Source: an uncultured Granulosicoccaceae bacterium (GTDB taxonomy: Bacteria; Pseudomonadota; Gammaproteobacteria; Granulosicoccales; Granulosicoccaceae). From it: a stretch of DNA of 64,000 nt. The notes beneath the pieces were generated by a model. The model was not told the origin of the DNA. It did no database searches and saw nothing but the letters and a program-made list of their open reading frames with translations. Below, one piece after another: positions 1-64,000 of the stretch; positions within the stretch are counted from its first letter, which is position 1, and each line of letters starts with the position of its first letter. The stretch spans positions 1 through 64,000 of the forward strand of contig CALHCI010000035.1 of NCBI GenBank assembly GCA_937931165.1, written 5' to 3'. The translations under genes and the position numbers were made by a program.

Positions 1-43
1 ACTGGCGAAGAAATAAACCAGCGCCTGTCAATTGAAATTTTCT

Positions 44-586
44 GACTGGTGGCTGTTGTGTCCTCTGGCACTGTTGTGGGGGATGCTCGTTCCTGCTGAT
101 GGCAATATGCCTTTACTCGATACCGGTGTTTACCACAGCCTTCAGCCGTCTTGCGCTGGCGGGTCTGTTGTTGTCTTTATTCGTTTTGGCGATGCGTAAA
201 CCGTTGTGTGTTGATAAAAACATTTTTGTGGAAATCTTTGTTCTCGGGTTGTTACGTGCGGCGTTGCCAATTGCGCTCATTGTCTGGGCGCAGACCCGGA
301 TCGAGTGCCGGCGGTTATCGAGGCATCTGACCAATCGCCGCTGTTCTCTCCTGACGTCGCACAGATCTCGCAGTTACATGTGTCCCCTGGAGATTCGGTG
401 AAGCAAGGGGATGTACTTATCTCACTTGAATCGATGACACTGACCAGCCAGATCGTTGAAGCACAGAGGCGTATTGATTTGGTTACAGTGCATGGAACAT
501 TGCTGGCTCAGAGGCAGGGTGAAAGTCTGGCACTTCGCTTCTGGCGCAGAGCAGTGCACGTCATACTCAGGGAAGTGGTTATTTAG
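44..586 (+). pseudogene. Chimeric remnant: DMT (EamA) permease fragment joined to HlyD-type fragment
   Basis: Two unrelated gene pieces abut here. From about 44 to 300 the translation resembles the first half of an EamA/DMT permease: LALLWG near the start, then, after a shift from frame 2 to frame 3 near position 95, FTTAFSRLALAGLLL and ALPIALIVWAQ. From about 305 a different frame reads PAVIEASDQ, then LFSPDVAQISQLHVSPGDSV and GDVLISLES, which is typical of the biotinyl-lipoyl hairpin of HlyD membrane-fusion proteins. It ends at a stop at 586 after about 55 homologous residues. Neither piece is a complete gene and the permease piece is frameshifted, so I call the whole a pseudogene. Whether sequence left of the window belongs to it cannot be seen. 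Confidence 0.6.
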
Positions 587-616
587 TACTGTGAGTATTG
601 CGCTGTTTTAAAAGCG

Positions 617-3346
617 TTAGGCGGTATAACGATTGACTGAATCGTCAAACCACAGCCGCACTGCCTCAACCTGAAATTGATACCGACCATCTGCCTGCTC
701 AATGATGTTGCGCTGTTCCAGTGTTTGCAGCGTATCACTGTGCCGTAGTGCCGGAAGCGCTGTTGCAATTGCACGCTTCGTGGCGCCGCTATCACCGGAA
801 GCTGCCAGAAAAGACACAAGCTCACGCCCTGCATCATCCATCTGATTTAATTCAATATCGGTAAAAAATTGCTGACCACGCTGTAAAATAAGCGGAATAC
901 ACAAGTCAATATCGTGCACTGTGGCTATTTGCCTTTGTGATTCAGGCTGGCTGTTTTTTAGCGCAATGAGTTCGGCGCAGGTAAGCTGCACCAGATAGGG
1001 GTGACCGCGGGTAAACTCAAATATTCGCTGGCTTGCGTCCGGGTGATAGTCGAGCGGGTAGCCTGCGATGGGTTGCTCAATCAGTTGTTTTGCTTCACTG
1101 GATGACAGATAGCCGAGTTCAATGACCTGGGCATTAACAAAATACGTTGCCCACCTTTTAAAGTCCACCAGTGTATGGGAGCCCACCAGCATAATCTTGA
1201 TTCTGGCGCGATGTTGCGCAACATGTCTGAGCATGCCGAGCACCGCGTGATCACGCAGGGTGCCCTCGCGCAGCGCAATGTCCAGGGCTTCAAACTCATC
1301 GAGTGCCAGCAGCATGGTGTCGCAGCCCTGGGTTAGCATTTCTGATTCAATGGTGTTGAGCCAATCGTCGAATTTAATAAACGGGTCTTTGTTGAGGTCT
1401 TCGCGAGGCAATGATGTTAATTCAATGTTTGCTCTTGCTGCTGCCCGACACATCGAACGTATCAGTGCATAGACAAACCCGCTATGATCCTGAGCCAACC
1501 CTACAGGCCCTTGCAAATCGACTATTAAGGTCAGAATGTGGCGAGGTAACATCCAGTGCAACTGATACAGCAGCGATGTTTTACCCATTCGCCGCGGCCC
1601 GTAGAGCAGCAACGGCGGGTGGTCTTGTTGTTTCAGAATATTCTCAAGAAACCGCGCGATATCGGTGCGACCGACAAAAATTTTCTGCTTGCGGGTTAAC
1701 GGTGCACCGACGGTGTATGGGTTCGGTATTTCATTGCTGGCTTTACTTTGTGCCTCTGCCCGCTGCTGGAACCTGGTAAGAATGCCAATCCAGTGTTTGC
1801 ATACCGGTATGAATCGTCGAGAGTTTTTGTCTTTTAGGTTTCTTGCCAGTTCCAGCTGAAGGTTCTCGATATCCTTTAAGATTGTACGAATAACCAGTGT
1901 CCGGTTGTAGCTGGTGGGTTGTGCCAGTGCTGTCGAAATATCCGAACCAAACCTTGTGAAAGATTTAAGGATAAGGCCACCTGATGTGTCCAGTAGACCT
2001 GCTGCGTAGTCATATTGTGTGTGCGTGAGCTCCCTGATAGTAGATAAAGATTCTAAATGCCGTGCATCCAGTTCCAGCAGTGCTGACTGTGCTGCCCAGC
2101 GCTGGTTGGAATTGGAAATGCGATCTATATACTTAACTCCTAAGGATTTGTCATGGGATGCGATTTCGGCCAGGTAGTCGTCCAGTTCGTAAAGCGGGAG
2201 CATCTGAATTTCGTCCCATTGAGCCGAGTGCTTGTTAAAATGTTGTGGTGGTCCGCCAGTACGATATTCTGTCTCCAGTAATGCCCGATTCCAGGCTGCT
2301 TCGAATGGATAGGCTATAACCGACCATAATTGCCGGAAAAATACACCGCCCAGAATAAAAGCCACGGCAGTCATCAGGTTAGTGATCAGTGGATAAAGCG
2401 TGTAGGACACCAGTAACCCGTAATGTATGGTGAGCCCGCCGATAGCGCCTGATATCGTTGCAGCCCATCCGCCAACGAAAGGCATCACCAGTGCGTACGG
2501 TAGAATCGACACCAAGCAGAAGGTTGACGCAATGACTGTGAACGAGGCGATGGTAAGTGAGTCACCCCCGGCACCGCGATCGTATTCGTATCCGAGATCA
2601 CCAAATCCGGTGGTAACTACTGTAACGCAGAATATTGCCGGTCCAATGAGCCGATAGAATTTTCGTGTTCGTATAAAAACAGAAAGAGACAACAGGACCA
2701 ATGGCGGTATGACCATTGTCCAGATTAAAACACTGCCATCCATCACTCCTGATTGCCTGCTTGCTGTATTCATAAAAATGCCATACGCAATAATTGCTGC
2801 CAGCGGTAGTCCGATAATCAGGCCCAGTACAATTGCCCCTGCCTGTCGTATAGTGCTGAATTCTGTACGCTTTACAGTGTGACTGGATGCGGCGGCTATG
2901 GTGCAGGCCGACCAGCACCCAAAGAGTGCGCTTAACTTGTGTGAGGTAACCAGGTCAAACACCAGTACGTTATTGCCACTCCACTGAAAAAATATCAGCA
3001 AAGTACCAACACCATAAAAAAGCATACCTGCTGGAACACTGACATAGACAGCGGCTGTAAGTGTGAGCATATACACGAAAAGAAAGGCGGTCAGAGCGCC
3101 GGATAGACTGGAATTAAATGCCCACAGCAATAGTATTGATATAGCGAAAATACTAAGCGGGAAAAAAATCAGACTGTAAATCAATATTTTTCGAACTGCC
3201 GGTTTCCTTATCTGCTGGATACTAAGATCACACAGCGCAAAGTTGGGTAGTAGATTGTTGTCTGAATTTTCAACCGTTACACGCCACTTTGTTGGACTAA
3301 CGAGAACATGGAAGAAACTGACGAGGCTTTGGTTCAGCGGGTGCAT
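617..3346 (-). CDS. Ten-helix membrane protein with C-terminal STAND/AAA-like ATPase
   Basis: This is a 909-residue protein. After a polar N-terminus of about 50 residues come roughly ten hydrophobic segments (about residues 53-345), then a helical linker, then a P-loop ATPase. IFVGR marks the ATPase start, Walker A is GPRRMGKTS (about residue 583) and Walker B is MLLALDEFEALD (about 679). The last ~90 residues look like a winged helix. This order (membrane domain, ATPase, C-terminal helical domain) is that of signal-transducing ATPases rather than transporters. The start codon overlaps the stop of the upstream lipoprotein gene as TAATG, so translation is probably coupled. The upstream regulator carries a very similar ATPase (GQRRSGKTS). 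I infer a membrane-bound sensor or switch, but the ligand and output are unknown. Confidence 0.75.
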   Translation of the reverse strand: MHPLNQSLVSFFHVLVSPTKWRVTVENSDNNLLPNFALCDLSIQQIRKPAVRKILIYSLIFFPLSIFAISILLLWAFNSSLSGALTAFLFVYMLTLTAAVYVSVPAGMLFYGVGTLLIFFQWSGNNVLVFDLVTSHKLSALFGCWSACTIAAASSHTVKRTEFSTIRQAGAIVLGLIIGLPLAAIIAYGIFMNTASRQSGVMDGSVLIWTMVIPPLVLLSLSVFIRTRKFYRLIGPAIFCVTVVTTGFGDLGYEYDRGAGGDSLTIASFTVIASTFCLVSILPYALVMPFVGGWAATISGAIGGLTIHYGLLVSYTLYPLITNLMTAVAFILGGVFFRQLWSVIAYPFEAAWNRALLETEYRTGGPPQHFNKHSAQWDEIQMLPLYELDDYLAEIASHDKSLGVKYIDRISNSNQRWAAQSALLELDARHLESLSTIRELTHTQYDYAAGLLDTSGGLILKSFTRFGSDISTALAQPTSYNRTLVIRTILKDIENLQLELARNLKDKNSRRFIPVCKHWIGILTRFQQRAEAQSKASNEIPNPYTVGAPLTRKQKIFVGRTDIARFLENILKQQDHPPLLLYGPRRMGKTSLLYQLHWMLPRHILTLIVDLQGPVGLAQDHSGFVYALIRSMCRAAARANIELTSLPREDLNKDPFIKFDDWLNTIESEMLTQGCDTMLLALDEFEALDIALREGTLRDHAVLGMLRHVAQHRARIKIMLVGSHTLVDFKRWATYFVNAQVIELGYLSSSEAKQLIEQPIAGYPLDYHPDASQRIFEFTRGHPYLVQLTCAELIALKNSQPESQRQIATVHDIDLCIPLILQRGQQFFTDIELNQMDDAGRELVSFLAASGDSGATKRAIATALPALRHSDTLQTLEQRNIIEQADGRYQFQVEAVRLWFDDSVNRYTA

Positions 3347-4722
3347 TACTGGTTCGGTGGCGTGTATTGGCTGGTGGCGATGGCTGCTGCATCTTCCGTT
3401 GTGATTTGTCCGTCAATAACTGCTGCAAGCGCATTGACAACACTGTGGTAAAAACTTACAAATTCTGGTTGGTGACCTTTTGCCATCGAAATGTCGATGC
3501 TCTGTATTTGCGGCGTTTTACCGGTAGGCAAAAGTGAATTGAAAACCGGTATTACCTGGGATGTATTGACGGCATGTGCGTGCACTAGACGGGTTTTATG
3601 CAGCTGTTGTAGTAATTTGCAGCTTTGTTGCTGGTTTTCTCTACCGGTTGCCTTTTGATTGAAAATAAAATGCGACCCTATTGACCGAATGGCGACTCGC
3701 CCGGCACTGTCATTATTTAGCGCAGGCAATAGCGCCATGCCAATGTTGTGGCTGAGAACGTCCTCTTGTGAAATGTGGTCCAGCTGCATGCGCTTCCATT
3801 CAGAGCTACTTGCAACAGCAAATAATATTCTTCCGTGAGCTATGGCATCTCTGACCGTTAACCTGTTGCTTAGGTTTGAAAAATTCCGCTGTGTTGCTGC
3901 CTTATGTAGCAGGCCTTTGTGATGCAGGTTCAGGTAGTAGTCAAACGTTTTCTCAAGAATGGCTTTATCGATAGAAAAAGGTAAATTCTGTAAGTCATGC
4001 TGACCGCCAAGGGCATTATAGATTCCCATGAGTGGATAGAAAATCTGCTCGGGGGGTAAATAGGCGTAGCCCTTTTCTACAATGCCGTTATTTAGAGCAT
4101 GTATTGCAACCTCTGTCAGATCTTTAAGCGTGAATTCACCAGCGGCGATACGGTCGGGTAGCTTGTTAATGTCATTTTCGCTCCAACCCGTTTCCCGCAA
4201 AAGTACTTTGCTGTAAAAGAGAACGTTGGCGTCGACCTCAAAAGGCAGGCTCCATTTGCCCTGAATATACAGGTCCGGATTCCACCTGGCGGTGTGTGAT
4301 TTGCATTTTTCTAAAGGGTAGAGATAGCCATTTTCAATGAGTTTTTCGAGTTTTGAACCGTTGTAGTAAAACGCGATATCAGGTGCATTACCTTTTTCGG
4401 CAGCTGATTTAATCAGGTTAAAGTAGGGCGTGGAGTTGATATTTTTCTCTACCGGTATAACGGATATGTCGGGTAATGACTGACTGGCTTCGTATAGCGC
4501 ATACAGTCTCAGGCAGTGTTGCCGTGGTGCCGGTGCCCATATGTGCAGAGTATTGTCTTCATTTGAGGGGGCGGTTACGTCTACACCGCAATAATCCGCC
4601 GAGGTTGGTGGCGGCGGACGTGGTAACAGGTCGCACCCTGCTGTCATGACTGCAATCGCAACTATTCCTATTGCAGTAAACAGGCGTGTTGTTGCAACTG
4701 ATGAAGCGCGTTGTCTCGCCAT
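3346..4722 (-). CDS. Orphan extracellular solute-binding lipoprotein (sugar type)
   Basis: The product is 458 residues. The N-terminus is a lipoprotein signal: a short basic stretch, a hydrophobic core and the lipobox VMTAGC. The mature part resembles family-1 (maltose/multiple-sugar) binding proteins, with LHIWAP near the start, then APDIAFYYNG, YLYPLEK and the W-LPFEVDANVLFYSK block. Length fits the family. No ABC permease or transport ATPase lies nearby. Instead it sits between two signalling-type ATPases: its 5' end overlaps the BTAD gene by 55 nt and its stop overlaps the next start by 1 nt. I infer a periplasm-facing ligand sensor rather than a transporter component. Part of a transporter encoded elsewhere is the alternative. 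Confidence 0.75.
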   Translation of the reverse strand: MARQRASSVATTRLFTAIGIVAIAVMTAGCDLLPRPPPPTSADYCGVDVTAPSNEDNTLHIWAPAPRQHCLRLYALYEASQSLPDISVIPVEKNINSTPYFNLIKSAAEKGNAPDIAFYYNGSKLEKLIENGYLYPLEKCKSHTARWNPDLYIQGKWSLPFEVDANVLFYSKVLLRETGWSENDINKLPDRIAAGEFTLKDLTEVAIHALNNGIVEKGYAYLPPEQIFYPLMGIYNALGGQHDLQNLPFSIDKAILEKTFDYYLNLHHKGLLHKAATQRNFSNLSNRLTVRDAIAHGRILFAVASSSEWKRMQLDHISQEDVLSHNIGMALLPALNNDSAGRVAIRSIGSHFIFNQKATGRENQQQSCKLLQQLHKTRLVHAHAVNTSQVIPVFNSLLPTGKTPQIQSIDISMAKGHQPEFVSFYHSVVNALAAVIDGQITTEDAAAIATSQYTPPNQ

Positions 4723-6266
4723 TGCTCTGTACCGGTATTATTGCGGGTTGCGAGGTATTTCTCCTGACAGAGTAGCTGTAGCAGGCACGGCCATCGACCA
4801 CTGTGTTCCAGTATCCATTCTCGTTCCTCGTGAGAATAGTGTTCGTCGATATTGTCTATAAATTCAATTGCCTCATGTTCTTCGAACGGACCAAGTTCTA
4901 CAGTACTGAAAATATTAAAAAACGGTGAAGATTTATCCAGCCGGTCTGCAGCCCTCATGGGTTGTTCGTAAGAGGCGACCACAATGCCGATAAACCCGTC
5001 GGTCATCTGCGTTAGCGCACGCATCGCCCACCAGAATGGCTGATCCAGTTCATCTGCTGCCAATCCCGCATCCAGCTCGTCAATCAGAATGATTGTCGGT
5101 ACTGTCCATGGATTTTCAGTGGCGAGGTCCATAAACTGTTCAAGGGTGCAATGGTCTGGTGTGTCAATGTCAAATCCGTTTAGCAGGTGCGATAGCAGCC
5201 CCGATAATGTCCGCATTCTCGGGTCTTGGAAGTCGACGAAAATCCATCGGTAGTTATCGGCGTCAGGCAGCCAGTTGGTTTTCTGAGTAACACCGCGTGC
5301 TTGCGGACAATTGCCGCTAATCGGTTGCAGATGTTTTAACAGTGAAGTCTTGCCGCTGCGTCGTTGGCCAATGATTGCCACGTGCCCAAGCGGTGGTTGT
5401 TGCCACCAACCGAATATTCGTGTCAGATAATCTTCTCTGCCAAAAAAATGTTCTGGCGAATTGATCGGTGGTCCGACTATAAATTTGTGATGCGCTGTGT
5501 TTTTATGTGACCGCAGCGGTGGGTCAGTTCGGGTATGATGCTGTCCGTCGATAAGCTGCTGGTAATAGCGCTGTATCTCTGTTGATGGATTAGTGTTTAG
5601 TTCAGTTGCAAGAATCTCTCTGCAGTGCTCAAACTGCACGATCGCGTTTGCACGTTGCCCGCTGCTCACGAATTGTGTCATGAGTTGCAGATGAATATCT
5701 TCTCGGTACGGGTTGTTCTGGATGATAGTTTGTAGATAGGGGATCGCCAGTTCAGGTGACTCCTTATCTATTAATATGATGGCAATATTTTCGAGCGTTT
5801 TAATGTATTGATCATGTAGATGTGTGCGTACCCTGGTAATCCAGTCATCATAGGGGGTTGCCCCCCGAATTCTAAACCCGCTGACGAAGTCGCCCCGGTA
5901 GTGATCGGTTGCGTGTTGGAGCTGACTGACGTCGTTAGTTTGTTGTATTGCACTTGCAAAGACGTGGCTGTCAATTTCAAACCTGGTGGCAGAGCACAGC
6001 TGCAGTGTTTTACGGTTAGATTCTAATAGTCGGATTTGGTGGTTCTCTGACATCAACTTAATCTCATGCAAGATACCCCTCAAATTTGCCAGTGCCTGAC
6101 TATCGTGTTTATCTGTCCACAACAGGTTAGCAATGTGTGTTCGGGATTGGGGTGTTTGAGTTTGCGCAAGATAGATCAGCAAGGCGAGTGCTTTTGTTGA
6201 AAAGCCGGTTTCTTCCGATTCGTCAATCCATATCGCAGCACTACCGAGTAGTTTAAACGTGATCAT
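4668..6266 (-). CDS. BTAD (SARP-type) regulator with AAA/STAND ATPase domain
   Basis: The product is 532 residues. Residues 1-95 form a winged-helix domain starting MITFKLLGSA, the usual start for this family. Residues ~100-250 are the helical bacterial transcriptional activation domain (QFEHCREILATEL is characteristic). From ~275 follows a P-loop ATPase with FFGRED, Walker A GQRRSGKTS (about 301) and Walker B IILIDELDAG (about 395). Such SARP-like proteins are best known from actinomycetes, where they activate transcription; in gammaproteobacteria they are less common. No long TPR tail follows the ATPase. The last 55 nt overlap the start of the lipoprotein gene. It is probably the cytoplasmic transcriptional output of this locus. 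Confidence 0.8.
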   Translation of the reverse strand: MITFKLLGSAAIWIDESEETGFSTKALALLIYLAQTQTPQSRTHIANLLWTDKHDSQALANLRGILHEIKLMSENHQIRLLESNRKTLQLCSATRFEIDSHVFASAIQQTNDVSQLQHATDHYRGDFVSGFRIRGATPYDDWITRVRTHLHDQYIKTLENIAIILIDKESPELAIPYLQTIIQNNPYREDIHLQLMTQFVSSGQRANAIVQFEHCREILATELNTNPSTEIQRYYQQLIDGQHHTRTDPPLRSHKNTAHHKFIVGPPINSPEHFFGREDYLTRIFGWWQQPPLGHVAIIGQRRSGKTSLLKHLQPISGNCPQARGVTQKTNWLPDADNYRWIFVDFQDPRMRTLSGLLSHLLNGFDIDTPDHCTLEQFMDLATENPWTVPTIILIDELDAGLAADELDQPFWWAMRALTQMTDGFIGIVVASYEQPMRAADRLDKSSPFFNIFSTVELGPFEEHEAIEFIDNIDEHYSHEEREWILEHSGRWPCLLQLLCQEKYLATRNNTGTEQWRDNALHQLQQHACLLQ

Positions 6267-6302
6267 TGGCTGCGGTAGATGTGCTTTGCAAGCCGTTGCA
6301 GG

Positions 6303-7127
6303 TTACACAGCAACGCGTTCACACGCGAAACCCCGGCCTGCATCCCGGCCCTTTAATTGAGAAATCAGATCTGCCGCAATATCGTGGCTTAACCGGTCCT
6401 GCAGAGAAAAGGCATCGGTTGCGCTATTGTCGTAAATATTGGCCCAGACGTATTGGCCGTTCAGACGGTTTAACAGCTGCACCGCAACTCTGGCGCGCTC
6501 CCCCTGGAATTGCAGGTTACAGTTTACCTGATAGTTCGCGTCGCGCTCTGCTATCGCATTTTTTATTTGTAGTTTTATTGACGTGTTGTTTAATAGCCTT
6601 GCAATAACACCGTCGCAAAGGCCGCTGGCGACGTGAGCGTCTTTTTCGCTGTCTGTACACTTGAATGGGCCAACAATGAGTGACGGCATGTTGTTTTCTT
6701 CAGGGTGCGGATCGTCGATTAACTCGGCGGTGATCATATAGCCACGACGGGTGACAGTGCGAAGATGCTTGCTGTTGTCGCCCAGTGATTTACGAATATC
6801 TACTATGCACTGAACAAGACTGTCATCGGTGACACAGACACCTTTCCAGATTGCTTTTACCAGGGATTCTTTTTCAACAAGGCGGCCACTGTGTTGGCAC
6901 AGGTGTATGAGTACATCAAAAGATTTTGGTCGAATCTGAACAAAGCTGTCATCGGGTAAAACAATGCGGTTTTGCCTGGGAATGACCTTTGCTGTACCGA
7001 TTTTGAAGTAAGCAGATTTTGTTGGAGTGTCGTTGACGTGTTTTTCTGAATCTGTAGCAACGCTCTGCAGGTCATTGCCGGATGTTGTTCGTACTCTCTG
7101 TATTGGATGTTCGGTGATCGTCTCCAC
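6303..7127 (-). CDS. CadC-type winged-helix regulator without membrane anchor
   Basis: The product is 274 residues from a GTG start at 7127. I chose this start because AAGGAG lies 6 nt upstream (7139-7134); a longer frame reaches 7190 but has no such site. Residues ~40-137 are an OmpR/PhoB-type winged helix as in CadC (QIRPKSFDVLIHL, TDDSLVQCIVDIRKSLGD, VTRRGYM). Residues ~145-265 match the TolB-like/adenylate-cyclase-associated domain often fused to CadC helices (LIVGPF, YVWANIYD, FSLQDRL). No transmembrane segment links them, so it is probably cytoplasmic. The gene leads the 6266-617 set with a 36-bp gap and is probably its first gene or its regulator. Confidence 0.75.
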   Translation of the reverse strand: METITEHPIQRVRTTSGNDLQSVATDSEKHVNDTPTKSAYFKIGTAKVIPRQNRIVLPDDSFVQIRPKSFDVLIHLCQHSGRLVEKESLVKAIWKGVCVTDDSLVQCIVDIRKSLGDNSKHLRTVTRRGYMITAELIDDPHPEENNMPSLIVGPFKCTDSEKDAHVASGLCDGVIARLLNNTSIKLQIKNAIAERDANYQVNCNLQFQGERARVAVQLLNRLNGQYVWANIYDNSATDAFSLQDRLSHDIAADLISQLKGRDAGRGFACERVAV

Positions 7128-7723
7128 GTGATACTCCTTATGGCGAATGGATATGCCGCTAAATTCCTGACGGCGAAGACACTGTATCACGCGTGCGTCG
7201 TTAAATCGTTTATTGCATCGTTAGTTTTTCGTTGTTGTTGCCTGCGTTAGTCGCATTTGCGTATAGAGAAATTACTGACCGGGAATCTATTGACGCACTG
7301 CATTTAGTGGTGTTTTTGTCAATAATACAAATGGGTGATACTTCAACTGGTGCTACTGCTTCACGTTGGCCTGTATAGGCAAGAGTAGAGCAGTTTGCCA
7401 GTGCCGCCTGTCTGGTGATCACGATGTGGTGGCGGTGAGTTGATGTTGTTGTTCGCTGGTTGGCGTGCCGGTAACAATCCTCTGCTTTAGGCAACATTCC
7501 TAAAGCTGACGATAAAACAAACGTAGTAACGCTTCCGGGTGTTCTGTTTGTTTTTGCTGTGGTCGGGATTTTGTGTCTTTATTTCGTTCGCTATTCGGAC
7601 TTGTCATTTGTTAGCAGTGATCTTGTTGTTTCGCTTAATCACCATGTTCGCCGAAGCACTGTTGCGCCGTAGCACGTAAGCAGACCGAGATAGCCATTTC
7701 TTTGCACGATCTCAAAGTAGAAC
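7128..7723. other. Intergenic region upstream of the regulator locus
   Basis: No convincing gene is seen in about 600 bp. A minus-strand frame at 7210-7497 (95 codons) has biased, low-hydrophobicity composition and no recognisable motif, so I do not call it. The region should hold the promoter of the 7127-617 gene set. No clear terminator was found. Confidence 0.4.
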
Positions 7724-8017
7724 TTACCGTCTACCGGTGGAATATAAGTTGATAAAACACACCGGTGTCGTCTTCGTCGTAAACAATACTATAGAGTTGC
7801 AGACGATTGCAGAGCGAATCTTTCGATCACGCCCCTGCAGCTCCTCGATATCCCTGCACGGCTGTCGTGTGACAACTTTCAATCCATGCCCCATTTCCCC
7901 GCCTTCGTGGATTGTGCCGTCATAGGCCGGCAGGTCGTTTTCGAAGATCTCGACAGGCTCGAGCCCGGCATCCGCAATGCTGACAATTTTTTCTCGTAAT
8001 GCACCACTGAGCGACAC
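7724..8017 (-). pseudogene. Remnant of sugar phosphate isomerase/epimerase-type TIM barrel
   Basis: The first ~60 residues (SLSGALREKIVSIADAG, PVEIFENDLPAYDG, then RQPCRDIEELQGRDRK) match the N-terminus of sugar phosphate isomerase/epimerase (xylose-isomerase-like TIM barrel) proteins, where the block is typically AGFDGVEIFENDL. Homology then ends and the frame stops after 97 residues; a full protein has about 270-300. The rest of the barrel is not found downstream. I call it an N-terminal gene remnant, probably not functional. Confidence 0.55.
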
Positions 8018-8089
8018 GGTTGCGAGAAAGATGGGTAAATGTGGTGGCCTCGGCTAACGCTGACGAATCAGAAATACATTATAATAATC

Positions 8090-8106
8090 AAAATATCTGA
8101 TATTTT
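8090..8106. promoter_or_regulatory. 17-bp palindrome upstream of the betaine-type transporter
   Basis: AAAATATC-T-GATATTTT is a perfect 8-bp inverted repeat around one base, about 170 bp before the binding-protein start. The position suits an operator for a dimeric regulator, but its AT-rich make-up raises the chance of coincidence. No cognate regulator gene lies beside it. Confidence 0.3.
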
Positions 8107-8272
8107 ATAAATTGCATTAATCAGCGCCCAATGGCCACATATGGGCGTCAATGCGACGGAGTGCGTTTTCTATTGTAGGGCGTTGCAAGTACACTACGCA
8201 CCGTGGCGAACAACTGCCCACCGGGTTGGCTGCACGCCAGCTCTCAACTACCAGATAGAGGAATTGAGCGAA

Positions 8273-9229
8273 ATGAAGTTACCCAGGTTAACTACTCTGG
8301 CTTGCGCCAGTGTTGTCTTCTCGTTTAGCTCTGTTGCACAGGCAGCAGACGTTGTTATCGGTGTGCCAAACTGGCCATCCGTACTCGCTACCGCCCACGT
8401 GCTGAAAGTGGCGATGGAAGAGAATCTTGGTCTTGAAGTTGAACTTCAAAACGGCACCAACCCGGTGGTATTCGAAGCCATGGACTCTGGTGCGATGCAT
8501 GTTCACCCTGAAGTGTGGTTGCCAAACCAGACCAACCTCAACAACAAATACGTACAGGAAAACGGCACAGTTCGTATGAACCCGAACGGTGTTGCCGGTG
8601 ACCAGGCGATGTGTGTCACTAAAGGCACTGCAGAACGTACTGGTATTGCTAACCTTTCTGATCTTACTGATCCGGATATGGCGAAAAACTTCGATACAGA
8701 TGGCGATGGCAAAGGCGAAATCTGGATCGGTGCTGCTGGCTGGGCTTCAACTAACGTTGAAAAGGTTCGTGCCAAGTCTTACGGCTATGCCGAGACAATG
8801 AATCTGAAAGAAATGGATGAGTCTCTGGCACTTGCTGAAGTAGACAACGCTGTCGCGCAAGACAAAGACATCGTGTTCTTTTGCTACACGCCCCACCACA
8901 TGTTTTCACTGCATGAGCTGGTCATCCTGAAAGAGCCTGCGCATGACGAAGCCAAGTGGACTGTCATTCAACCTACCGATGATCCTGAGTGGCTGGAAAA
9001 GTCAGATGCTGGCGTTGCGTGGAGCACTGCTTATCTGCACATTCACTATGCTGCATCTCTTGAAACTGATCAGCCGGAAGCGGCTTCTATGCTTTCAAAG
9101 GTTAAGCTCGATACTGACACCGTATCTGCAATGACCTATGCACTGGTTGTTGACAAGCAAGACCCTGCCGAATTCGCGGCCAAGTGGGTTTCAGAGAACG
9201 GCGACACGGTAGACAGCTGGCTGCAATAG
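8273..9229 (+). CDS. Betaine/quaternary-amine ABC transporter binding protein
   Basis: The product is 318 residues from ATG 8273. I preferred this start over the longer frame at 8141 because it begins directly with a Sec signal peptide (MKLPRLTTLAC...AQA) and follows a GAGG site. The mature part starts ADVVIGVPNWPSVLATAHVL and belongs to the OpuAC/ProX-type substrate-binding family, with conserved WLPN and FFCYTPHHMF blocks that contribute aromatic residues to trimethylammonium binding in this family. It delivers betaine-like solutes to the ATPase-permease pair downstream. A strong terminator follows at 9263, so the binding protein is probably made in excess over the membrane parts. Confidence 0.85.
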   Translation: MKLPRLTTLACASVVFSFSSVAQAADVVIGVPNWPSVLATAHVLKVAMEENLGLEVELQNGTNPVVFEAMDSGAMHVHPEVWLPNQTNLNNKYVQENGTVRMNPNGVAGDQAMCVTKGTAERTGIANLSDLTDPDMAKNFDTDGDGKGEIWIGAAGWASTNVEKVRAKSYGYAETMNLKEMDESLALAEVDNAVAQDKDIVFFCYTPHHMFSLHELVILKEPAHDEAKWTVIQPTDDPEWLEKSDAGVAWSTAYLHIHYAASLETDQPEAASMLSKVKLDTDTVSAMTYALVVDKQDPAEFAAKWVSENGDTVDSWLQ

Positions 9230-9262
9230 TTGTAGCAGGTCTGTTAATTACTACCTGAAACG

Positions 9263-9293
9263 AGGGGAGCACACATGTGCTCCCCTTTTTTTT
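9263..9293 (+). terminator. Intrinsic terminator inside the transporter operon
   Basis: An 11-bp perfect stem (9263-9273 with 9276-9286, GC-rich AGGGGAGCAC arm) is followed by eight Ts. It lies 34 bp after the binding-protein stop and 39 bp before the ATPase gene. Partial read-through would give more binding protein than transporter, as in many ABC operons. Confidence 0.85.
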
Positions 9294-9331
9294 AGCTGGT
9301 GTCTGTCCACAACAGTAACGGGAATTTGTGA

Positions 9332-10369
9332 ATGACTGAAGATGTGATAACGCTTAAGAATGTCTGGAAGATATTCGGCAATCGTGCTGTTGAAGCCATG
9401 CAGGCGATAGAAACACGTGGTCTGAGCAAACCCGAGGTGTTGGAAGAGTTTGCCTGCGTTGTGGGTATTGCCGATTGTTCCTTTAGTGTTAAACGCGGTG
9501 AGATATTCTGCGTGATGGGTCTTTCCGGCTCTGGCAAGTCGACCATGGTTCGCCACTTAAACCGTTTAATCGAGCCAACCGCGGGTAATATCTCTGTGCT
9601 TGGCAAAGATATGTTATCCCTGAATAATGATGCACTGCGTGAGATGCGCGCAGTGCACATTGGCATGGTGTTTCAGCACATGGCGTTGCTGCCGCACAGA
9701 ACCGTACTGGATAACGTCGGGTTTCCATTGCAAATACGCGGTGAACCCAAATCAAAGCGCTGGGAGGTTTCTCAGCGGTGTCTGGAAATGGTTGATCTTG
9801 TCGGTTATGAAGATCGATTCCCCAGAGAGCTGTCAGGTGGTATGCAGCAGCGCGTGGGGCTTGCCAGAGCGCTGGCATCAGATCCCGAAGTATTGCTGAT
9901 GGACGAACCGTTTTCAGCACTTGATCCGTTAATCCGTCGTCAGTTGCAAGAACAGTTTATGGCGCTGTCAGCGGAGTTAAATAAAACGACCGTATTTATC
10001 ACACATGATCTCGACGAGGCCATTCGTATTGGCAATCGCATCGCTATCATGAAAGACGGTCGAATAGTGCAAATCGGTACGCCGGAGGAAATTGTCACTA
10101 ACCCGGCAGATGATTATGTTCGAGATTTTGTTGAAGGCATTTCGAAACTAAAACTGGTGTTTGCCCATTCGATTATGGAACCACTGGAAACCGCTGGTGT
10201 TGATCTGAGCGGCTCGCCGCGTGTGCATCACGGCACTGATCTTGATCAGCTCATTGATGTTGCCACCACCACCGAACACCCTATAGTGATTCAGGATGAC
10301 GACAACAATGATGTCGGGGTAATCACCAAATCTACGTTGCTGAAAGGCATACAGGGAGGCAAGGCATGA
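9332..10369 (+). CDS. Betaine-type ABC transporter ATPase (ProV/OpuAA-like)
   Basis: The product is 345 residues. It has Walker A GLSGSGKST, the Q-loop MVFQHMALLPH, the signature LSGGMQQRVGLARAL, Walker B LLMDEPFSALDP and the switch His in FITHDLDEA. The N-terminal ~50 residues before the A-loop and the IFCVMGLSGSGKST context are typical of glycine betaine/proline ATPases. The C-terminal ~75 residues are CBS-like (IVIQDDDNNDVGVITKS), but shorter than the tandem CBS of OpuA. The stop overlaps the permease start as ATGA, which indicates coupling. It energises import of quaternary amines. Confidence 0.9.
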   Translation: MTEDVITLKNVWKIFGNRAVEAMQAIETRGLSKPEVLEEFACVVGIADCSFSVKRGEIFCVMGLSGSGKSTMVRHLNRLIEPTAGNISVLGKDMLSLNNDALREMRAVHIGMVFQHMALLPHRTVLDNVGFPLQIRGEPKSKRWEVSQRCLEMVDLVGYEDRFPRELSGGMQQRVGLARALASDPEVLLMDEPFSALDPLIRRQLQEQFMALSAELNKTTVFITHDLDEAIRIGNRIAIMKDGRIVQIGTPEEIVTNPADDYVRDFVEGISKLKLVFAHSIMEPLETAGVDLSGSPRVHHGTDLDQLIDVATTTEHPIVIQDDDNNDVGVITKSTLLKGIQGGKA

Positions 10370-11940
10370 CTGATACAGGTCTTGAGTCCGGACCACGCTC
10401 AACGGACAGCTCGGTTGAGAAGTTTGTACAGGAAAATGAATCCTACTACAGCCGGCAGTTTGCCAAAATTCAGGGCACCACCGGTTTTGCATTTAGCTGG
10501 AATACCATGGCGGCAGTGTTTGGTCCGCTCTGGGGTGCGTTGCGTGGTGCATGGGGGTTCTTCTGGACGTTTCTGGTGCTGGAGCTTTTTGCACTGGTAC
10601 AGATTGGTCGCGGGTTATGGGGTGAGTTGGGTGCAAGCCAGTTGGCACGCTACGAAAAACTGTTGGCCAACATTGCCAAACGGGAGCAACAGGCAAAAGA
10701 TTTAATTGCAGCAGGTGATCAGGCTGATGCTGAAGCCAAGTTAAAAATTGCCAGTAACTTGAAACGTGTTGCCGCAGAAGCCAAGGCAAAAGCAGACGCT
10801 GCTGCCAATGAGGCAGTTTCTATTCTTGTTACCGGTCTGGTCATGCTGTTGGTGGTGAAAATTATCGAAGGCTTTGTGGCCAACCGCAGTTACGAAAAAC
10901 AATACTTGCGCTGGCGCGCAGATCCTACCGTGCAGTCAGGTCTTAGTCGATTGAGCGCCGGGTTTGGTGCATTGTTGTTGTTGGCTATCTGGCCATTAAC
11001 GCTGTTTCGTTTTACCGTCTCTGACCCCGACAGCAAACTGTCGGCCTTAACCGGTGGTTTTATCGGCGGCAAAATCCCGATTACTGAATTCCCGGTAAAT
11101 CGTGAATACTTCGCGGTGCTGGCTAAGAAGGGTGATGCCGGCTTTGACTGGTTGGCGATAAATTTCAGTCATGTATTTGAAGGCATTACCAAAGGTATTC
11201 GTACGGTCCTTGATGGTTTGGAAATTGTACTGATACAAACACCGTGGCCGGTGGTGATGATTGTGATTGTTGTGATGGCGTTACGGCTCGCAGGCATACG
11301 CGTGGCAATATTCACTGCTGCGTCATTGCTCTATTTAGCGTTTATGGGGCTTTGGGAAATTTCCATGATCACCGTCGCGTTGATTGGTGCCGGTGCTTTC
11401 CTGTGTGTGATTATTGGTATTCCACTCGGTATCTGGTTTGGCAAGTCAAACCGTGCATATGCATTCGCTGAACCGGTGCTCGACTTTATGCAGACTATGC
11501 CGGCGTTTGTTTACCTGATTCCAATCATTGCTTTCTTTGGTACCGGTAAACCACCAGGCGTACTTGCCACTTTGATTTTTGCCATGCCGCCGGTCATCAG
11601 GCTGACTGCACTGGGCATGCGTGGTGTACCGGAAGCAACCAAAGAAGCGGCGGTGGCATTCGGTTGTTCCAAATGGCAGTTGCTGCGCAATGTCGAATTA
11701 CCTCTGGCCATGCCGTCCATTATGACTGGCATAAACCAAACCATTCTTATGTCGCTCTCTATGGTGGTTATCGCTTCATTAATCGGCGCTGAAGGCCTGG
11801 GCGCATTGATTCTTGAAGCGCTGCAGTATGCTGCTAAAGGGCAGGGATTGCTCGGCGGGCTTGCCATATTACTGTGCGCCATGGTCATTGATCGTATTGC
11901 GCAGGGCATGTATCGCAGAAAGGTAGGGACTGCGAGCTAG
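10366..11940 (+). CDS. Betaine-type ABC permease with extra N-terminal domain
   Basis: The product is 524 residues. The C-terminal ~250 residues are a ProW/OpuAB-type permease with the EAA motif GVPEATKEAAVAFG (about 420-433), which contacts the ATPase. The first ~245 residues are extra: an aromatic FSWNTMAAVFGPLWG block followed by hydrophobic stretches (reminiscent of DUF2628), an Ala/Lys-rich coiled coil around 100-145 (YEKLLANIAKREQQAKDL), then further membrane segments. Ordinary ProW proteins are ~350 residues or fewer. The extension may regulate or localise the transporter, but its role is unknown. Confidence 0.85.
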   Translation: MTDTGLESGPRSTDSSVEKFVQENESYYSRQFAKIQGTTGFAFSWNTMAAVFGPLWGALRGAWGFFWTFLVLELFALVQIGRGLWGELGASQLARYEKLLANIAKREQQAKDLIAAGDQADAEAKLKIASNLKRVAAEAKAKADAAANEAVSILVTGLVMLLVVKIIEGFVANRSYEKQYLRWRADPTVQSGLSRLSAGFGALLLLAIWPLTLFRFTVSDPDSKLSALTGGFIGGKIPITEFPVNREYFAVLAKKGDAGFDWLAINFSHVFEGITKGIRTVLDGLEIVLIQTPWPVVMIVIVVMALRLAGIRVAIFTAASLLYLAFMGLWEISMITVALIGAGAFLCVIIGIPLGIWFGKSNRAYAFAEPVLDFMQTMPAFVYLIPIIAFFGTGKPPGVLATLIFAMPPVIRLTALGMRGVPEATKEAAVAFGCSKWQLLRNVELPLAMPSIMTGINQTILMSLSMVVIASLIGAEGLGALILEALQYAAKGQGLLGGLAILLCAMVIDRIAQGMYRRKVGTAS

Positions 11941-11960
11941 TAAGTAAAAAATGTTAGGCC

Positions 11961-11985
11961 GCTGCGACATCAATAAGGTCGCAGC
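11961..11985. terminator. GC-rich inverted repeat after the transporter operon
   Basis: GCTGCGAC and GTCGCAGC (8-bp perfect stem, 9-nt loop) lie 21 bp after the permease stop. No T-run follows, so it may be a factor-dependent end, an mRNA stabiliser or chance. Confidence 0.4.
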
Positions 11986-12188
11986 ATGCCGCACCGTGTC
12001 TTTAAGCGGCGACGCTCACGACGGTATCACCAGGCTTCGCGTGTGTCTGTTAAGCCGGATATCGCCTAAAGCCCGCACCTGCCGGTAAAAATGCTGCTAC
12101 AGATTAAGGCAAACCGACACCCAATTTATTTAGATTGACTGAGGTGTGACTTAAAGTCCATGGTACACGCTGCTATCAACCTCAACGG

Positions 12189-13643
12189 ATGTCTCACGTG
12201 ACTCAAAAAAACCTGATTGCCGGTGAATGGCAGACCGGCAGCGGCGAAATCGAAAACCATAACCCGTCAGATCTGACTGATCTGGTCGGCGTTTATGCAC
12301 AGGCCACCAGCGATCAACTGAGCGCTACACTCGAACAGGCACATCGAGCGCAACGTGAGTGGGCAGCTTACGGGATTGAGCGCAAACAAGCCGTGTTAAT
12401 GAATATCGGCAACGAGATGATGTCCCGCGCCGAAGAGCTTGGAACGTTGTTGTCACGCGAAGAGGGCAAGCCGCTGGCCGAGGGCAAAGGTGAGGTGTTC
12501 AGAGCCGGACAATTTTTTACCTACTACGCAGCAGAATGCCTGCGACAAATTGGCGAAAACGCCGACAGCGTGCGCGACGGTATCGAGATTGATGTGCGAC
12601 GAGAGCCGGTAGGCGTGGTGGCGGTGATTTCCCCATGGAACTTCCCGACCGCTACTGCGTCATGGAAAATTGCACCAGCGCTTTGCTATGGCAATGCCGT
12701 GGTTTGGAAGCCCGCCAACATGACACCAGCCTCTGCAGTGGCGCTGACCGAAATCATTGAACGTCAGGATATTCCCAAAGGTTTGTTTAGTTTGATCATG
12801 GGGTCAGGCAACACCATTGGTCAGCAGCTGGTAGAGAGTAAAAGCGTTAATGCCATATCGTTTACCGGGTCGGTGCCGGTTGGAAAAGGCATTGCGGCAG
12901 CGGCGATTGCGAATCTCACTAAAGTGCAAATGGAAATGGGGTCGAAAAACGCGCTGGCTGTGATGGACGATGCTGATCTTGATCTGGCGGTGTCCGTAGC
13001 GCATGGTGGTGCGTTTGGTGGCACTGGTCAAAAGTGTACGGCTTCTTCCAGACTGGTGGTTCATGAAAAAATTCATGATGCATTTGTCGAAAAGCTGATT
13101 GCCGGTGCAAAGGCTATGAAAGTGGGTCATGCGCTTGAAGCAGATACGCAAATGGGGCCAGTTGTCAGTGAGCAGCAGCTAAATGAAAACCTCGACTATG
13201 TAGCGCTGGGTAAATCAGAAGGTGCCGAGCTTGCCTGTGGTGGTGAGCGTTTGTCTCTTGATCATGATGGTTACTACATGTCTCCGGGGGTGTTTCTCAA
13301 TACCAGTAACAGCATGCGCATTAACCGTGAAGAAATGTTTGCGCCGTTAACCAGTGTGATCAAAGTTGGTAGTTATGATGAAGCGCTTGCGGTTGTTAAC
13401 GACACCGATTTTGGCTTAACCTCCGGTATTGTTACCACAAGCCTTGCAAGGGCATCGCACTTTCGGCGCAATGCACAAACCGGTGTGGTCACAGTGAATT
13501 TGCCGACTGCCGGAACCGACTATCATGTGCCGTTCGGCGGCCGTGGCGACAGCTCGTACGGGCCCAGAGAGCAGGGCAGTGCGGCAGCAGAGTTTTATAC
13601 TACCGTCAAAACAGTTTATATGAGTTCAGGAAGCCCCGAATAA
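12189..13643 (+). CDS. NAD(P)-dependent aldehyde dehydrogenase, ketoglutarate-semialdehyde type
   Basis: The product is 484 residues, full length for the ALDH superfamily. Visible are the SPWNFPTATASWKIAPAL block, the cofactor loop FTGSVPVGK, the general base in VQMEMGSKN (about 248) and the catalytic Cys in GGTGQKCTASSR (about 282). The GQKCTASSR form is common in alpha-ketoglutarate-semialdehyde dehydrogenases; succinate-semialdehyde dehydrogenase is another option. It overlaps the following peptidase gene as TAATG and lies 250 bp after a quaternary-amine importer. I infer a role in catabolising an imported betaine or amino-acid derivative; substrate unproven. Confidence 0.8.
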   Translation: MSHVTQKNLIAGEWQTGSGEIENHNPSDLTDLVGVYAQATSDQLSATLEQAHRAQREWAAYGIERKQAVLMNIGNEMMSRAEELGTLLSREEGKPLAEGKGEVFRAGQFFTYYAAECLRQIGENADSVRDGIEIDVRREPVGVVAVISPWNFPTATASWKIAPALCYGNAVVWKPANMTPASAVALTEIIERQDIPKGLFSLIMGSGNTIGQQLVESKSVNAISFTGSVPVGKGIAAAAIANLTKVQMEMGSKNALAVMDDADLDLAVSVAHGGAFGGTGQKCTASSRLVVHEKIHDAFVEKLIAGAKAMKVGHALEADTQMGPVVSEQQLNENLDYVALGKSEGAELACGGERLSLDHDGYYMSPGVFLNTSNSMRINREEMFAPLTSVIKVGSYDEALAVVNDTDFGLTSGIVTTSLARASHFRRNAQTGVVTVNLPTAGTDYHVPFGGRGDSSYGPREQGSAAAEFYTTVKTVYMSSGSPE

Positions 13644-14614
13644 TGCGCATTGATGGATTGCAGTACGCCAATTGGTCGGAGAAAATATTTCGCCAGCTAC
13701 GTGAAGGAAATGTTGACGCTATACACGTGACTATTTCCTACCACGAAAACTTTCGTGAAACAGTGCTTAATTTTGAGCAGTGGAATCGATGGTTTGAGCG
13801 CTACCCTGATCTAATCATCAAGGGCACGCAAGCCGGTGATATTGACCATGCCCGTGATACTGGCCGTACCGCAGTTTTCTTCGGTTTTCAAAACCCGAGC
13901 CCCATCGAAGATGACATAGGCCTGGTAGAGATTGTTCACACACTGGGTGCGCGTTTCATGCAGCTGACCTATAACAATCAATCATTACTGGCGACTGGTT
14001 GTTATGAAGCTGAAGACAATGGCATTACCCGGATGGGTAAGCAGGTTATAAAAGAAATGAATCGCGTCGGGTTGGTGGTGGATATGAGTCACTCGGCAGA
14101 TCGCTCAACTATCGAAGCTGCCGACATCTCCGAGCGCCCGATTGCTATTACCCATGCCAACCCTCATGAGTGGGAGCCGGCATTGCGCAATAAACGCGAA
14201 GCGGTAATTCGCGCTGTCACTGAAAACGGCGGTATGTTGGGATTCTCTATATACCCGCATCATCTTAAAGACAAAACAGAGTGTTCATTGGAAAGTTTTT
14301 GTCAGATGATCGCTGATACGGCTGCAAAATACGGGGTAGAGCATTTAGGCATTGGAACAGACCTGTGTCAGGATCAGCCGGACAGCATTGTCGAGTGGAT
14401 GCGCGTTGGCCGGTGGACAAAAGAAATTGACTATGGCGAAGGCTCGGTGAGCAACCCCGGCTTTCCACCGATGCCGCAATGGTTCAAAGATAATCGCGAC
14501 TTTGGCAATATTGAAAACGGATTAACTTCAGTAGGCATGTCTGATGGAGAAGTCGCAGCGGTGATGGGCGGTAACTGGTATCGCTTTTTTCAGAACAATT
14601 TTGGTCCTCTTTAG
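13643..14614 (+). CDS. Membrane-dipeptidase-family (peptidase M19) zinc hydrolase
   Basis: The product is 323 residues with no signal peptide, so it is likely cytoplasmic. Family M19 features: an N-terminal D-x-H-type metal site (DAIHVTISYHE, altered from the usual DGHND), the GLVEIVHTLGARFMQLTYNN block, VVDMSHSADRSTIEAA, PIAITHANPH and GIGTDLCQD. The metal-binding His residues of SH and TH are present. M19 enzymes hydrolyse dipeptides or related amides. In pseudomonads a member of this family sits among dimethylglycine/sarcosine catabolism genes. Coupling to the aldehyde dehydrogenase suggests a shared pathway fed by the upstream transporter. Confidence 0.8.
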   Translation: MRIDGLQYANWSEKIFRQLREGNVDAIHVTISYHENFRETVLNFEQWNRWFERYPDLIIKGTQAGDIDHARDTGRTAVFFGFQNPSPIEDDIGLVEIVHTLGARFMQLTYNNQSLLATGCYEAEDNGITRMGKQVIKEMNRVGLVVDMSHSADRSTIEAADISERPIAITHANPHEWEPALRNKREAVIRAVTENGGMLGFSIYPHHLKDKTECSLESFCQMIADTAAKYGVEHLGIGTDLCQDQPDSIVEWMRVGRWTKEIDYGEGSVSNPGFPPMPQWFKDNRDFGNIENGLTSVGMSDGEVAAVMGGNWYRFFQNNFGPL

Positions 14615-14645
14615 CGTCGAATTTGTGGTGTGCAGCAAGTGCATA

Positions 14646-14687
14646 GCCTGATTGCTACGCACATTGGCCTGATTGCTACGCACATTG
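14646..14687. repeat. Perfect 21-bp tandem repeat, two copies
   Basis: The unit GCCTGATTGCTACGCACATT plus a final G occurs twice without mismatch, just after the dipeptidase gene and before the nhaA remnant. Function unknown; it may mark the rearranged junction. Confidence 0.9.
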
Positions 14688-14711
14688 GTGATCCCTGTTG
14701 ATTTGACGAAG

Positions 14712-15126
14712 CTAAACGGTTGTTGCGGATGGTGGTGCAGAAAACCGCTTGAAGGTACTTACCCGCAAAACCAGTATTGCCAGTAACAATGACAACAATG
14801 ATCCTCCCAGCACACCGAGTTTCATCGCGTCGGCCAGGGCAGGGTCAAGATCTTGATAGGCGAGTGAGCCAATGAAAAAGCTCATGGTAAAACCGATGCC
14901 GGTAGCAATGGCGGTGCCGTACAGCATTAACAGGTTTGCGCCATCGGGCATGGAAAACCAGCGTGCTTTTAGCCCGACCCACAGGGGTAGAAAAACACCT
15001 ACCTGCTTACCGACGAAAAGTCCGGCAGCAATGCCCAGGGTGAGCGGGTTGGTCAGCATTTGCAGGCTAAGGCCCTCAAGAGACACACCTGCAACATGCT
15101 CCAGTGAACGCAGCGGTGAGTCTTTG
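14712..15126 (-). pseudogene. nhaA: C-terminal remnant of Na+/H+ antiporter NhaA
   Basis: The translation from about 15123 down matches the NhaA C-terminus: SPLRSLEH, GVSLEGLSL, NPLTLGIAAGLFVGKQVGVF, then YGTAIATGIGFTMSFFIGSL. About two thirds of the protein is missing at the N-terminus. In addition about 20 residues are absent between LEH and AGVSL, where NhaA normally has the helix ending LFALANAGVSL. It cannot be a working antiporter. The open frame continues upstream to 15323 but that part is unrelated and overlaps the nhaR remnant on the other strand. Confidence 0.75.
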
Positions 15127-15158
15127 CGCTCGGGTCTTTGTGGGGTTTGATTATCTGA

Positions 15159-15449
15159 TACACCTCTACCATCCGACACGACTTGTTTCAGCGTACTAAT
15201 GTCACGCCGCATGTAATTGCTGAATTTGCAGACAGTGCGTTGCTGAAAGTTTTTGGTGAAGCGGGTGTCGGTGTGTTTCCGGCGTGTACTGCCATTAGCG
15301 TTGAAATTGAACAGATGTATCATGCCAGGTGCATTGGCATTGCTGAAGGCGTTTCCGAAGCGTATTACGCAATTTCGCCAGAGAGAAAACTAAAAAATGC
15401 TGTAATAGTGCGCGTGAATGAAGTGGCGCATGAATGGCTGGATGAATAG
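15159..15449 (+). pseudogene. nhaR: C-terminal remnant of LysR regulator NhaR
   Basis: From 15159 the frame reads TSTIRHDLFQRTNVTPHVIAEF piece by piece, followed by DSALLKVFGEAGVGVFPA, IGIAEGVSEAYYAISPER and LKNAVIV. These match the effector-binding C-terminal third of NhaR, the Na+-responsive activator of nhaA. The DNA-binding domain is gone. Its broken end abuts the broken end of the nhaA remnant on the opposite strand. Confidence 0.7.
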
Positions 15450-15456
15450 CTTAACC

Positions 15457-15491
15457 CAAAAAAATCCCGGCTATATAACCGGGATTTATTT
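15457..15491. terminator. Bidirectional intrinsic terminator
   Basis: The 9-bp stem AAATCCCGG (15462-15470) pairs with CCGGGATTT (15479-15487), flanked by an A-run on the left and ATTTATTTT on the right. It ends the dctP transcript on the minus strand, 41 bp past its stop, and could also end the nhaR remnant transcript. Confidence 0.75.
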
Positions 15492-15527
15492 TCACTCATA
15501 CAGTAAAAAATATAATTACATAAAGAT

Positions 15528-16550
15528 TTAATCAAGCAATCCGATTTGCTTCATAAACTTCACATGGGTGTCCAGTGCCTCACGCGCAAGCGGTGATTTA
15601 TCAGCCACGTCTTCCCATGCCTGCACCGCAATAGCACGCATTTTGTCGCGATCTTCCTGCGCCCAGTCAATCACGTTGATATCACCGCCGGCTTTGTGTT
15701 CCGCAACGAGTCGTTTATCTTCCATGTCCGACAGTCGACGCATGGACGTATTCATAGCCGTGTACCAGACATCGAGCATTTCTTTTTCAGCATCACTCAT
15801 TTGCTCAAACGCACGCTTGTTCATTACAAGCTGAAGTACGGCCATTGAATGAATGCCCGGGTAGATAGGATATTTTGCTACCTTGTGCATGCCACTGGCA
15901 TCGTTATTAACATACGCCGAGGCATCTGCAGCTTGTACCAGACCTTTTTCAAGGGACGTATAAACTTCAGAAAATGGTAATGCAACCGGTGATGCGCCAG
16001 CCCGTTTAAATACCTCGGCGGCCAAACCTTCCGGTGAACGTACCTTGACACCTTTGAGATCATCAATAGTGTTGATTGGAATAGAAGAGACAAAAGCTTC
16101 ACGTGCGTAAGGTCCGCAACCGATTACTACCGTATTGCCGCCGGTATATTTGTCATACACTTTTTGCAGCATTTCTTTGCCACCGCCGTACTGGCAAAAA
16201 GTCTGCATCTGATCAACGGTGTCGTAGCCGGATATCAGATCACCAAGGATAGAAAATGCCTGATCGCGTCCGGTGAAGTAGGAAATAGCGTTTAAATCAC
16301 CCGACAGTATTCCGTTTGCTACGGCATCAATAGTTTCTTTGTAAGGGACTACAGCCTGTGTGGGTAGCACCTCCATCTTGGTGCCGTCGGGCCCGGTCAT
16401 GGTGTTCCATTTTACTACCCAGTCCTGGTAGAAGTTCATGGCCCAGTCGCCTGCACGAGAGCTGGCCTGTAATTTGATGGTGTCTGCGCTCGCAACACCT
16501 GCGGATAACACCAGCGCAATCGCGCTCAAGGTTGCCTTGATACGAATCAT
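15528..16550 (-). CDS. TRAP transporter solute-binding protein (DctP family)
   Basis: The product is 340 residues with a clear Sec signal peptide (MIRIKATLSAIALVLSAGVASA). The mature protein starts DTIKLQASSRAG and shows DctP features: the LKGVKVRSPEGLAAEVFKRAG block with the conserved carboxylate-binding Arg, and PFSEVYTSLEKGLVQAAD. The family binds organic acids and related anions in the periplasm. It is transcribed divergently from the fused membrane subunit gene at 16820. The small membrane-protein gene at 16578 precedes it on the same strand. Ligand not predictable from sequence alone. Confidence 0.85.
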   Translation of the reverse strand: MIRIKATLSAIALVLSAGVASADTIKLQASSRAGDWAMNFYQDWVVKWNTMTGPDGTKMEVLPTQAVVPYKETIDAVANGILSGDLNAISYFTGRDQAFSILGDLISGYDTVDQMQTFCQYGGGKEMLQKVYDKYTGGNTVVIGCGPYAREAFVSSIPINTIDDLKGVKVRSPEGLAAEVFKRAGASPVALPFSEVYTSLEKGLVQAADASAYVNNDASGMHKVAKYPIYPGIHSMAVLQLVMNKRAFEQMSDAEKEMLDVWYTAMNTSMRRLSDMEDKRLVAEHKAGGDINVIDWAQEDRDKMRAIAVQAWEDVADKSPLAREALDTHVKFMKQIGLLD

Positions 16551-16577
16551 ATTTTCCTCTCTATGGTTTACTGACGT

Positions 16578-16706
16578 TTAAAAACCGTCTGATAGTGCAA
16601 ACATCAGCCAGGTAACAAAAGCGCCCGCCAAAAGACCAAATATCCAGGCCCACGGACCGTAGTACCTGACCGGATCGCGTCGACCGCCGTCGTCATCGGT
16701 GTTCAT
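16578..16706 (-). CDS. Small single-span membrane protein beside TRAP genes
   Basis: The product is 42 residues from ATG 16706; AGGAGG lies 14 nt upstream, a rather long spacing. A longer frame to 16760 adds 18 charged residues and is less likely. The N-terminal half is acidic and arginine-rich; residues ~18-38 form one membrane span (WIFGLLAGAFVTWLMFAL). It ends 27 bp before dctP and is probably co-transcribed with it. I do not recognise a family. It could be a small TRAP-associated subunit. Confidence 0.6.
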   Translation of the reverse strand: MNTDDDGGRRDPVRYYGPWAWIFGLLAGAFVTWLMFALSDGF

Positions 16707-16819
16707 TAATCTGCACTTTTCCTCCTCAGGGGGATTGACCCCGTGGCGTCTATAGGACACTGTTAGACGCTGGTTGTCAACAATATAACCATAACAACAA
16801 GATAGTTGGAGGAAATACC

Positions 16820-18874
16820 ATGGCGCTGGTTGCGGGTGATGATGCTGCGCAGGACTGGTCGCGTTCGGATAGCGACGGGCGGGCTGACGCTTTTTCTTTT
16901 ATCGATCACTTAAGCCGGTTTAGTGGTCTCGCCGTCGCCCAGTTATACCTGCTATGTGCAGCAGTCACGGTGTACGAGGTGATAGCGCGCTATGTTTTCG
17001 ATGCACCTACTTCATGGGCGTTTGAAGTTGCCATGGTGTTATGTGCCGCAGCATGGACAATATCAGCTGGCTACGTCACGTTAAAGAAACGACATATCGG
17101 TATTACGGTGTTCTACATCATGGGTACTGACAATTCACGATGGTGGCTCGATGTACTGGCCTATATCGTCGGCATTGTTGCGTTGTTTCTGTTGGTTGAT
17201 GACAGTCTGGGGCGTGCACTGGAGGCAATGAAAATTGTCGAGCGCTCCGGCAGCGCATTTAATGCACCACAGCCGATGATGTTGAAAGTGCTGTTGGTTG
17301 TCGGTGCGGTGTTGTATTTGATTCAACTGCTCGTCAACTGCTGGCGACACTTCGATAATAAGCTGCTTAAAAATCTGGTGCTGCTGGTCGGTCTATTGAT
17401 TGTTTTGCGCTTCGGGTTAACTATCCTGATTCACTACTTTGGTGAAGGCGGTGTTGCGAGTGCCATTCATGATGTTTACGGCAAGGCCGGCGGTGTACTC
17501 AATCCGCAAGACTATATCGATGCACGGAGTTATGAGCTCAGTACCGTCAGTCTGGTGATGGTTGCGGTATTACTGTTACTCATGACCACCGGTATGCCGC
17601 TTGGTATCGTTACGCTTTTTGTGTCAGTGATGACGGCGCTGGTGTTTTTCGGGCCTAACGGATTGTATTTGGTCTCAACCAACGCTTACGGCCTGTTAGA
17701 AAAATATCCACTGGTTGCCGTGCCGTTATTTGTATTGATGGCGTCTATTCTTGAAAAAGCCGGTGTCGCAGAAGATCTGTTTGATGCAATGTCTATATTT
17801 GCCGGAAATATGCGTGGTGGTGTAGCCGTTCAAACGGTAGCAGTAGCTGTTGTACTTGCTGCAATGTCTGGAGTGATGGGTGGGGAAATAGTGATGCTTG
17901 GGCTTGTCGCGCTGCCACAGATGCTGCGGTTGGGTTATGACACCAAGCTCGCTGTCGGCGTCATTTGCGCCGCCGGTTCACTGGCAACGCTAATTCCCCC
18001 AAGTATCATTATGATTGTCTATGGACTTTCAGCCAATGTGGCTATTGGTGATTTGTTTCTGGCTGGAGCGGCCCCCGGATTATTGCTGGCTTTTTTCTAC
18101 GCGCTCTATGTGGTTATTCGCTGTAACCTGAATAATGACCTGGCACCAACAGCCGCTGAGGTTGCCCAGATCAAGGGGCCAACCGAGATGACCCGTGAAA
18201 AAAGGCTGGCGGTAGCGATGTGTATTACGCTTATTGCTTGTGTGATGGGTTCTATTTATGCCGGTATTGCTTCTGTAACAGAAGCGGCCGGAGTTGGTGT
18301 GTTTGGTGCGATTGTGGTTGCTGCTATCCGTAATCGATTTAACTGGAACATGTTGCAACATGCACTGGCAGGCACGATGTCTACTGTGGGTACCATCATC
18401 TGGTTGATTGTCGGTGCGGTGGCGTTTGTCGGTATTTATAACCTGATTGGTGGCGCCAACTTTATGCGCTCGTTGTTTGCCGATCTGGGGCTGCCCGCAC
18501 TCGGTATTATCTTTGTGATGATGGGCATACTCGTGATTCTCGGCACCTTTATGGAATGGATAGCGATTGTGTTTATCACGGTGCCGGTGTTTGCACCGGT
18601 TATTCGGGATATGGCGCCGGAACTTGGGCTTGAACCGGACTGGGCGGCGGTGTGGTTCGGGGTGTTATTTGTAATGAATATTCAAATCTACTTTTTATCG
18701 CCACCTTTCGGTCCCGCGTGTTTCTGGCTAAAATCGGTCGCACCTTCCTATATCACGCTACAACAAATATTTATGGCGGTACTGCCGTTTATTGCGCTGC
18801 AGATAATCGGGCTGTTAATCGTAATGCTTGTTCCCGAGTTTGCACTGTTTCTGCCGAGGTTGCTCAGCGGCTAG
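16820..18874 (+). CDS. Fused TRAP transporter membrane subunit (DctQ-DctM)
   Basis: The product is 684 residues; TGGAGG lies 7 nt before ATG 16820. Residues ~25-190 are the small DctQ-type subunit (four helices, with YEVIARYVFDAPTSWAFE, a DctQ hallmark). A linker with further membrane spans follows, then from ~240 a DctM-type large subunit with MPLGIVTLFVS, GVMGGEIVMLGLVALPQM, AAGSLATLIPPSIIMIVYG and PPFGPACFWLK. The fusion gives a complete Na+-coupled membrane unit from one gene. It is divergent from its binding protein gene and shares the 113-bp promoter region. Confidence 0.9.
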   Translation: MALVAGDDAAQDWSRSDSDGRADAFSFIDHLSRFSGLAVAQLYLLCAAVTVYEVIARYVFDAPTSWAFEVAMVLCAAAWTISAGYVTLKKRHIGITVFYIMGTDNSRWWLDVLAYIVGIVALFLLVDDSLGRALEAMKIVERSGSAFNAPQPMMLKVLLVVGAVLYLIQLLVNCWRHFDNKLLKNLVLLVGLLIVLRFGLTILIHYFGEGGVASAIHDVYGKAGGVLNPQDYIDARSYELSTVSLVMVAVLLLLMTTGMPLGIVTLFVSVMTALVFFGPNGLYLVSTNAYGLLEKYPLVAVPLFVLMASILEKAGVAEDLFDAMSIFAGNMRGGVAVQTVAVAVVLAAMSGVMGGEIVMLGLVALPQMLRLGYDTKLAVGVICAAGSLATLIPPSIIMIVYGLSANVAIGDLFLAGAAPGLLLAFFYALYVVIRCNLNNDLAPTAAEVAQIKGPTEMTREKRLAVAMCITLIACVMGSIYAGIASVTEAAGVGVFGAIVVAAIRNRFNWNMLQHALAGTMSTVGTIIWLIVGAVAFVGIYNLIGGANFMRSLFADLGLPALGIIFVMMGILVILGTFMEWIAIVFITVPVFAPVIRDMAPELGLEPDWAAVWFGVLFVMNIQIYFLSPPFGPACFWLKSVAPSYITLQQIFMAVLPFIALQIIGLLIVMLVPEFALFLPRLLSG

Positions 18875-18923
18875 TAATGCCGCTGAATATCCATGGTAAG
18901 TACAGTTGCGAGCCGCGCAGCTG

Positions 18924-20009
18924 TTACTGCTCAACTACTGCCATCGTATGTGTTTTGAGTTGCGGTCTGATTACAACGCGGCGGTTGGCGGCGTGGTCGC
19001 TTTCGGTCTGACCGTCGGTGAGGGGGGTAGACTCACCATAAGCGACAGTTCGCACGCGACTGTAAGCAATATTATTGGTGACCAGAAAGTCTTTTAACAC
19101 CGATGCTCTGACTTGAGTCAGCAGCTTGTTGTACTCGTTGGTTGCCCTGACGTCAGCGTGGGTTTCGATCACATAGTCATAACTGTTGCAACGCTTTGCC
19201 TGTTCTACAAACTTGTTCAGTATTGGCATTATCTCTTGCTTGAGTTCAGTTGAGTCAGTATCGAATATCTGAAGATTGACCGCCCAGGTCTGGCTGCAGT
19301 TTGCCGGTAGTTCATCGGCGCTTGCAACAGTCAGTGGGTCGTTTTCCTGTTCTGCCTTTTCGTAGTCTGCAACAAAGCTGTCGATCACACCAAGTACGGC
19401 ATCGTACATCCACTCACCGCGGTTTTCGCACCAGTTAGAGTCGTCACCGTTACCCCAGGTGCCGAGTTTGTACTGCGAGTCAGGCCGTCGCAAAAGACTG
19501 GCAGACTGACTCACTGAAACCCAAATGCTATTGCGGCAACAACTGAAATCGCAGGCATCTGCACTGGTTCCGTTGGCGGCGGACGATGCGGTGACCAGCG
19601 GGTTTTCTGTGGCGCCAATTGAGCCCCCGGAATACGCCGGATAGACGGCCATTTCGGGTTGCCCCGGGGTTAACTCCATCTCTTCCTTGGTCAGCATTCG
19701 CAGCCCGACCCTCTCGAGCCGCTGGCGTACCTGTTCTTCCAGATCATCGTGCTTCAGAGTAATACCGTTCTTTTCGCTACTACCGAATACGTAGTCCAAT
19801 ACCACATAGATGCCTTCCATTCCTGCAAGTGACGCATAGTTTTTCAGGTATTCTTCCGTGCCCACCAGCAACCCGCCACCACCGGTGGGATAGTACTTAA
19901 CTGATTGCGTTGCTTGCGTTGCGGGGGCTGCTTCCTGTGACCAGACGGTCGAAGCATGGAAGAGCAGAGTGGCTGCAGTTAAGCAGCATACAGCAAGTGA
20001 CTTAAACAC
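18924..20009 (-). CDS. OmpA-like envelope protein
   Basis: The product is 361 residues, read from a GTG at 20009 with AGGG 8 nt upstream. It has a Sec signal peptide (AATLLFHASTVWSQ). Residues 30-230 are a unique region with a Gly-rich YYPTGGGGLLVGTEEYL and a Cys-rich stretch (CDFSCCRN). The C-terminal ~120 residues look like an OmpA/MotB peptidoglycan-binding domain (IETHADVRATNEYNKLLTQVRA, VRTVAYGESTPL, ANRRVVI). It probably tethers the outer membrane or a periplasmic complex to the cell wall. It is convergent with the TRAP gene. Confidence 0.75.
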   Translation of the reverse strand: MFKSLAVCCLTAATLLFHASTVWSQEAAPATQATQSVKYYPTGGGGLLVGTEEYLKNYASLAGMEGIYVVLDYVFGSSEKNGITLKHDDLEEQVRQRLERVGLRMLTKEEMELTPGQPEMAVYPAYSGGSIGATENPLVTASSAANGTSADACDFSCCRNSIWVSVSQSASLLRRPDSQYKLGTWGNGDDSNWCENRGEWMYDAVLGVIDSFVADYEKAEQENDPLTVASADELPANCSQTWAVNLQIFDTDSTELKQEIMPILNKFVEQAKRCNSYDYVIETHADVRATNEYNKLLTQVRASVLKDFLVTNNIAYSRVRTVAYGESTPLTDGQTESDHAANRRVVIRPQLKTHTMAVVEQ

Positions 20010-20182
20010 CGTATTGTCCCTAACATCACAAAAGTTGGGGCTGGTAGCGGCACACAGGTCACATTACTTAAGCTTTTTGCGGCATCGGACACATCAGGTG
20101 CTGCTTCACAAACTTGCTTTAATACACTGATATTTTTATGAAGTGTCTGCGTCAGTGTCTGTGTCTGCGGCGGGTGGTTACC

Positions 20183-21001
20183 TTACTGGCAATAACCGGC
20201 AGATTTCAACGTGTTGTAGAAAGCGAATGCGATGTGCGTAGAACCGTTGTCATTCGGGTGAATGCCATCATCTAACATCATGGTTTTTGTGTAAGCGCTG
20301 CGAACATCAACCAAATGAACCCGGGGGTCTGCTAACTGTGTGGTATATGCTTCTATCAAATCACCTAATGCAGCGATACGTTCGTCCACGCCGTCGAGAT
20401 ATTCCTGTGTGTAGGCTGGAATAACATTGGCAATAAGTACTACCGCTCCTGCATCGAGAACCGTGGACACAATCTGATCTATCTCACTGATGGTCTGCTG
20501 ATTATCATGAGCCAGAATCGCGTCGTTGGTACCAATATGCATAAGCACAACATCCGGTGAGAACAATGCCAGGCTTGAGAAGATACCTTCATTCGTACCG
20601 GCCCAGTTGGTGTGGCCGGTAACAAAGTGGTTTGCCTCTTGTGCACTGTAAGCCTCGTGAGCAGAATCGAAAGCGCGGTGGTTTTCGTTAGTGGTTTGTG
20701 AGCCCACCATTTCATACTGACAATCGTCGGTGTCCAATGCCACGGTAAATGGCAGCCGCCATGATGCGCTGGCAATCGGCAAGCGAACACCGTGGGTGAT
20801 AGAGTCGCCCACCGCCATGATGCGGATAGTCGGTGCTGCAGTATTACCGCCTGGGCTTGTGGCGACAGCAGTACCGCCATTGGAACCCCCGCAAGCGGTT
20901 ACCAGCACGCAAAGTATTATCAGAATTCCGGTGAAGTGTATTTTCAAACCAATGCTACAAAGTTGCAGGCTGGAGTGATCAACACGCAATTTAGCCGCCA
21001 A
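20183..21001 (-). CDS. GDSL/SGNH-family hydrolase lipoprotein
   Basis: The product is 272 residues. The N-terminal hydrophobic stretch ends in a lipobox (LVTAC, Cys37). Block I is VGDSITHG with nucleophile Ser67, block III is HIGTNDAI and block V is LDDGIHPNDNGS with the catalytic Asp-x-x-His. The SGNH fold covers esterases, lipases and carbohydrate acetylesterases. The protein is probably anchored in the outer membrane or periplasm. The gene lies alone between an OmpA-like gene and a LysR gene. Substrate unknown. Confidence 0.85.
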   Translation of the reverse strand: MAAKLRVDHSSLQLCSIGLKIHFTGILIILCVLVTACGGSNGGTAVATSPGGNTAAPTIRIMAVGDSITHGVRLPIASASWRLPFTVALDTDDCQYEMVGSQTTNENHRAFDSAHEAYSAQEANHFVTGHTNWAGTNEGIFSSLALFSPDVVLMHIGTNDAILAHDNQQTISEIDQIVSTVLDAGAVVLIANVIPAYTQEYLDGVDERIAALGDLIEAYTTQLADPRVHLVDVRSAYTKTMMLDDGIHPNDNGSTHIAFAFYNTLKSAGYCQ

Positions 21002-21031
21002 TATCAGTGGGTAGCTGATACCTGTGTTTTG

Positions 21032-21916
21032 TCAGGTTGCAGGCCTGTTTTCTTCTATCACCTGAAGCAATGCATTCAGTCTTGGTGATGCCTGTGCGCT
21101 CTTTGGCCAGATAACCGCTGAGTTAAAACGATAAGGTGTACCGGTAACCCGTTGTTCTTTAAGTCGCCCCTGGTCAAGATCTTCCTCAACCACGCATCTG
21201 GGCAACAAACCGGTTCCCATTCGGGATAACAGGCATCTGCGAATGACCTCCACATTGGAGAAACTCTGGCGAGGTGACAGATGCTGCGAATTTTCCTTGA
21301 AATGGTTTTCAGCAGCCACCCGATACGAGCAGCCGGGTTCGGTGGTGATGATGGCGCGTTGTGCAAGTTGTGATAAGGAGAGTTTTCTCTTAATGTGATC
21401 CGCCGGGTGGGTGACGTAGATAACTTCTTCTGAACTAATCTGCATGTGGTTAAATTCTGGGGCGGGGCTGGCGGTTACCACCACGGCACCTTCGATAGAA
21501 CGGGCGTTAAGTGCTTGTACATAGTCGAAAGGGTCATGTTGTAAATGAAGTTCAACAGCAGGTGCGGTAACCTGCATTGCTTCAATTAACCGGGGTAGTC
21601 GATAGATGCACATTGAGCTTGGTGCGTAGAGTCGCAATTCACCGCTGGGCTCGCTTTTTAGTGACTCTGCAAAGCTTAACACCTCATCGTTGAGTTGTAG
21701 CAGTTCATTAAACTTTGGCAGCAGCTGTTGGCCGGATGCACTGAGTACAAGCTTACGCCCGGACGACTCAAAAAGGTCTACACCCAGTGTCGATGAAAGC
21801 TCCCGCAATTGTGCCGAGATACTTGAGGGTGCAAGGCACAGGCTTTCGGCAGCGCCATTGACGCTGCCCACCTGAACAACGGTGAGCAGGCTGCGAATTT
21901 GTTTTAAATTAATCAT
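21032..21916 (-). CDS. LysR-family transcriptional regulator
   Basis: The product is 294 residues. The N-terminal winged helix is standard (LKQIRSLLTVVQVGSVNGAAESL, then SSISAQLRELSSTLGVDLFE). The C-terminal two thirds are the periplasmic-binding-like effector domain (GELRLYAPSSM, GAVVVTASP). It is divergent from the glutathione-transferase gene 98 bp away, so it may control that gene and itself. Confidence 0.9.
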   Translation of the reverse strand: MINLKQIRSLLTVVQVGSVNGAAESLCLAPSSISAQLRELSSTLGVDLFESSGRKLVLSASGQQLLPKFNELLQLNDEVLSFAESLKSEPSGELRLYAPSSMCIYRLPRLIEAMQVTAPAVELHLQHDPFDYVQALNARSIEGAVVVTASPAPEFNHMQISSEEVIYVTHPADHIKRKLSLSQLAQRAIITTEPGCSYRVAAENHFKENSQHLSPRQSFSNVEVIRRCLLSRMGTGLLPRCVVEEDLDQGRLKEQRVTGTPYRFNSAVIWPKSAQASPRLNALLQVIEENRPAT

Positions 21917-22014
21917 GCGAAAAAACCGAATGTTATGTGCATTATTATTCGCTTTTATTCAACAAGCTAACACGGCAGCATACTGAACTCAATCCACAAG
22001 CCCGGGAACAGCGC

Positions 22015-22668
22015 ATGCATCTTTACATCACTTACAAGCGGTATTCGTCATGGTCATTGCGACCCTGGCTTGCCATGAGGGTTGCCGGAATCCCTTTTCA
22101 GGAGACGATACTGCCGTTTGCGCATGGCGATAGTCTGCGGCAGTTTGCGGAACAGCACCGGATTCCTGCAACAGTTCCGGTGCTGGAGCATCGCGGCCGG
22201 ATGATCTGGGACAGTCTGGCGATACTCGAGTATCTGGCCGAGGCGTATCCTGAAAAGCAGTTTTGGCCACAAGACCCATCACTCAAAGCATTTGCACGCT
22301 GTGCCAGTGCAGAGATGCACAGTGGTTTTGTCGCACTTCGCTCAGAACACCCGATGAATTGCCATCGTATACACCCAATGACCCCGAGTCCTGCGGTGCA
22401 AGCCGACCTGAATCGTCTGGCGGTTCTCTGGCAGCAATTTGCCAGCGTCCGTCACACCGACGGTGAGTTTCTTTGTGGTGAATTCAGTATTGCCGACGCG
22501 ATGTTCGCACCGGTTGCCTGGCGTGCGATTGGTTATGGTCTGACTATATCTGATGAGTTTGATCGGTGGAGCAAGGCGTTAATTGCACTGCCTGCAATGC
22601 AGGAGTGGGTAGAAGATGGAAAGGCCGAGAGTTGGCGTGTGGAAGCAACCGAAAGCATCGGTATGTGA
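22015..22668 (+). CDS. Glutathione S-transferase family protein
   Basis: The product is 217 residues from ATG 22015. The longer frame from 21937 adds residues unlike the family. The N-terminal thioredoxin-fold domain shows YKRYSSWSLRPWLAMRVAGIPF, the cis-proline TVPVLEHRG and the glutathione-binding DSLAILEYLAE. The C-terminal all-alpha domain has FLCGEFSIADAMFAPVAWR, with the conserved capping Asp. A Ser in the SSWSLRP motif is the likely catalytic residue, as in zeta/beta-like classes. The ribosome-binding site is weak. Substrate unknown. Confidence 0.85.
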   Translation: MHLYITYKRYSSWSLRPWLAMRVAGIPFQETILPFAHGDSLRQFAEQHRIPATVPVLEHRGRMIWDSLAILEYLAEAYPEKQFWPQDPSLKAFARCASAEMHSGFVALRSEHPMNCHRIHPMTPSPAVQADLNRLAVLWQQFASVRHTDGEFLCGEFSIADAMFAPVAWRAIGYGLTISDEFDRWSKALIALPAMQEWVEDGKAESWRVEATESIGM

Positions 22669-22790
22669 GAGCTGTGTAGTAGCAATTATCAGGTACGACA
22701 GCACCAGTTAGAGGCTGCGGTGAGAGTTATTGTGGCGTGTTTTGGCCTCAACTCTGAACGAGTACAAGCCACCGTATAGTGCCCACCCAA

Positions 22791-22892
22791 GCGCTTAGAA
22801 GCTGACCCTTCTACAGGTGGGGCACAAGTGGGGCACAGGTGGGGCACAAGTGGGGCACAGGTGGGAGGGTGATCTCGAGCGTTTTACGAAAC
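22791..22892. repeat. REP-like element with inserted 11-bp tandem repeat (copy A)
   Basis: GCGCTTAGAAGCTGACCCTTC (22791 on) and GGAGGGTGATCTC (22864 on) flank four copies of the 11-mer GTGGGGCACA[A/G] (22817-22860) that alternate A and G at the last base. The outer blocks recur with few changes at 57630-57680, so this is a dispersed element. ACCCTTC and GAGGGT can pair as stem arms. Confidence 0.6.
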
Positions 22893-22908
22893 CTTTCGTC
22901 TGTGGTTT

Positions 22909-23454
22909 CTAAAGTACTCGTACCTGATCGCTTGCCTGAACCAGTTGCGGGCTGATGCCTTTTATCATGTAGGCTGTTTTGGGCTCAATACCACTGTCAG
23001 TTATCAGGTAGGTCCGCTTTACGAAAATACTGTTAATAGAGATGATTCCAATCAGTTCACTGGTATTGGGGCCGCGGTCAACCTGTAAAAACGAGGTAGA
23101 CAGCCGCTCGCTTCCGGCACGATCGTATCTGTCATCAAATGTATAGCCTTTCTCCACCATTGACGCTTTTACCAGCTCATCAAATTCAGAGTTGCGTGCC
23201 GGTGTTTTTATTGAAGTCAGGTTTGGCGTCATACCTGAGATGTATGAAAGCCCACTTACCAGATCAGTGGCCATGGCCTCCAGTGGTGGCGTAGTTTCAG
23301 CGATCTCTGCAGGTGCTGCTACAACAGGGCTGGCTGCATAGCCGGCAGAGGAGGAATCCATAGGAAGCTCGGGCAGGTCCTTCGCACAGGCCATCATCAA
23401 AACTGAGGCGGCTACAACAGCGAGACATCCGGTTTTTCGCAAATAGTTTTTCAT
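22909..23454 (-). CDS. Lipoprotein of unknown function
   Basis: The product is 181 residues with a lipoprotein signal ending in a lipobox (LMMAC, Cys23). An Ala/Pro-rich linker follows (SPVVAAPAEIAETTPP), then about 100 residues with mixed secondary structure (DELVKASMVEKGYTFDDRYD; FLQVDRGPNTSELIGIISI). I do not recognise the family. The gene stands alone; a 1.3-kb gene-poor stretch lies upstream. Confidence 0.7.
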   Translation of the reverse strand: MKNYLRKTGCLAVVAASVLMMACAKDLPELPMDSSSAGYAASPVVAAPAEIAETTPPLEAMATDLVSGLSYISGMTPNLTSIKTPARNSEFDELVKASMVEKGYTFDDRYDRAGSERLSTSFLQVDRGPNTSELIGIISINSIFVKRTYLITDSGIEPKTAYMIKGISPQLVQASDQVRVL

Positions 23455-23694
23455 AGTTTCACTGGTCGGTGTGTGCGTGCCATTTGATTATTTTGTTGTG
23501 AAAGGGTCGACTTTTCACGATCAGCGGGCAACAGGTTGAAGGAATATTTTCCGAGGTCGGAAGGTTACTCGCATCCCCGTAATCCATCTGAGAAACAGTC
23601 TACATTTCGATATGGTGCGATTTTGCAGTAAAACGGCAGCAAAAGTAAGTGGATAAGTCACGCTGCGAATGACTGTCTTTGTTTTTCCTTTTTT

Positions 23695-23737
23695 CTTGTA
23701 AAGCCGTTGAACATGGTGTGGATAACGGCTTTACAAG
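23695..23737. repeat. Perfect 14-bp inverted repeat
   Basis: CTTGTAAAGCCGTT (23695-23708) and AACGGCTTTACAAG (23724-23737) pair perfectly around a 15-nt loop. A T-rich run precedes it on the plus strand, so on neither strand does it make an intrinsic terminator. It could be an operator, part of a small RNA or a mobile-element end. Confidence 0.8.
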
Positions 23738-24103
23738 ATTCAGTAACTTACTGTCTGTCGAGTTTTCTGAGGTGACTAACCGGGCATGCCATAGAGCATC
23801 TCATGAAGCCTGTCATTACAAATTAACCTTATGGTTGAACTCAATTGTCATCGTTAAGCAATCAATAGTGGGTAAGTGCTGATTGCGTGATGGCAGGTGC
23901 AAATAATTTTTAACTGCACTTTTACATGCGTGAGAATCCAGACTTGAATTGTTGAGTGATTGGTTTGAGTGCGAAGTTCACGTCAGTCGTTGTATGCACT
24001 CAAACGATCAGACATTTACCCTATTGGTCCGTGCACGTGGTTTATTTTTATGAACTCTTACCAAATTTAATCTCATCTTGTTAGTAACTTCGACCTTTAC
24101 TGA

Positions 24104-24301
24104 TTACGCGGTAGCCTTAAAAAACTCGATAGACAGCTTGAAAACCTGACGACTCATGAACTCAGTAATCTGTGGGGAATGATGGGTGGAAAAAACCAAC
24201 CCTGTCTTTACGACCGTCTACGGTTGATAACGATAGACTGCGGCAGACTGATCAGGAATGTTGCCGGTATGACAGAGCCGGCAATTGGCGTTAGTTCATG
24301 A
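24104..24301 (+). pseudogene. Fragment resembling the end of a DUF4255/Pvc16-type protein
   Basis: This frame is open for 65 codons without a usable start codon. It reads LKKLDRQLENLTTHELSNLW, then GMMGGKNQPCLYDRLRLITID. From memory, DUF4255 (Pvc16 N-terminal) proteins of contractile injection systems end with a similar block of the form ls-eLSnLW-aLGg-y-PS--Y-vR-v-I. No other injection-system gene is nearby. I treat it as a decayed remnant; the family assignment is tentative. Confidence 0.35.
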
Positions 24302-24808
24302 TTCGATATGCGCCTCTGCTGTCTATCTCCTCAAGCCATGAGTTCTAACCGTGTCCGTTACTTAAGAGCCCAGGAAAATCTTCGTCAGTGCTAACTGCGT
24401 GCTAAAGACAACAGCGGTAGAAATCAGGTATTTAGGGAGGTAAATAAGCAACCGGGTGTTGGCTGTCGTACTGAAAAAAACACTGCAACAGTAGGGGGTC
24501 TTAGTAGTGAGCCTGATACACGCGCGAGGTCTGGCGCAGCAACCTGAGCCATCGGTGTTGGAAATCCGCGATATAGACACTGTAATACGGGAATTCCAAA
24601 AGCTGGCCGAGTTGGTATTAGTATAGAGGGTCAACAAGGACTAACCCATGGTAAGCAGCATGGCCCGGGTTACATTAATTACTGCAATACTGGCGACGTA
24701 ATTTCAATTGTAGCGATGGTACAGCTATTGTTCTTGTTTACTTGACCTGAAAGACCACAGCTCGCAGTATTAGATCCTGCAGTAACAACTTTCACAGGTC
24801 AGTCTCTG

Positions 24809-25609
24809 ATGTCTAACAGTCCGACACTTACAGTAGCCCTTAGCGGAGGCGGTGTGGCCGGGCTTGGCCACATTCCCGTGCTGGCTGCCCTTGATGAATT
24901 GGGGGTTATACCGACAGCGATTTCCGGTACTTCAATGGGCGCTCTGTTGGCAGCCTGTTATGCCGCCGGTATGAGTGCGGCAGATATTGAGCAGCATGTG
25001 CTTGAAATTGCACACTCACCATTGGTCTATACCCGCCAGTATCTTTCCAGTGGCTGGCAGGGGTTGCTAACCGGCTCTATACATCCTGAGTATGTGATAG
25101 ATACTATTGCTCCGGACTTGTTACCTGCACTGGTGTCCGATCTATACATTCCTACGACCATTGTTGCGACTGATTTTCATCGACGAGAGGCCGTGTTGTT
25201 TCGCGAAGAAAACTTGCGTAAATCACTGGCTGCGTCCATCGCGATTCCCGGGGTATTCAAGCCGGTAAAGTGGGATAACAGAGTGTTGGTAGACGGTGGG
25301 GTCTGTAATAATCTGCCAGTCGATGTATTGCCGGAGTCTGATTATACGCTGGCGGTAGATGTCGCCTCTGAACCGGTCTCGGAAGATGATTCTGTACCGG
25401 GCACATTGACCGCGGTGACCAGTTCTGTGCGTATTATGCTCCAGGCACTTACCATGCTGCAAATCAAACAACGGCAAAACGTGATCTTTGTGCAGCCGGA
25501 ATCGAGCGCAGTCAGTCCGCTGGATTTAGGTAAGCTGGAAAAGGCGATAGCAATCTCAAAACCACAGACTGAATTGGTAAAACGTCGCCTGGAAGCGGCG
25601 TTTGGATAG
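24809..25609 (+). CDS. Patatin-like phospholipase
   Basis: The product is 266 residues without a signal peptide. The oxyanion loop is SGGGVAGLGH, the nucleophile elbow is GTSMG (Ser42) and the catalytic Asp is in VDGGVCNN (Asp162), forming the patatin Ser-Asp dyad. IATSIAIPGVFKP-like residues (SLAASIAIPGVFKPV) are also typical. It should hydrolyse acyl chains from phospholipids or related lipids in the cytoplasm or at the inner membrane. It is a stand-alone gene. Confidence 0.9.
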   Translation: MSNSPTLTVALSGGGVAGLGHIPVLAALDELGVIPTAISGTSMGALLAACYAAGMSAADIEQHVLEIAHSPLVYTRQYLSSGWQGLLTGSIHPEYVIDTIAPDLLPALVSDLYIPTTIVATDFHRREAVLFREENLRKSLAASIAIPGVFKPVKWDNRVLVDGGVCNNLPVDVLPESDYTLAVDVASEPVSEDDSVPGTLTAVTSSVRIMLQALTMLQIKQRQNVIFVQPESSAVSPLDLGKLEKAIAISKPQTELVKRRLEAAFG

Positions 25610-25795
25610 ATTCTTATCTGCAGAGTCAGGTTGGTATTTCAGAAAATTCAGGTGCCAATGCAATTTGATTTGAGTTTATTCAGCTAACAAGTTGAATTGG
25701 GTATTTTTACCTGCGATGTTGGTACTGGCCCTCTCGAAAAAATCTGTTACTCCCCGATAATACATGGTACCTACAACGTATGAGCAAGGAAGCCC

Positions 25796-26395
25796 ATGAT
25801 GAATCGTTCTATGTATGCCGGTCAACCGTTCACCAACAGCGCAATAATTGCCGGGCTGTTATTAATAACCATCGGTTATCATGCATTTTTTAGTAACATT
25901 ATCACGCTAACTGTGATTGTAGGATTCGTGTTTCTGATTGGAGTGGTGTCGGTTTGGATTATAACCGGGAAAAATAGATCTGCAGATGAGAGCACCATAC
26001 TCCGCACTTCTGTGAGTAAGGCCGAATCGAGTCTGAAAAAAATGGCCAGAATAGAGTCGATTGGCAAAGATGAGGTTGAATCAGCGGTTTGCAGCTTTAA
26101 CACATTCTTAACCATGGAGGGGGCAAACGCTATCATCGGATTGATGGGGATTGTGGGAGGTAACGATGAAATTGTGAGCCGATTGATGCTCGAAAGAGCA
26201 GAGTCGTTATTCCCTGCTGCATACAAAAAGCTCGATCAGCGTGGTAGGCCTAATCAATCCACTCGCATTGCCAGACTCTTTTTTACGAATGTGGTGAGGG
26301 AAGTGATGCAACATCAAGCAGAAATTGAGCTACTGGCCAAGCAGAACACCACACCAAAAACGGTTATGGCTGGTAACGTTGCGTACGGTTCATAG
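25796..26395 (+). CDS. Two-helix membrane protein of unknown function
   Basis: The product is 199 residues. AAGGA precedes a double ATG (25796 and 25799), and either could be used. Two hydrophobic segments lie at about residues 15-32 and 34-56, followed by a cytoplasmic helical domain (SKAESSLKKMARIESIGKDE) and a conserved-looking GANAIIGLMGIVGGNDEI stretch. I do not recognise it. Upstream is the patatin gene, 186 bp away, so co-transcription is possible but unproven. Confidence 0.65.
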   Translation: MMNRSMYAGQPFTNSAIIAGLLLITIGYHAFFSNIITLTVIVGFVFLIGVVSVWIITGKNRSADESTILRTSVSKAESSLKKMARIESIGKDEVESAVCSFNTFLTMEGANAIIGLMGIVGGNDEIVSRLMLERAESLFPAAYKKLDQRGRPNQSTRIARLFFTNVVREVMQHQAEIELLAKQNTTPKTVMAGNVAYGS

Positions 26396-26425
26396 TAAAA
26401 CGGCGTATATAATACGATGGGTTCA

Positions 26426-26911
26426 TTAGCTGGAAACAGCGCTGGAATACTCTGTGTAAAGTGAGTGGCTCGATTGACGTTGTGCCAACCCGGACTCGAC
26501 AAGCTGGTAAAGGCTTGGCAATACCTTTTGCCTGGCTTCATTAAGCGTTAAAAAGTGATAGGCGCTGAGCTCATCAGCGGGCAGGGAAATTTTGTCAATC
26601 TCGGCATCGGACAGTTCACCTCCTTCGAATAAAAATATCAATAATTCCGTGGCGTGATCATTCTCTGCCCGGTAGTCCAGTCGCAGCAAACGCTCAACTG
26701 ATACCGTAATGCCAAGCTCTTCCTGCACCTCCCGCTCGCATGCCTCTTTGGGTGATTCGTTTTCCTCGACTGTACCGCCGGGTATTTCCCATTCCGTCTT
26801 GTAGGTAGGTACCACTAATAACACCTTGCCTTCGGCGTTGGTAAACAGTGCGCCGGCTGCTGTTCTTTTACGATGCAGTGACTGTGAGAAAGCTTTGTGA
26901 TCATTAGACAT
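26426..26911 (-). CDS. NUDIX hydrolase
   Basis: The product is 161 residues. The Nudix box is complete, starting GGTVEENESPKEACEREV and ending QEELGI, fitting Gx5Ex7REUxEExGU. The preceding strand TEWEIPGG and the hydrophobic sheet AAGALFTNAEGKVLLV are typical. It cleaves a nucleoside-diphosphate-linked metabolite; which one cannot be told. Another NUDIX gene lies at 31992. Confidence 0.85.
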   Translation of the reverse strand: MSNDHKAFSQSLHRKRTAAGALFTNAEGKVLLVVPTYKTEWEIPGGTVEENESPKEACEREVQEELGITVSVERLLRLDYRAENDHATELLIFLFEGGELSDAEIDKISLPADELSAYHFLTLNEARQKVLPSLYQLVESGLAQRQSSHSLYTEYSSAVSS

Positions 26912-27077
26912 AATGTCGGGAGAATACTAAGTAGTGATATAAAATAGAGAACGCTGAATTACAGATAGCCAAAGTGGAATATGTGCAGGTAGCCGTGAAA
27001 ATCGTTCATGGATTATGCCGGTGTGATGTGTAAGGTACAATAACGCATCGTCATATCCCGAATGAGGCTGGCAGCGT

Positions 27078-27947
27078 ATGTGCCGAGTGAGTGAAGAATT
27101 AGTTACTAAAGCAGCGCAATTTAAAGCGCTGCACAACCAGGAGCATACTTTTGTGATGCCATGTGCCTGGGATGCCTTTAGCGCTATGTTGTTCGAACGC
27201 AGTGGTGTTAAGTGTCTGGGGACTACCAGTGGCGGGGTAAACTGGGTAAAAGGACGTAAAGACTATGTCTACACCACGCCAAAAGCGGAAATGTTGCAGG
27301 CCTATGGAGAGGTTGCCAGCGCTACCCGGTTACCGGTCAGCGGGGATCTCGAAAACGGTTACGGCGGTGACTCGCCAGAGGTTGCTGATACTATCGTTAA
27401 ATCTATTCAGTGTGGAATGGTCGGTGGCAGCATAGAAGATCAGAAGCAGGTACCTGCTGACGGTAATTTTAACGATGGCGTGTTATACGAGCTCAAGGAC
27501 GCGGTTGATCGTATTAGTGCAGCACGTCAGGCGGCAGATGCCGTATTACCCGATTACACGTTAACCGCGCGCTGCGAAGTTTACTATACCGGAAGTACTG
27601 ATCCGTTTAGTGAAGCGGTTGAGCGACTAAATGCTTACCGGCAAGCTGGTGCCGATTGTCTGTTTATACCTGCACTCAACAAGCTTTCAGACCTTGAGAT
27701 TCTGGTGAAAGAAGTCGACGGGCCAATCAGCTTCGGAATGGGTGCGACGGAGACACCATTAACAACCAGTATGCTTGAAGACATTGGTATCCGCAGAATA
27801 AGCACCGGTGGTGGACTGACTCGCGCTACCTTTGGACTGTTGCAACAGGCGATCAGTGAAATTGTCGATGATGGAAAGTTTGGCTACCTGGATGGCGCCA
27901 TTTCTGAAGCAGATATCGTTGAGTTATTAGATAGCGCAGACAGGTGA
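27078..27947 (+). CDS. Isocitrate lyase/PEP mutase family protein
   Basis: The product is 289 residues. It has the family TIM-barrel marks: FVMPCAWDAFSAMLFE, the metal-loop LENGYGG, and GGSIEDQ, then TARCEVYYTGS and FIPALNKLSDL. The KKCGH catalytic loop of true (methyl)isocitrate lyases is absent, so oxaloacetate-decarboxylase-like or phosphonopyruvate-type activity is more likely, or another C-C cleaving reaction. GAGG lies 10 nt before ATG 27078. Its stop overlaps a hydrolase remnant. Confidence 0.8.
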   Translation: MCRVSEELVTKAAQFKALHNQEHTFVMPCAWDAFSAMLFERSGVKCLGTTSGGVNWVKGRKDYVYTTPKAEMLQAYGEVASATRLPVSGDLENGYGGDSPEVADTIVKSIQCGMVGGSIEDQKQVPADGNFNDGVLYELKDAVDRISAARQAADAVLPDYTLTARCEVYYTGSTDPFSEAVERLNAYRQAGADCLFIPALNKLSDLEILVKEVDGPISFGMGATETPLTTSMLEDIGIRRISTGGGLTRATFGLLQQAISEIVDDGKFGYLDGAISEADIVELLDSADR

Positions 27948-28362
27948 ACTGTGTACTCCAGCAGCGAGCAGTACTTTGTACCGACGATGCCGCACGACCC
28001 ACGGTGCAGGAGGTAGAGGCACTACGCAGCAGGTTTAATGAAAAAAGTGATCTTGTTGCCGAACTACAACTGATTGGTGCCGGCGCCTGCATGGACTGGC
28101 CGGAAGCGTTGCGTCCGCTGGCACCCATCGCTGCAGACACAGCGCCTGAGATACTGGTAGTTGCGGCCCTGCCGATTCATAAACACCTGCGGTCTGGAGC
28201 GAGAGAATGGCGCAAGCTATAGATGCACGCTATCTACTGTCAGAGCATTTAGGGCATACCGTCGTTTTTAATGGTGAGAATCAATGCGTTGATCAAGTGG
28301 TGATTGACTATCTGGTTGACGGGGTGCTGCCAGATCAAAGTATTTGCCCGGTAACGCAGTAA
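27944..28362 (+). pseudogene. C-terminal remnant of TAP-like alpha/beta hydrolase
   Basis: Frame 2 reads RPTVQEVEALRSRF, ACMDWPEALRPLAPI and APEILVVA. Homology then moves to frame 1 near 28165: ADS, an in-frame TAA at 28180, then TPAVWSERMAQAIDARYLL, LGHTVVFNG, CVDQVVIDYLVDGVLP and SICP, ending at TAA 28360. Together these make the tripeptidyl-aminopeptidase-like C-terminal domain of alpha/beta hydrolases. The missing N-terminal ~350 residues, the frameshift and the stop mark it as dead. The GTGA overlap with the lyase gene is therefore accidental. Confidence 0.7.
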
Positions 28363-28388
28363 CGGGTGCTTTGTTTGTTGCAGACTGA

Positions 28389-28407
28389 ACCGGGCAAGTT
28401 GCCCGGT
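28389..28407. repeat. Inverted repeat between convergent genes
   Basis: ACCGGGCAA and TTGCCCGGT form a 9-bp perfect arm pair around one base. No T-run follows. Its position after the hydrolase remnant and before the convergent SET gene suits a transcript end, or it may be a palindrome recognised by protein. Confidence 0.45.
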
Positions 28408-28454
28408 AAGCTGTGTCGATGGTGGTGTAGTAACTACTGGCGATGGTTATGGGA

Positions 28455-29009
28455 TCACGCAGCAGTCTTGATTTTCTTTAGCTTTTTCAGTTTTTTGAGT
28501 TCTTTGCTGTCTACAATCCAGCCACGGCAGTTTTTACTTTTGCAGTTACACGGTATTGCGAACTCTGCCGGCCAGGCATAATCGATAGTCAGTTGCCTGC
28601 CTTTGGGGATAGTTTTAAGTGCGCTGACATATAGCGGTCTGGTACCTGTTTCCGGGTTCAGTTCCTGATCTTCCCAGACAAACAGTTCGCAGTTCGGGTT
28701 GCAGCTGTGGTTGAGATAGCGAAAGGTCCCTTTGGGGCGCAGCAGATAGCCACCGTCCAGATCCATCAGATAGCGCGGATCAGTTTCGTCATCGGTGGTG
28801 ATCTCTCCGCGTACTTCTCCGATAACAGAATCTTTTGAGATTGACTTCTGTGCATAGACCCCTTTGCCGTTAGGGGATGACAGTACTTTAGCCGCACGTA
28901 CTCCGGGTTGGCGTTTTTTAGGCAACTTGGGTTCTCTATATGTAAGTGATGAAGGGTGATTGAATATCGGTGCGTAAAGGCCATGTAAATAATTTGATGT
29001 GTATTCCAT
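28455..29009 (-). CDS. SET-domain protein lysine methyltransferase
   Basis: The product is 184 residues. SET motifs are in order: GKGVYAQKSI (49-58), the SAM-binding and knot-forming FRYLNHSCNPN (97-107, NHSC at 100-103) and LTIDYAW (140-146). A post-SET-like cysteine cluster follows (CNCKSKNC, 154-161), then a Lys-rich tail (LKKLKKLKKIK). The eukaryotic-type core plus post-SET cysteines suggest a functional protein-lysine methyltransferase. Bacterial SET proteins are scattered and often horizontally acquired; the target here is unknown. The gene is isolated. Confidence 0.85.
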   Translation of the reverse strand: MEYTSNYLHGLYAPIFNHPSSLTYREPKLPKKRQPGVRAAKVLSSPNGKGVYAQKSISKDSVIGEVRGEITTDDETDPRYLMDLDGGYLLRPKGTFRYLNHSCNPNCELFVWEDQELNPETGTRPLYVSALKTIPKGRQLTIDYAWPAEFAIPCNCKSKNCRGWIVDSKELKKLKKLKKIKTAA

Positions 29010-29573
29010 GCCGAGTGGTGAAAAGAGTCACCCGGCCGGGGCGTAATGGTAATTGCTTGTCCGGTTTAAAATCAATCCCTTAAATGAATATCAGCTGGAT
29101 ATTCGGTATCTCGTGAGGACGCAGATTTTGTTTTTAAAAAAGTAAAACGTGTCCGGGGTAACTCTAAGTCCAGCAGGGGAATGCCTGTTGATTGCGGTAA
29201 CCAGATTTGCAAACACACAACGCAGCTGGTGGTCTGTGCCCGACAGACAGGTTGACAGGGCGTACATCACCAATGAAGAAGATCGCTTAACAGAAGTTGA
29301 GGTAAGCCAGATTCCACTCGACTGCGTACCATTAAAACGCGCAGTTACTTTAATGCGTTTGTGACCAGGATATTTCCAGAGAAGTACACCTGGATGAGCA
29401 AGGTAGACCGAATGTTGCTAAACATCTGGACGCCGATGGCGCAACTGCCGGGTAGCAGGATGTTGATGGGCGGAGTGATTGCCAAGGGTCACGAATAACC
29501 AGTCACCCGGCGTGGCTGACCGTAGATTTTTAATAACACCGGCAGCCTGCGAACAAGCTGCCGGTTGTTTTAG
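29010..29573. other. Intergenic region with a possible gene remnant
   Basis: No intact gene is seen. A plus-strand frame from 29301 to a stop at 29498 has protein-like composition (RSYFNAFVTRIFPEKYTWMS; DRMLLNIWTPMAQLPGSRML) and looks like the C-terminal end of a larger enzyme, but there is no start and I cannot name the family. An overlapping frame at 29149-29364 shows no recognisable motif. Confidence 0.3.
29538..29565. terminator. Hairpin downstream of the 29574 gene
   Basis: ACCGGCAGC (29538-29546) pairs with GCTGCCGGT (29557-29565). It lies 8 bp past the stop of the minus-strand gene. The T-run is interrupted on both strands (TTGTTTT on plus), so strength is uncertain. Confidence 0.6.
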
Positions 29574-30065
29574 TTAGGCATAAAAACTACGGGTAGAGTT
29601 TGCCATTAGTCCGTCACTGGAGTGGGCAACGAGTTTTGCCACCCGAAGACGACTTTTTGTATCACGCGGGTACTGCATCTCAGCCTGGGTGCTGTAGGTT
29701 TCTGTAATTGGCATGGTGCGGGATCGACCTGCGCCTATTGCATAAGCAGAACGTTCAAACACGGAATTAACATCAAACGTTTTATACCCTGCATGAACAA
29801 TTCCGGGATGCAGGTGGCGTATGATCACCAGTTGGTCGCTGTGGTTGGTTATCGTCAGTGTCGACTGAGTATCGATGTTTAGCTCAATAGACAACTCTGT
29901 ACCTTCAGCAGCGACCGGTACGATTGCCGATTGTGCTGCCGGATTACCGTCTGATTGCAGCTGGGCAGTGAAGTTACCGGCTGCTGTCGCAACAGCTGGC
30001 ATAGCGGTGACGACGGCTGTGCCGCCGAGCATAATAAGGGTGTTGCGTTTTGCTTGGTCTACCAT
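29574..30065 (-). CDS. Exported protein of unknown function
   Basis: The product is 163 residues with a signal-like N-terminus (KRNTLIMLGGTAVVTAMPAVATA). The KR near the start is not a full Tat motif. The mature part is beta-rich (ELSIELNIDTQSTLTITNHS; IIRHLHPGIVHAGYKTFDVN), suggesting a small beta-sandwich, possibly cupredoxin-like, but without a clear metal set. It is a stand-alone gene with a hairpin after it. Confidence 0.6.
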   Translation of the reverse strand: MVDQAKRNTLIMLGGTAVVTAMPAVATAAGNFTAQLQSDGNPAAQSAIVPVAAEGTELSIELNIDTQSTLTITNHSDQLVIIRHLHPGIVHAGYKTFDVNSVFERSAYAIGAGRSRTMPITETYSTQAEMQYPRDTKSRLRVAKLVAHSSDGLMANSTRSFYA

Positions 30066-30217
30066 TAAAACTCTCTGATTATAAAGAACTTTTTACGATA
30101 TTGTTTTGTTGATGAACGCTTGCTGAATATAACAGTAAGTTTTTACCGGTTTGCATTTGGAGGGTGACTATTCGTTGTTGCTCAGGACAGTATTCTGAAC
30201 AGTGGAATCATTGTCGG

Positions 30218-31879
30218 TCAGCTGACTTGCCGGCGTAGTCCGGCGGTCAGCAACAGGAGCATCAGCAGGTGAATGGTAAACGCACCTCCACCGGAGGAAT
30301 TACCCGATCCGCCCCCCGATCCACCCCCCGATCCACCCTGAGTGGTTCCCGATCCGTTGTTACTATCGACCGATGCAATTTGAAAAGCGCGTTCCGTGGT
30401 GACCACCGGCTGCCCGCTGTTTGACGTTTGTTCTATTTTCCAACTGGCATCCTGATCAAGCGCTGGTGCAGCGGTAAACGGAACCGGGCCGGTGGCATCG
30501 ATTACTACAACATCATCCCGACCGGTACCTGCACCGAGGGTGAGTGTCCATTCGGTTTGATCGTTAATGCACTTTGCGTCCAGCGTGGCATTGCGTGCCA
30601 GTGGCTGGTCTTGCATATCAGGGTTGAATACAAACGCAGGATCAACCGTCATTTCATCAGCCGAGAGTGTTGTGTAAAGGCGCGTGAGGTAGCGATTGTC
30701 ATCGAGCAGATCAACGGAATTTTCTATCGCACCGATAATATCTGTACGTACGTATTGATCGAGTTCAGCGCGGGCAGAAGAGAGTTGCTCTGCCGTGTAG
30801 GTGCTGGCCAGTGACAGTGAGTCGAAGTATACGGCGTTGGTCTGGCCGTTCGGCAATGGTAGAACACGACTCAACACGGAGTTCACTGACGTATTGCCTG
30901 CGAACAGTTGCACTGCACCGGAAATGTATTCGGCATCTGAAACAGCATTCAAACGATTGAGTCCGGTTTGCAAATCAGAGGCAGACGGAAGTCTGTCTGT
31001 CAGGTTGCTGAACCGGCCTGCGTAATCTGTGGCGAATCCCTGGCCACCTGCTTCGTTCATCGCCTCGGTAATAAGGGTTTGATAACTTGAATAGGCGTTA
31101 CCACTAAAACCGGTATACCAGTTTAAGCGGGTGTAGTTGGGTGTCACATGCAGAAAATTTTCGGGTACCGCTCTTGCGTCTCCCACCACCCAGACCAGCA
31201 CTCCCATATCTTCAATTGCTGCGACTGCAGTGAGGCGGATGGGAACCACCGGTTTATCACTTTCATAGTTGAGTATCAGTGGTTGAATATCACCGGTATC
31301 GCGATCGCTTTGTAGCTTTACTGCAACGAACTTCATACCATCTTCAATATACGGTGCCAGTAGCGCGGCACCGTCACTGGATAATTCGTAGTTTCGTTCT
31401 TGCAGCCAGTTGGCGACTTCTTGTGGATCGTTGCCTGCAATGACAGTTACCTCGTAGCTGCCGACTTCCTCAACGCTGATCACTTCGACGCCGCCGTCAC
31501 TGGTATCACTTTCTGCGTTGGCGTCGCCGCCACTTGCGGTGGGTGATGCCTGAAAATTAATTTCGCACTCCTGACCGGTACGTGTCAGATTGAACTGTGG
31601 ACGGGTGGCGAGTTCGAGACTGCTAAATACCTGATTGCTCCCCAGTGCGAACGTTGGCTCTGATGGCACTGGAACCACCCAGCCAAAGTCAGATGCATCA
31701 CCGACAAACTGAATCTGCACCATTGCCGTGATCCGGGTGCCGTCCTGTCGAAAAACAATTTGTTCACCCGCCTGATCAATGGGCAGCGTTTGACAAAAGA
31801 AACCACCGCAAGCGGACGCAACGGGTACGGCTGAGAAAACCATTAGTAGTGCAGCGAACAGCCTTGTGACTTTATTCAT
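30218..31879 (-). CDS. DUF2330 protein with GlyGly-CTERM sorting tail
   Basis: The product is 553 residues. It has a Sec signal peptide, then CGGFFCQTLPIDQAGEQIVF, the hallmark N-terminus of DUF2330, and DFGWVVPVPSEPTF. Near the end is a Gly/Ser-rich linker (GGSGGGSGGGSGNSSGGG), a hydrophobic helix (IHLLMLLLLTAGL) and a short basic end (RRQVS). That tripartite tail is the GlyGly-CTERM signal processed by rhombosortase, so the protein is probably exported and anchored or released at the surface. No rhombosortase gene is in the window. The function of DUF2330 is unknown. Confidence 0.85.
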   Translation of the reverse strand: MNKVTRLFAALLMVFSAVPVASACGGFFCQTLPIDQAGEQIVFRQDGTRITAMVQIQFVGDASDFGWVVPVPSEPTFALGSNQVFSSLELATRPQFNLTRTGQECEINFQASPTASGGDANAESDTSDGGVEVISVEEVGSYEVTVIAGNDPQEVANWLQERNYELSSDGAALLAPYIEDGMKFVAVKLQSDRDTGDIQPLILNYESDKPVVPIRLTAVAAIEDMGVLVWVVGDARAVPENFLHVTPNYTRLNWYTGFSGNAYSSYQTLITEAMNEAGGQGFATDYAGRFSNLTDRLPSASDLQTGLNRLNAVSDAEYISGAVQLFAGNTSVNSVLSRVLPLPNGQTNAVYFDSLSLASTYTAEQLSSARAELDQYVRTDIIGAIENSVDLLDDNRYLTRLYTTLSADEMTVDPAFVFNPDMQDQPLARNATLDAKCINDQTEWTLTLGAGTGRDDVVVIDATGPVPFTAAPALDQDASWKIEQTSNSGQPVVTTERAFQIASVDSNNGSGTTQGGSGGGSGGGSGNSSGGGAFTIHLLMLLLLTAGLRRQVS

Positions 31880-31991
31880 GGTTTGGGTATCCAGTTGGAT
31901 TGTGATGTGAGGTTACACCTGTGAATGTAGTCTTTCTGTTACAAAATGCATGTGAGTAAAAGCACTAATACTTTTGGGTAGGTAGAAGAGG

Positions 31992-32441
31992 CTATTCAAT
32001 GATTGCCTCACGTACTTTGTAAAGCATGGTGTTATCAAGGCCACCGAGCTTTGGTACCTCTCGAATCGGTACCCGGTAGAGTTCGAACTCAATCGGTTCG
32101 TTTTTGTCTGACGACCTCGGTTTTTTTGACCGGTGTTGTTCGAAATGCCGCCACAATGATGGTGTTTTGTCTCGTGTTTCCAGGTGATAAAACCAGGCGT
32201 GTATCTGTTCTTGTCTGCCAAGTGGCGCCAGATCTGTTTCAAAGTCACCCAAAAACGAAATTATTTCCAGTGAGACAAGACCGGTTTCTTCATGTGCTTC
32301 TCTTAAAGCTGCTGCTTGTGGCTGTTCAGCCGGTTCGACTGTGCCACCCGGAATCTGGGGATCGAGGTAGCGTTGATCAACGTGATCAAATATCAGTAAT
32401 TCCTGATCTCTGGTGATATACGTAAAGACTCTGTGCCGCAT
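31992..32441 (-). CDS. NUDIX hydrolase
   Basis: The product is 149 residues. The Nudix box reads PGGTVEPAEQPQAAALREA and ends HEETGL, matching Gx5Ex7REUxEExGU. The protein starts RHRVFTYITRDQELLIFDH, typical of the Nudix beta sheet. Substrate unknown. It is divergent from the cyclase-AAA gene. Confidence 0.85.
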   Translation of the reverse strand: MRHRVFTYITRDQELLIFDHVDQRYLDPQIPGGTVEPAEQPQAAALREAHEETGLVSLEIISFLGDFETDLAPLGRQEQIHAWFYHLETRDKTPSLWRHFEQHRSKKPRSSDKNEPIEFELYRVPIREVPKLGGLDNTMLYKVREAIIE

Positions 32442-32577
32442 CGGTTCGTCTTCTGGACAGGTGCAGTTGTATCGTTATAGATACTGAAAAGGACAGTGCC
32501 GGGGAATCGTACTGAATGGATAACAATACCGTGTGATGGTAACCTGCACAGGCGAGTTATTCGGTAGTTTTAAGTTT

Positions 32578-35500
32578 ATGGAAAATCTGGAAGACTGGCT
32601 CGGGAAATTAGGGCTCTCGTGTTATTTCGATCTCTTTGTAGAAAATGACCTCGACCTCGACATTCTGCCTGAGGTATCGGAGGCACATCTGGAGGCACTT
32701 GGTGTATCCCTCGGGCATCGACTGAAGTTAGTTCGAGCCATCAGGCAACTGTCTTTGCCTGCACAGATTGATACAGCACCTATACCTGTTTCTGATCATA
32801 CATCAGGCATGTTGCCCCCGGAAAACGCACCTGCCGAGGTCGCGGAAAGGCGGCATCTCACGGTGATGTTTGTTGATCTGGTCGGGTCTACCGCATTGTC
32901 TACACGACTCGATCCGGAAGACCTCAGAGACGTCATCAGATCTTTTCAGGAAGCCGCCACTCGCGAAATCAAACAGTTTGACGGTTTTATCAGTAGGTAT
33001 ATGGGAGACGGCATACTCGCGTATTTTGGCTGGCCAAGGGCACATGAAGATGATGCCGAGCGTGCGGTTCGCGCAGGCCTTGCGGCAAACAAAGCGGTGG
33101 CGGCACTGGTGACACCGGATGGTGTCGCATTGGCGGCACGCTCAGGCATAGCGACCGGTCTGGTGGTGGTGGGAGATGTGATTGGTGAGGGAGCCTCAGA
33201 AGAAGAGGCAGTGGTTGGCGAGACCCCTAATCTGGCGGCGCGTTTGCAGGGTGTTGCCGAACCGGGTCAACTGGTGGTCAGTGATGTTACCCGTCGGCTG
33301 GTTGGCGAGTTGTTTCAGTTTGAGCTACTTGGAAACCTTTCTCTTAAAGGGATGTCGGTGCCGGTGCCATCATTCCTGGTGGGGTTAGAACGTGTAGCAC
33401 CGTCAAGATATCACGCCAGTCGCAAGTCAGGTCAATTGCCGCTGATTGGACGTGAAGCGGAGTTCATGCAGTTGCAGCAGCTTTGGAAGGTCTCGTGCGA
33501 CGGAGATGGTCAAACGGTTGTAGTCAGTGGTGAAGCAGGTATAGGTAAATCCAGAGTTATTGATGCGTTCTGCAACGACAGCGAAGCGGAAAACGCCAAT
33601 TGTGTAATCCTGCAGTGTTCCCCTCACCACACCCAGTCTGCGCTTTACCCGGTGTGGCAGTGGTTACTTCGCGCTTCAGGTGCGGGAGAGTTAACAACCG
33701 ACAACGAGCGGTTTGCAAAGATATCCGAATACTTTTCGCGTTGGTCAGCTACACAGCAAATAGCTGGTCTTGCCGCTGCTAATCTTGCTATTTCGGCGGA
33801 GCCGGTTAAAAAGTTTCTGGATCAGGGGCCGGATCAGCTTAGAAAAAATACCCTGAGTGAGCTTGTATCATTTTTTCTATTAATGTCTAAAACAGGGCCT
33901 GTCCTGATTGTCGTTGAGGATGAGCACTGGATAGATCCGTCCAGTCAGGAATTTTTTGAAGAACTGGCAGCGCGAACAACTACCGAGCGATTGATGTTGG
34001 TACTTACCACAAGATCTAAAGTTGCACAGACGCTCTCTGTTGCACAGGATATTAACCGGATCTCTTTAAACAGGCTTGGGCGAAGTGCCAGTGCAGACAT
34101 TATCAAGCAACTGACTGGTGGAAGAAAGTTACCTGATGAACTGCTTGGCAAGCTGATAGCAAAGACAGACGGTGTTCCACTGTACGTTGAAGAATTAACC
34201 AAAACCGTACTCGAATCCGGACAATTGTCAGAAAAGGATGATTCTTACGAGTCATCTGTTGGACTGGACAGTGTAGAGGTTCCTTCTACGCTGCAGGATT
34301 CATTAATGGCCAGGCTTGATCGTCTTTGGCCTATCAGAGAAATTGCACAGACAGCTGCAGTCATCGGCAGAGAATTCAGTTTTAATCTGCTTGAATCGGT
34401 GGTCAGCACCAGCAATAGCGATCTGGTTAGTGCACTGGAAAAACTACTGGATTCCGGGTTGATTTACCAGCGTGATCACCTTTCAAACATTGGCTATATT
34501 TTTAAACACGCGCTGGTCAGAGACGCCGCTTACAACAGTTTGCTTAAATCCCGACGACGGGAAATTCATGCAGTCATCGCTAATGTGCTGGCCAATGATG
34601 AGCGCTTTAGTGATATCGCAGAGCCTCAGCTTCTGGCAAAGCACTACTTGAATGCCGGAAACTATTTACGTGCCGTCGAGTTTAATCTTGCCGCTGCACA
34701 AAAAGCGCTTTCTAACTCTTCAAACAATGAGGCGTTGGTCCATGCTGCTGCCGGATTGGGTTTGATTAACAGGCTTGAGGCTAAACAGCGGGATAATTTG
34801 CAGCAAAGCCTGTATTTTTGCAGTGCCATGGCACAAAGAATATTACGCGGTTTTCATTCCGATGAGTATCTCGATGCGATTACCCGGGCAGGCAATCTGG
34901 CGGAGTCCAACAATGATACCGATACCCGTATTAATTGCGTGCGGGGACAATTTAATCATTACTTCAATCGTGGTCAGCATAAAGACGGCAATATTATTAT
35001 TGAAACGCAACTGGAGCCATTGCTGCAAAAACTGGACTCGGTATCTCCCGGCTCGACGCAGGGGGCGAATTATCTTTACCGGGGTGCGCTGCAGAATGCA
35101 TCGGATGAACTGACCGAGATGCTTGGTATTCTTGACCGTGCAGAAAAATACCCTGAAAGAACTTATGTGATTAACCCGGTGACATCGACACTGGCCAATC
35201 TGGGGTGGACAAAATGGTTGCTTGGGTATCCTGAACAGGCGCTCGCTGATGGCATGCTGGCGGTTGATACCGCTCGTGAAATCTCACAACCGTTTTCGTT
35301 TGCAATGGCGGTGGTGTGGGTAGGTCATACCCAATGCGCTGCGGGGTATACCGATAACTGGGGTGAGGTGCTGCGTGAGGCAACTGAACTCATTGATGAG
35401 TACGATATTCAGGCCTGGGCGCCAAGAGTGCGGTTTCTTTCCGGTAAATATATGGCTTCGAACATTGATCGTCCACAGTTTGAGCGTGGGCTTACCGAGA

Positions 35501-35949
35501 TGCGAGAAGCCATGGAACATATTGAAAGCCGCGGTTCCAAATTGTCCTGGACGTGGATGTGTGCGGAGTTGGCGCTGGAGTATTTGAAGCTCTCACAGTG
35601 GCAACTCTGTGAAAAAATACTGCTTAGCGGTATAACGCACGGTGAACAGAATGATGAAAAGTTCTGGTTGTCAGAGCTTTATCGCCTCAAAGGTTGCCAC
35701 TTGATAGCTACGGTAAATAATAAATCCAAAGCAATGCCATGGTTTAAGAAATCTCTGGATGTGGCGTTGTCTGCCGGGGCACGTTCATGTGTGCTACGTG
35801 CACAAATGGAAATCTGTCGGCAATACCCGGGTGATCATCAGGCCGTGAAATCACTGCATGACACAGCATCGTCGTTTCCGGAAGGGCAGCAGACTATTGA
35901 TTTGTTGATGGCTCGCGAATTTCGTATCGATTCAACATCTACTGCCTGA
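32578..35949 (+). CDS. SAM domain-class III nucleotide cyclase-AAA ATPase-TPR protein
   Basis: The product is 1123 residues from ATG 32578, which starts the SAM-like domain (MENLEDWLGKLGL) directly; the frame opens at 32533. Residues 1-65 are SAM-like. Residues ~90-275 are a class III cyclase: metal Asp in FVDLVGST and in YMGDGILAYFG, and transition-state Asn/Arg in ETPNLAARLQ. A P-loop ATPase follows (GEAGIGKS about 317; Walker B VVEDEHWIDP about 445), then a long helical repeat tail. The position before MGDG is Arg rather than the usual Lys, so nucleotide choice is uncertain. It is probably a cytoplasmic sensor enzyme. Confidence 0.85.
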   Translation: MENLEDWLGKLGLSCYFDLFVENDLDLDILPEVSEAHLEALGVSLGHRLKLVRAIRQLSLPAQIDTAPIPVSDHTSGMLPPENAPAEVAERRHLTVMFVDLVGSTALSTRLDPEDLRDVIRSFQEAATREIKQFDGFISRYMGDGILAYFGWPRAHEDDAERAVRAGLAANKAVAALVTPDGVALAARSGIATGLVVVGDVIGEGASEEEAVVGETPNLAARLQGVAEPGQLVVSDVTRRLVGELFQFELLGNLSLKGMSVPVPSFLVGLERVAPSRYHASRKSGQLPLIGREAEFMQLQQLWKVSCDGDGQTVVVSGEAGIGKSRVIDAFCNDSEAENANCVILQCSPHHTQSALYPVWQWLLRASGAGELTTDNERFAKISEYFSRWSATQQIAGLAAANLAISAEPVKKFLDQGPDQLRKNTLSELVSFFLLMSKTGPVLIVVEDEHWIDPSSQEFFEELAARTTTERLMLVLTTRSKVAQTLSVAQDINRISLNRLGRSASADIIKQLTGGRKLPDELLGKLIAKTDGVPLYVEELTKTVLESGQLSEKDDSYESSVGLDSVEVPSTLQDSLMARLDRLWPIREIAQTAAVIGREFSFNLLESVVSTSNSDLVSALEKLLDSGLIYQRDHLSNIGYIFKHALVRDAAYNSLLKSRRREIHAVIANVLANDERFSDIAEPQLLAKHYLNAGNYLRAVEFNLAAAQKALSNSSNNEALVHAAAGLGLINRLEAKQRDNLQQSLYFCSAMAQRILRGFHSDEYLDAITRAGNLAESNNDTDTRINCVRGQFNHYFNRGQHKDGNIIIETQLEPLLQKLDSVSPGSTQGANYLYRGALQNASDELTEMLGILDRAEKYPERTYVINPVTSTLANLGWTKWLLGYPEQALADGMLAVDTAREISQPFSFAMAVVWVGHTQCAAGYTDNWGEVLREATELIDEYDIQAWAPRVRFLSGKYMASNIDRPQFERGLTEMREAMEHIESRGSKLSWTWMCAELALEYLKLSQWQLCEKILLSGITHGEQNDEKFWLSELYRLKGCHLIATVNNKSKAMPWFKKSLDVALSAGARSCVLRAQMEICRQYPGDHQAVKSLHDTASSFPEGQQTIDLLMAREFRIDSTSTA

Positions 35950-36189
35950 GGGCAATTTCCGCCAGTCACTGATTATGCGTCGGATAACATCACTTGTCGT
36001 TCATCGTACCTGTGGTGCAGGCCCGGTTTGGCCAAATTGAGGCCGTTTGCAAAGAACAGTCATCCCAGGTGGTATTTGATAAACAACCAACGGTACTGAC
36101 AAACGACACTTTGAATTTAACTCTGTCAGTGAGATTGGCGGCCAGCGTATAGTTCAGTCTGGGTAGCAGATATATTGAAGGTTTTAGTA

Positions 36190-36669
36190 ATGCTCACAAA
36201 GTTACGTACACAAAAACTGTTTGCCACAGTACTTTTATTGACCTTGAGTCTGGGCGTTACTCCACTGAAGGCAGGAGAGTTTTCTAATGCATTTGGTACA
36301 GGTATCCAGTACGGTGGCATCGCGGGCTGGCAAGGCGCGTATTTATTTGGCCGCAACAAAGCACGGCTTAGTATCGGATATGCTGGATACACAATAGGTT
36401 ATGATCGTTACCTGAGTACTCACACATCGCTTGGTGGTCAGGTATTTGCCAACCAATACCGTACCGGCGTTGCGCTGAGTGTTAATTATAATGTCAATGG
36501 CACGCCTGGAAAAGGGTGGGTGGCCGGTGTTGATCTATACAGCGGTTATGATACCGGTGAGCTGTTAGGTGAAATTTACTGGGACTTCTTGTTTGATCCC
36601 GAGAGCCTGGGGGATAACGAGTTTGAAACCAGGTCCGGGGCCTTTATTTCCGTTGGACTTCATTTTTGA
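36190..36669 (+). CDS. Small secreted, probably outer-membrane beta protein
   Basis: The product is 159 residues from ATG 36190; the frame opens 5 codons earlier. A Sec signal peptide ends at LKAGE. The mature part is made of short amphipathic strands with Gly/Tyr turns (YGGIAGWQGAYLFG, LSIGYAGYTIGYDRYL, GGQVFANQYRTGVALSVNY) and ends in Phe after ISVGLH, the usual C-terminus of outer-membrane barrels. It could be a small eight-stranded barrel. I do not recognise a family. Confidence 0.6.
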   Translation: MLTKLRTQKLFATVLLLTLSLGVTPLKAGEFSNAFGTGIQYGGIAGWQGAYLFGRNKARLSIGYAGYTIGYDRYLSTHTSLGGQVFANQYRTGVALSVNYNVNGTPGKGWVAGVDLYSGYDTGELLGEIYWDFLFDPESLGDNEFETRSGAFISVGLHF

Positions 36670-37053
36670 GTCACCCAGGAAATCAATCACCGTTTGGTTA
36701 ACGTTGTAAGCTGTTTTACGTGCTTCCAGTGCACGTTCGAACCAGAACACGTTGTTCGGCAGCGGTATGAGTTGTCCGGCTTACATGCAGGTATCCATGA
36801 TGTCCGTTTTCATTGATCTATTTCAGAATTGATTCCATCACATTCGGGTATTGTTCGATACACCAGCCGGATACCAAACTGTTTGAACCCCGGTCTGTTG
36901 CAGGTTTCGCGATTTCCCACGTTAGTCACAATAGCTCTGTATGTACCTATAGTGATCGGGTAGAGGCGATCGTAGCTGTCCGTGGGGTGTGAAGTGGGGT
37001 CTCTGTCTGAATTACATGTTGCGGTGAATTTATAATTCACACATTATCAGTCA
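36670..37053. other. Intergenic region before the exporter genes
   Basis: No gene is supported on the plus strand. On the minus strand an open frame (about 36784 to 36565) carries PLPNNVFWFERALEARKTAY and VNQTVIDFLGD, which looks protein-like, but it lacks a start and overlaps the plus-strand gene. It may be a remnant. The promoter for the exporter operon should lie here. Confidence 0.3.
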
Positions 37054-37743
37054 ATGAATACTGTGACCAACATGATTGAGCTACGCAACCTGCAATTGTC
37101 CTATCCACTATCTAATGGAAAACTGGATGTGCTGAGTGGTGCGGATGCCGTCGTTAGCAAAGGTGAAACTGTTGCGGTTACCGGACCGTCCGGGTCTGGA
37201 AAAACGACTTTGTTACTGTTGCTTGCAGGGCTTGAGGAACCGGATGATGGCTCGGTACATATTGATGGAACCAATCTGGCTACGCTCGATTCAGACGGGC
37301 TCGCAGATCTTAGAAGGGATAAGCTGGGTATTATTTTCCAGTCGTTTCATCTAATACCCAGCCTGACGGCGCTTGGTAACGTATCGCTGCCACTGGATAT
37401 TGCCGGAGTAAAATATGCACGCTCGAGTGCACAGGAAACCCTTCAGCGTGTTGGCCTTGCTAACCGCGCCGATCACTACCCGTCACAGCTTTCCGGTGGT
37501 GAACAACAGCGTGTTGCTATAGCAAGAGCACTGGTACATCAACCATCGGTATTGCTCGCCGATGAACCTACCGGCAATCTGGATTCTGAGACAGGATCAT
37601 CCATTGTCGATTTACTGTTCGAGCTTAACCGTGAATCAGGATCGACGTTATTGCTGGTTACGCACGACGAAGGTATTGCCAATCTCTGCGATCGAAATCT
37701 CCGTTTGCACCATGGAAAACTGCATCATGAAAAACTGCAGTAG
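37054..37743 (+). CDS. ABC exporter ATPase (YbbA/LolD/MacB type)
   Basis: The product is 229 residues. Walker A is GPSGSGKTT, the Q-loop is GIIFQSFHLIPSLTAL, the signature is LSGGEQQRVAIARAL, Walker B is LLADEPTGNLDSETG and the switch His is in VTHDEG. The FQSFHLIPSLTAL and DEPTGNLD forms are typical of the LolD/MacB/YbbA group that partners FtsX-like permeases. The permease gene starts 6 bp after the stop, so the two form one transporter. Confidence 0.9.
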   Translation: MNTVTNMIELRNLQLSYPLSNGKLDVLSGADAVVSKGETVAVTGPSGSGKTTLLLLLAGLEEPDDGSVHIDGTNLATLDSDGLADLRRDKLGIIFQSFHLIPSLTALGNVSLPLDIAGVKYARSSAQETLQRVGLANRADHYPSQLSGGEQQRVAIARALVHQPSVLLADEPTGNLDSETGSSIVDLLFELNRESGSTLLLVTHDEGIANLCDRNLRLHHGKLHHEKLQ

Positions 37744-37749
37744 GTCTGC

Positions 37750-40278
37750 ATGATGTTTTTTTTAGTGAAACTTGCATGGCAGGATTTACGTGGCAGCGGC
37801 CGGTCACTATGGATATTTTGCGCCTGTCTGATGCTGGGTGTGGCGTTGGTTGCGGCAACCGGTGGGCTTTATCGAATTGTTAATGCATCTATGCTTGCTG
37901 ATACACGCGCATTGCTGGGTGGTGATGTTGAAGTTGACACCAATGAGCCGCTGCCTGAAACCACACTGCAATGGATGCGGGACAACGGCACGGTCACGCT
38001 GGTACGTGAGCTTTACACCATGTTGGGTAACTCACAGGGTGACTTCATACGGGTTGAGCTGCAAAGCATGGACGCAAACTATCCGCTGTACGGTAATCTG
38101 GAGTTGTCGCCGGCGATGCCACTGACAGATGCCACCGGACTTGCCGCTAGTGTCTGGGGGGTTGCGATTGATGCTTCATTGTCTGAGCAGCACAACATCA
38201 GGGTTGGCGATACTGTATTTATTGGCGAGCTCGAGATGGAAGTGCGTGCTCTGGTCGTTTCACAACCCGATCGGAATCTTACTGCACAGTGGCGCGGAGC
38301 TCCGGTACTGGTTGCTGACGCTGCTGTTGAGGCAGCCGGATTAACCGGGCCACACGCTCGCATCGACTATGATTATAAAGTCGCTACAGGTGTGCCGGGG
38401 GATCAATGGCGTGAGCAGTTTTATCAACGCTTCAGTGATCAGGGGTGGGATGTTCGCACCTTCGAAGATCGCAGTGAGAGAATTGCCGAGCGTCTGGCGC
38501 AGATCGCTTCGGGGTTACTGATCATTGCGTTTAGTACGTTATTTATTGGTGGGCTCGGCGTGTTCAGCAGTGTGCGTACACATTTGCAGAGCAAGCTGAA
38601 AACTATCGCCACATTGAGGTCACTGGGGTTGCGCAATGCAAGTCTTGCCTCGGTGTATCTGTTGCAGATTGCCATGCTTGCAGCGGCGGCCAGTGTGGCG
38701 GGTTGCCTGTTGGGTGGTGCGCTTGCGTTAAGCGGTGCTGCTGTAGTGGCCACCGAGGTGCAGGTTACAACGTCACCGGCACAATTGCTGTTGCCGCTTG
38801 TTATGGCGTTTTTATTTGGTTGTCTTACTGCTTATGCATTTGCACTACCTGCAATTGGACGGGCGCTCGCGGTGAGTCCGGCCGCATTGTTTCGTAGTAA
38901 CCGTCATACCGCAGGTTCACTGTCTGCAGGCTTTGTACTCGCCACCGCGTTGGTGGTGTTACTGTTAATAGTCAGTGCGGCTATCAATCTGCCTGAGCCG
39001 CTGTTTGCGGTTGCTTTTATCGGTGTGATACTGGTACTGATTGCAGCACTTGAGGTACTGCTGTTCATCATTCGCAAATTTGCGAGGCTTTTGGAAACAG
39101 GCACACGTACCGGCACCAGGGTGCGTGGCAGTTTTGCATTGCGCCTTGCACTGGCCAATCTACATCGCCCGGGGTCGCCCTTACGCAGCGCAATACTGTC
39201 ATTGGGCTCGGCGCTTACGGTGCTGGTCGCCTGTACACTGGTCGTCACAGCCTTGTTGCGTACTGTCTACGCGACCATTCCACAAGAAGCACCGGCACTG
39301 GTGTTGTACGATATTGAAAATGCGCTGGTCGATGATGTCGTTGCGGCTGTCTCTGCCAGCGCTACTGATGTACGTATCGAAACCGCACCGTTGGTCAGAG
39401 CAAGAATAACCGCTATTGGTGGCGTTGCGGCAAGCGAGTTGCTGCCTGCCGCAGATAATCAGTTTCGCCGTGCAATCAACAACGAACACAAGTTGAGTTA
39501 TCGTGGCGGCAATATAGATGGTCTGACACTGATAGCAGGCGCCTGGTGGCCGCAGGGAACAGAAGCGGTTATGTCACTGGAAGATCGTGAGGCAGACCGG
39601 CTCGGGATAGGGGTTGGGGATCTCGTCCGGTATCAGATTGGTGGAAAGTCACTCAGTATTACCGTGCGTGCTGTACACACGCAAAAAGGTGTGCAAAGCC
39701 GGTTCTGGTTTGAAGGTATTGTTGCCGATGGTCTTCTGGACGGGGCCATAAATAGAAATGTCGGCACCGCTTTTATGTCCGATGAAGCAGCAATTGCAGC
39801 ACAGAAAAATATCGCTGCGGTAGCACCAAACGTTATCACAGTGCGCACTGCGCGCCTTCTGGCAACTGCACGTGACCTGCTTGGTCAGGCAACCACGGGG
39901 TTGTTGGTGATTGCCTGTATCAGCCTGTTAGCAAGCTTACTTGTTCTGGTGAGTGTCATTGCTGCAGGGCGCAGCAGACAGATATTTGAAGCCACGGTAC
40001 TTAATACACTGGGAGCCCGATTATCACTGATTCGGCAAAGTATGCGTCTGGAATTTTTGTTGCTGGCAGTGGTCACTGCCACATTTGCGGTAGTGGCCGG
40101 ATCAGCCATCGCCTTGCCGTTACTGGAGTGGCGAATGAAACTGCCATCTACCGATTTGCTTTGGGTGGCGATCGTAACCGCAGTGGTTGTTGCAGTAACA
40201 GCGCTTGGCCTTGGTGCACGCTATGTGCACCGCCGCATGAGGCTTAAGCCTGCAATTCTGTTACGGGACTCTGGCTAG
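37750..40278 (+). CDS. FtsX-like ABC permease (YbbP type)
   Basis: The product is 842 residues, the length and layout of YbbP: a short N-terminal helix, a large periplasmic domain (~40-235), three spans with SVRTHLQSKLKTIATLRSLG (the FtsX coupling helix), further spans, a second periplasmic domain (~480-690), and a C-terminal FtsX unit (GRSRQIFEATVLNTLGA). Such exporters act on envelope lipids or peptides, or by mechanotransmission; the cargo is unknown. In E. coli ybbAP lies next to tesA, which is not seen here. Confidence 0.9.
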   Translation: MMFFLVKLAWQDLRGSGRSLWIFCACLMLGVALVAATGGLYRIVNASMLADTRALLGGDVEVDTNEPLPETTLQWMRDNGTVTLVRELYTMLGNSQGDFIRVELQSMDANYPLYGNLELSPAMPLTDATGLAASVWGVAIDASLSEQHNIRVGDTVFIGELEMEVRALVVSQPDRNLTAQWRGAPVLVADAAVEAAGLTGPHARIDYDYKVATGVPGDQWREQFYQRFSDQGWDVRTFEDRSERIAERLAQIASGLLIIAFSTLFIGGLGVFSSVRTHLQSKLKTIATLRSLGLRNASLASVYLLQIAMLAAAASVAGCLLGGALALSGAAVVATEVQVTTSPAQLLLPLVMAFLFGCLTAYAFALPAIGRALAVSPAALFRSNRHTAGSLSAGFVLATALVVLLLIVSAAINLPEPLFAVAFIGVILVLIAALEVLLFIIRKFARLLETGTRTGTRVRGSFALRLALANLHRPGSPLRSAILSLGSALTVLVACTLVVTALLRTVYATIPQEAPALVLYDIENALVDDVVAAVSASATDVRIETAPLVRARITAIGGVAASELLPAADNQFRRAINNEHKLSYRGGNIDGLTLIAGAWWPQGTEAVMSLEDREADRLGIGVGDLVRYQIGGKSLSITVRAVHTQKGVQSRFWFEGIVADGLLDGAINRNVGTAFMSDEAAIAAQKNIAAVAPNVITVRTARLLATARDLLGQATTGLLVIACISLLASLLVLVSVIAAGRSRQIFEATVLNTLGARLSLIRQSMRLEFLLLAVVTATFAVVAGSAIALPLLEWRMKLPSTDLLWVAIVTAVVVAVTALGLGARYVHRRMRLKPAILLRDSG

Positions 40279-40316
40279 ACGATGAGTTGGCTGGCTACTG
40301 AAAACCGGAGAATGAG

Positions 40317-41054
40317 TTAGTTATTTGGTTCTTCTTCGTCAGCGCCGGCAATCACTTGTTCGAGCTTCAGGTCGGTGAGTTTTTTGATGGTACGCCAGAT
40401 GTAGTAGAAAATCGCAATCATCATCAGGATAGATGGAATTGCAATCACCGGATAAGACAATAGCGTCATACGACCGAGTTCATTATTAAACGCTTCAGTG
40501 CCGCTTTCACTGGTGACCACCAGTTTGGCCAGTACATAGTTTGCTATTGCAGAGAAGAAAAAAGTACCCGCAAAAAAGGTGTTTGCGCGGTCGAGTCGTT
40601 TTAGGAACAGTTGCTGATTGCCCCTTTCGATAAGCACCTTGTCTACCCGTTCTACTTGCATAACACTCGGGTTGTATAAGAGCTTTCGTATTAGTGGAAA
40701 GCCGAAAACATTAGCCACCAGTACACCAATGCCAATACACAGCGGGATCGCCGCTTCTTTAACCGCCAGCCACTGCGGGTCAAGTTTAAGCAAACCAATG
40801 CTGCCGGTTAACAGCACGCTGACCACCCCCAGAATAGCGACATAGTTTCTGACGCCGTTTTTGAAGAGATCGTACAAACCCCAAATCACCGGAAATGACA
40901 GCGCAAGCAACAAAGCGCCAGTAGGGCCAAGACGGTCTTCGCCACTGAATTTCATTAAAATAACTGACGGCAGAATAATGCTGACCATCAGATCAATGAA
41001 AGGACTTTGTTTTTTCTTTTGCGGTGTGGCTTGCTGCGGTGCTGAATCTGTCAT
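40317..41054 (-). CDS. VC0807-family inner-membrane protein
   Basis: The product is 245 residues with about six membrane spans. The sequence SPFIDLMVSIILPSVILMKF near the N-terminus and VKEAAIPLCIGIGVLVAN are typical of the VC0807 family. A conserved hydrophilic loop (RVDKVLIERGNQQLFLKRLD) lies mid-protein. The function is not known. It is convergent with the exporter permease. Confidence 0.65.
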   Translation of the reverse strand: MTDSAPQQATPQKKKQSPFIDLMVSIILPSVILMKFSGEDRLGPTGALLLALSFPVIWGLYDLFKNGVRNYVAILGVVSVLLTGSIGLLKLDPQWLAVKEAAIPLCIGIGVLVANVFGFPLIRKLLYNPSVMQVERVDKVLIERGNQQLFLKRLDRANTFFAGTFFFSAIANYVLAKLVVTSESGTEAFNNELGRMTLLSYPVIAIPSILMMIAIFYYIWRTIKKLTDLKLEQVIAGADEEEPNN

Positions 41055-41598
41055 TTAGGCGGGGCTTGGCTGACGGGGGAGTATTCCGACAGCCATACTA
41101 AAGAAGGCGCAGGGCCTGATCAATACACCTGCCTTGTTTTAGCGTGACTAAATGGCAGGTGGTATGGTTATCCGTGTCTGTCGGGATTATTTCACCAGGA
41201 AATATTCAGTTGGCTGTATTCTGTTTTCTGACACGGCGGGCCAGTGCCTGCATTTGTTCTTTTGACATAAAGAACGCCGAGTTTGTCTGAGAATTCACCA
41301 TTGCACGTCTGGTGATTGCCGCAAGGCATACTACGCCAATCGCGATACAACTAACTGCCAGCATTTCGGTATTCCAATAGCATTAATTGTCCGGGTATCG
41401 GCAGCGCAGACGGGGAGGTTGATTGAGCGAAAGCAAAGGCTAACACTGCTGTTCCGGTCGTGTGGATGAAGCGTTCCGATTAAGCGGTTGTCCTGATACA
41501 GATTTTTGTACAGGCACAGGATTGTTAAATACTGTAAGTCATTGAATTATTTTTCTCTGAATAATGCTCAGAGCATACGGCACGCAGAGCCGGATCAA
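41055..41598. other. Intergenic region between two membrane-protein genes
   Basis: Apart from the small frame at 41206-41364, I see no gene in these 544 bp. Confidence 0.4.
41206..41364 (-). CDS. Possible small membrane protein (52 residues)
   Basis: This short frame runs from ATG 41364 to TGA 41206. The N-terminal 17 residues are hydrophobic (MLAVSCIAIGVVCLAAI), then RR, a polar stretch and a basic amphipathic end (SKEQMQALARRVRKQ). The ribosome-binding site is weak (GGAA). The pattern is that of a single-span small protein, but nothing independent proves expression. Confidence 0.4.
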   Translation of the reverse strand: MLAVSCIAIGVVCLAAITRRAMVNSQTNSAFFMSKEQMQALARRVRKQNTAN

Positions 41599-42546
41599 TC
41601 AATTCCGCCCGGGGCGGTTGATCAGATACTCGCGTAACCCGACGTACAACCCGCTGGCTACCACAATGGTCGCCCCAATAACTTCATGTACCGACAGCAC
41701 CTCTCCAAAAAAGAGGTAGCCAAACGCAATGGCCCACACCAGAATAAAATAGTTAAATGGCTGTAAAACCACGGCACTGGTGACTTCCAATGCCTTGATC
41801 AGCATCATGTGGGACGTAACCGAGGTCAGGCAGATACCACCGAGCAACAGCATGGTGTGCGAATCCGGAGTTTGCCAGTGACCAATAACGGCAATCAATG
41901 ATGCAACAAAACCCACCACCCCAAAATACACCAGAGACGTTGCGAATGAATCAGTTCTGGATACTTTTCGGGTCAGTATGTTGTAGAAGGAATACATCAC
42001 CACACAAACCAGCGCCAGCATTGCTGCGGGATTAAATACACCGGAGCCTGGCTGAATAATGATTAGGGTCCCGATAAACCCGACGATGACGGCAAGCCAC
42101 CGACGCCAGCCCACCTGTTCACCGAGCATCGGCACTGACAGCGCGGTGACAACCAGCGGGAAGCAGGAAAAGATCGCGTGTATTTCGGCAATGCCCAGAA
42201 ACTGCACGGCGTAAGCAAACAATCCGATTTCGGTACACATAATCAGGCATCGCACCACCTGCGTGGCAGGCACAGAAGATTTAAAAGCCGTAGTCAGACC
42301 GGTTTTGCCTTTGGCATAGATCAGTGCAAACAAGGCAAAAGCCCCGAAGCGCACAACCAGAATCTGGTTGACAGAAACCTGTGTGGTCAGCTGCTTGGTA
42401 ATAACATCCTGCAAGGCGAAAAATACTGTCGCCACCAGCAGTAATCCAATACCTGTGAGCGCAGAGCCGGATGCAACAGTACTGACTGACTGCTGTGTTG
42501 CAAGTTCTGGGTGCCGGTTTTTACCGCTGTCCGGTGGGTGCGTCAT
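41599..42546 (-). CDS. DMT-superfamily (EamA) transporter
   Basis: The product is 315 residues from ATG 42546; the longer frame uses a TTG at 42576. Ten hydrophobic segments form two EamA repeats: first ALTGIGLLLVATVFFALQDV with the internal FLGIAEIHAIFSCFPLVV, second ALVCVVMYSFYNILTR with PFNYFILVWAIAFGYLFFGE. The family exports or imports metabolites such as amino acids or drugs. It is a stand-alone gene. The permease fragment at the window start belongs to the same superfamily but is a different gene. Confidence 0.85.
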   Translation of the reverse strand: MTHPPDSGKNRHPELATQQSVSTVASGSALTGIGLLLVATVFFALQDVITKQLTTQVSVNQILVVRFGAFALFALIYAKGKTGLTTAFKSSVPATQVVRCLIMCTEIGLFAYAVQFLGIAEIHAIFSCFPLVVTALSVPMLGEQVGWRRWLAVIVGFIGTLIIIQPGSGVFNPAAMLALVCVVMYSFYNILTRKVSRTDSFATSLVYFGVVGFVASLIAVIGHWQTPDSHTMLLLGGICLTSVTSHMMLIKALEVTSAVVLQPFNYFILVWAIAFGYLFFGEVLSVHEVIGATIVVASGLYVGLREYLINRPGRN

Positions 42547-42924
42547 AGAGCGTTCGCTTAAAACTATGTGCAGCAAACTGCACAGACAGGAGTATTGGCG
42601 GTTAGGTGGAATACGGGCGGTTTGGTGGCGGGTTGATATACGGCGAAGATAGCCGACTTTCGGACTTTTGAATAGCGCTGGCTGCGACGGTTACTGTAAA
42701 TAGTCCAGCCTGTAGATCAATGCTAATGTTATTGGTGATTGGGTAGGGAAGTGCTGTGTATTTCCGGGTTGATGTTTGCACCTGACAAAGCGTGGTTGAA
42801 AGGTGCTGCAATTGATCGCAGCGATCGTTTTACGTCCGTCAGACAAGTGCCGACGGGCGAAGGATTCGACTGCTTTTGAGATCGGAGGTGGTAACTGCTT
42901 TTGGGCCAGCCGGTTTTTCAAGGC
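42547..42924. other. Intergenic region
   Basis: No supported gene. A minus-strand frame (42691-42921, TTG start, ISKAVESFARRHLSDGRKTI) starts 4 bp after the HiPIP stop and might be a small downstream gene, but it has no recognisable family. A GATCGCAGCGATC palindrome lies within it. Confidence 0.3.
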
Positions 42925-43206
42925 CTATTTCTTCGGTTGAAACGCCGAACACCAGCCGGTTGAAGGAACCAGCCCGCCATTAAAGATAATACAACTTCCC
43001 TGATCGCCTTCAGGCGCAGAAAAAAAGTTGCAACCGCTGCAGCGCATTCCTTCTTTGTCTGAGTTTTTCATGAACTGCAGGCCTTTGGCGGTAGGTGAAT
43101 CCGGGTTCACCATTTCGGCACCAGAAGCATGATGACTCAATACTAAAGTGGTGACCGGGGTTATTGCAGTAATACCAATGATCTTGCTGAACTGTCGTCT
43201 ATTCAT
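42925..43206 (-). CDS. High-potential iron-sulfur protein (HiPIP)
   Basis: The product is 93 residues from ATG 43206, chosen because GAGG lies 8 nt upstream; the frame extends 7 codons further. An N-terminal MNRRQFSKIIG resembles a Tat signal (RR-Q-F). Four Cys at 56, 59, 72 and 86 (C-x2-C-x12-C-x13-C) plus GLVPSTGWCSAF match the HiPIP fold that holds a [4Fe-4S] cluster. It carries electrons in the periplasm between cytochrome complexes and oxidases or reaction centres. Confidence 0.9.
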   Translation of the reverse strand: MNRRQFSKIIGITAITPVTTLVLSHHASGAEMVNPDSPTAKGLQFMKNSDKEGMRCSGCNFFSAPEGDQGSCIIFNGGLVPSTGWCSAFQPKK

Positions 43207-43645
43207 TTTTTTAACCTCTGTGACCAAACTAATAATGAAGAATCAGGTTGCCGAAAATACCGGTTGGCGTTTAGGTCTATGATTGATGATTCCAGTGATA
43301 GTTCAATCTGGTGTTTTCTACAGTCGTGTTACAAATATTGAACAGGCAAAGCAGTAGGGCGTTCACTTTTTAATGTGTCGCGGTTACGGTTGAAACGCAT
43401 CAGTGGCAGTGAAGTTTCACTGTCTGTACCGGTTGTCTGCGATGAATGATCAATCATTCTGCTCTCCGTAACTGCTTCTTCCCTGCCTTGGAAAGATAAT
43501 ACGAAGCCTGTACGAAAAGTGATTTCACTCTCTTTCGGTGCTAAGTGTCTGAATTTTTTTTTATTTCGGATAAATATCAGGTGGATTTCAGGTAGTCAGA
43601 TCAATTTTACCGGATGCTTTCTTCTCCTGGAAAGAGAGCGTACAA
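43207..43645. other. Intergenic region between divergent genes
   Basis: No gene is seen. A small palindrome (CAGTGAA-GT-TTCACTG, 43407-43422) could be an operator. The promoters for the HiPIP gene and the 43646 gene should lie here. Confidence 0.35.
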
Positions 43646-44164
43646 ATGGAACAACTCATCTCATCGTTAATGATCTGGATCAGCGCTAACACGTCTTACA
43701 ATGTCAGTAATATCAGTCATCCTGAAGTCCGTTTGCTCAGCCCGCACGAGATGACTGAGGAATATTACAGTGGTACCGATGCACCGCGGCCGGAGTCAGG
43801 CATCGACTCTCGTGTGTTTGCGTTATACAGTCAGGATGATGCGTCGAACGGTGTCATATTTCTTCTCGATCCGAGGCTGAATAATGAACTCACTACAGAA
43901 TCTGTTGGCGCAGCTACTTTAGCTTTAAACCGTTCCGCTCCTTTACATACGGATTGGCTTGAGAACCCCGTTTTTCAAGAGCAACTGTTGCATGAGCTGA
44001 TCCATCATGTGCAATATCAAAGTGGAACGATAAATGATTTTCCATGCCCCGCGTATGGTGAGAAAGAAGCCTATCTGTTGGGTGGTTTGTACTTAACGAG
44101 GCGGCATGCGAATGATCCTTTGCCTAACCGCAAGGTATTGGCGCATATGTATAGCCGGTGTTGA
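43646..44164 (+). CDS. Predicted HExxH zinc-peptidase-like protein (DUF6647-like)
   Basis: The product is 172 residues. HELIHHVQY (about residues 117-125) is an HExxH zincin motif, and GEKEAYLLGG about 25 residues later supplies a possible third ligand Glu. Such proteins without other domains resemble the DUF6647 group. There is no obvious signal peptide, though the N-terminus is mildly hydrophobic (LISSLMIWISAN). Peptidase activity is inferred only from the motif. Confidence 0.6.
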   Translation: MEQLISSLMIWISANTSYNVSNISHPEVRLLSPHEMTEEYYSGTDAPRPESGIDSRVFALYSQDDASNGVIFLLDPRLNNELTTESVGAATLALNRSAPLHTDWLENPVFQEQLLHELIHHVQYQSGTINDFPCPAYGEKEAYLLGGLYLTRRHANDPLPNRKVLAHMYSRC

Positions 44165-44360
44165 TAAGGGCGTGGTGTAGTTGCTTTACCTGGTCGGCGG
44201 TATTGACAGGATAGTGCGCTCACGGTGACGTATCACCCTGTAATATAATCCCTGTGTTTCAGTAACTAATTCGGACCTGATGTCGGCAATTGTATTATCT
44301 GAATGTCGGATAATAAAATGTATAAGTGTTTTCGGTTTTATAAGCGTTGGAGGGTATTGC

Positions 44361-44741
44361 TTGAGATTGAAGTTACTGCACGATATTTTTTCTGTATGCA
44401 AGCTTTCACCCGGGTCTGAAATACCTGGTTGGGCATTGCAATCCGAAATATTTTTTATCGCCAAAACCAGTGACGAGCTTTCAATTATGTGCCCGTCTTC
44501 CAGCGTGCCAGCGGATATTAACGCAAGTGGTGATTGGCGTTGTTTTCGCGTTGACGGGGATCTGGCGTTTGATCAGGTCGGTGTTGTCGCAACCGTATCT
44601 GCTGTCATTGCAAAAGCTGATATCAGTCTGTTTTTAGTCAGTACCCATGATCGGGACTATGTGCTGGTCCGTCAACATAACCTCGATCAGGCGGTTACTG
44701 TCTACCGGCAACAAGGGTTCCTGGTAGATCTGCCGGGCTAG
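44361..44741 (+). CDS. ACT-domain protein
   Basis: The product is 126 residues from a TTG at 44361, chosen because GGAGGG lies 7 nt before it; the frame opens at 44280. Features: KLSPGSEIPGWALQSEIFFIAKT, read in parts, DELSIMCPSSSVP and a C-terminal ACT fold (GVVATVSAVIAKADISLFLVST, DYVLV). This two-part small ACT family (ACT_7-like) probably binds an amino acid; the regulated partner is unknown. Confidence 0.75.
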   Translation: MRLKLLHDIFSVCKLSPGSEIPGWALQSEIFFIAKTSDELSIMCPSSSVPADINASGDWRCFRVDGDLAFDQVGVVATVSAVIAKADISLFLVSTHDRDYVLVRQHNLDQAVTVYRQQGFLVDLPG

Positions 44742-45083
44742 CTTGGCAAGACGTTTTCGGGCCGCATCGGTTTTCCTTAAGCTGTTAAAGGACAGATTAT
44801 CTTGAAGGCTCTCTCGATTGACTCCTGATCGATGGTGATCACACCATAGTGCACTCGAAGCTTGAAAAATACGCAAAAAAAAGCCCCGTAAATAAGCGGG
44901 GCTTTGTACTTTTGCAGATAGATTCTAGCCTGGATTTTTCATGAGGATTCGCCATGCAGCGATATTTACGTCTGATGGTGAATAGACACAGTGCTAACTT
45001 AAAAATATTGTCTAAACGATTGTTTGGAACTATAAGCATAGATAATCGCTATCATGAACTTGTCGCCTTGTGAATAGTCCAGG
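44742..45083. other. Intergenic region between convergent genes
   Basis: The only clear element is the terminator at 44875-44905. No gene is supported. Confidence 0.5.
44875..44905 (-). terminator. Intrinsic terminator of the CLC gene
   Basis: Read on the minus strand, AAAGCCCCG pairs with CGGGGCTTT around an 8-nt loop and is followed by a run of eight Ts (44882-44875 region). It lies about 180 nt past the CLC stop. On the plus strand the T-run is weaker, but it may also end the ACT gene transcript. Confidence 0.85.
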
Positions 45084-46814
45084 CTAGGTTACTCCATACT
45101 CTTCAGCGCGCGCTTCCCGAACCAGTTCATAGAGCGCGCTGAGTACATCACTGCGATAAACCACACCGACTACTTCGGTATGCTCTTCGCCGACACGCGT
45201 TACCGGCGCATAGTTTACATCGAGTTCATTCAGCGTCTGCAATGCAGCCAGTAAGCTGGTACTGGTGGGAATAGCATGTTCCGGTGCATTGGCAACGGTG
45301 CTGCAAGCCTCGTCTCTTCCAAAGTCGGCAGCACCAGTGAATATGTCATTAGTAGATAATGAGCCGGTGAATCTCTTATCTGTATTAATAATCACCGCAA
45401 CATAACTTTTAACCGCAAACATCGCAGCTTCAACATCTTTTAACGATGCATCCGGGCCGATCTCAATGTAGTTATCCGACACGAGATCGTCAATGGTTCG
45501 GGTTCTCAGCAGGCTCTGGTCACGTCCGGTATTCAGGTTGATGCCACGTTTGGATAACTGCCATCGAAAGAAAGATCCATAAGGCATAAGCTGCATAGAC
45601 GTACTTGCCATAGCCGATGCAAGCATCACTGCAATCACCAGGTCATAGTCAATAGTGAGTTCAAAAACAATAAGCAACGTTGATATAGGCGCCCCTAACA
45701 TTGCCGACGCAATCGCCGCCATGCCCACCACCGAGTACACACCCTGACTGGAAACCAGATTCTCTCCAAATAGGCTGATTAAAAACCAGAACCCGCCACC
45801 GAGCATGGCACCAATAAAAAGACTCGGACTGAATACACCACCGGCAAAGCCACTGCCAAGAGCCACCGCCGCACAGACTGTTTTGGCAACGAGCAATCCG
45901 AATATCATTTTAACTTCAAGGCTTTCGTTTAGCGCCAGTGCGGTTCCTTCATAACCCACACCGAGTATTAGCGGGTAGTTCAACGCAACCAGACCTATTA
46001 AGACCCCGGCAAACGTGGGTCGAATCCAGAACGGGATACCAGTCTGCGCCCAGCCTCGCTGCGTGATTATCACCAAAAATATACACAACTGAACCACCAG
46101 TGCCGCAACAAAACCAAGCACTGCAAACGCAAGCAGTTCCCACAGTGAGCCGATGGCATAGTCAGGAATGGTAAATTCCGGACCGTTGCCGTAGATACTG
46201 TGCCTGACGATAACTGCTCCCATGGCAGCAATAACAACCGGAGCAAAAACCCGCAACGCGTAGTACCCGACAATAACTTCCAATGCAAACAATACCCCGG
46301 CGATCGGTGTATTAAACGACGCAGTTACTGCGGCTGCAGATGCACAACCTAAAAGGGCCAGAGACTGAGTGCGATCAAGACCTAGTTTGTCGGCCAACCA
46401 CGCGGTTATCGATGCACCGATATGCACAGCAGGCCCCTCTCTACCCAACGGTGCTCCCGAGCCAAGTGAAACGAGTGTTGCCAACCCGACAATCCCTCCG
46501 GAGCGCACATCCATTTTACCAGCGCGCATCGCACTCGCTTCCATAACATCGGCAATGCCATGGAACCGCTGTTCCGGCATATGACGCAGGATCAATCCCA
46601 CCACAATGCCGCCAATCACAGGTGCCAGCAGAATGGTCCAGTCAGATTTATTGGCAAGCCAGGCAATGCGGTCTGTATTATCTTCTCGGGCAAACAAAAA
46701 GTCCTGAAGAAAAACAATGCACTCAATTAACGCGACAGTGGTTACGCCGACAATCAGACCGGTAAACAGCGCTAATAGAAAAAAACCGAATCGACGTTTA
46801 AAGAACTCAGTCAC
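45084..46814 (-). CDS. CLC-family chloride channel/antiporter with CBS domains
   Basis: The product is 576 residues. CLC motifs are GSGAPLGREGPAVHIG, TASFNTPIAGVLFALE (helix F/E region), and GSGFAGGVFSPSLFIGAMLGG (helix N). The anion-binding Ser/Glu site is represented by GREGP with the gating Glu. A C-terminal pair of CBS domains (~440-570, DNYIEIGPDASLKDVEAAMF; VVGVVYRSDVL) probably senses adenine nucleotides or ionic strength. It moves chloride or other anions across the inner membrane, possibly in exchange for protons. Confidence 0.9.
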   Translation of the reverse strand: MTEFFKRRFGFFLLALFTGLIVGVTTVALIECIVFLQDFLFAREDNTDRIAWLANKSDWTILLAPVIGGIVVGLILRHMPEQRFHGIADVMEASAMRAGKMDVRSGGIVGLATLVSLGSGAPLGREGPAVHIGASITAWLADKLGLDRTQSLALLGCASAAAVTASFNTPIAGVLFALEVIVGYYALRVFAPVVIAAMGAVIVRHSIYGNGPEFTIPDYAIGSLWELLAFAVLGFVAALVVQLCIFLVIITQRGWAQTGIPFWIRPTFAGVLIGLVALNYPLILGVGYEGTALALNESLEVKMIFGLLVAKTVCAAVALGSGFAGGVFSPSLFIGAMLGGGFWFLISLFGENLVSSQGVYSVVGMAAIASAMLGAPISTLLIVFELTIDYDLVIAVMLASAMASTSMQLMPYGSFFRWQLSKRGINLNTGRDQSLLRTRTIDDLVSDNYIEIGPDASLKDVEAAMFAVKSYVAVIINTDKRFTGSLSTNDIFTGAADFGRDEACSTVANAPEHAIPTSTSLLAALQTLNELDVNYAPVTRVGEEHTEVVGVVYRSDVLSALYELVREARAEEYGVT

Positions 46815-46915
46815 AGGGAAGGCCTGAAATTAGCAATGCGTGAAACCAGCCGGAACAGGAGCCTGAGCAGCGTTGAAGTCACGATTAATCGCGCAGATGC
46901 TCTACTGCGGCAAAT

Positions 46916-47329
46916 TCAGTGCCTGCTTTTCAGAAGGTCACGAATCTCGGATAGCAGGGCAATTTGCGGATCAACCGATTCTTCCTGTTCATTACGCGCT
47001 TTGTTAATTAACTTTACTACCAGAAAAATCGCCGCCGAAACAATCAGAAAACTGATCAGAGTGTTAAAAAAACTCCCCCAGTTAATGGTCACTGCACCGG
47101 CTGTCTTGGCTGCTGACAGAGAAGCATACGGGGCTGGTGTCGCGCCTTCCTTCAGCACCAGAAACAGGCTGCTGAAATCAACACCCCCCAGCAACAGGCC
47201 AATCGGCGGCATTAAAATATCTTCTACCAGGCTCGCTACTATGGTTCCAAAGGCCGCTCCTATAACGATACCTACTGCCATATCGACCATGTTGCCGCCT
47301 AAGGCGAATTTTTTGAACTCTTCAAACAC
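46916..47329 (-). CDS. mscL: Large-conductance mechanosensitive channel MscL
   Basis: The product is 137 residues from GTG 47329, which gives the expected N-terminus (M)[19 protein letters not shown] and has GGAAGG upstream; the frame extends 31 unrelated codons further. Helix 1 has [25 protein letters not shown] and helix 2 [17 protein letters not shown]. It has the E. coli length (136). It opens under membrane tension to release solutes during hypo-osmotic shock, which fits a cell that accumulates betaines. Confidence 0.95.
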
Positions 47330-47424
47330 TGCCTGCCCTTCCAAGAGATGTGGGCAGTCAATAAAACACCAAAAGCCGGTCATTACGCATGACAGTCTGT
47401 AAATAATGACGGGATTATGCAAAA

Positions 47425-47455
47425 GGGAGCCACAGCAATTCTGCAGCCTCCCCCC
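47425..47455 (-). terminator. Possible terminator before the ComEA-like stop region
   Basis: On the minus strand GGGAG and CTCCC arms with an interrupted CTGCAG centre are followed by TTTT. The stem is imperfect. It lies just past the stop of the 47469 gene. Confidence 0.35.
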
Positions 47456-47468
47456 AACACAACAAGCT

Positions 47469-47843
47469 TTAGTTATCTGCAGGTAACACCGGTGTCGATG
47501 AACTGTCCCCGGTGAGTGTCTTGGTTGCTGTTGTTGGCTTAATGGAGTCGTTACCAGCTGACACCCCTGTACTAGTGCCGAACGAAATAACAGCGCTGTT
47601 TCTCTCGACCAGCTTACTGCCTATGCCTTTTACTTTGATCAAGTCTCCTACGCCCTGAAAGTTACCATGCAGCTTTCGGTACTCGACAATGGCTTTCGCC
47701 TTTGCAGTTCCGATGCCGTTGAGATTTTCTGCAAGCGTCACGGCATCAGCGGTGTTTACATTGACAAGCTGAGCTGCAAAAGAAGATGAACAAACTAAAG
47801 CTAACAGAGCGACCGCCAGGGTGCCCTTGATTTTTTTAAACAT
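47469..47843 (-). CDS. ComEA-like helix-hairpin-helix exported protein
   Basis: The product is 124 residues. A double ATG is preceded by AGAGG; the second ATG (47843) has the better spacing. A Sec signal peptide ([15 protein letters not shown]) is followed by the ComEA helix-hairpin-helix pair: [54 protein letters not shown] Thr/Ser-rich tail (~40 residues) follows. ComEA binds DNA in the periplasm during natural transformation. Short stand-alone versions are common in gammaproteobacteria, and a competence role is not certain. Confidence 0.85.
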
Positions 47844-47849
47844 CATATA

Positions 47850-47955
47850 CCTCTTATTTCTACTTCAATACTTCGGTTAAGTGTTACTACTAACAACGTT
47901 TATACTAATTACTTCAAACTACTAGCTACTACAATTACTGCTACTTCAAACTACA
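47850..47955. repeat. Low-complexity ACT/CTACTT-rich leader
   Basis: TACTTCAAACTAC occurs twice (around 47911 and 47941) among many CTACT/ATTACT units just upstream of the ComEA-like gene. It lies in its probable leader; significance unknown. Confidence 0.45.
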
Positions 47956-48068
47956 TCCGGCGCAATGCACCCGACGCTTGAAATTCTACACACTGAAAAT
48001 GATCAATAGTTCTGAACCCTGTCACATTTTTCCGACAAACTGTTAATTGATACCGTATCTTGCCCCAA

Positions 48069-50705
48069 TCAGGCAGAAGCACTAACAACTGAATCTTCAG
48101 ACTCAATATCAAGGACAGGCAGGCGGATAACAATCGTCGTTCCCTGGTTTTCGACACTCTTAGCTTCGACACTGCCACCATGTTCACGAACCACGGTGGC
48201 AACCAGTGCAAGCCCGAGCCCGGTACCCTTAAACTGTTTTTGTACATTAGGGTCGCGGTGGAATCTCTCGAAGAGTTTTCCAATCCGGTCAGCCGGAATA
48301 CCCACCCCTTCATCAGATACTTCTGACACGATCCACGCATTATTTTCGGTTCGTGTGACAATACTGACCCGGGTATTTTCCGGTGAGTATTTTATGGCAT
48401 TGCCGACAACATTGATAAATGCACGTTCAAGCAGACTCGAATCTGCGGTTACCCAAACATCCTGATCAATATCATTGACATCAAGTGCAATGTTTTTCTG
48501 TCTCGCCTGAGGCAACAACTGATCAATTGTACTTTCAATGATATTTTCAAAAAATACCGGTTGCAGTTGATCAACTTCCAGATGTTCTGCACGCGTCAGA
48601 CCCAGCAGATCATCGATCATCTTAAGCGTTTTATTGATATTAGATTCAACCTGCAAATATGGCGTGACATCTTTCGATGCATCAGCCTGCTCACGCTCTT
48701 GCGATACCAGATACAAAGACGATATTAACGGCGAGCGTAAGTCGTGAGATAAATATTCTATAAGCTGCCCGCGCAGTCTTTCTGCACGCCTGATTTCGCT
48801 TAAATCTACCGCACTGGCAACAATCAACCGATCGGTCAGATTTTCTCCCAGCACATTGAAATCAATAACCAGCTCTTTGTCACCACGCACATGATTAACC
48901 TGCCAGTTTTTGCCTTCCCGCAAGATGGCATCAAATGCTTCTTTATCGAGCACCAACGGGTCTTTGCCCAGCTCGACAAAAAATTCCTGTACCGTTTTAT
49001 TCTCAAGCGAAACATGATCAAACATTTCATCAGCCAGCGCATTACAGCGCATCATTTCACCAACAGCGTTCCATACAATCAAACCGGTTGGGCTGCCTGC
49101 AAAAATATTATCATTTAGAACTTTTAGCTGCAGCATGTGCTGGTTCTGCTTGCTCAGACGATCAGCATCCGTTTGCAGGCTCTCGATTGTGCCTCCGGTG
49201 TTTGGTAGCGCAATACGACTCTGCACTCTGGATGCACTGTCTATAAACTCGGCGAAGCGCTGATTCATTAACTGGCTTTCAAACAAAAATCCAATGACAA
49301 AAGGTTTTTCTGATGGAAAACGTTTTACCCATAAGCCATCTCGAATAGACCACTCAAGGTTATGAATTTTGTTGTGATCAACAGCCTGCAAATTTCTACT
49401 GGACTGCACAGTGTCATCGGCAACGAGAAACCACTGTTTTAAATCGAGGTGCGTGGTCGCACTCTGGAATACACTCACTAGCGGCTGTGTTGCACTCAGG
49501 CCCAGATCGTCATCGTATATCGCAAGCTTGTTGGTCTCTGCTCGCAGGAATCTTGTCGCAAATTCCAGGCGGTGCCAGCTCCACAGAGGAAAGGCGAGCA
49601 CTATGGGAATAGCTGCCAGCAAGGGTGGAAACCAGATATTGGCCACCCGATACAAACCAAAACTCAACATGACCGGCACCAGCGCCAGCAGAATGGTTGC
49701 AAGCAACCCCCAGCGCGGTCTCAAGCGTGAGTAAATCATCAACAGTAACGCGATCAAGACAGCGACCAGCAGAAAAGCCAGCCATACATCGGTTTGTCCT
49801 ATTAAGGTACCAGCGCGTAGCGAACTGTAAATGTTGGCATGTACTTCAACACCTGGCAGCGGTTGATCGACCCCAAAGATTGGCGTTGGTACCGCGTCAC
49901 CAAGTCCGGTTGCCGTCAATCCGATGAACACGGTGCTGCCTTCAAACAATGCGCGATCAAAATCGCCCACCAGCACATCATAGGCTGATACCGTGCGAAA
50001 GGTGCTCTTCGGTCCGTGAAACGGAACCATGACTTCATAGTCGCCCACCCATTGGGTGGCAATGTCTTCATGCTCGGTACGAACACCGGCGAGTTCCTTC
50101 GGTGCTATGCCGAGGCTTTGCATTGCCGCCAGTGACAGAATTGGCCAGTGTGGGTGCTTAAACCCTGCCTTTAAAAATACACGGCGGACAATTCCGTCTG
50201 AATCGATCGGCAGAAAGATATGGCCAAGCTCTGTGGAAGCTTCGAGCACTGCGGGAATTGGCAGCGTTTCACCACCGCGCAAAAGCCCCTTACCCTCAGT
50301 GTGAATGGGCAGAATGACACGACCGGAACGCTCTATGGCAGATGCCAGTCGTGTATCGGAAGCGGGGTCTTCCTTGCTCGGTTCAGAGTAGAGAATATCG
50401 ATTAGTACTACGCTTGCGCCAGCGTCAGACAGGTTATCGACTATTTGCGCCTGATCGTATCGGGACCACGGCCATCGACCATTCTTTTGCACGCTGTCCG
50501 AGTCTATGCCGACAATAACAAGATCGTCGGGGGCATCAGATTGGTGCAGTCGTACCCAGCTATCGTAGATCAGACGATCCATTTTCAGGGTGACGTCGCC
50601 GCGATGCAGCAGCATAGTCAGTAACCCGAAAAACAGATAAAAGCCGATTAATGTCCAGTATCCGAACCGACCCCTGCGTTGTACATCTGAATCGTGTACA
50701 GCCAT
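48069..50705 (-). CDS. CHASE2 sensor histidine kinase
   Basis: The product is 878 residues. One N-terminal span is followed by a periplasmic CHASE2 domain (~40-305, DDLVIVGIDSDSVQKNGRWPW, VVLIDILYSEPS, VFIGLTATGLGD), then three spans (about 315-385), a PAS-like region (~540-630), the H-box YLSHDLRSPLISSLYL (phospho-acceptor His about 650) and an ATPase domain with N-box NVVGNAIKYSPENTR, DEGVGIP and GTGLGLALV. It is a full hybrid-free kinase. It follows the FecR gene by 28 bp and completes a module with the OmpR-type regulator at 52222. Confidence 0.9.
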   Translation of the reverse strand: MAVHDSDVQRRGRFGYWTLIGFYLFFGLLTMLLHRGDVTLKMDRLIYDSWVRLHQSDAPDDLVIVGIDSDSVQKNGRWPWSRYDQAQIVDNLSDAGASVVLIDILYSEPSKEDPASDTRLASAIERSGRVILPIHTEGKGLLRGGETLPIPAVLEASTELGHIFLPIDSDGIVRRVFLKAGFKHPHWPILSLAAMQSLGIAPKELAGVRTEHEDIATQWVGDYEVMVPFHGPKSTFRTVSAYDVLVGDFDRALFEGSTVFIGLTATGLGDAVPTPIFGVDQPLPGVEVHANIYSSLRAGTLIGQTDVWLAFLLVAVLIALLLMIYSRLRPRWGLLATILLALVPVMLSFGLYRVANIWFPPLLAAIPIVLAFPLWSWHRLEFATRFLRAETNKLAIYDDDLGLSATQPLVSVFQSATTHLDLKQWFLVADDTVQSSRNLQAVDHNKIHNLEWSIRDGLWVKRFPSEKPFVIGFLFESQLMNQRFAEFIDSASRVQSRIALPNTGGTIESLQTDADRLSKQNQHMLQLKVLNDNIFAGSPTGLIVWNAVGEMMRCNALADEMFDHVSLENKTVQEFFVELGKDPLVLDKEAFDAILREGKNWQVNHVRGDKELVIDFNVLGENLTDRLIVASAVDLSEIRRAERLRGQLIEYLSHDLRSPLISSLYLVSQEREQADASKDVTPYLQVESNINKTLKMIDDLLGLTRAEHLEVDQLQPVFFENIIESTIDQLLPQARQKNIALDVNDIDQDVWVTADSSLLERAFINVVGNAIKYSPENTRVSIVTRTENNAWIVSEVSDEGVGIPADRIGKLFERFHRDPNVQKQFKGTGLGLALVATVVREHGGSVEAKSVENQGTTIVIRLPVLDIESEDSVVSASA

Positions 50706-50733
50706 CAGTTAGCGTCGTTTATTTCTTGCACCC

Positions 50734-52083
50734 TTAATTCTGACGCCCTTTGAATTCGTAGATGTTTCCGTACGGTGAAACAACAGAAGCACTCACGACG
50801 GCCCGCGATGAGATGAATATATCCTTGTCGGGATCAACATCCAGCTCGAGCGTTTCACCCGGTGGAATATCATGCGCCTCATATCGGATCAAATGGTCAA
50901 AGTCGTCTATTGTCTGGAGCTGGTTACCGATATGAACTTCAGAGCCCAGATCTCCAGCGTTAACGATTTTCAGTTCACGTTCACTCAGCTCTATTTCAAG
51001 TAACGGAGCCTCAACGCTATCGTCAATCTCAACTTGATCAATTTTCTGAATTGCCTTGAAACCCTTCAGACCGTTTTCATCCAGTGCGCGGGTACTCAGA
51101 TAGAACGATTGAGGTTCAGGCAACAGGGCGGTGTAGGTGTCAGTGGTAGACATTGAATCGATAATGTCTGTCATTGACTCAGACGTTGCAAGCACCACTT
51201 TGTAGGACTTGGCATCTTCAATTGACGACCAGGCCAGATAATCTTCTGAACTCAACCGGGTAAATTCGTTGTACTCCGGCTCTTTGAGCAGATTAAAGAG
51301 CGTAGATACAGAACGCCCTTCACCGGCCAGTGTCCCTTTACCAACCGGTACTGTGTTAGACACACCGTTAGACGACACTTCAATCTCGCCCGAGGTTACC
51401 CCTACCGCACTGCCGTCGGTCACCTCTACGTCGATTTTAGTACCGCGAACCGCCGCAGAAACATTAGGCGTATCTACCGAAAAGCTGGTTGGCTCTTTGA
51501 AACCGACATTGCGAACGTCAAAGTCCATTTGCCCGGCAGCTGCAGAAAGGTTAACCACACAGGATTTTTCCGTGTCGAAGCAATCGAACTCAACAACCTG
51601 GATACGGCTCACGGGTTGAATGTTTGCCAGCGTATCGCCTTTGAAAGATAAACTGACAAACCCGTCCTTACCAGTATTAATCACATCACCGAGATAGACT
51701 TTGTCCCCTTTTTGCAGTGCGTCGGTAGCTTTATCTGCTGCACTGGTCAGCGACACCTTGCCTTTGGTAAAAACCACTCGCGCAAAATTTCTCTTTTGCA
51801 CAAGGCTGCCAGGAAAGATCACTAGATCCCCCGGTTTTAGGGCATCCGGCGTTTTAATTTTGTTGAGCGCCGCGACATCTTCCCAATACTCGGAAGACCC
51901 CATTACCTGCTTAACAATGGAAGAGAGTATGTCACCCTCTTTCACTACAACGCGAATATCCTGGTCGATCGCCGAGACTTCAGACTTGACCTGTGCGGCC
52001 ACCTGGGCACAACTCAGCGTAGACAACAACAGGCCCAAGGCAGCGTATGCATAGCGATACCCCGATTTAGAACCTCGTTTCAT
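50734..52083 (-). CDS. LysM-FecR periplasmic protein
   Basis: The product is 449 residues from ATG 52083 (GGAG 7 nt upstream; the frame runs 23 codons further). A Sec signal peptide ends in CAQVAAQ. Residues ~45-95 are LysM-like (VKEGDILSSIVKQVMG, LNKIKTPDALKPGDLVIFP), ~115-260 are a FecR domain (GDVINTGKDGFVSLSF, NVSAAVRGTKIDVEV), and the rest is beta-rich. It has no anti-sigma helix or membrane span and is not next to a sigma factor. It sits between the CHASE2 kinase and the response regulator, so it is probably a periplasmic, cell-wall-bound partner of the kinase. Confidence 0.8.
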   Translation of the reverse strand: MKRGSKSGYRYAYAALGLLLSTLSCAQVAAQVKSEVSAIDQDIRVVVKEGDILSSIVKQVMGSSEYWEDVAALNKIKTPDALKPGDLVIFPGSLVQKRNFARVVFTKGKVSLTSAADKATDALQKGDKVYLGDVINTGKDGFVSLSFKGDTLANIQPVSRIQVVEFDCFDTEKSCVVNLSAAAGQMDFDVRNVGFKEPTSFSVDTPNVSAAVRGTKIDVEVTDGSAVGVTSGEIEVSSNGVSNTVPVGKGTLAGEGRSVSTLFNLLKEPEYNEFTRLSSEDYLAWSSIEDAKSYKVVLATSESMTDIIDSMSTTDTYTALLPEPQSFYLSTRALDENGLKGFKAIQKIDQVEIDDSVEAPLLEIELSERELKIVNAGDLGSEVHIGNQLQTIDDFDHLIRYEAHDIPPGETLELDVDPDKDIFISSRAVVSASVVSPYGNIYEFKGRQN

Positions 52084-52221
52084 GTTTGTTCTCCAACAAT
52101 TACAGAATCCAGTGATGACTGATACATCCCGAGCAACTTGCTGCGTATACATCTACGTTTTACCAACGTGTCCGGCCCGCACATCCGACTCAAATTGGAG
52201 AATGCCTTGTAAAAGCTAATG

Positions 52222-52926
52222 TCAGGACACCAGCGTACGTTCTTCCAGTCGGTATCCATGTTGGTAAATACTAGTCAGCTTCCACTTTTCGGTGGCGGAA
52301 AGTTTCAATTTTTTACGAAGGCGGCTTGCGTGTGTATCAACTGTTCGGGTGTTCAGCTCTGCCGATGTGCCCCAAACAGATGTCAGCAAATGCTGCCGTG
52401 ACAATACCCGCCCCCGGTTGCGAAAAAGAAATAACGCTAAATCGTATTCTTTTTCAGTTAATTTAACGACTTCGCCATCGACACTTACTTGTCTGTTACT
52501 GGTGTCGAAAACGTATGGATCATACTCCAGTATCTCTGTTTCCGGCTGCGCACGACGCGCCAGCGCGCCTATTCTGGCCAGCAACTCGAATTGCCTTACC
52601 GGCTTGACCAGATAGTCGTCTGCACCCTTTTCAAGGGCGGAGACAATATCGGCCTCGGCCTGACGTGCGGTGATGAAAATGACCGGCACATCAGTGACCA
52701 GACTCTGCCGTAACCACGTCAGAATTTCGATTCCTGTGCCATCCGGAAGATTCCAGTCCAGCGTCACCACATCGTAGCTGGTCTTGCGGAACGCCCGCTG
52801 AAAGCTCTCGGATTCGTGAAACACCTCACACTGATGTCCACGCTCGGTGATCCATCCGCTCGCCCGATTTGCCTGATCTACGTCGTCCTCCAACATACCG
52901 ATACGCAGTATTTGCGAGTCTGCCAA
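52222..52926 (-). CDS. OmpR-family response regulator
   Basis: The product is 234 residues. The receiver domain has acidic pocket MLEDD, phospho-acceptor Asp57 (VVTLDWNLPDG), the Thr/Ser switch in FITAR and Lys108 in YLVKPV. The C-terminal winged helix has VKLTEKEYDLALFLFRNRGRVLSR, then VDTHASRLRKKL and GYRLE. It is the likely partner of the CHASE2 kinase. A 138-bp gap separates it from the FecR gene. Confidence 0.9.
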   Translation of the reverse strand: MADSQILRIGMLEDDVDQANRASGWITERGHQCEVFHESESFQRAFRKTSYDVVTLDWNLPDGTGIEILTWLRQSLVTDVPVIFITARQAEADIVSALEKGADDYLVKPVRQFELLARIGALARRAQPETEILEYDPYVFDTSNRQVSVDGEVVKLTEKEYDLALFLFRNRGRVLSRQHLLTSVWGTSAELNTRTVDTHASRLRKKLKLSATEKWKLTSIYQHGYRLEERTLVS

Positions 52927-52963
52927 GAGACCTTCTCCCTAGATAATGAAAATGCCCAGGCTG

Positions 52964-53611
52964 TTATGCCAGCTCTGCGCTTGGATTAAAATAGTGCCGA
53001 CCGGCCTTGATCGTGGTGATTTGCCGAAGTAATTGCCCATAGTCGCTGTCATTGGTAGCAAAATCAATCTCGCTGGCGTTAACAATCAATACAGGTGTAT
53101 CGGTGTAGTTGTAAAAAAGCTCGGTATAGGCTCTCTGCAACCGCTCTATGTAATTGCTGGCAATCGCCTGTTCGGACAGTTTGCCCCGTTTTTCAATTCT
53201 ATCGTACAAAACTTCGAGCGGTGCTTGAAGATACACGACAAGATCCGGCACAACGAGATCAAAAGCCAGTTCATTGGCAATCGAGTTGTAGAGATCGTAC
53301 TGGGGAGCATCCAGGGTAAGCCCGGCAAACAACCGATCTTTGGCAAACAAAAAATCCGACACCCAAAATGGAGATTCCTGGAGATTTTCTGTCATGTAGC
53401 GCAGAGACTCACGTCGGTTCATTAAAAACTGCAGCTGCGTCGGTAACCCGTAGAGTTCCGGATCACGATAAAAAGCATCGAGAAACGGGTTTTTTTCTGG
53501 TGCTTCCTGTATCAGTTTTCCACGCAAAGACTTGGCGAGCCGCTGTGCCAGCGTTGTTTTACCAACACCTATCGGACCCTCAACTGCAACGTATCTGAGT
53601 GAATGTTCCAC
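52964..53611 (-). CDS. Deoxynucleoside kinase
   Basis: The product is 215 residues from GTG 53611 (GAGG 5-6 nt upstream; the frame runs 14 codons further). The P-loop is EGPIGVGKTTLA, followed by LIQEAPEKNPFLDAFYRDP and the nucleoside-binding FLMNRRESLRY; DRIEKRG provides the lid Arg residues. Such kinases phosphorylate deoxyadenosine or deoxyguanosine to the monophosphate for salvage. Their genes often sit near pcnB, folK and panBC in gammaproteobacteria; here pcnB is next. Confidence 0.85.
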   Translation of the reverse strand: MEHSLRYVAVEGPIGVGKTTLAQRLAKSLRGKLIQEAPEKNPFLDAFYRDPELYGLPTQLQFLMNRRESLRYMTENLQESPFWVSDFLFAKDRLFAGLTLDAPQYDLYNSIANELAFDLVVPDLVVYLQAPLEVLYDRIEKRGKLSEQAIASNYIERLQRAYTELFYNYTDTPVLIVNASEIDFATNDSDYGQLLRQITTIKAGRHYFNPSAELA

Positions 53612-53760
53612 GCTAGCCTCGCGATATTCAGGAATTCCGGCAGTCTGGCACAAACAAGGCGCTGTGTGCTGATTTACACAGCAACGTAATTTGCAACCGC
53701 CAGATTAGTCCGGCTTTGCGGGCACCGGGTTAACTTCTGGGATCTGCCTTGGAGGATAAG

Positions 53761-53800
53761 CCTGGGGTTTAGGCTTGAGGTTTAGGCTTGAGGTTTACGC
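53761..53800. repeat. 13-bp tandem duplication across the pcnB stop
   Basis: The unit AAACCTCAAGCCT (minus strand) is present twice plus a decayed third AAACCCCAG. The first copy holds the last sense codons and the TAA. Confidence 0.7.
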
Positions 53801-55074
53801 TTTGGCTTGCCGCGTGTACGACGCACAGGCCGGCTGCGCTGCCGTGACGCTGCTATTGCGGCTTGCGCTTCGGGGGTTTGCTGTAACTTTTCCCAGGTAT
53901 CACACAGTGACTGCGCCACCTCACCAATCTGCGCTCGCAAACAGAGAAAGTCATAGCCGGCCCGAAAACGTGGATTGCCAATCAGTAGTTTAGCCCGCTT
54001 GCCCTGCGTTCTTTTAAAACGCGGTTGCAGCGTCCAGATTTCACGCATCGGTACTGAATAGCGACGTGGCAATGAAGTGCGCTTTAACTGGGCAGGAACA
54101 ATCTCGTCGGCCGCCATGTGCAGTGCCTGCACCGGCGGATGTCCCGACGACTCGATTTTATCGGCTAACTCAGCAATATCGAGCCACAGAAACACCGCAT
54201 AGATAAACGCAGGGGTGACTGCAAGATCATTGCTTATACGGTTATCGGTATTTTGCAGTGCAAGGAGCAACATGTGCTCGGCTTTTTCGTCACCCTGTTT
54301 TAACCGGCTGTCTGCCGCAGGAAACAGATACTGCAGTAAGTCGAGTTTGCGCAGCCAGTCGAGACTCGCTACACCATGGCCTGACTGAAGCAGTTTAAGT
54401 ACTTCATCAAACATTCGCGCCGATGGTATATCTGCAAGCTTAAAGTGGTACTGATCGATCGCTGCGGCCACATCAGCTGCAACGGTGAAATCAAGCTTTG
54501 CAGCAAAGCGGGCTGCCCGCAATGCACGCACCGGATCTTCAACAACCCTTGCCTCAGCGTCACCAATGAACTTCAATTCACCGTTTCGCAGATCTTCGAT
54601 GCCATGGTAAAAGTCCAGCACAGTGGCGTCTGCAATGTTGTAGTACAACGCGTTGACTGTAAAGTCGCGCCGCGCCGCATCATCTGCCACCGTACCGCCG
54701 TATACATTGTCGCGAACAATACGCCCGGTGTCTCCGGTAACGCCACCCTCGCCTTCACTATGCGCCGCTCGAAAGGTGGCGACTTCAATGATGTCGCGCC
54801 CGAAAACGACATGAGCAAGCCTGAACCTTCGACCTATTATCCGGCAGTTCTTAAATATCTCTTTGACTTCTTCCGGACTGGCATTGGTTGATACGTCGAA
54901 ATCTTTCGGTCGACGACCAAGCAAAAGATCTCTGACGCCACCACCGACAAGATAGCTCTCGAAACCAGCTTCGTTCAGTCGGTCGAGTACCTTCAGTGCG
55001 TTTTTACTTATATTGTCGCGTGAAACATCGTGCTCAGATTGAGAGACAACATGAGCCAGGGCGGTATTATTCAA
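53782..55074 (-). CDS. pcnB: Poly(A) polymerase I
   Basis: The product is 430 residues. The nucleotidyltransferase head has YLVGGGVRDLLLGRRPKDFD (Asp58, Asp60), then GRDIIEVATFRA, RDFTVNALYYN and EDPVRALRAARFAAKL. The C-terminal region is basic and Arg/Lys-rich (RPVRRTRGKPKRKPQ), typical of PcnB rather than CCA-adding enzymes. It adds 3' poly(A) tails that speed RNA decay. It is slightly shorter than the E. coli enzyme (465). The gene is upstream of the kinase gene, with a 170-bp gap. Confidence 0.9.
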   Translation of the reverse strand: MNNTALAHVVSQSEHDVSRDNISKNALKVLDRLNEAGFESYLVGGGVRDLLLGRRPKDFDVSTNASPEEVKEIFKNCRIIGRRFRLAHVVFGRDIIEVATFRAAHSEGEGGVTGDTGRIVRDNVYGGTVADDAARRDFTVNALYYNIADATVLDFYHGIEDLRNGELKFIGDAEARVVEDPVRALRAARFAAKLDFTVAADVAAAIDQYHFKLADIPSARMFDEVLKLLQSGHGVASLDWLRKLDLLQYLFPAADSRLKQGDEKAEHMLLLALQNTDNRISNDLAVTPAFIYAVFLWLDIAELADKIESSGHPPVQALHMAADEIVPAQLKRTSLPRRYSVPMREIWTLQPRFKRTQGKRAKLLIGNPRFRAGYDFLCLRAQIGEVAQSLCDTWEKLQQTPEAQAAIAASRQRSRPVRRTRGKPKRKPQA

Positions 55075-55119
55075 ATTGTTGACCAGCCAGAGTGGTAACG
55101 TAATACACCTAAATTTAAA

Positions 55120-55476
<357 letters not shown>

Positions 55477-55488
55477 TTAAGAACGAAT

Positions 55489-56685
55489 TTACCGGAAGGT
55501 AGGTGACGAAGAAACTTTATGAATGCTGAGATCTGCCCCAAGATACTCTTCCTCTTCACTTAATCTGATACCCACCGTAACCTTTAACAAGCCATAGATA
55601 GCAAAACCGGTAACCAGGGCGATTGCAACACCCACGGCAGTACCGACCAGCTGCGAAATTAAACTCACCCCGCCAACGCCGCCGAATCGTTCTGCCCCAA
55701 ATACGCCGCAAGCTATCCCTCCCCACGCGCCACAAACACCATGCAATGGCCAGACGCCCAGGACATCATCAACCTTTAGCTTATTCTGGGTCAATGTAAA
55801 CAGCCACACAAACAGCCCGCCGGCAACGCAACCGACTACTAAGGACCCCATCGGATGCATGACGTCTGAACCGGCACATACGGCGACCAGACCTGCAAGC
55901 GGTCCGTTGTGCACAAAACCCGGATCGTTGCGGCCAACAATTAATGCTGCCAGCAAGCCCCCGACCATCGCCATCAGTGAATTCAACGCAACCAGGCCAC
56001 TGATACCACCAACTTCCTGCGCTGACATCACATTAAAACCAAACCAGCCAACCGTCAGAATCCATGCACCCAGGGCGAGAAACGGAATACTCGATGGCGG
56101 ATGTGCAAGCAACTCTCTGCCCTCAGATGTGTAGCGCCCTTTACGCGCGCCGAGCAAAATGACAGCGCCAAGCGCTATCCAGCCACCGAAGGCATGCACT
56201 ACCACAGAACCTGCGAAGTCGTGAAACGGCTGACCGCCGATTGCTGCTACGGTGTCCTGAAAACCAAAGTTATTGTTCCAGACCATACCTTCAAACAAAG
56301 GATAGGCAACGGCAACAATCACAAGCGACGCGAAAAGTTGCGGGTAAAACCGAGCCCGCTCGGCAATACCGCCTGAAACAATGGCTGGTATGGCTGCCGC
56401 AAAGGTCAGGAGAAAGAAGAACTTAACCAGCTGATAGCCATTCGATTCAGCCAGCACTGACGCAGGCTGAAAGAAATCGACACCGTAGGCGATACTGTAG
56501 CCAATAAAAAAATAGGCGATCGTAGAGACACCGAAATCACTGATGATTTTCATCAGCGCGTTGACCTGGTTTTTCTCACGGACGGTGCCGACTTCGAGGA
56601 AAGCGAAACCAGCATGCATCCACAAAACGAGTATCGCGCCCAGAAGCACAAACAAGGTGTCAGTGCCGGTTTGCAGATTTTCCAA
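55489..56685 (-). CDS. amtB: Ammonium transporter AmtB
   Basis: The product is 398 residues with about 11 spans. Conserved Amt blocks are FLEVGTVREKNQVNALMKI, DFAGSVVVHAFGGWIALG with the pore His, and GVWPLHGVCGAWGGIACGVFG with the second pore His. No Sec signal peptide is apparent and the N-terminus starts close to the first span, as in some Amt proteins. It imports ammonium/ammonia and is controlled by the following glnK product. Confidence 0.92.
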   Translation of the reverse strand: MENLQTGTDTLFVLLGAILVLWMHAGFAFLEVGTVREKNQVNALMKIISDFGVSTIAYFFIGYSIAYGVDFFQPASVLAESNGYQLVKFFFLLTFAAAIPAIVSGGIAERARFYPQLFASLVIVAVAYPLFEGMVWNNNFGFQDTVAAIGGQPFHDFAGSVVVHAFGGWIALGAVILLGARKGRYTSEGRELLAHPPSSIPFLALGAWILTVGWFGFNVMSAQEVGGISGLVALNSLMAMVGGLLAALIVGRNDPGFVHNGPLAGLVAVCAGSDVMHPMGSLVVGCVAGGLFVWLFTLTQNKLKVDDVLGVWPLHGVCGAWGGIACGVFGAERFGGVGGVSLISQLVGTAVGVAIALVTGFAIYGLLKVTVGIRLSEEEEYLGADLSIHKVSSSPTFR

Positions 56686-56804
56686 AATAAGGTTTCTTTG
56701 TTTACCAGTTGTTCAATTTTAGTGCTTTAACAGAGTATCAGCAACAAAACGACAATTGCCGCGACTCAAGGGTCTGTGTGCTGACTTGCAGGGGCATGTG
56801 CAAA

Positions 56805-57215
56805 TTAGTCACCGTCTTGCGATTTAAATCTGTGTATCAACCGCCGGTCGCGTTTGTTTGGCCGGCCTGCAAGGCGCTCACCTTGTGAAACCAGACGATC
56901 ATCTTTCAGTTTTTCCTGTAGCAACTCGCGTTTTTGTCTGCTTTCTTCGGACTCGGAATACGCTGTTTGAGCGTCTTTGGCGCCGACACGCTTTTCAATC
57001 AGGCGATCAACGACTACCGAAAACTCAAACGGCCCCTTGCGAATTTCCAGGTTTTGCCCAACGATGATCTGGCGCGAAGGTTTGGCGCGAGAACCGTCCA
57101 CGAGCACTTTACCAGACGATACCGCGTCAGTGGCGAGGGATCGGGTTTTAAAAAACCGCGCAGACCACAACCATTTGTCGAGTCGCACCGTCTGCAATTC
57201 TTTATTCAACGGCAT
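56805..57215 (-). CDS. hslR: Ribosome-associated heat shock protein Hsp15
   Basis: The product is 136 residues. An S4 RNA-binding domain (RLDKWLWSARFFKTRSLATD, GKVLVDGSRAKPSRQI) occupies the first 70 residues, followed by a basic C-terminal helix tail (NKRDRRLIHRFK). Hsp15 binds stalled 50S subunits carrying peptidyl-tRNA. It is divergent from the ycgL-like gene. Confidence 0.88.
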   Translation of the reverse strand: MPLNKELQTVRLDKWLWSARFFKTRSLATDAVSSGKVLVDGSRAKPSRQIIVGQNLEIRKGPFEFSVVVDRLIEKRVGAKDAQTAYSESEESRQKRELLQEKLKDDRLVSQGERLAGRPNKRDRRLIHRFKSQDGD

Positions 57216-57291
57216 TCACCACAATGTTCTCTCTGTCGACTGGCTGATACTATGCACTTGCATAAAAATACAGCCTACCGGAAAAACCACT

Positions 57292-57552
57292 GTGGAAGTG
57301 TACGTCTACAACAGCAGCAAAAAAAGCGGTTACTACGTTTATCTGGGAGAAAAAGACAACTTCGACGTGCTTCCGGATTCAATCAGGCCGGCGCTTGGAG
57401 ACCTTACTCTCACGCTGACTTTTGAGCTCAATGCTGATCGCAAGCTTGCTCAGGAAGATCCAGACGTGGTGCGGGAAAATATTGAAAAACGCGGTTTTCA
57501 TGTTCAGATCAGTGACCCGATGCTGAACCCTGATTTCATGGATAGAGTCTGA
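57292..57552 (+). CDS. YcgL-domain protein
   Basis: The product is 86 residues from GTG 57292, which starts at the first strand of the domain ((M)EVYVYNSSKKSGYYVYL); the frame runs far upstream through the hslR antisense. Family blocks are EKDNFDVLPDSI, LALTF-like LTLTLTFELNADRKLAQ and VRENIEKRGFHVQI. YcgL proteins are small cytoplasmic proteins of gammaproteobacteria without a settled role. Length is close to the E. coli 97-108-residue form but shorter at the C-terminus. Confidence 0.8.
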   Translation: MEVYVYNSSKKSGYYVYLGEKDNFDVLPDSIRPALGDLTLTLTFELNADRKLAQEDPDVVRENIEKRGFHVQISDPMLNPDFMDRV

Positions 57553-57629
57553 CGAACGCTAAAGCGACTGGACGTTCTTCATGTAATGTTGGAAGTAACA
57601 GTATAAGCCGTGGCGGGGAGCCCTCCACG

Positions 57630-57695
57630 GCGCTTAGACGCCGACCCTCCGGCAAGCGGCGCAAGCAGGAGGGTGATATCTGGTCTTTTACCGAC
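57630..57695. repeat. REP-like element (copy B)
   Basis: GCGCTTAGACGCCGACCCTCC (57630-57650) and GGAGGGTGATATC (57668-57680) match the outer blocks of the element at 22791-22892, but the 11-bp repeats are absent. ACCCTCC and GGAGGGT form a perfect 7-bp stem. A third GGGAGGGTAATATC follows at 57708. It lies between ycgL-like and the cytochrome genes, after both convergent stops. Confidence 0.65.
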
Positions 57696-57759
57696 TGTCT
57701 CAAATGCGGGAGGGTAATATCGTGCCCTTATGACATTCTCCAGTCGGGTGGTGCAACAT

Positions 57760-58101
57760 CTATCGCTTTGGAACCCACAATGTAGATTCCTGGCTCGAAA
57801 AGTACGCGGCCAGATCACGAATATCCTGATCTGACAATGCCGCAGCGAAGCCACCCATTATCGCGTTTGTTCTGGCTTTCGATTTGTAATCACTAAGTGC
57901 TTTAACCAAATAGCTCTCGTACTGACCAGCCAGAATCGGGTTAGTCGGGATAGTACTGTTACCATCGGCACCGTGGCAGGCAGCACAGGTCGCGGATAAC
58001 TCCTGACCTTTTGCCGCATCACCACCCGCAATCGATGTTACCGGAGCCATTAATGTCAGAGCCGCTGAAAGCATGCCAGCTTGAATAGTTGATTTTTTCA
58101 C
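57760..58101 (-). CDS. Monohaem cytochrome c
   Basis: The product is 113 residues from GTG 58101 (GGAG 6 nt upstream; the frame runs 17 codons further). A Sec signal peptide (MLSAALTLMAPVTSIAG) is followed by the haem site CAACHGADG, and MGGFAAALSDQDIRDLAAYF supplies the probable axial Met. It is a small periplasmic electron carrier related to one half of cytochrome c4. It starts 13 bp after the stop of the next cytochrome gene upstream and is co-transcribed with it. Confidence 0.9.
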   Translation of the reverse strand: MKKSTIQAGMLSAALTLMAPVTSIAGGDAAKGQELSATCAACHGADGNSTIPTNPILAGQYESYLVKALSDYKSKARTNAIMGGFAAALSDQDIRDLAAYFSSQESTLWVPKR

Positions 58102-58114
58102 AAGTAGCTCCGAT

Positions 58115-58438
58115 TTATTTTGCAGATGACAGATAAGCCGCAATATCGGCAATATCTTCGTCAGTCAGTGATGCCGCGTTTGCATGCATGGTGCCGTGCG
58201 AACGTTCTTTCTGCTGGTATGCTTTCAGCGCTGCAGCGATGTACTCAGCGTGCTGACCACCCAGTTTAGGCACGTGATAAGTCGGATAGGTATTCACATA
58301 ATTAGGGATACCGTGGCAACCCAGGCAAGTCTCGGCTTTTTGCTTGCCAGCCTCCGGATCACCCGCTGTTGCCGAACTGGCAACAAGCAAAGCAGAACTG
58401 ATGGCGCTTGTCAGCGCTAGCGCTTTAAGTATTTTCAT
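58115..58438 (-). CDS. Monohaem cytochrome c
   Basis: The product is 107 residues. A Sec signal peptide ends SATAG. The haem site is CLGCHGIPN, and GTMHANAASLTDEDIADIAAYL carries the likely axial Met. Similar in size and layout to the next gene; the pair resembles the two domains of a dihaem c4 cytochrome encoded separately. It is probably a periplasmic electron carrier for a terminal oxidase or similar complex. Confidence 0.9.
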   Translation of the reverse strand: MKILKALALTSAISSALLVASSATAGDPEAGKQKAETCLGCHGIPNYVNTYPTYHVPKLGGQHAEYIAAALKAYQQKERSHGTMHANAASLTDEDIADIAAYLSSAK

Positions 58439-58608
58439 GGCCGTTTTATCGTATCGAGTAAATTGATCGTGCCTGATATGACCACCCTGACCAGCGCCGC
58501 AAGCCTTAACGGTTACGTCAGGGTGAATCAGAAAGAAGGTCGGTGCCGCATTCTACTGCGGTAATCCGTGGAATTATAGTTGCTTTTCGCGGACTGACAG
58601 CGTCGCAA

Positions 58609-60519
58609 TCAAGCACTGAGTTCGATAATCAGCTGGTTAACCCGGCTGACAAATCCGGCCGCGTCCTCAAGCTGCCCGCCCTCGGCAAGTACCGCCTGAT
58701 CAAGCAACATGCGCGACCAGTCAGTGAATTTGTCTTCATCGGACTCTGCATCCATTTTCTTGAGGATAGGATGCGTCGGATTGATCTCGAGTGTCGGCTT
58801 GTTGTCCGGAATATCATGACCCGCCTGCTTCATCAGCTGTTGCATGTGCATGGCCATTTCCTGTTCGCCCAGCACTATACACGCCGGTGAATTCGTCAGT
58901 CGATGCGACACTTTGACGTCAGCGACCTTGTCGTCAAGCTTTTCCTTAAGTCGGGAAACCAGCTTTTCCGACTCTTTTTCAACGGTTTCCTGCTGCTCTT
59001 TTTCTTCCTTGTCCTGGATTTCACCAAGATCAAGATCGCCTTTGGCCACAGAACTCAGGGATTTGCCGTCGAATTCATGCAGATAAGACATCATCCACTC
59101 ATCAACACGATCATACATCACCAGTACTTCAACACCTTTCTTGGCAAATATTTCCAGATGCGGGCTGTTTTTACCGGCCGCAAAACTGTCTGCGGTGATG
59201 TAATAGATTTTGTCCTGCCCCGGCTTCATGCGGGCAATATATTCTGCAAAGCTGACTGACTGTTCGTCGCTGCCACTCTCGGTAGATGCAAACCGAAACA
59301 ACCCGGCTACCTGCTCACGGTTGGCAAAGTCCTCTCCCGGTGCCTCTTTCAGACAGCGCCCGAACTGTGTCCAGAAATCCTTGTACTTTTCAGGCTCTTT
59401 TTCAGCCATACCTTCAAGCAGCGACAGTACTTTTTTCACTGAGGCAGAGCGAATATTTTCAACAATCTTGTTGCTTTGCAGAATTTCCCGCGACACATTT
59501 AATGGCAGATCACTGGAGTCGATCAGACCACGTACAAAGCGCAGATAACGCGGCATCAGTTTTTCTGCCTCGTCCATTATAAAAACGCGCTGCGCGTAGA
59601 GTTTTATGCCGTTTTGCTGCTGCGCATCGTATAAATCGAACGGTGCATTTTTAGGGATATACAACAGTGAGGTGTATTCGTACTTTCCCTCTACCCGGTT
59701 GTGCGACCAGGCAAGTGGATCTTCCCAATCGCTGCTGACCTGGCGGTAGAAAGATTTGTATTCGTCTTCGGTTATATCTTTGCGAGCCCGCGTCCAAAGC
59801 GCAGACGCATCATTCACCTTTTCAAGCTCGGGTTCTTTTTTCTCTGCCTCCTCGTTCTCTGGATCAGCGTGCACAACTTCGAGCATCATGATCGGAAAGG
59901 TAATGTGATCAGAGTATTTTTTGATGATTTGTCGAAGTCGCCAGTTGTCGGCAAAGTCGTGTGCGTCTTCCCGCAGGTGCAGCGTTATGCTGGTACCTTT
60001 TTCAGCGCGTTCAATCTGTTCGATTTCGTAGCTGCCGGTTGCTTCGCTTTCCCACTTCACACCTTCGCCGGCAGCGTCGCCCGCTTTGCGTGTGGTTAGT
60101 GTGACTTTATCTGCAACCACAAATGCAGAGTAAAAACCCACACCAAACTGACCGATCAGGCGCGCATCTTCCTGCTGATCGCCGGTCAGTGATTCCATAA
60201 ACTGCTTGGTACCGGACTTGGCAATGGTACCGATGTTGGTAATTACCTCATCGCGGTTCATACCAATACCGTTGTCAGCAACGGTTACGGTATGCGCTTC
60301 GGCATCGAAGGACACCGTAATGGCTAACTGCTCTTCGCCTTCGTTCAGCGCATCGTTGGCAACGGCTTCAAAACGCAGCTTGTCACAGGCATCAGATGCG
60401 TTTGAAATGAGCTCTCTAAGAAAAATTTCTTTATTCGAATACAGCGAGTGAATCATCAGCTTCAGCAGCTGGTTGACCTCGGCCTGGAATTCTTTGGTTT
60501 CAGTTTTGGCTTCAGACAT
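58609..60519 (-). CDS. htpG: Chaperone protein HtpG (Hsp90)
   Basis: The product is 636 residues, the usual HtpG length. The GHKL ATPase head has NKEIFLRELISNASDACDKL, the ATP lid region DNGIGMNRDEV, and GVGFYSAFVVADKV. The middle domain has RVFIMDEAEKLMPRYLRF and RGLIDSSDLPLNVSREILQ. The C-terminal dimerisation domain ends in the usual helices. An ATP-dependent cytoplasmic chaperone. It is separated from rplS by a 187-bp gap. Confidence 0.97.
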   Translation of the reverse strand: MSEAKTETKEFQAEVNQLLKLMIHSLYSNKEIFLRELISNASDACDKLRFEAVANDALNEGEEQLAITVSFDAEAHTVTVADNGIGMNRDEVITNIGTIAKSGTKQFMESLTGDQQEDARLIGQFGVGFYSAFVVADKVTLTTRKAGDAAGEGVKWESEATGSYEIEQIERAEKGTSITLHLREDAHDFADNWRLRQIIKKYSDHITFPIMMLEVVHADPENEEAEKKEPELEKVNDASALWTRARKDITEDEYKSFYRQVSSDWEDPLAWSHNRVEGKYEYTSLLYIPKNAPFDLYDAQQQNGIKLYAQRVFIMDEAEKLMPRYLRFVRGLIDSSDLPLNVSREILQSNKIVENIRSASVKKVLSLLEGMAEKEPEKYKDFWTQFGRCLKEAPGEDFANREQVAGLFRFASTESGSDEQSVSFAEYIARMKPGQDKIYYITADSFAAGKNSPHLEIFAKKGVEVLVMYDRVDEWMMSYLHEFDGKSLSSVAKGDLDLGEIQDKEEKEQQETVEKESEKLVSRLKEKLDDKVADVKVSHRLTNSPACIVLGEQEMAMHMQQLMKQAGHDIPDNKPTLEINPTHPILKKMDAESDEDKFTDWSRMLLDQAVLAEGGQLEDAAGFVSRVNQLIIELSA

Positions 60520-60661
60520 GATGCGATCTCCGACCCGCTCCTTGCGGGCTGACTATAAACAAAAAGATTTTCTTATAGGTACGGACTATAGGCCTGAAAT
60601 CAACAATTTGTCAGACTCTGTATTCCGTCTGCCGGAGATGCCGGATACCACCCCCGGTAAC

Positions 60662-60690
60662 TCGCAACGCAACGAAAACCGGCGTTGCGA
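60662..60690. terminator. Inverted repeat after rplS
   Basis: TCGCAACGC and GCGTTGCGA form a perfect 9-bp stem around an 11-nt loop, 17 bp beyond the rplS stop. There is no T-run, so it may be a processing or stabilising hairpin rather than an intrinsic terminator. Confidence 0.5.
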
Positions 60691-60706
60691 TACAACGCAC
60701 AGCGGC

Positions 60707-61051
60707 TTATAACTTCTCTTTGATTCTTGCAGCCTTACCAGTACGACCACGCAGATAGTAAAGCTTGGATCGACGAACATCGCCGCGACGCTTCACCTGA
60801 ATTTCTGCAACCAGCGGGCTGTAGGTTTGAAATACACGCTCAACACCTTCGCCGTGCGACATCTTTCGAACGGTGAATGCAGAGTTAAGCCCTCTGTTAC
60901 GACGTGCGATAACCACACCTTCGAAAGCCTGCAGACGCTCGCGTGAGCCTTCCTTAACTCTTACCTGCACCACTACCGTGTCACCGGGGCCAAACTCCGG
61001 CACCTCTTTTTGCATCTGCTCCGCATTGATTGCGTCGATTATATTGCTCAT
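60707..61051 (-). CDS. rplS: 50S ribosomal protein L19
   Basis: The product is 114 residues from ATG 61051; an in-frame GTG one codon earlier is not needed. The sequence [40 protein letters not shown] and [15 protein letters not shown] is that of L19, at the 30S-50S interface. It is the last gene of the rpsP-rimM-trmD-rplS operon. Confidence 0.97.
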
Positions 61052-61093
61052 CACTCACACTCCGTCTCGTGCGTCATTAATCTGGTTGAACGG

Positions 61094-61891
61094 TCAGTTG
61101 TCTGACCGATCGGTTTTCTCAACTTCAATCTCTTGCAGCAATCGCCGATCTTCACTACTCAGCTCCAGTTGAGCGAGCAGTTCAGGGCGCCGTTGCCTGG
61201 TTCGCTCCAGCGATTTTTTCTTGCGCCAGAGCCGAATGTCCTCGTGGTTACCACCAGTGAGTACCTCGGGCACCTGCATGCCCCGGTACTGCTCCGGACG
61301 GGTATATTGCGGATGTTCCAGCAAACCCGTTCCGGCAAATGTATCCTGTTTCGCCGAATCACTATGACCCAGCACCCCCGGCAACTGTCGGGCAACGGCA
61401 TCAATGACAACCATTGCAGCGAGCTCGCCACCGGACAACACATAGTCGCCAATCGATATTTCCCGATCGATTCGCGACTCAAGCAATCTTTCGTCTACGC
61501 CTTCGTAGCGCCCTGCCACCAGCACCAGACCCGGAAGCTGTGCCAGCTCACATACCAGGTTGTGATCAAGCCTTTGCCCCTGTGGACTCAGGTAAACCAC
61601 TAAAGCGTCCTTTTGTGCGCTGTTCTCCTCAAGCGCACTGTCAATAGCCTCCTCCAGAGGCTCTGCCATCATCACCATGCCCGGCCCACCACCATACGGG
61701 CGATCATCCACGGTGCGATGCGTATCCGTTGTGTAGTCGCGCGGGTTGTAGGTAGCAAGCGATAACCGCTGCCGCTCAACTGCGCGACCTGTCACACCGC
61801 TTCCTGCCACTGACATCACCAGTGCCGGAAAAAGCGTGACGACCGAGATCCCGATTGTCGGGTGCTCAGTCGAGTTGTTCTGCTCCGTCAA
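61094..61891 (-). CDS. trmD: tRNA (guanine-37-N1)-methyltransferase
   Basis: The product is 265 residues. The trefoil-knot SAM-binding site is seen in YLSPQGQRLDHNL, GRYEGVDER and EISIGDYVLSGGELAAMVV. DDRPYGGGPGMVMM is also characteristic. It methylates G37 of tRNAs to prevent frameshifting. Its start overlaps the rimM stop by 4 nt. Confidence 0.97.
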   Translation of the reverse strand: MTEQNNSTEHPTIGISVVTLFPALVMSVAGSGVTGRAVERQRLSLATYNPRDYTTDTHRTVDDRPYGGGPGMVMMAEPLEEAIDSALEENSAQKDALVVYLSPQGQRLDHNLVCELAQLPGLVLVAGRYEGVDERLLESRIDREISIGDYVLSGGELAAMVVIDAVARQLPGVLGHSDSAKQDTFAGTGLLEHPQYTRPEQYRGMQVPEVLTGGNHEDIRLWRKKKSLERTRQRRPELLAQLELSSEDRRLLQEIEVEKTDRSDN

Positions 61892-62460
61892 AAATCAGGG
61901 TCCCAGTCCACAACCATTTTGCGTTCACCGAGGTTAACCTCACGAACCACATCGGGTTGGATCCATGGAACCAGTCTCTCCCTGTCTCCCTTGACCACCA
62001 GCACATCATTGGCACCGGTTTCCATCAAACTGTCTACTTCACCAAGCTCAATGCCGAGCGTCGTGACCACTGTCAGTCCGATCAGATCTGCCCAATAGTA
62101 GCTGTCCTGATCCGACTCGGGAAACTGGTCTCTGGTGACTTCGATCAGCGCATTGGTGAGTTTGGCTACCTCATCGCGATCTTCGATGCCATCGAATTTC
62201 ACGACCAGAAACTTGCCGTGCTGCCGGCCTTCCAGCAGTTCTATTCGCCTGTCTGTATGTTGTTTTTTTAATTGCCAGATCGGGTAGTCGAGCAAGCCTG
62301 TTGCAGGTTCGGTGTAGGAAAGTACTTTGGTCCAGCCTCTAACGCCAAACGGCGAGGCTATTTTGCCTACAACAATTGTGCGCTTGTCACTCGGGGCACC
62401 TTTCTGGCGGGAGCCAGAGGTGTCTGCGCTGTTAGCAGCGTCGTCGGGTGACAGCTCCAT
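61888..62460 (-). CDS. rimM: Ribosome maturation factor RimM
   Basis: The product is 190 residues. IVVGKIASPFGVRGWTKVLS and the PRC-barrel block YYWADLIGLTVVTTLG with GANDVLVVKG and LVPWIQPDVV identify RimM, which binds S19 and aids 30S head maturation. An N-terminal extension of ~25 polar residues is longer than in E. coli. The operon order matches the canonical one. Confidence 0.95.
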   Translation of the reverse strand: MELSPDDAANSADTSGSRQKGAPSDKRTIVVGKIASPFGVRGWTKVLSYTEPATGLLDYPIWQLKKQHTDRRIELLEGRQHGKFLVVKFDGIEDRDEVAKLTNALIEVTRDQFPESDQDSYYWADLIGLTVVTTLGIELGEVDSLMETGANDVLVVKGDRERLVPWIQPDVVREVNLGERKMVVDWDPDF

Positions 62461-62503
62461 GCAACTTTCCGCTCAACCTAACCAACCTGAAAGACAGTGC
62501 GGG

Positions 62504-62773
62504 TTACGCCGCAGCCGCAGACGCGGCCTTTTCGCGATGTATTTTTACCAGTTTGGCAACGCGCTCTGACAGCTGCGCCCCGTGGCCAACCCAGTGATCA
62601 ATACGCTCCATGTCGATGCGCAGAGACTCTTCGCTCTCGTTGCGTGACATTGGATTGTAGAAGCCGATACGCTCAAGGTAACGACCGTCACGACGGTTAC
62701 GGCTGTCAGTAACAACGATTTGATAGAACGGCTTTTTTTTCGCGCCACCGCGAGAAAGTCTGATTGTGACCAT
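62504..62773 (-). CDS. rpsP: 30S ribosomal protein S16
   Basis: The product is 89 residues. [33 protein letters not shown] and [16 protein letters not shown] are diagnostic of S16. First gene of the ribosomal operon, 43 bp before rimM. Confidence 0.97.
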
Positions 62774-62836
62774 GATTTATCCGGATAATTCTGGTGCAAG
62801 CCAACTATATTGGCTCAGGGAAACCCATTACTATAC

Positions 62837-62867
62837 AACAAAAATGTCCGTTTTAAAGCCCCGGACA
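62837..62867 (-). terminator. Probable ffh terminator
   Basis: On the minus strand TGTCCG (62867-62862) pairs with CGGACA (62850-62845) and is followed by TTTTTGTTG. It lies 30 bp after the ffh stop, before rpsP. The stem is only 6 bp with an 11-nt loop, so it may be weak. Confidence 0.5.
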
Positions 62868-62896
62868 CGAATTATATCAACACAAAAGACTGCAGA

Positions 62897-64000
62897 TCAC
62901 ATTCCCATGCCCGGGGGCATTCGGCCTTTCAGCCCGCGCATCATGTTTTTCATTCCGCCTTTGGACATTTTTTTCATCATTTTGCTCATCTGCATGTGCT
63001 GTTTGAGCAACTTGTTGATGTCTTGAACCTGTACCCCGGAGCCCATCGCTATTCTGCGTTTGCGCGACCCCTTGATGACTGCAGGAAATTTTCTTTCATG
63101 CGGTGTCATGGAATTGATCATCGCAATAGTGCGGCGAATTTCGCCGTCATTTGCCTGATTTTTAACTGAATCTGGCAGATTGGCAGCCCCCGGCAGTTTA
63201 TCGAGTAATGATGCCATGCCACCCATTTGCTGCATTTGCTGCATTTGGTCACGCAAGTCTTCCATGTCGAAATTCTTGCCCTTCTTCATCTTGCGGGCGA
63301 GCTTTTCGGCCTTTTCGTGGTCGACCTTTTCGGTGACTTCCTCAACCAGGCTGACGACATCGCCCATGCCAAGGATTCGCGACGCTATCCGGTCCGGGTG
63401 GAAGGCTTCAAGTGCGCCCATTTTTTCACCGGCGCCGATAAATTTAATCGGCTTGCCGGTGATAACCCTGACTGAAAGCGCCGCACCACCGCGGGCATCA
63501 CCGTCGGTCTTGGTCAGGATGACACCAGTCAGCGGCAGCGCTTCGCCAAATGCCCTGGCGGTGGCTGCAGCATCCTGACCGGTCATGCTATCCACTACAA
63601 ACAGCGTTTCCTGCGGATTCAGTGCTTTGTTCAGCTCACTGATTTCCGCCATCATTTCTTCATCGATGGCCAGACGACCGGCCGTATCGACGATCAACAC
63701 ATCGGCAAACTGCTTCTTTGCATGCGCCAGCGCTGCGTTGGCAATATCAATGGGGGACTGATCAGCAGCGCTTGGGAAAAACTCAACGCCAACATCTTTC
63801 GATACTTTTTCAAGCTGGGCTATCGCCGCAGGACGGTAAACGTCACAACTGACCACCATCACTTTGCGTTTTTCTTTCTCACGCAGACGCAGCGCCAGCT
63901 TACCGGTGGTTGTCGTTTTACCGGAGCCTTGCAAACCCGCCATCAGAATCACAGCCGGCGGCTGGGTGGATAGATCGAGGCTTTCGGATTGCTCGCCCAT
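62897..64000 (-). CDS. ffh: Signal recognition particle protein Ffh (5' end beyond window)
   Basis: The visible 367 residues begin inside the protein; the N-terminal ~85 residues lie past position 64000. The GTPase domain has GLQGSGKTTTTGKLA, DTAGRLAIDEEM and LTKTDGDARGG. The C-terminal M domain is Met-rich (MSKMMKKMSKGGMKNMMRG) and binds 4.5S RNA and signal peptides. It targets membrane proteins co-translationally. A probable terminator follows at 62867-62837. Confidence 0.96.
   Translation of the reverse strand: MGEQSESLDLSTQPPAVILMAGLQGSGKTTTTGKLALRLREKEKRKVMVVSCDVYRPAAIAQLEKVSKDVGVEFFPSAADQSPIDIANAALAHAKKQFADVLIVDTAGRLAIDEEMMAEISELNKALNPQETLFVVDSMTGQDAAATARAFGEALPLTGVILTKTDGDARGGAALSVRVITGKPIKFIGAGEKMGALEAFHPDRIASRILGMGDVVSLVEEVTEKVDHEKAEKLARKMKKGKNFDMEDLRDQMQQMQQMGGMASLLDKLPGAANLPDSVKNQANDGEIRRTIAMINSMTPHERKFPAVIKGSRKRRIAMGSGVQVQDINKLLKQHMQMSKMMKKMSKGGMKNMMRGLKGRMPPGMGM

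Follow-up and report, generated by a model that had tools for sequence, protein, structure and literature searches.

The four-gene locus at positions 617–7127 of the window, the 64,000-nucleotide stretch of DNA analyzed here, encodes two homologous STAND/ORC-like ATPases, one carried by a polytopic membrane protein and the other by a SARP/BTAD-type transcription activator. As the best explanation of the locus we propose, with a confidence somewhat above even, that the two ATPases form a transmembrane signaling pair, and that a solute-binding protein (SBP) encoded between them possibly feeds the membrane partner.

Gene organization

All four genes lie on the minus strand and have intact reading frames. 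The most upstream gene, P0004 (6303–7127), encodes a winged-helix regulator of the CadC/OmpR type whose C-terminal domain is short (Trans_reg_C, E 3e-12); its maximal ORF runs from 7190 to 6303 on the minus strand, and the GTG at 7127 is the better start because AAGGAG is located just upstream. After a gap of 36 bp follows P0003 (4668–6266), a SARP/BTAD activator (BTAD, E 8e-20) fused to a STAND/ORC-like ATPase (rATP, residues 256–532). The P0003 gene overlaps by 55 nt that of P0002 (3346–4722), an SBP_bac_1 lipoprotein (E 5e-6), which in turn overlaps the P0001 gene (617–3346) by 1 nt, stop and start sharing base 3346. P0001 is a polytopic membrane protein with a C-terminal STAND/ORC-like ATPase (mATP) and a winged helix, as judged by its full-length homologues and a structure model. 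The initial annotation of this DNA had described four tightly packed genes on one strand with precisely these spacings, and both the arrangement and the distances are borne out. Pfam searches recovered the domains that it had named: Trans_reg_C, BTAD, SBP_bac_1 and Walker-type ATPase matches in both P0001 and P0003, those in P0003 scoring below the Pfam curated cut-offs.

The P0004 translation displays no strongly hydrophobic stretch or obvious membrane helix when inspected by eye, which is consistent with its earlier description as cytoplasmic. P0004, the CadC-type protein, probably lies outside the conserved core of the locus, and the four-gene set first put forward would not hold in that respect. 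In G+C content the locus is slightly lower than the sequence around it, as judged by the genes of the window. A promoter scan gave matches no more numerous than in shuffled sequences; terminator-like sites were more frequent (15 versus 8.7 in shuffles), yet they also occur inside genes, and neither result is informative on transcript structure. Elsewhere in the window, an ORF of 1138 aa (32533–35949) resembles, by eye, a SAM–cyclase–ATPase signaling protein.

Two homologous ATPases

The N-terminus of P0003 consists of a winged helix and a BTAD domain, as expected for an activator of the SARP/AfsR type. In the structure model (pLDDT 87; packing of the domains not confident, pTM 0.54), the best fold matches of the N-terminal half are AfsR bound to RNA polymerase (8k60) and EmbR, while the C-terminal half matches ORC/Cdc6 and the archaeal ATPase 2qen. 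The Pfam matches of the ATPase are to AAA_22, AAA_16 and ATPase_2, and the domain search found neither NB-ARC nor TPR repeats following the ATPase. By domain content, P0003 is thus SARP-like and not an AfsR orthologue.

The hydropathy scan of P0001 identifies nine membrane segments, and the structure model (pLDDT 84) contains about ten long helices followed by a linker and the ATPase, which makes the ten helices originally reported a fair estimate. The predicted extramembrane loops are mostly short, leaving little obvious docking surface. The modeled ATPase resembles 2qen and 2fna, and also NLR proteins; for the membrane part there was no specific-looking structural match among the top fifty. 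Full-length homologues at 35–38% identity (E about 1e-150) are found in Beggiatoa-type genomes and in Chloroflexota, where the best match in the sample searched (38%, E 1e-155) comes from a genome (that of L135) with a SARP/BTAD-rATP and mATP pair.

The two ATPases had initially been described as closely similar, and rATP and mATP are homologous along their length: hhalign aligns them over 228 columns with an E-value of 9e-23, while a direct BLAST comparison detects 39% identity over 56 aa only. Both domains retain an intact Walker A motif (GQRRSGKTSLL, GPRRMGKTSLL) and an intact Walker B motif (IILIDEL, MLLALDEF). The intact motifs, the AAA-type fold and the matches to 2qen, 2fna and ORC/Cdc6 place the two domains in a STAND/ORC-like P-loop class, with Pfam scores that fall below the curated cut-offs.

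The ATPase gene pair in other genomes

In searches of same-class genomes, full-length P0001 homologues concentrate in a single Beggiatoa-type family, presumably the group of Beggiatoa, Thiomargarita, Thioploca, Parabeggiatoa and Marithrix as judged by sequence. At least one P0001 match, mostly full-length, is present in 42 of 43 genomes of this family, and many have several. Beside the Beggiatoa-type mATP there is often a protein of 290–515 aa with an rATP domain, about 40% identical to that of P0003. P0003 alone as query gave no matches in the genome contigs; relatives emerged when its ATPase domain was used as an alignment. A scan of named genomes with this rATP-only alignment yielded 80 loci, of which some 70 are close relatives, in Beggiatoa-type Gammaproteobacteria, filamentous Cyanobacteria and Chloroflexota. 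An mATP gene is located at most four ORFs downstream on the same strand for 53 of 74 rATP genes, and eight of the remaining 21 sit at or near contig ends. Because the scan did not select for mATP, the adjacency is no artefact of the search; the scanned loci are phylogenetically related and hence do not count as independent events.

Ten Chloroflexota loci share the architecture of the window, a SARP/BTAD-rATP gene (523–572 aa) followed directly by an mATP gene (818–936 aa, two of these ORFs running to the contig end) at a spacing of −49 to +87 nt. The window has the same order on one strand, but with the SBP gene in between. Taken together, these comparisons support the view that rATP and mATP constitute a gene pair conserved across phyla, with the two as neighbors in three distant phyla.

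Among the neighbors of the Chloroflexota pairs, TadE (17/50) and CARDB (10/50) genes are frequent, accompany the majority of the SARP-type pairs and are mostly divergent from the pair, which suggests that cell-surface structures could be targets or signals of the pair in this phylum. Clusters of TadE/CARDB surface proteins divergent from SARP-rATP/mATP genes are seen at L135, L147, L154, L161, L164, L169 and L190. At L117:3346–6687 and L118:2299–5646, proteins of 1114–1116 aa combine a DctM domain with an end that weakly resembles FtsX; a few genes away are clusters that contain two genes for rATP and one or more for mATP. At L053 (9461–11314 and 5205–9331), a winged helix-ATPase with predicted membrane segments may be a single-chain analogue; its gene is divergently oriented to two others, one lipoprotein-like (DUF5666/DUF2807) and one for a TPR-ATPase.

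Output domains

The N-terminal domain attached to rATP varies: BTAD is found in 12 of 55 proteins and Cro/C1-type HTHs in further ones, while one protein has TIR and two have CHAT. The commonest recognized domains are transcriptional (BTAD, HTH). The TIR domain matches a ThsB-like model (E 2e-53). Apparent TIR and CHAT domains occur on cyanobacterial rATP relatives at L162:270–1598 (TIR) and at L127:9389–10816 and L133:9392–10822 (CHAT), and some mATP relatives bear GAF, CHAT or nSTAND1 regions. The replacement of the SARP part by Cro/C1-type HTH, TIR or CHAT in other proteins indicates that the N-terminus is a swappable output, an apparent exchange of domains that follows the logic of STAND switch proteins.

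The solute-binding lipoprotein

P0002 has the lipobox MTAGC, and the residue at position +2 after the cysteine is Asp. Under the enterobacterial rule, Asp at +2 specifies retention in the inner membrane, and by this analogy P0002 is probably anchored there. Neither a permease nor an ABC ATPase dedicated to P0002 is encoded alongside, and the locus does not qualify as an ABC sugar importer; the nearest permease gene, at 11416, belongs to a separate plus-strand set resembling ProX/ProV/ProW. In this respect P0002 is an exception among the 18 SBP_bac_1 genes found in the host genome, most of which have permeases nearby on the same contig.

Relatives of P0002 are scarce. None was detected at E ≤ 1e-3 in 274 same-class genomes, and weak relatives occur in three same-family genomes. 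Only one of 31 pair-bearing genomes searched contains a relative, which there occupies a LacI–SBP–permease–permease–ATPase operon of the ordinary ABC sugar type. BLAST with P0002 revealed no SBP beside any other examined pair, SBP_bac_1 is not among the 25 commonest families in 126 neighbors of other pairs, and among the examined pairs that of the window is the only one in which an SBP gene separates the rATP and mATP genes. An SBP as a conserved third part, the role that the lipoprotein had originally been given, is therefore rejected by the neighborhoods of the pairs and by the lack of a P0002 relative in 30 of the 31 pair-bearing genomes. It had been stated at the outset that finding the BTAD-ATPase, lipoprotein and membrane ATPase genes apart in most genomes would count against a common system; by that measure the three-gene version fails, while the two-gene ATPase pair passes. 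Permease genes always accompanying the lipoprotein had been named as the other counter-indication, and P0002, with no permease of its own, does not conform to it.

The relative in an ABC operon and the absence of SBPs beside other pairs point to P0002 being a derived ABC-type binding protein that joined the operon here. As P0002 is orphan, intact and tightly packed between its neighbors, it is plausible as an added input sensor rather than a conserved part, a role that rests on one genome since no other examined pair is accompanied by an SBP.

Origin and flanks of the locus

Thirteen same-genus genomes contain no P0002 and no close relative of P0003 (weak matches in two), and because the locus is missing from these sampled genomes it was probably acquired. 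In the rATP tree the window sequence falls among Chloroflexota, outside their SARP clade; holding it with Pseudomonadota gives an AU p-value of 0.076. In the mATP tree it groups with the SARP-type mATPs of Chloroflexota (83/99), and its branch is long in both trees. That the SARP fusion arose once is disfavored for rATP (AU p 0.019) but not for mATP. These phylogenies do not support the window pair being simply a Beggiatoa-type version. A phage origin found no support either, P0001 having no match in phage records.

Beside the locus, positions 7650–8060 hold a gene remnant reduced to pieces of both ends; its intact counterpart in a sister species (L286:1523–3388) encodes 621 aa with an AP_endonuc_2 TIM barrel and an HPPD-like region. 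Just downstream of the locus, positions 1–600 hold fragments of two kinds, one similar by eye to an EamA-type transporter and the other to a biotin/lipoyl domain. The fragments on both flanks suggest a site of insertion or rearrangement.

Discussion

Conservation of a membrane partner with a homologous ATPase suggests that rATP and mATP hetero-oligomerize as the signaling step. In the mechanism that we favor, P0001, as a polytopic membrane ATPase, would monitor the envelope, and its cytoplasmic ATPase would pair physically with the matching ATPase of P0003. A switch in nucleotide or oligomeric state would then release the SARP part of P0003, allowing it to dimerize at a promoter and bring in RNA polymerase in the manner of AfsR; by analogy, rATP would gate the SARP domain. 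P0002 may pass a ligand signal to P0001, much as GlnH signals via GlnX. In this scheme the physical pairing, the way in which the signal runs, the part played by the SBP, the ligand and the genes controlled are inferred. Envelope-to-transcription signaling, as first suggested for the locus, is compatible with one partner having an activator domain and the other a membrane domain; the three-part system that includes the lipoprotein does not stand as first stated. The TadE/CARDB surroundings in Chloroflexota are as expected for an envelope-linked regulator.

Each element has precedents. MalT-type STAND regulators are ATP-switched transcription activators with no known membrane ATPase partner; P0003 would be alike as an ATP-switched activator, but its ATPase subfamily and DNA-binding domain are different. 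Binding proteins of CUT1 ABC importers (MalE type) share the SBP_bac_1 family with P0002, which is distant in sequence and has no permease of its own alongside. In Streptomyces AfsR, with the order SARP–NOD–TPR, the SARP domain dimerizes on DNA and engages sigma factor and RNA polymerase, and the ATPase and TPR regions are inhibitory until ATP binds (PMC10936776). P0003 likewise has an N-terminal SARP/BTAD part, for which AfsR is the nearest solved structure, and behind it a STAND-like ATPase as its possible gate, but the ATPase is of the ATPase_2/ORC-like type, TPR repeats are absent and a membrane ATPase is encoded alongside. In the GlnH–GlnX–PknG system of Corynebacterium, a lipoprotein SBP signals through a membrane protein to a cytoplasmic output (PMC9769921), the same succession as suggested here; GlnX, however, spans the membrane four times, and the system ends in a protein kinase instead of a transcription activator with a paired ATPase. 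The NTPase conflict systems (Kaur et al. 2020, PMC7159879) have swappable effectors and similar hosts, in keeping with the TIR and CHAT variants among relatives of the window ATPases; the output in the window is a transcription activator.

The last comparison raises the alternative that the locus is a conflict or immunity module, in which STAND-type ATPases would respond to invasion or to damage of the envelope by triggering an exchangeable effector, here the SARP domain. We consider this unlikely, but it remains a serious reading because versions fused to TIR and CHAT exist in some cyanobacteria and many hosts are filamentous or multicellular, a group enriched in NTPase conflict systems (PMC7159879). 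The pair is also often multi-copy and is absent from the sampled sister species. Against this, transcriptional domains are the commonest of those recognized at the N-terminus of rATP proteins, nearly every Beggiatoa-type genome carries the pair, and the Chloroflexota pairs adjoin TadE/CARDB surface genes, not defense genes. PADLOC defense models gave no match to P0003 at E ≤ 0.001 and only marginal matches to P0001. Decay of an acquired island that has lost its function is an improbable account of the locus: gene fragments lie on both flanks and sampled sister species do not have the locus, but four intact frames, conserved ATP sites and a G+C content close to that of the surroundings speak against it.

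The remaining alternatives concern the SBP. P0002 could be an unrelated passenger, an ABC binding protein whose permeases were lost or are encoded elsewhere, which would be compatible with a core signaling pair. We regard this as a real possibility, if a little short of even: its relative in a pair-bearing genome occupies a normal ABC operon, P0002 accompanies no other examined pair, and the host genome is rich in permeases. On the other hand, P0002 is intact, its gene overlaps both neighbors, and permeases lie near the majority of the other SBP_bac_1 genes in the host genome. A tighter association, with P0001 as a transporter energized by its ATPase, P0002 as the binding subunit and P0003 as a local regulator, would explain why an SBP is encoded together with an ATPase domain and about ten membrane helices. 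It is nevertheless very improbable, as the P0001 ATPase is STAND/ORC-like and P0001 has no ABC or BPD_transp_1 match in Pfam, its homologues occur without SBPs, and a crude count gives much lower numbers of membrane segments for some relatives.

The signaling pair that we prefer appears to be new in its paired arrangement and in the insertion of the SBP, each part being of a known kind. BTAD, SARP and solute-binding proteins are not mentioned in the eLife papers on NTPase conflict and death-domain systems, and no description of the rATP–mATP pair was found in a literature search of partial coverage (few papers were searchable), in agreement with the initial annotation, which knew of no named system with this set. 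The pair may represent an undescribed class of transmembrane signaling, a prospect that we rate just below even: two homologous ATPases, one polytopic and one with a swappable output (SARP, Cro/C1 HTH, TIR or CHAT), common to Chloroflexota, filamentous Cyanobacteria and Beggiatoa-type bacteria, and here with the addition of a binding-protein sensor.

Within the family of giant and filamentous sulfur bacteria, nearly every genome contains the pair, often in several copies, and no assigned function was found for it. The swappable output domain makes the pair directly testable. Most known routes from the envelope to transcription involve phosphorelays, sigma/anti-sigma pairs or one-component membrane regulators. 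A matched pair of ATPases would, if true, be a different route to transcription, with a logic like that of paired NLR receptors.
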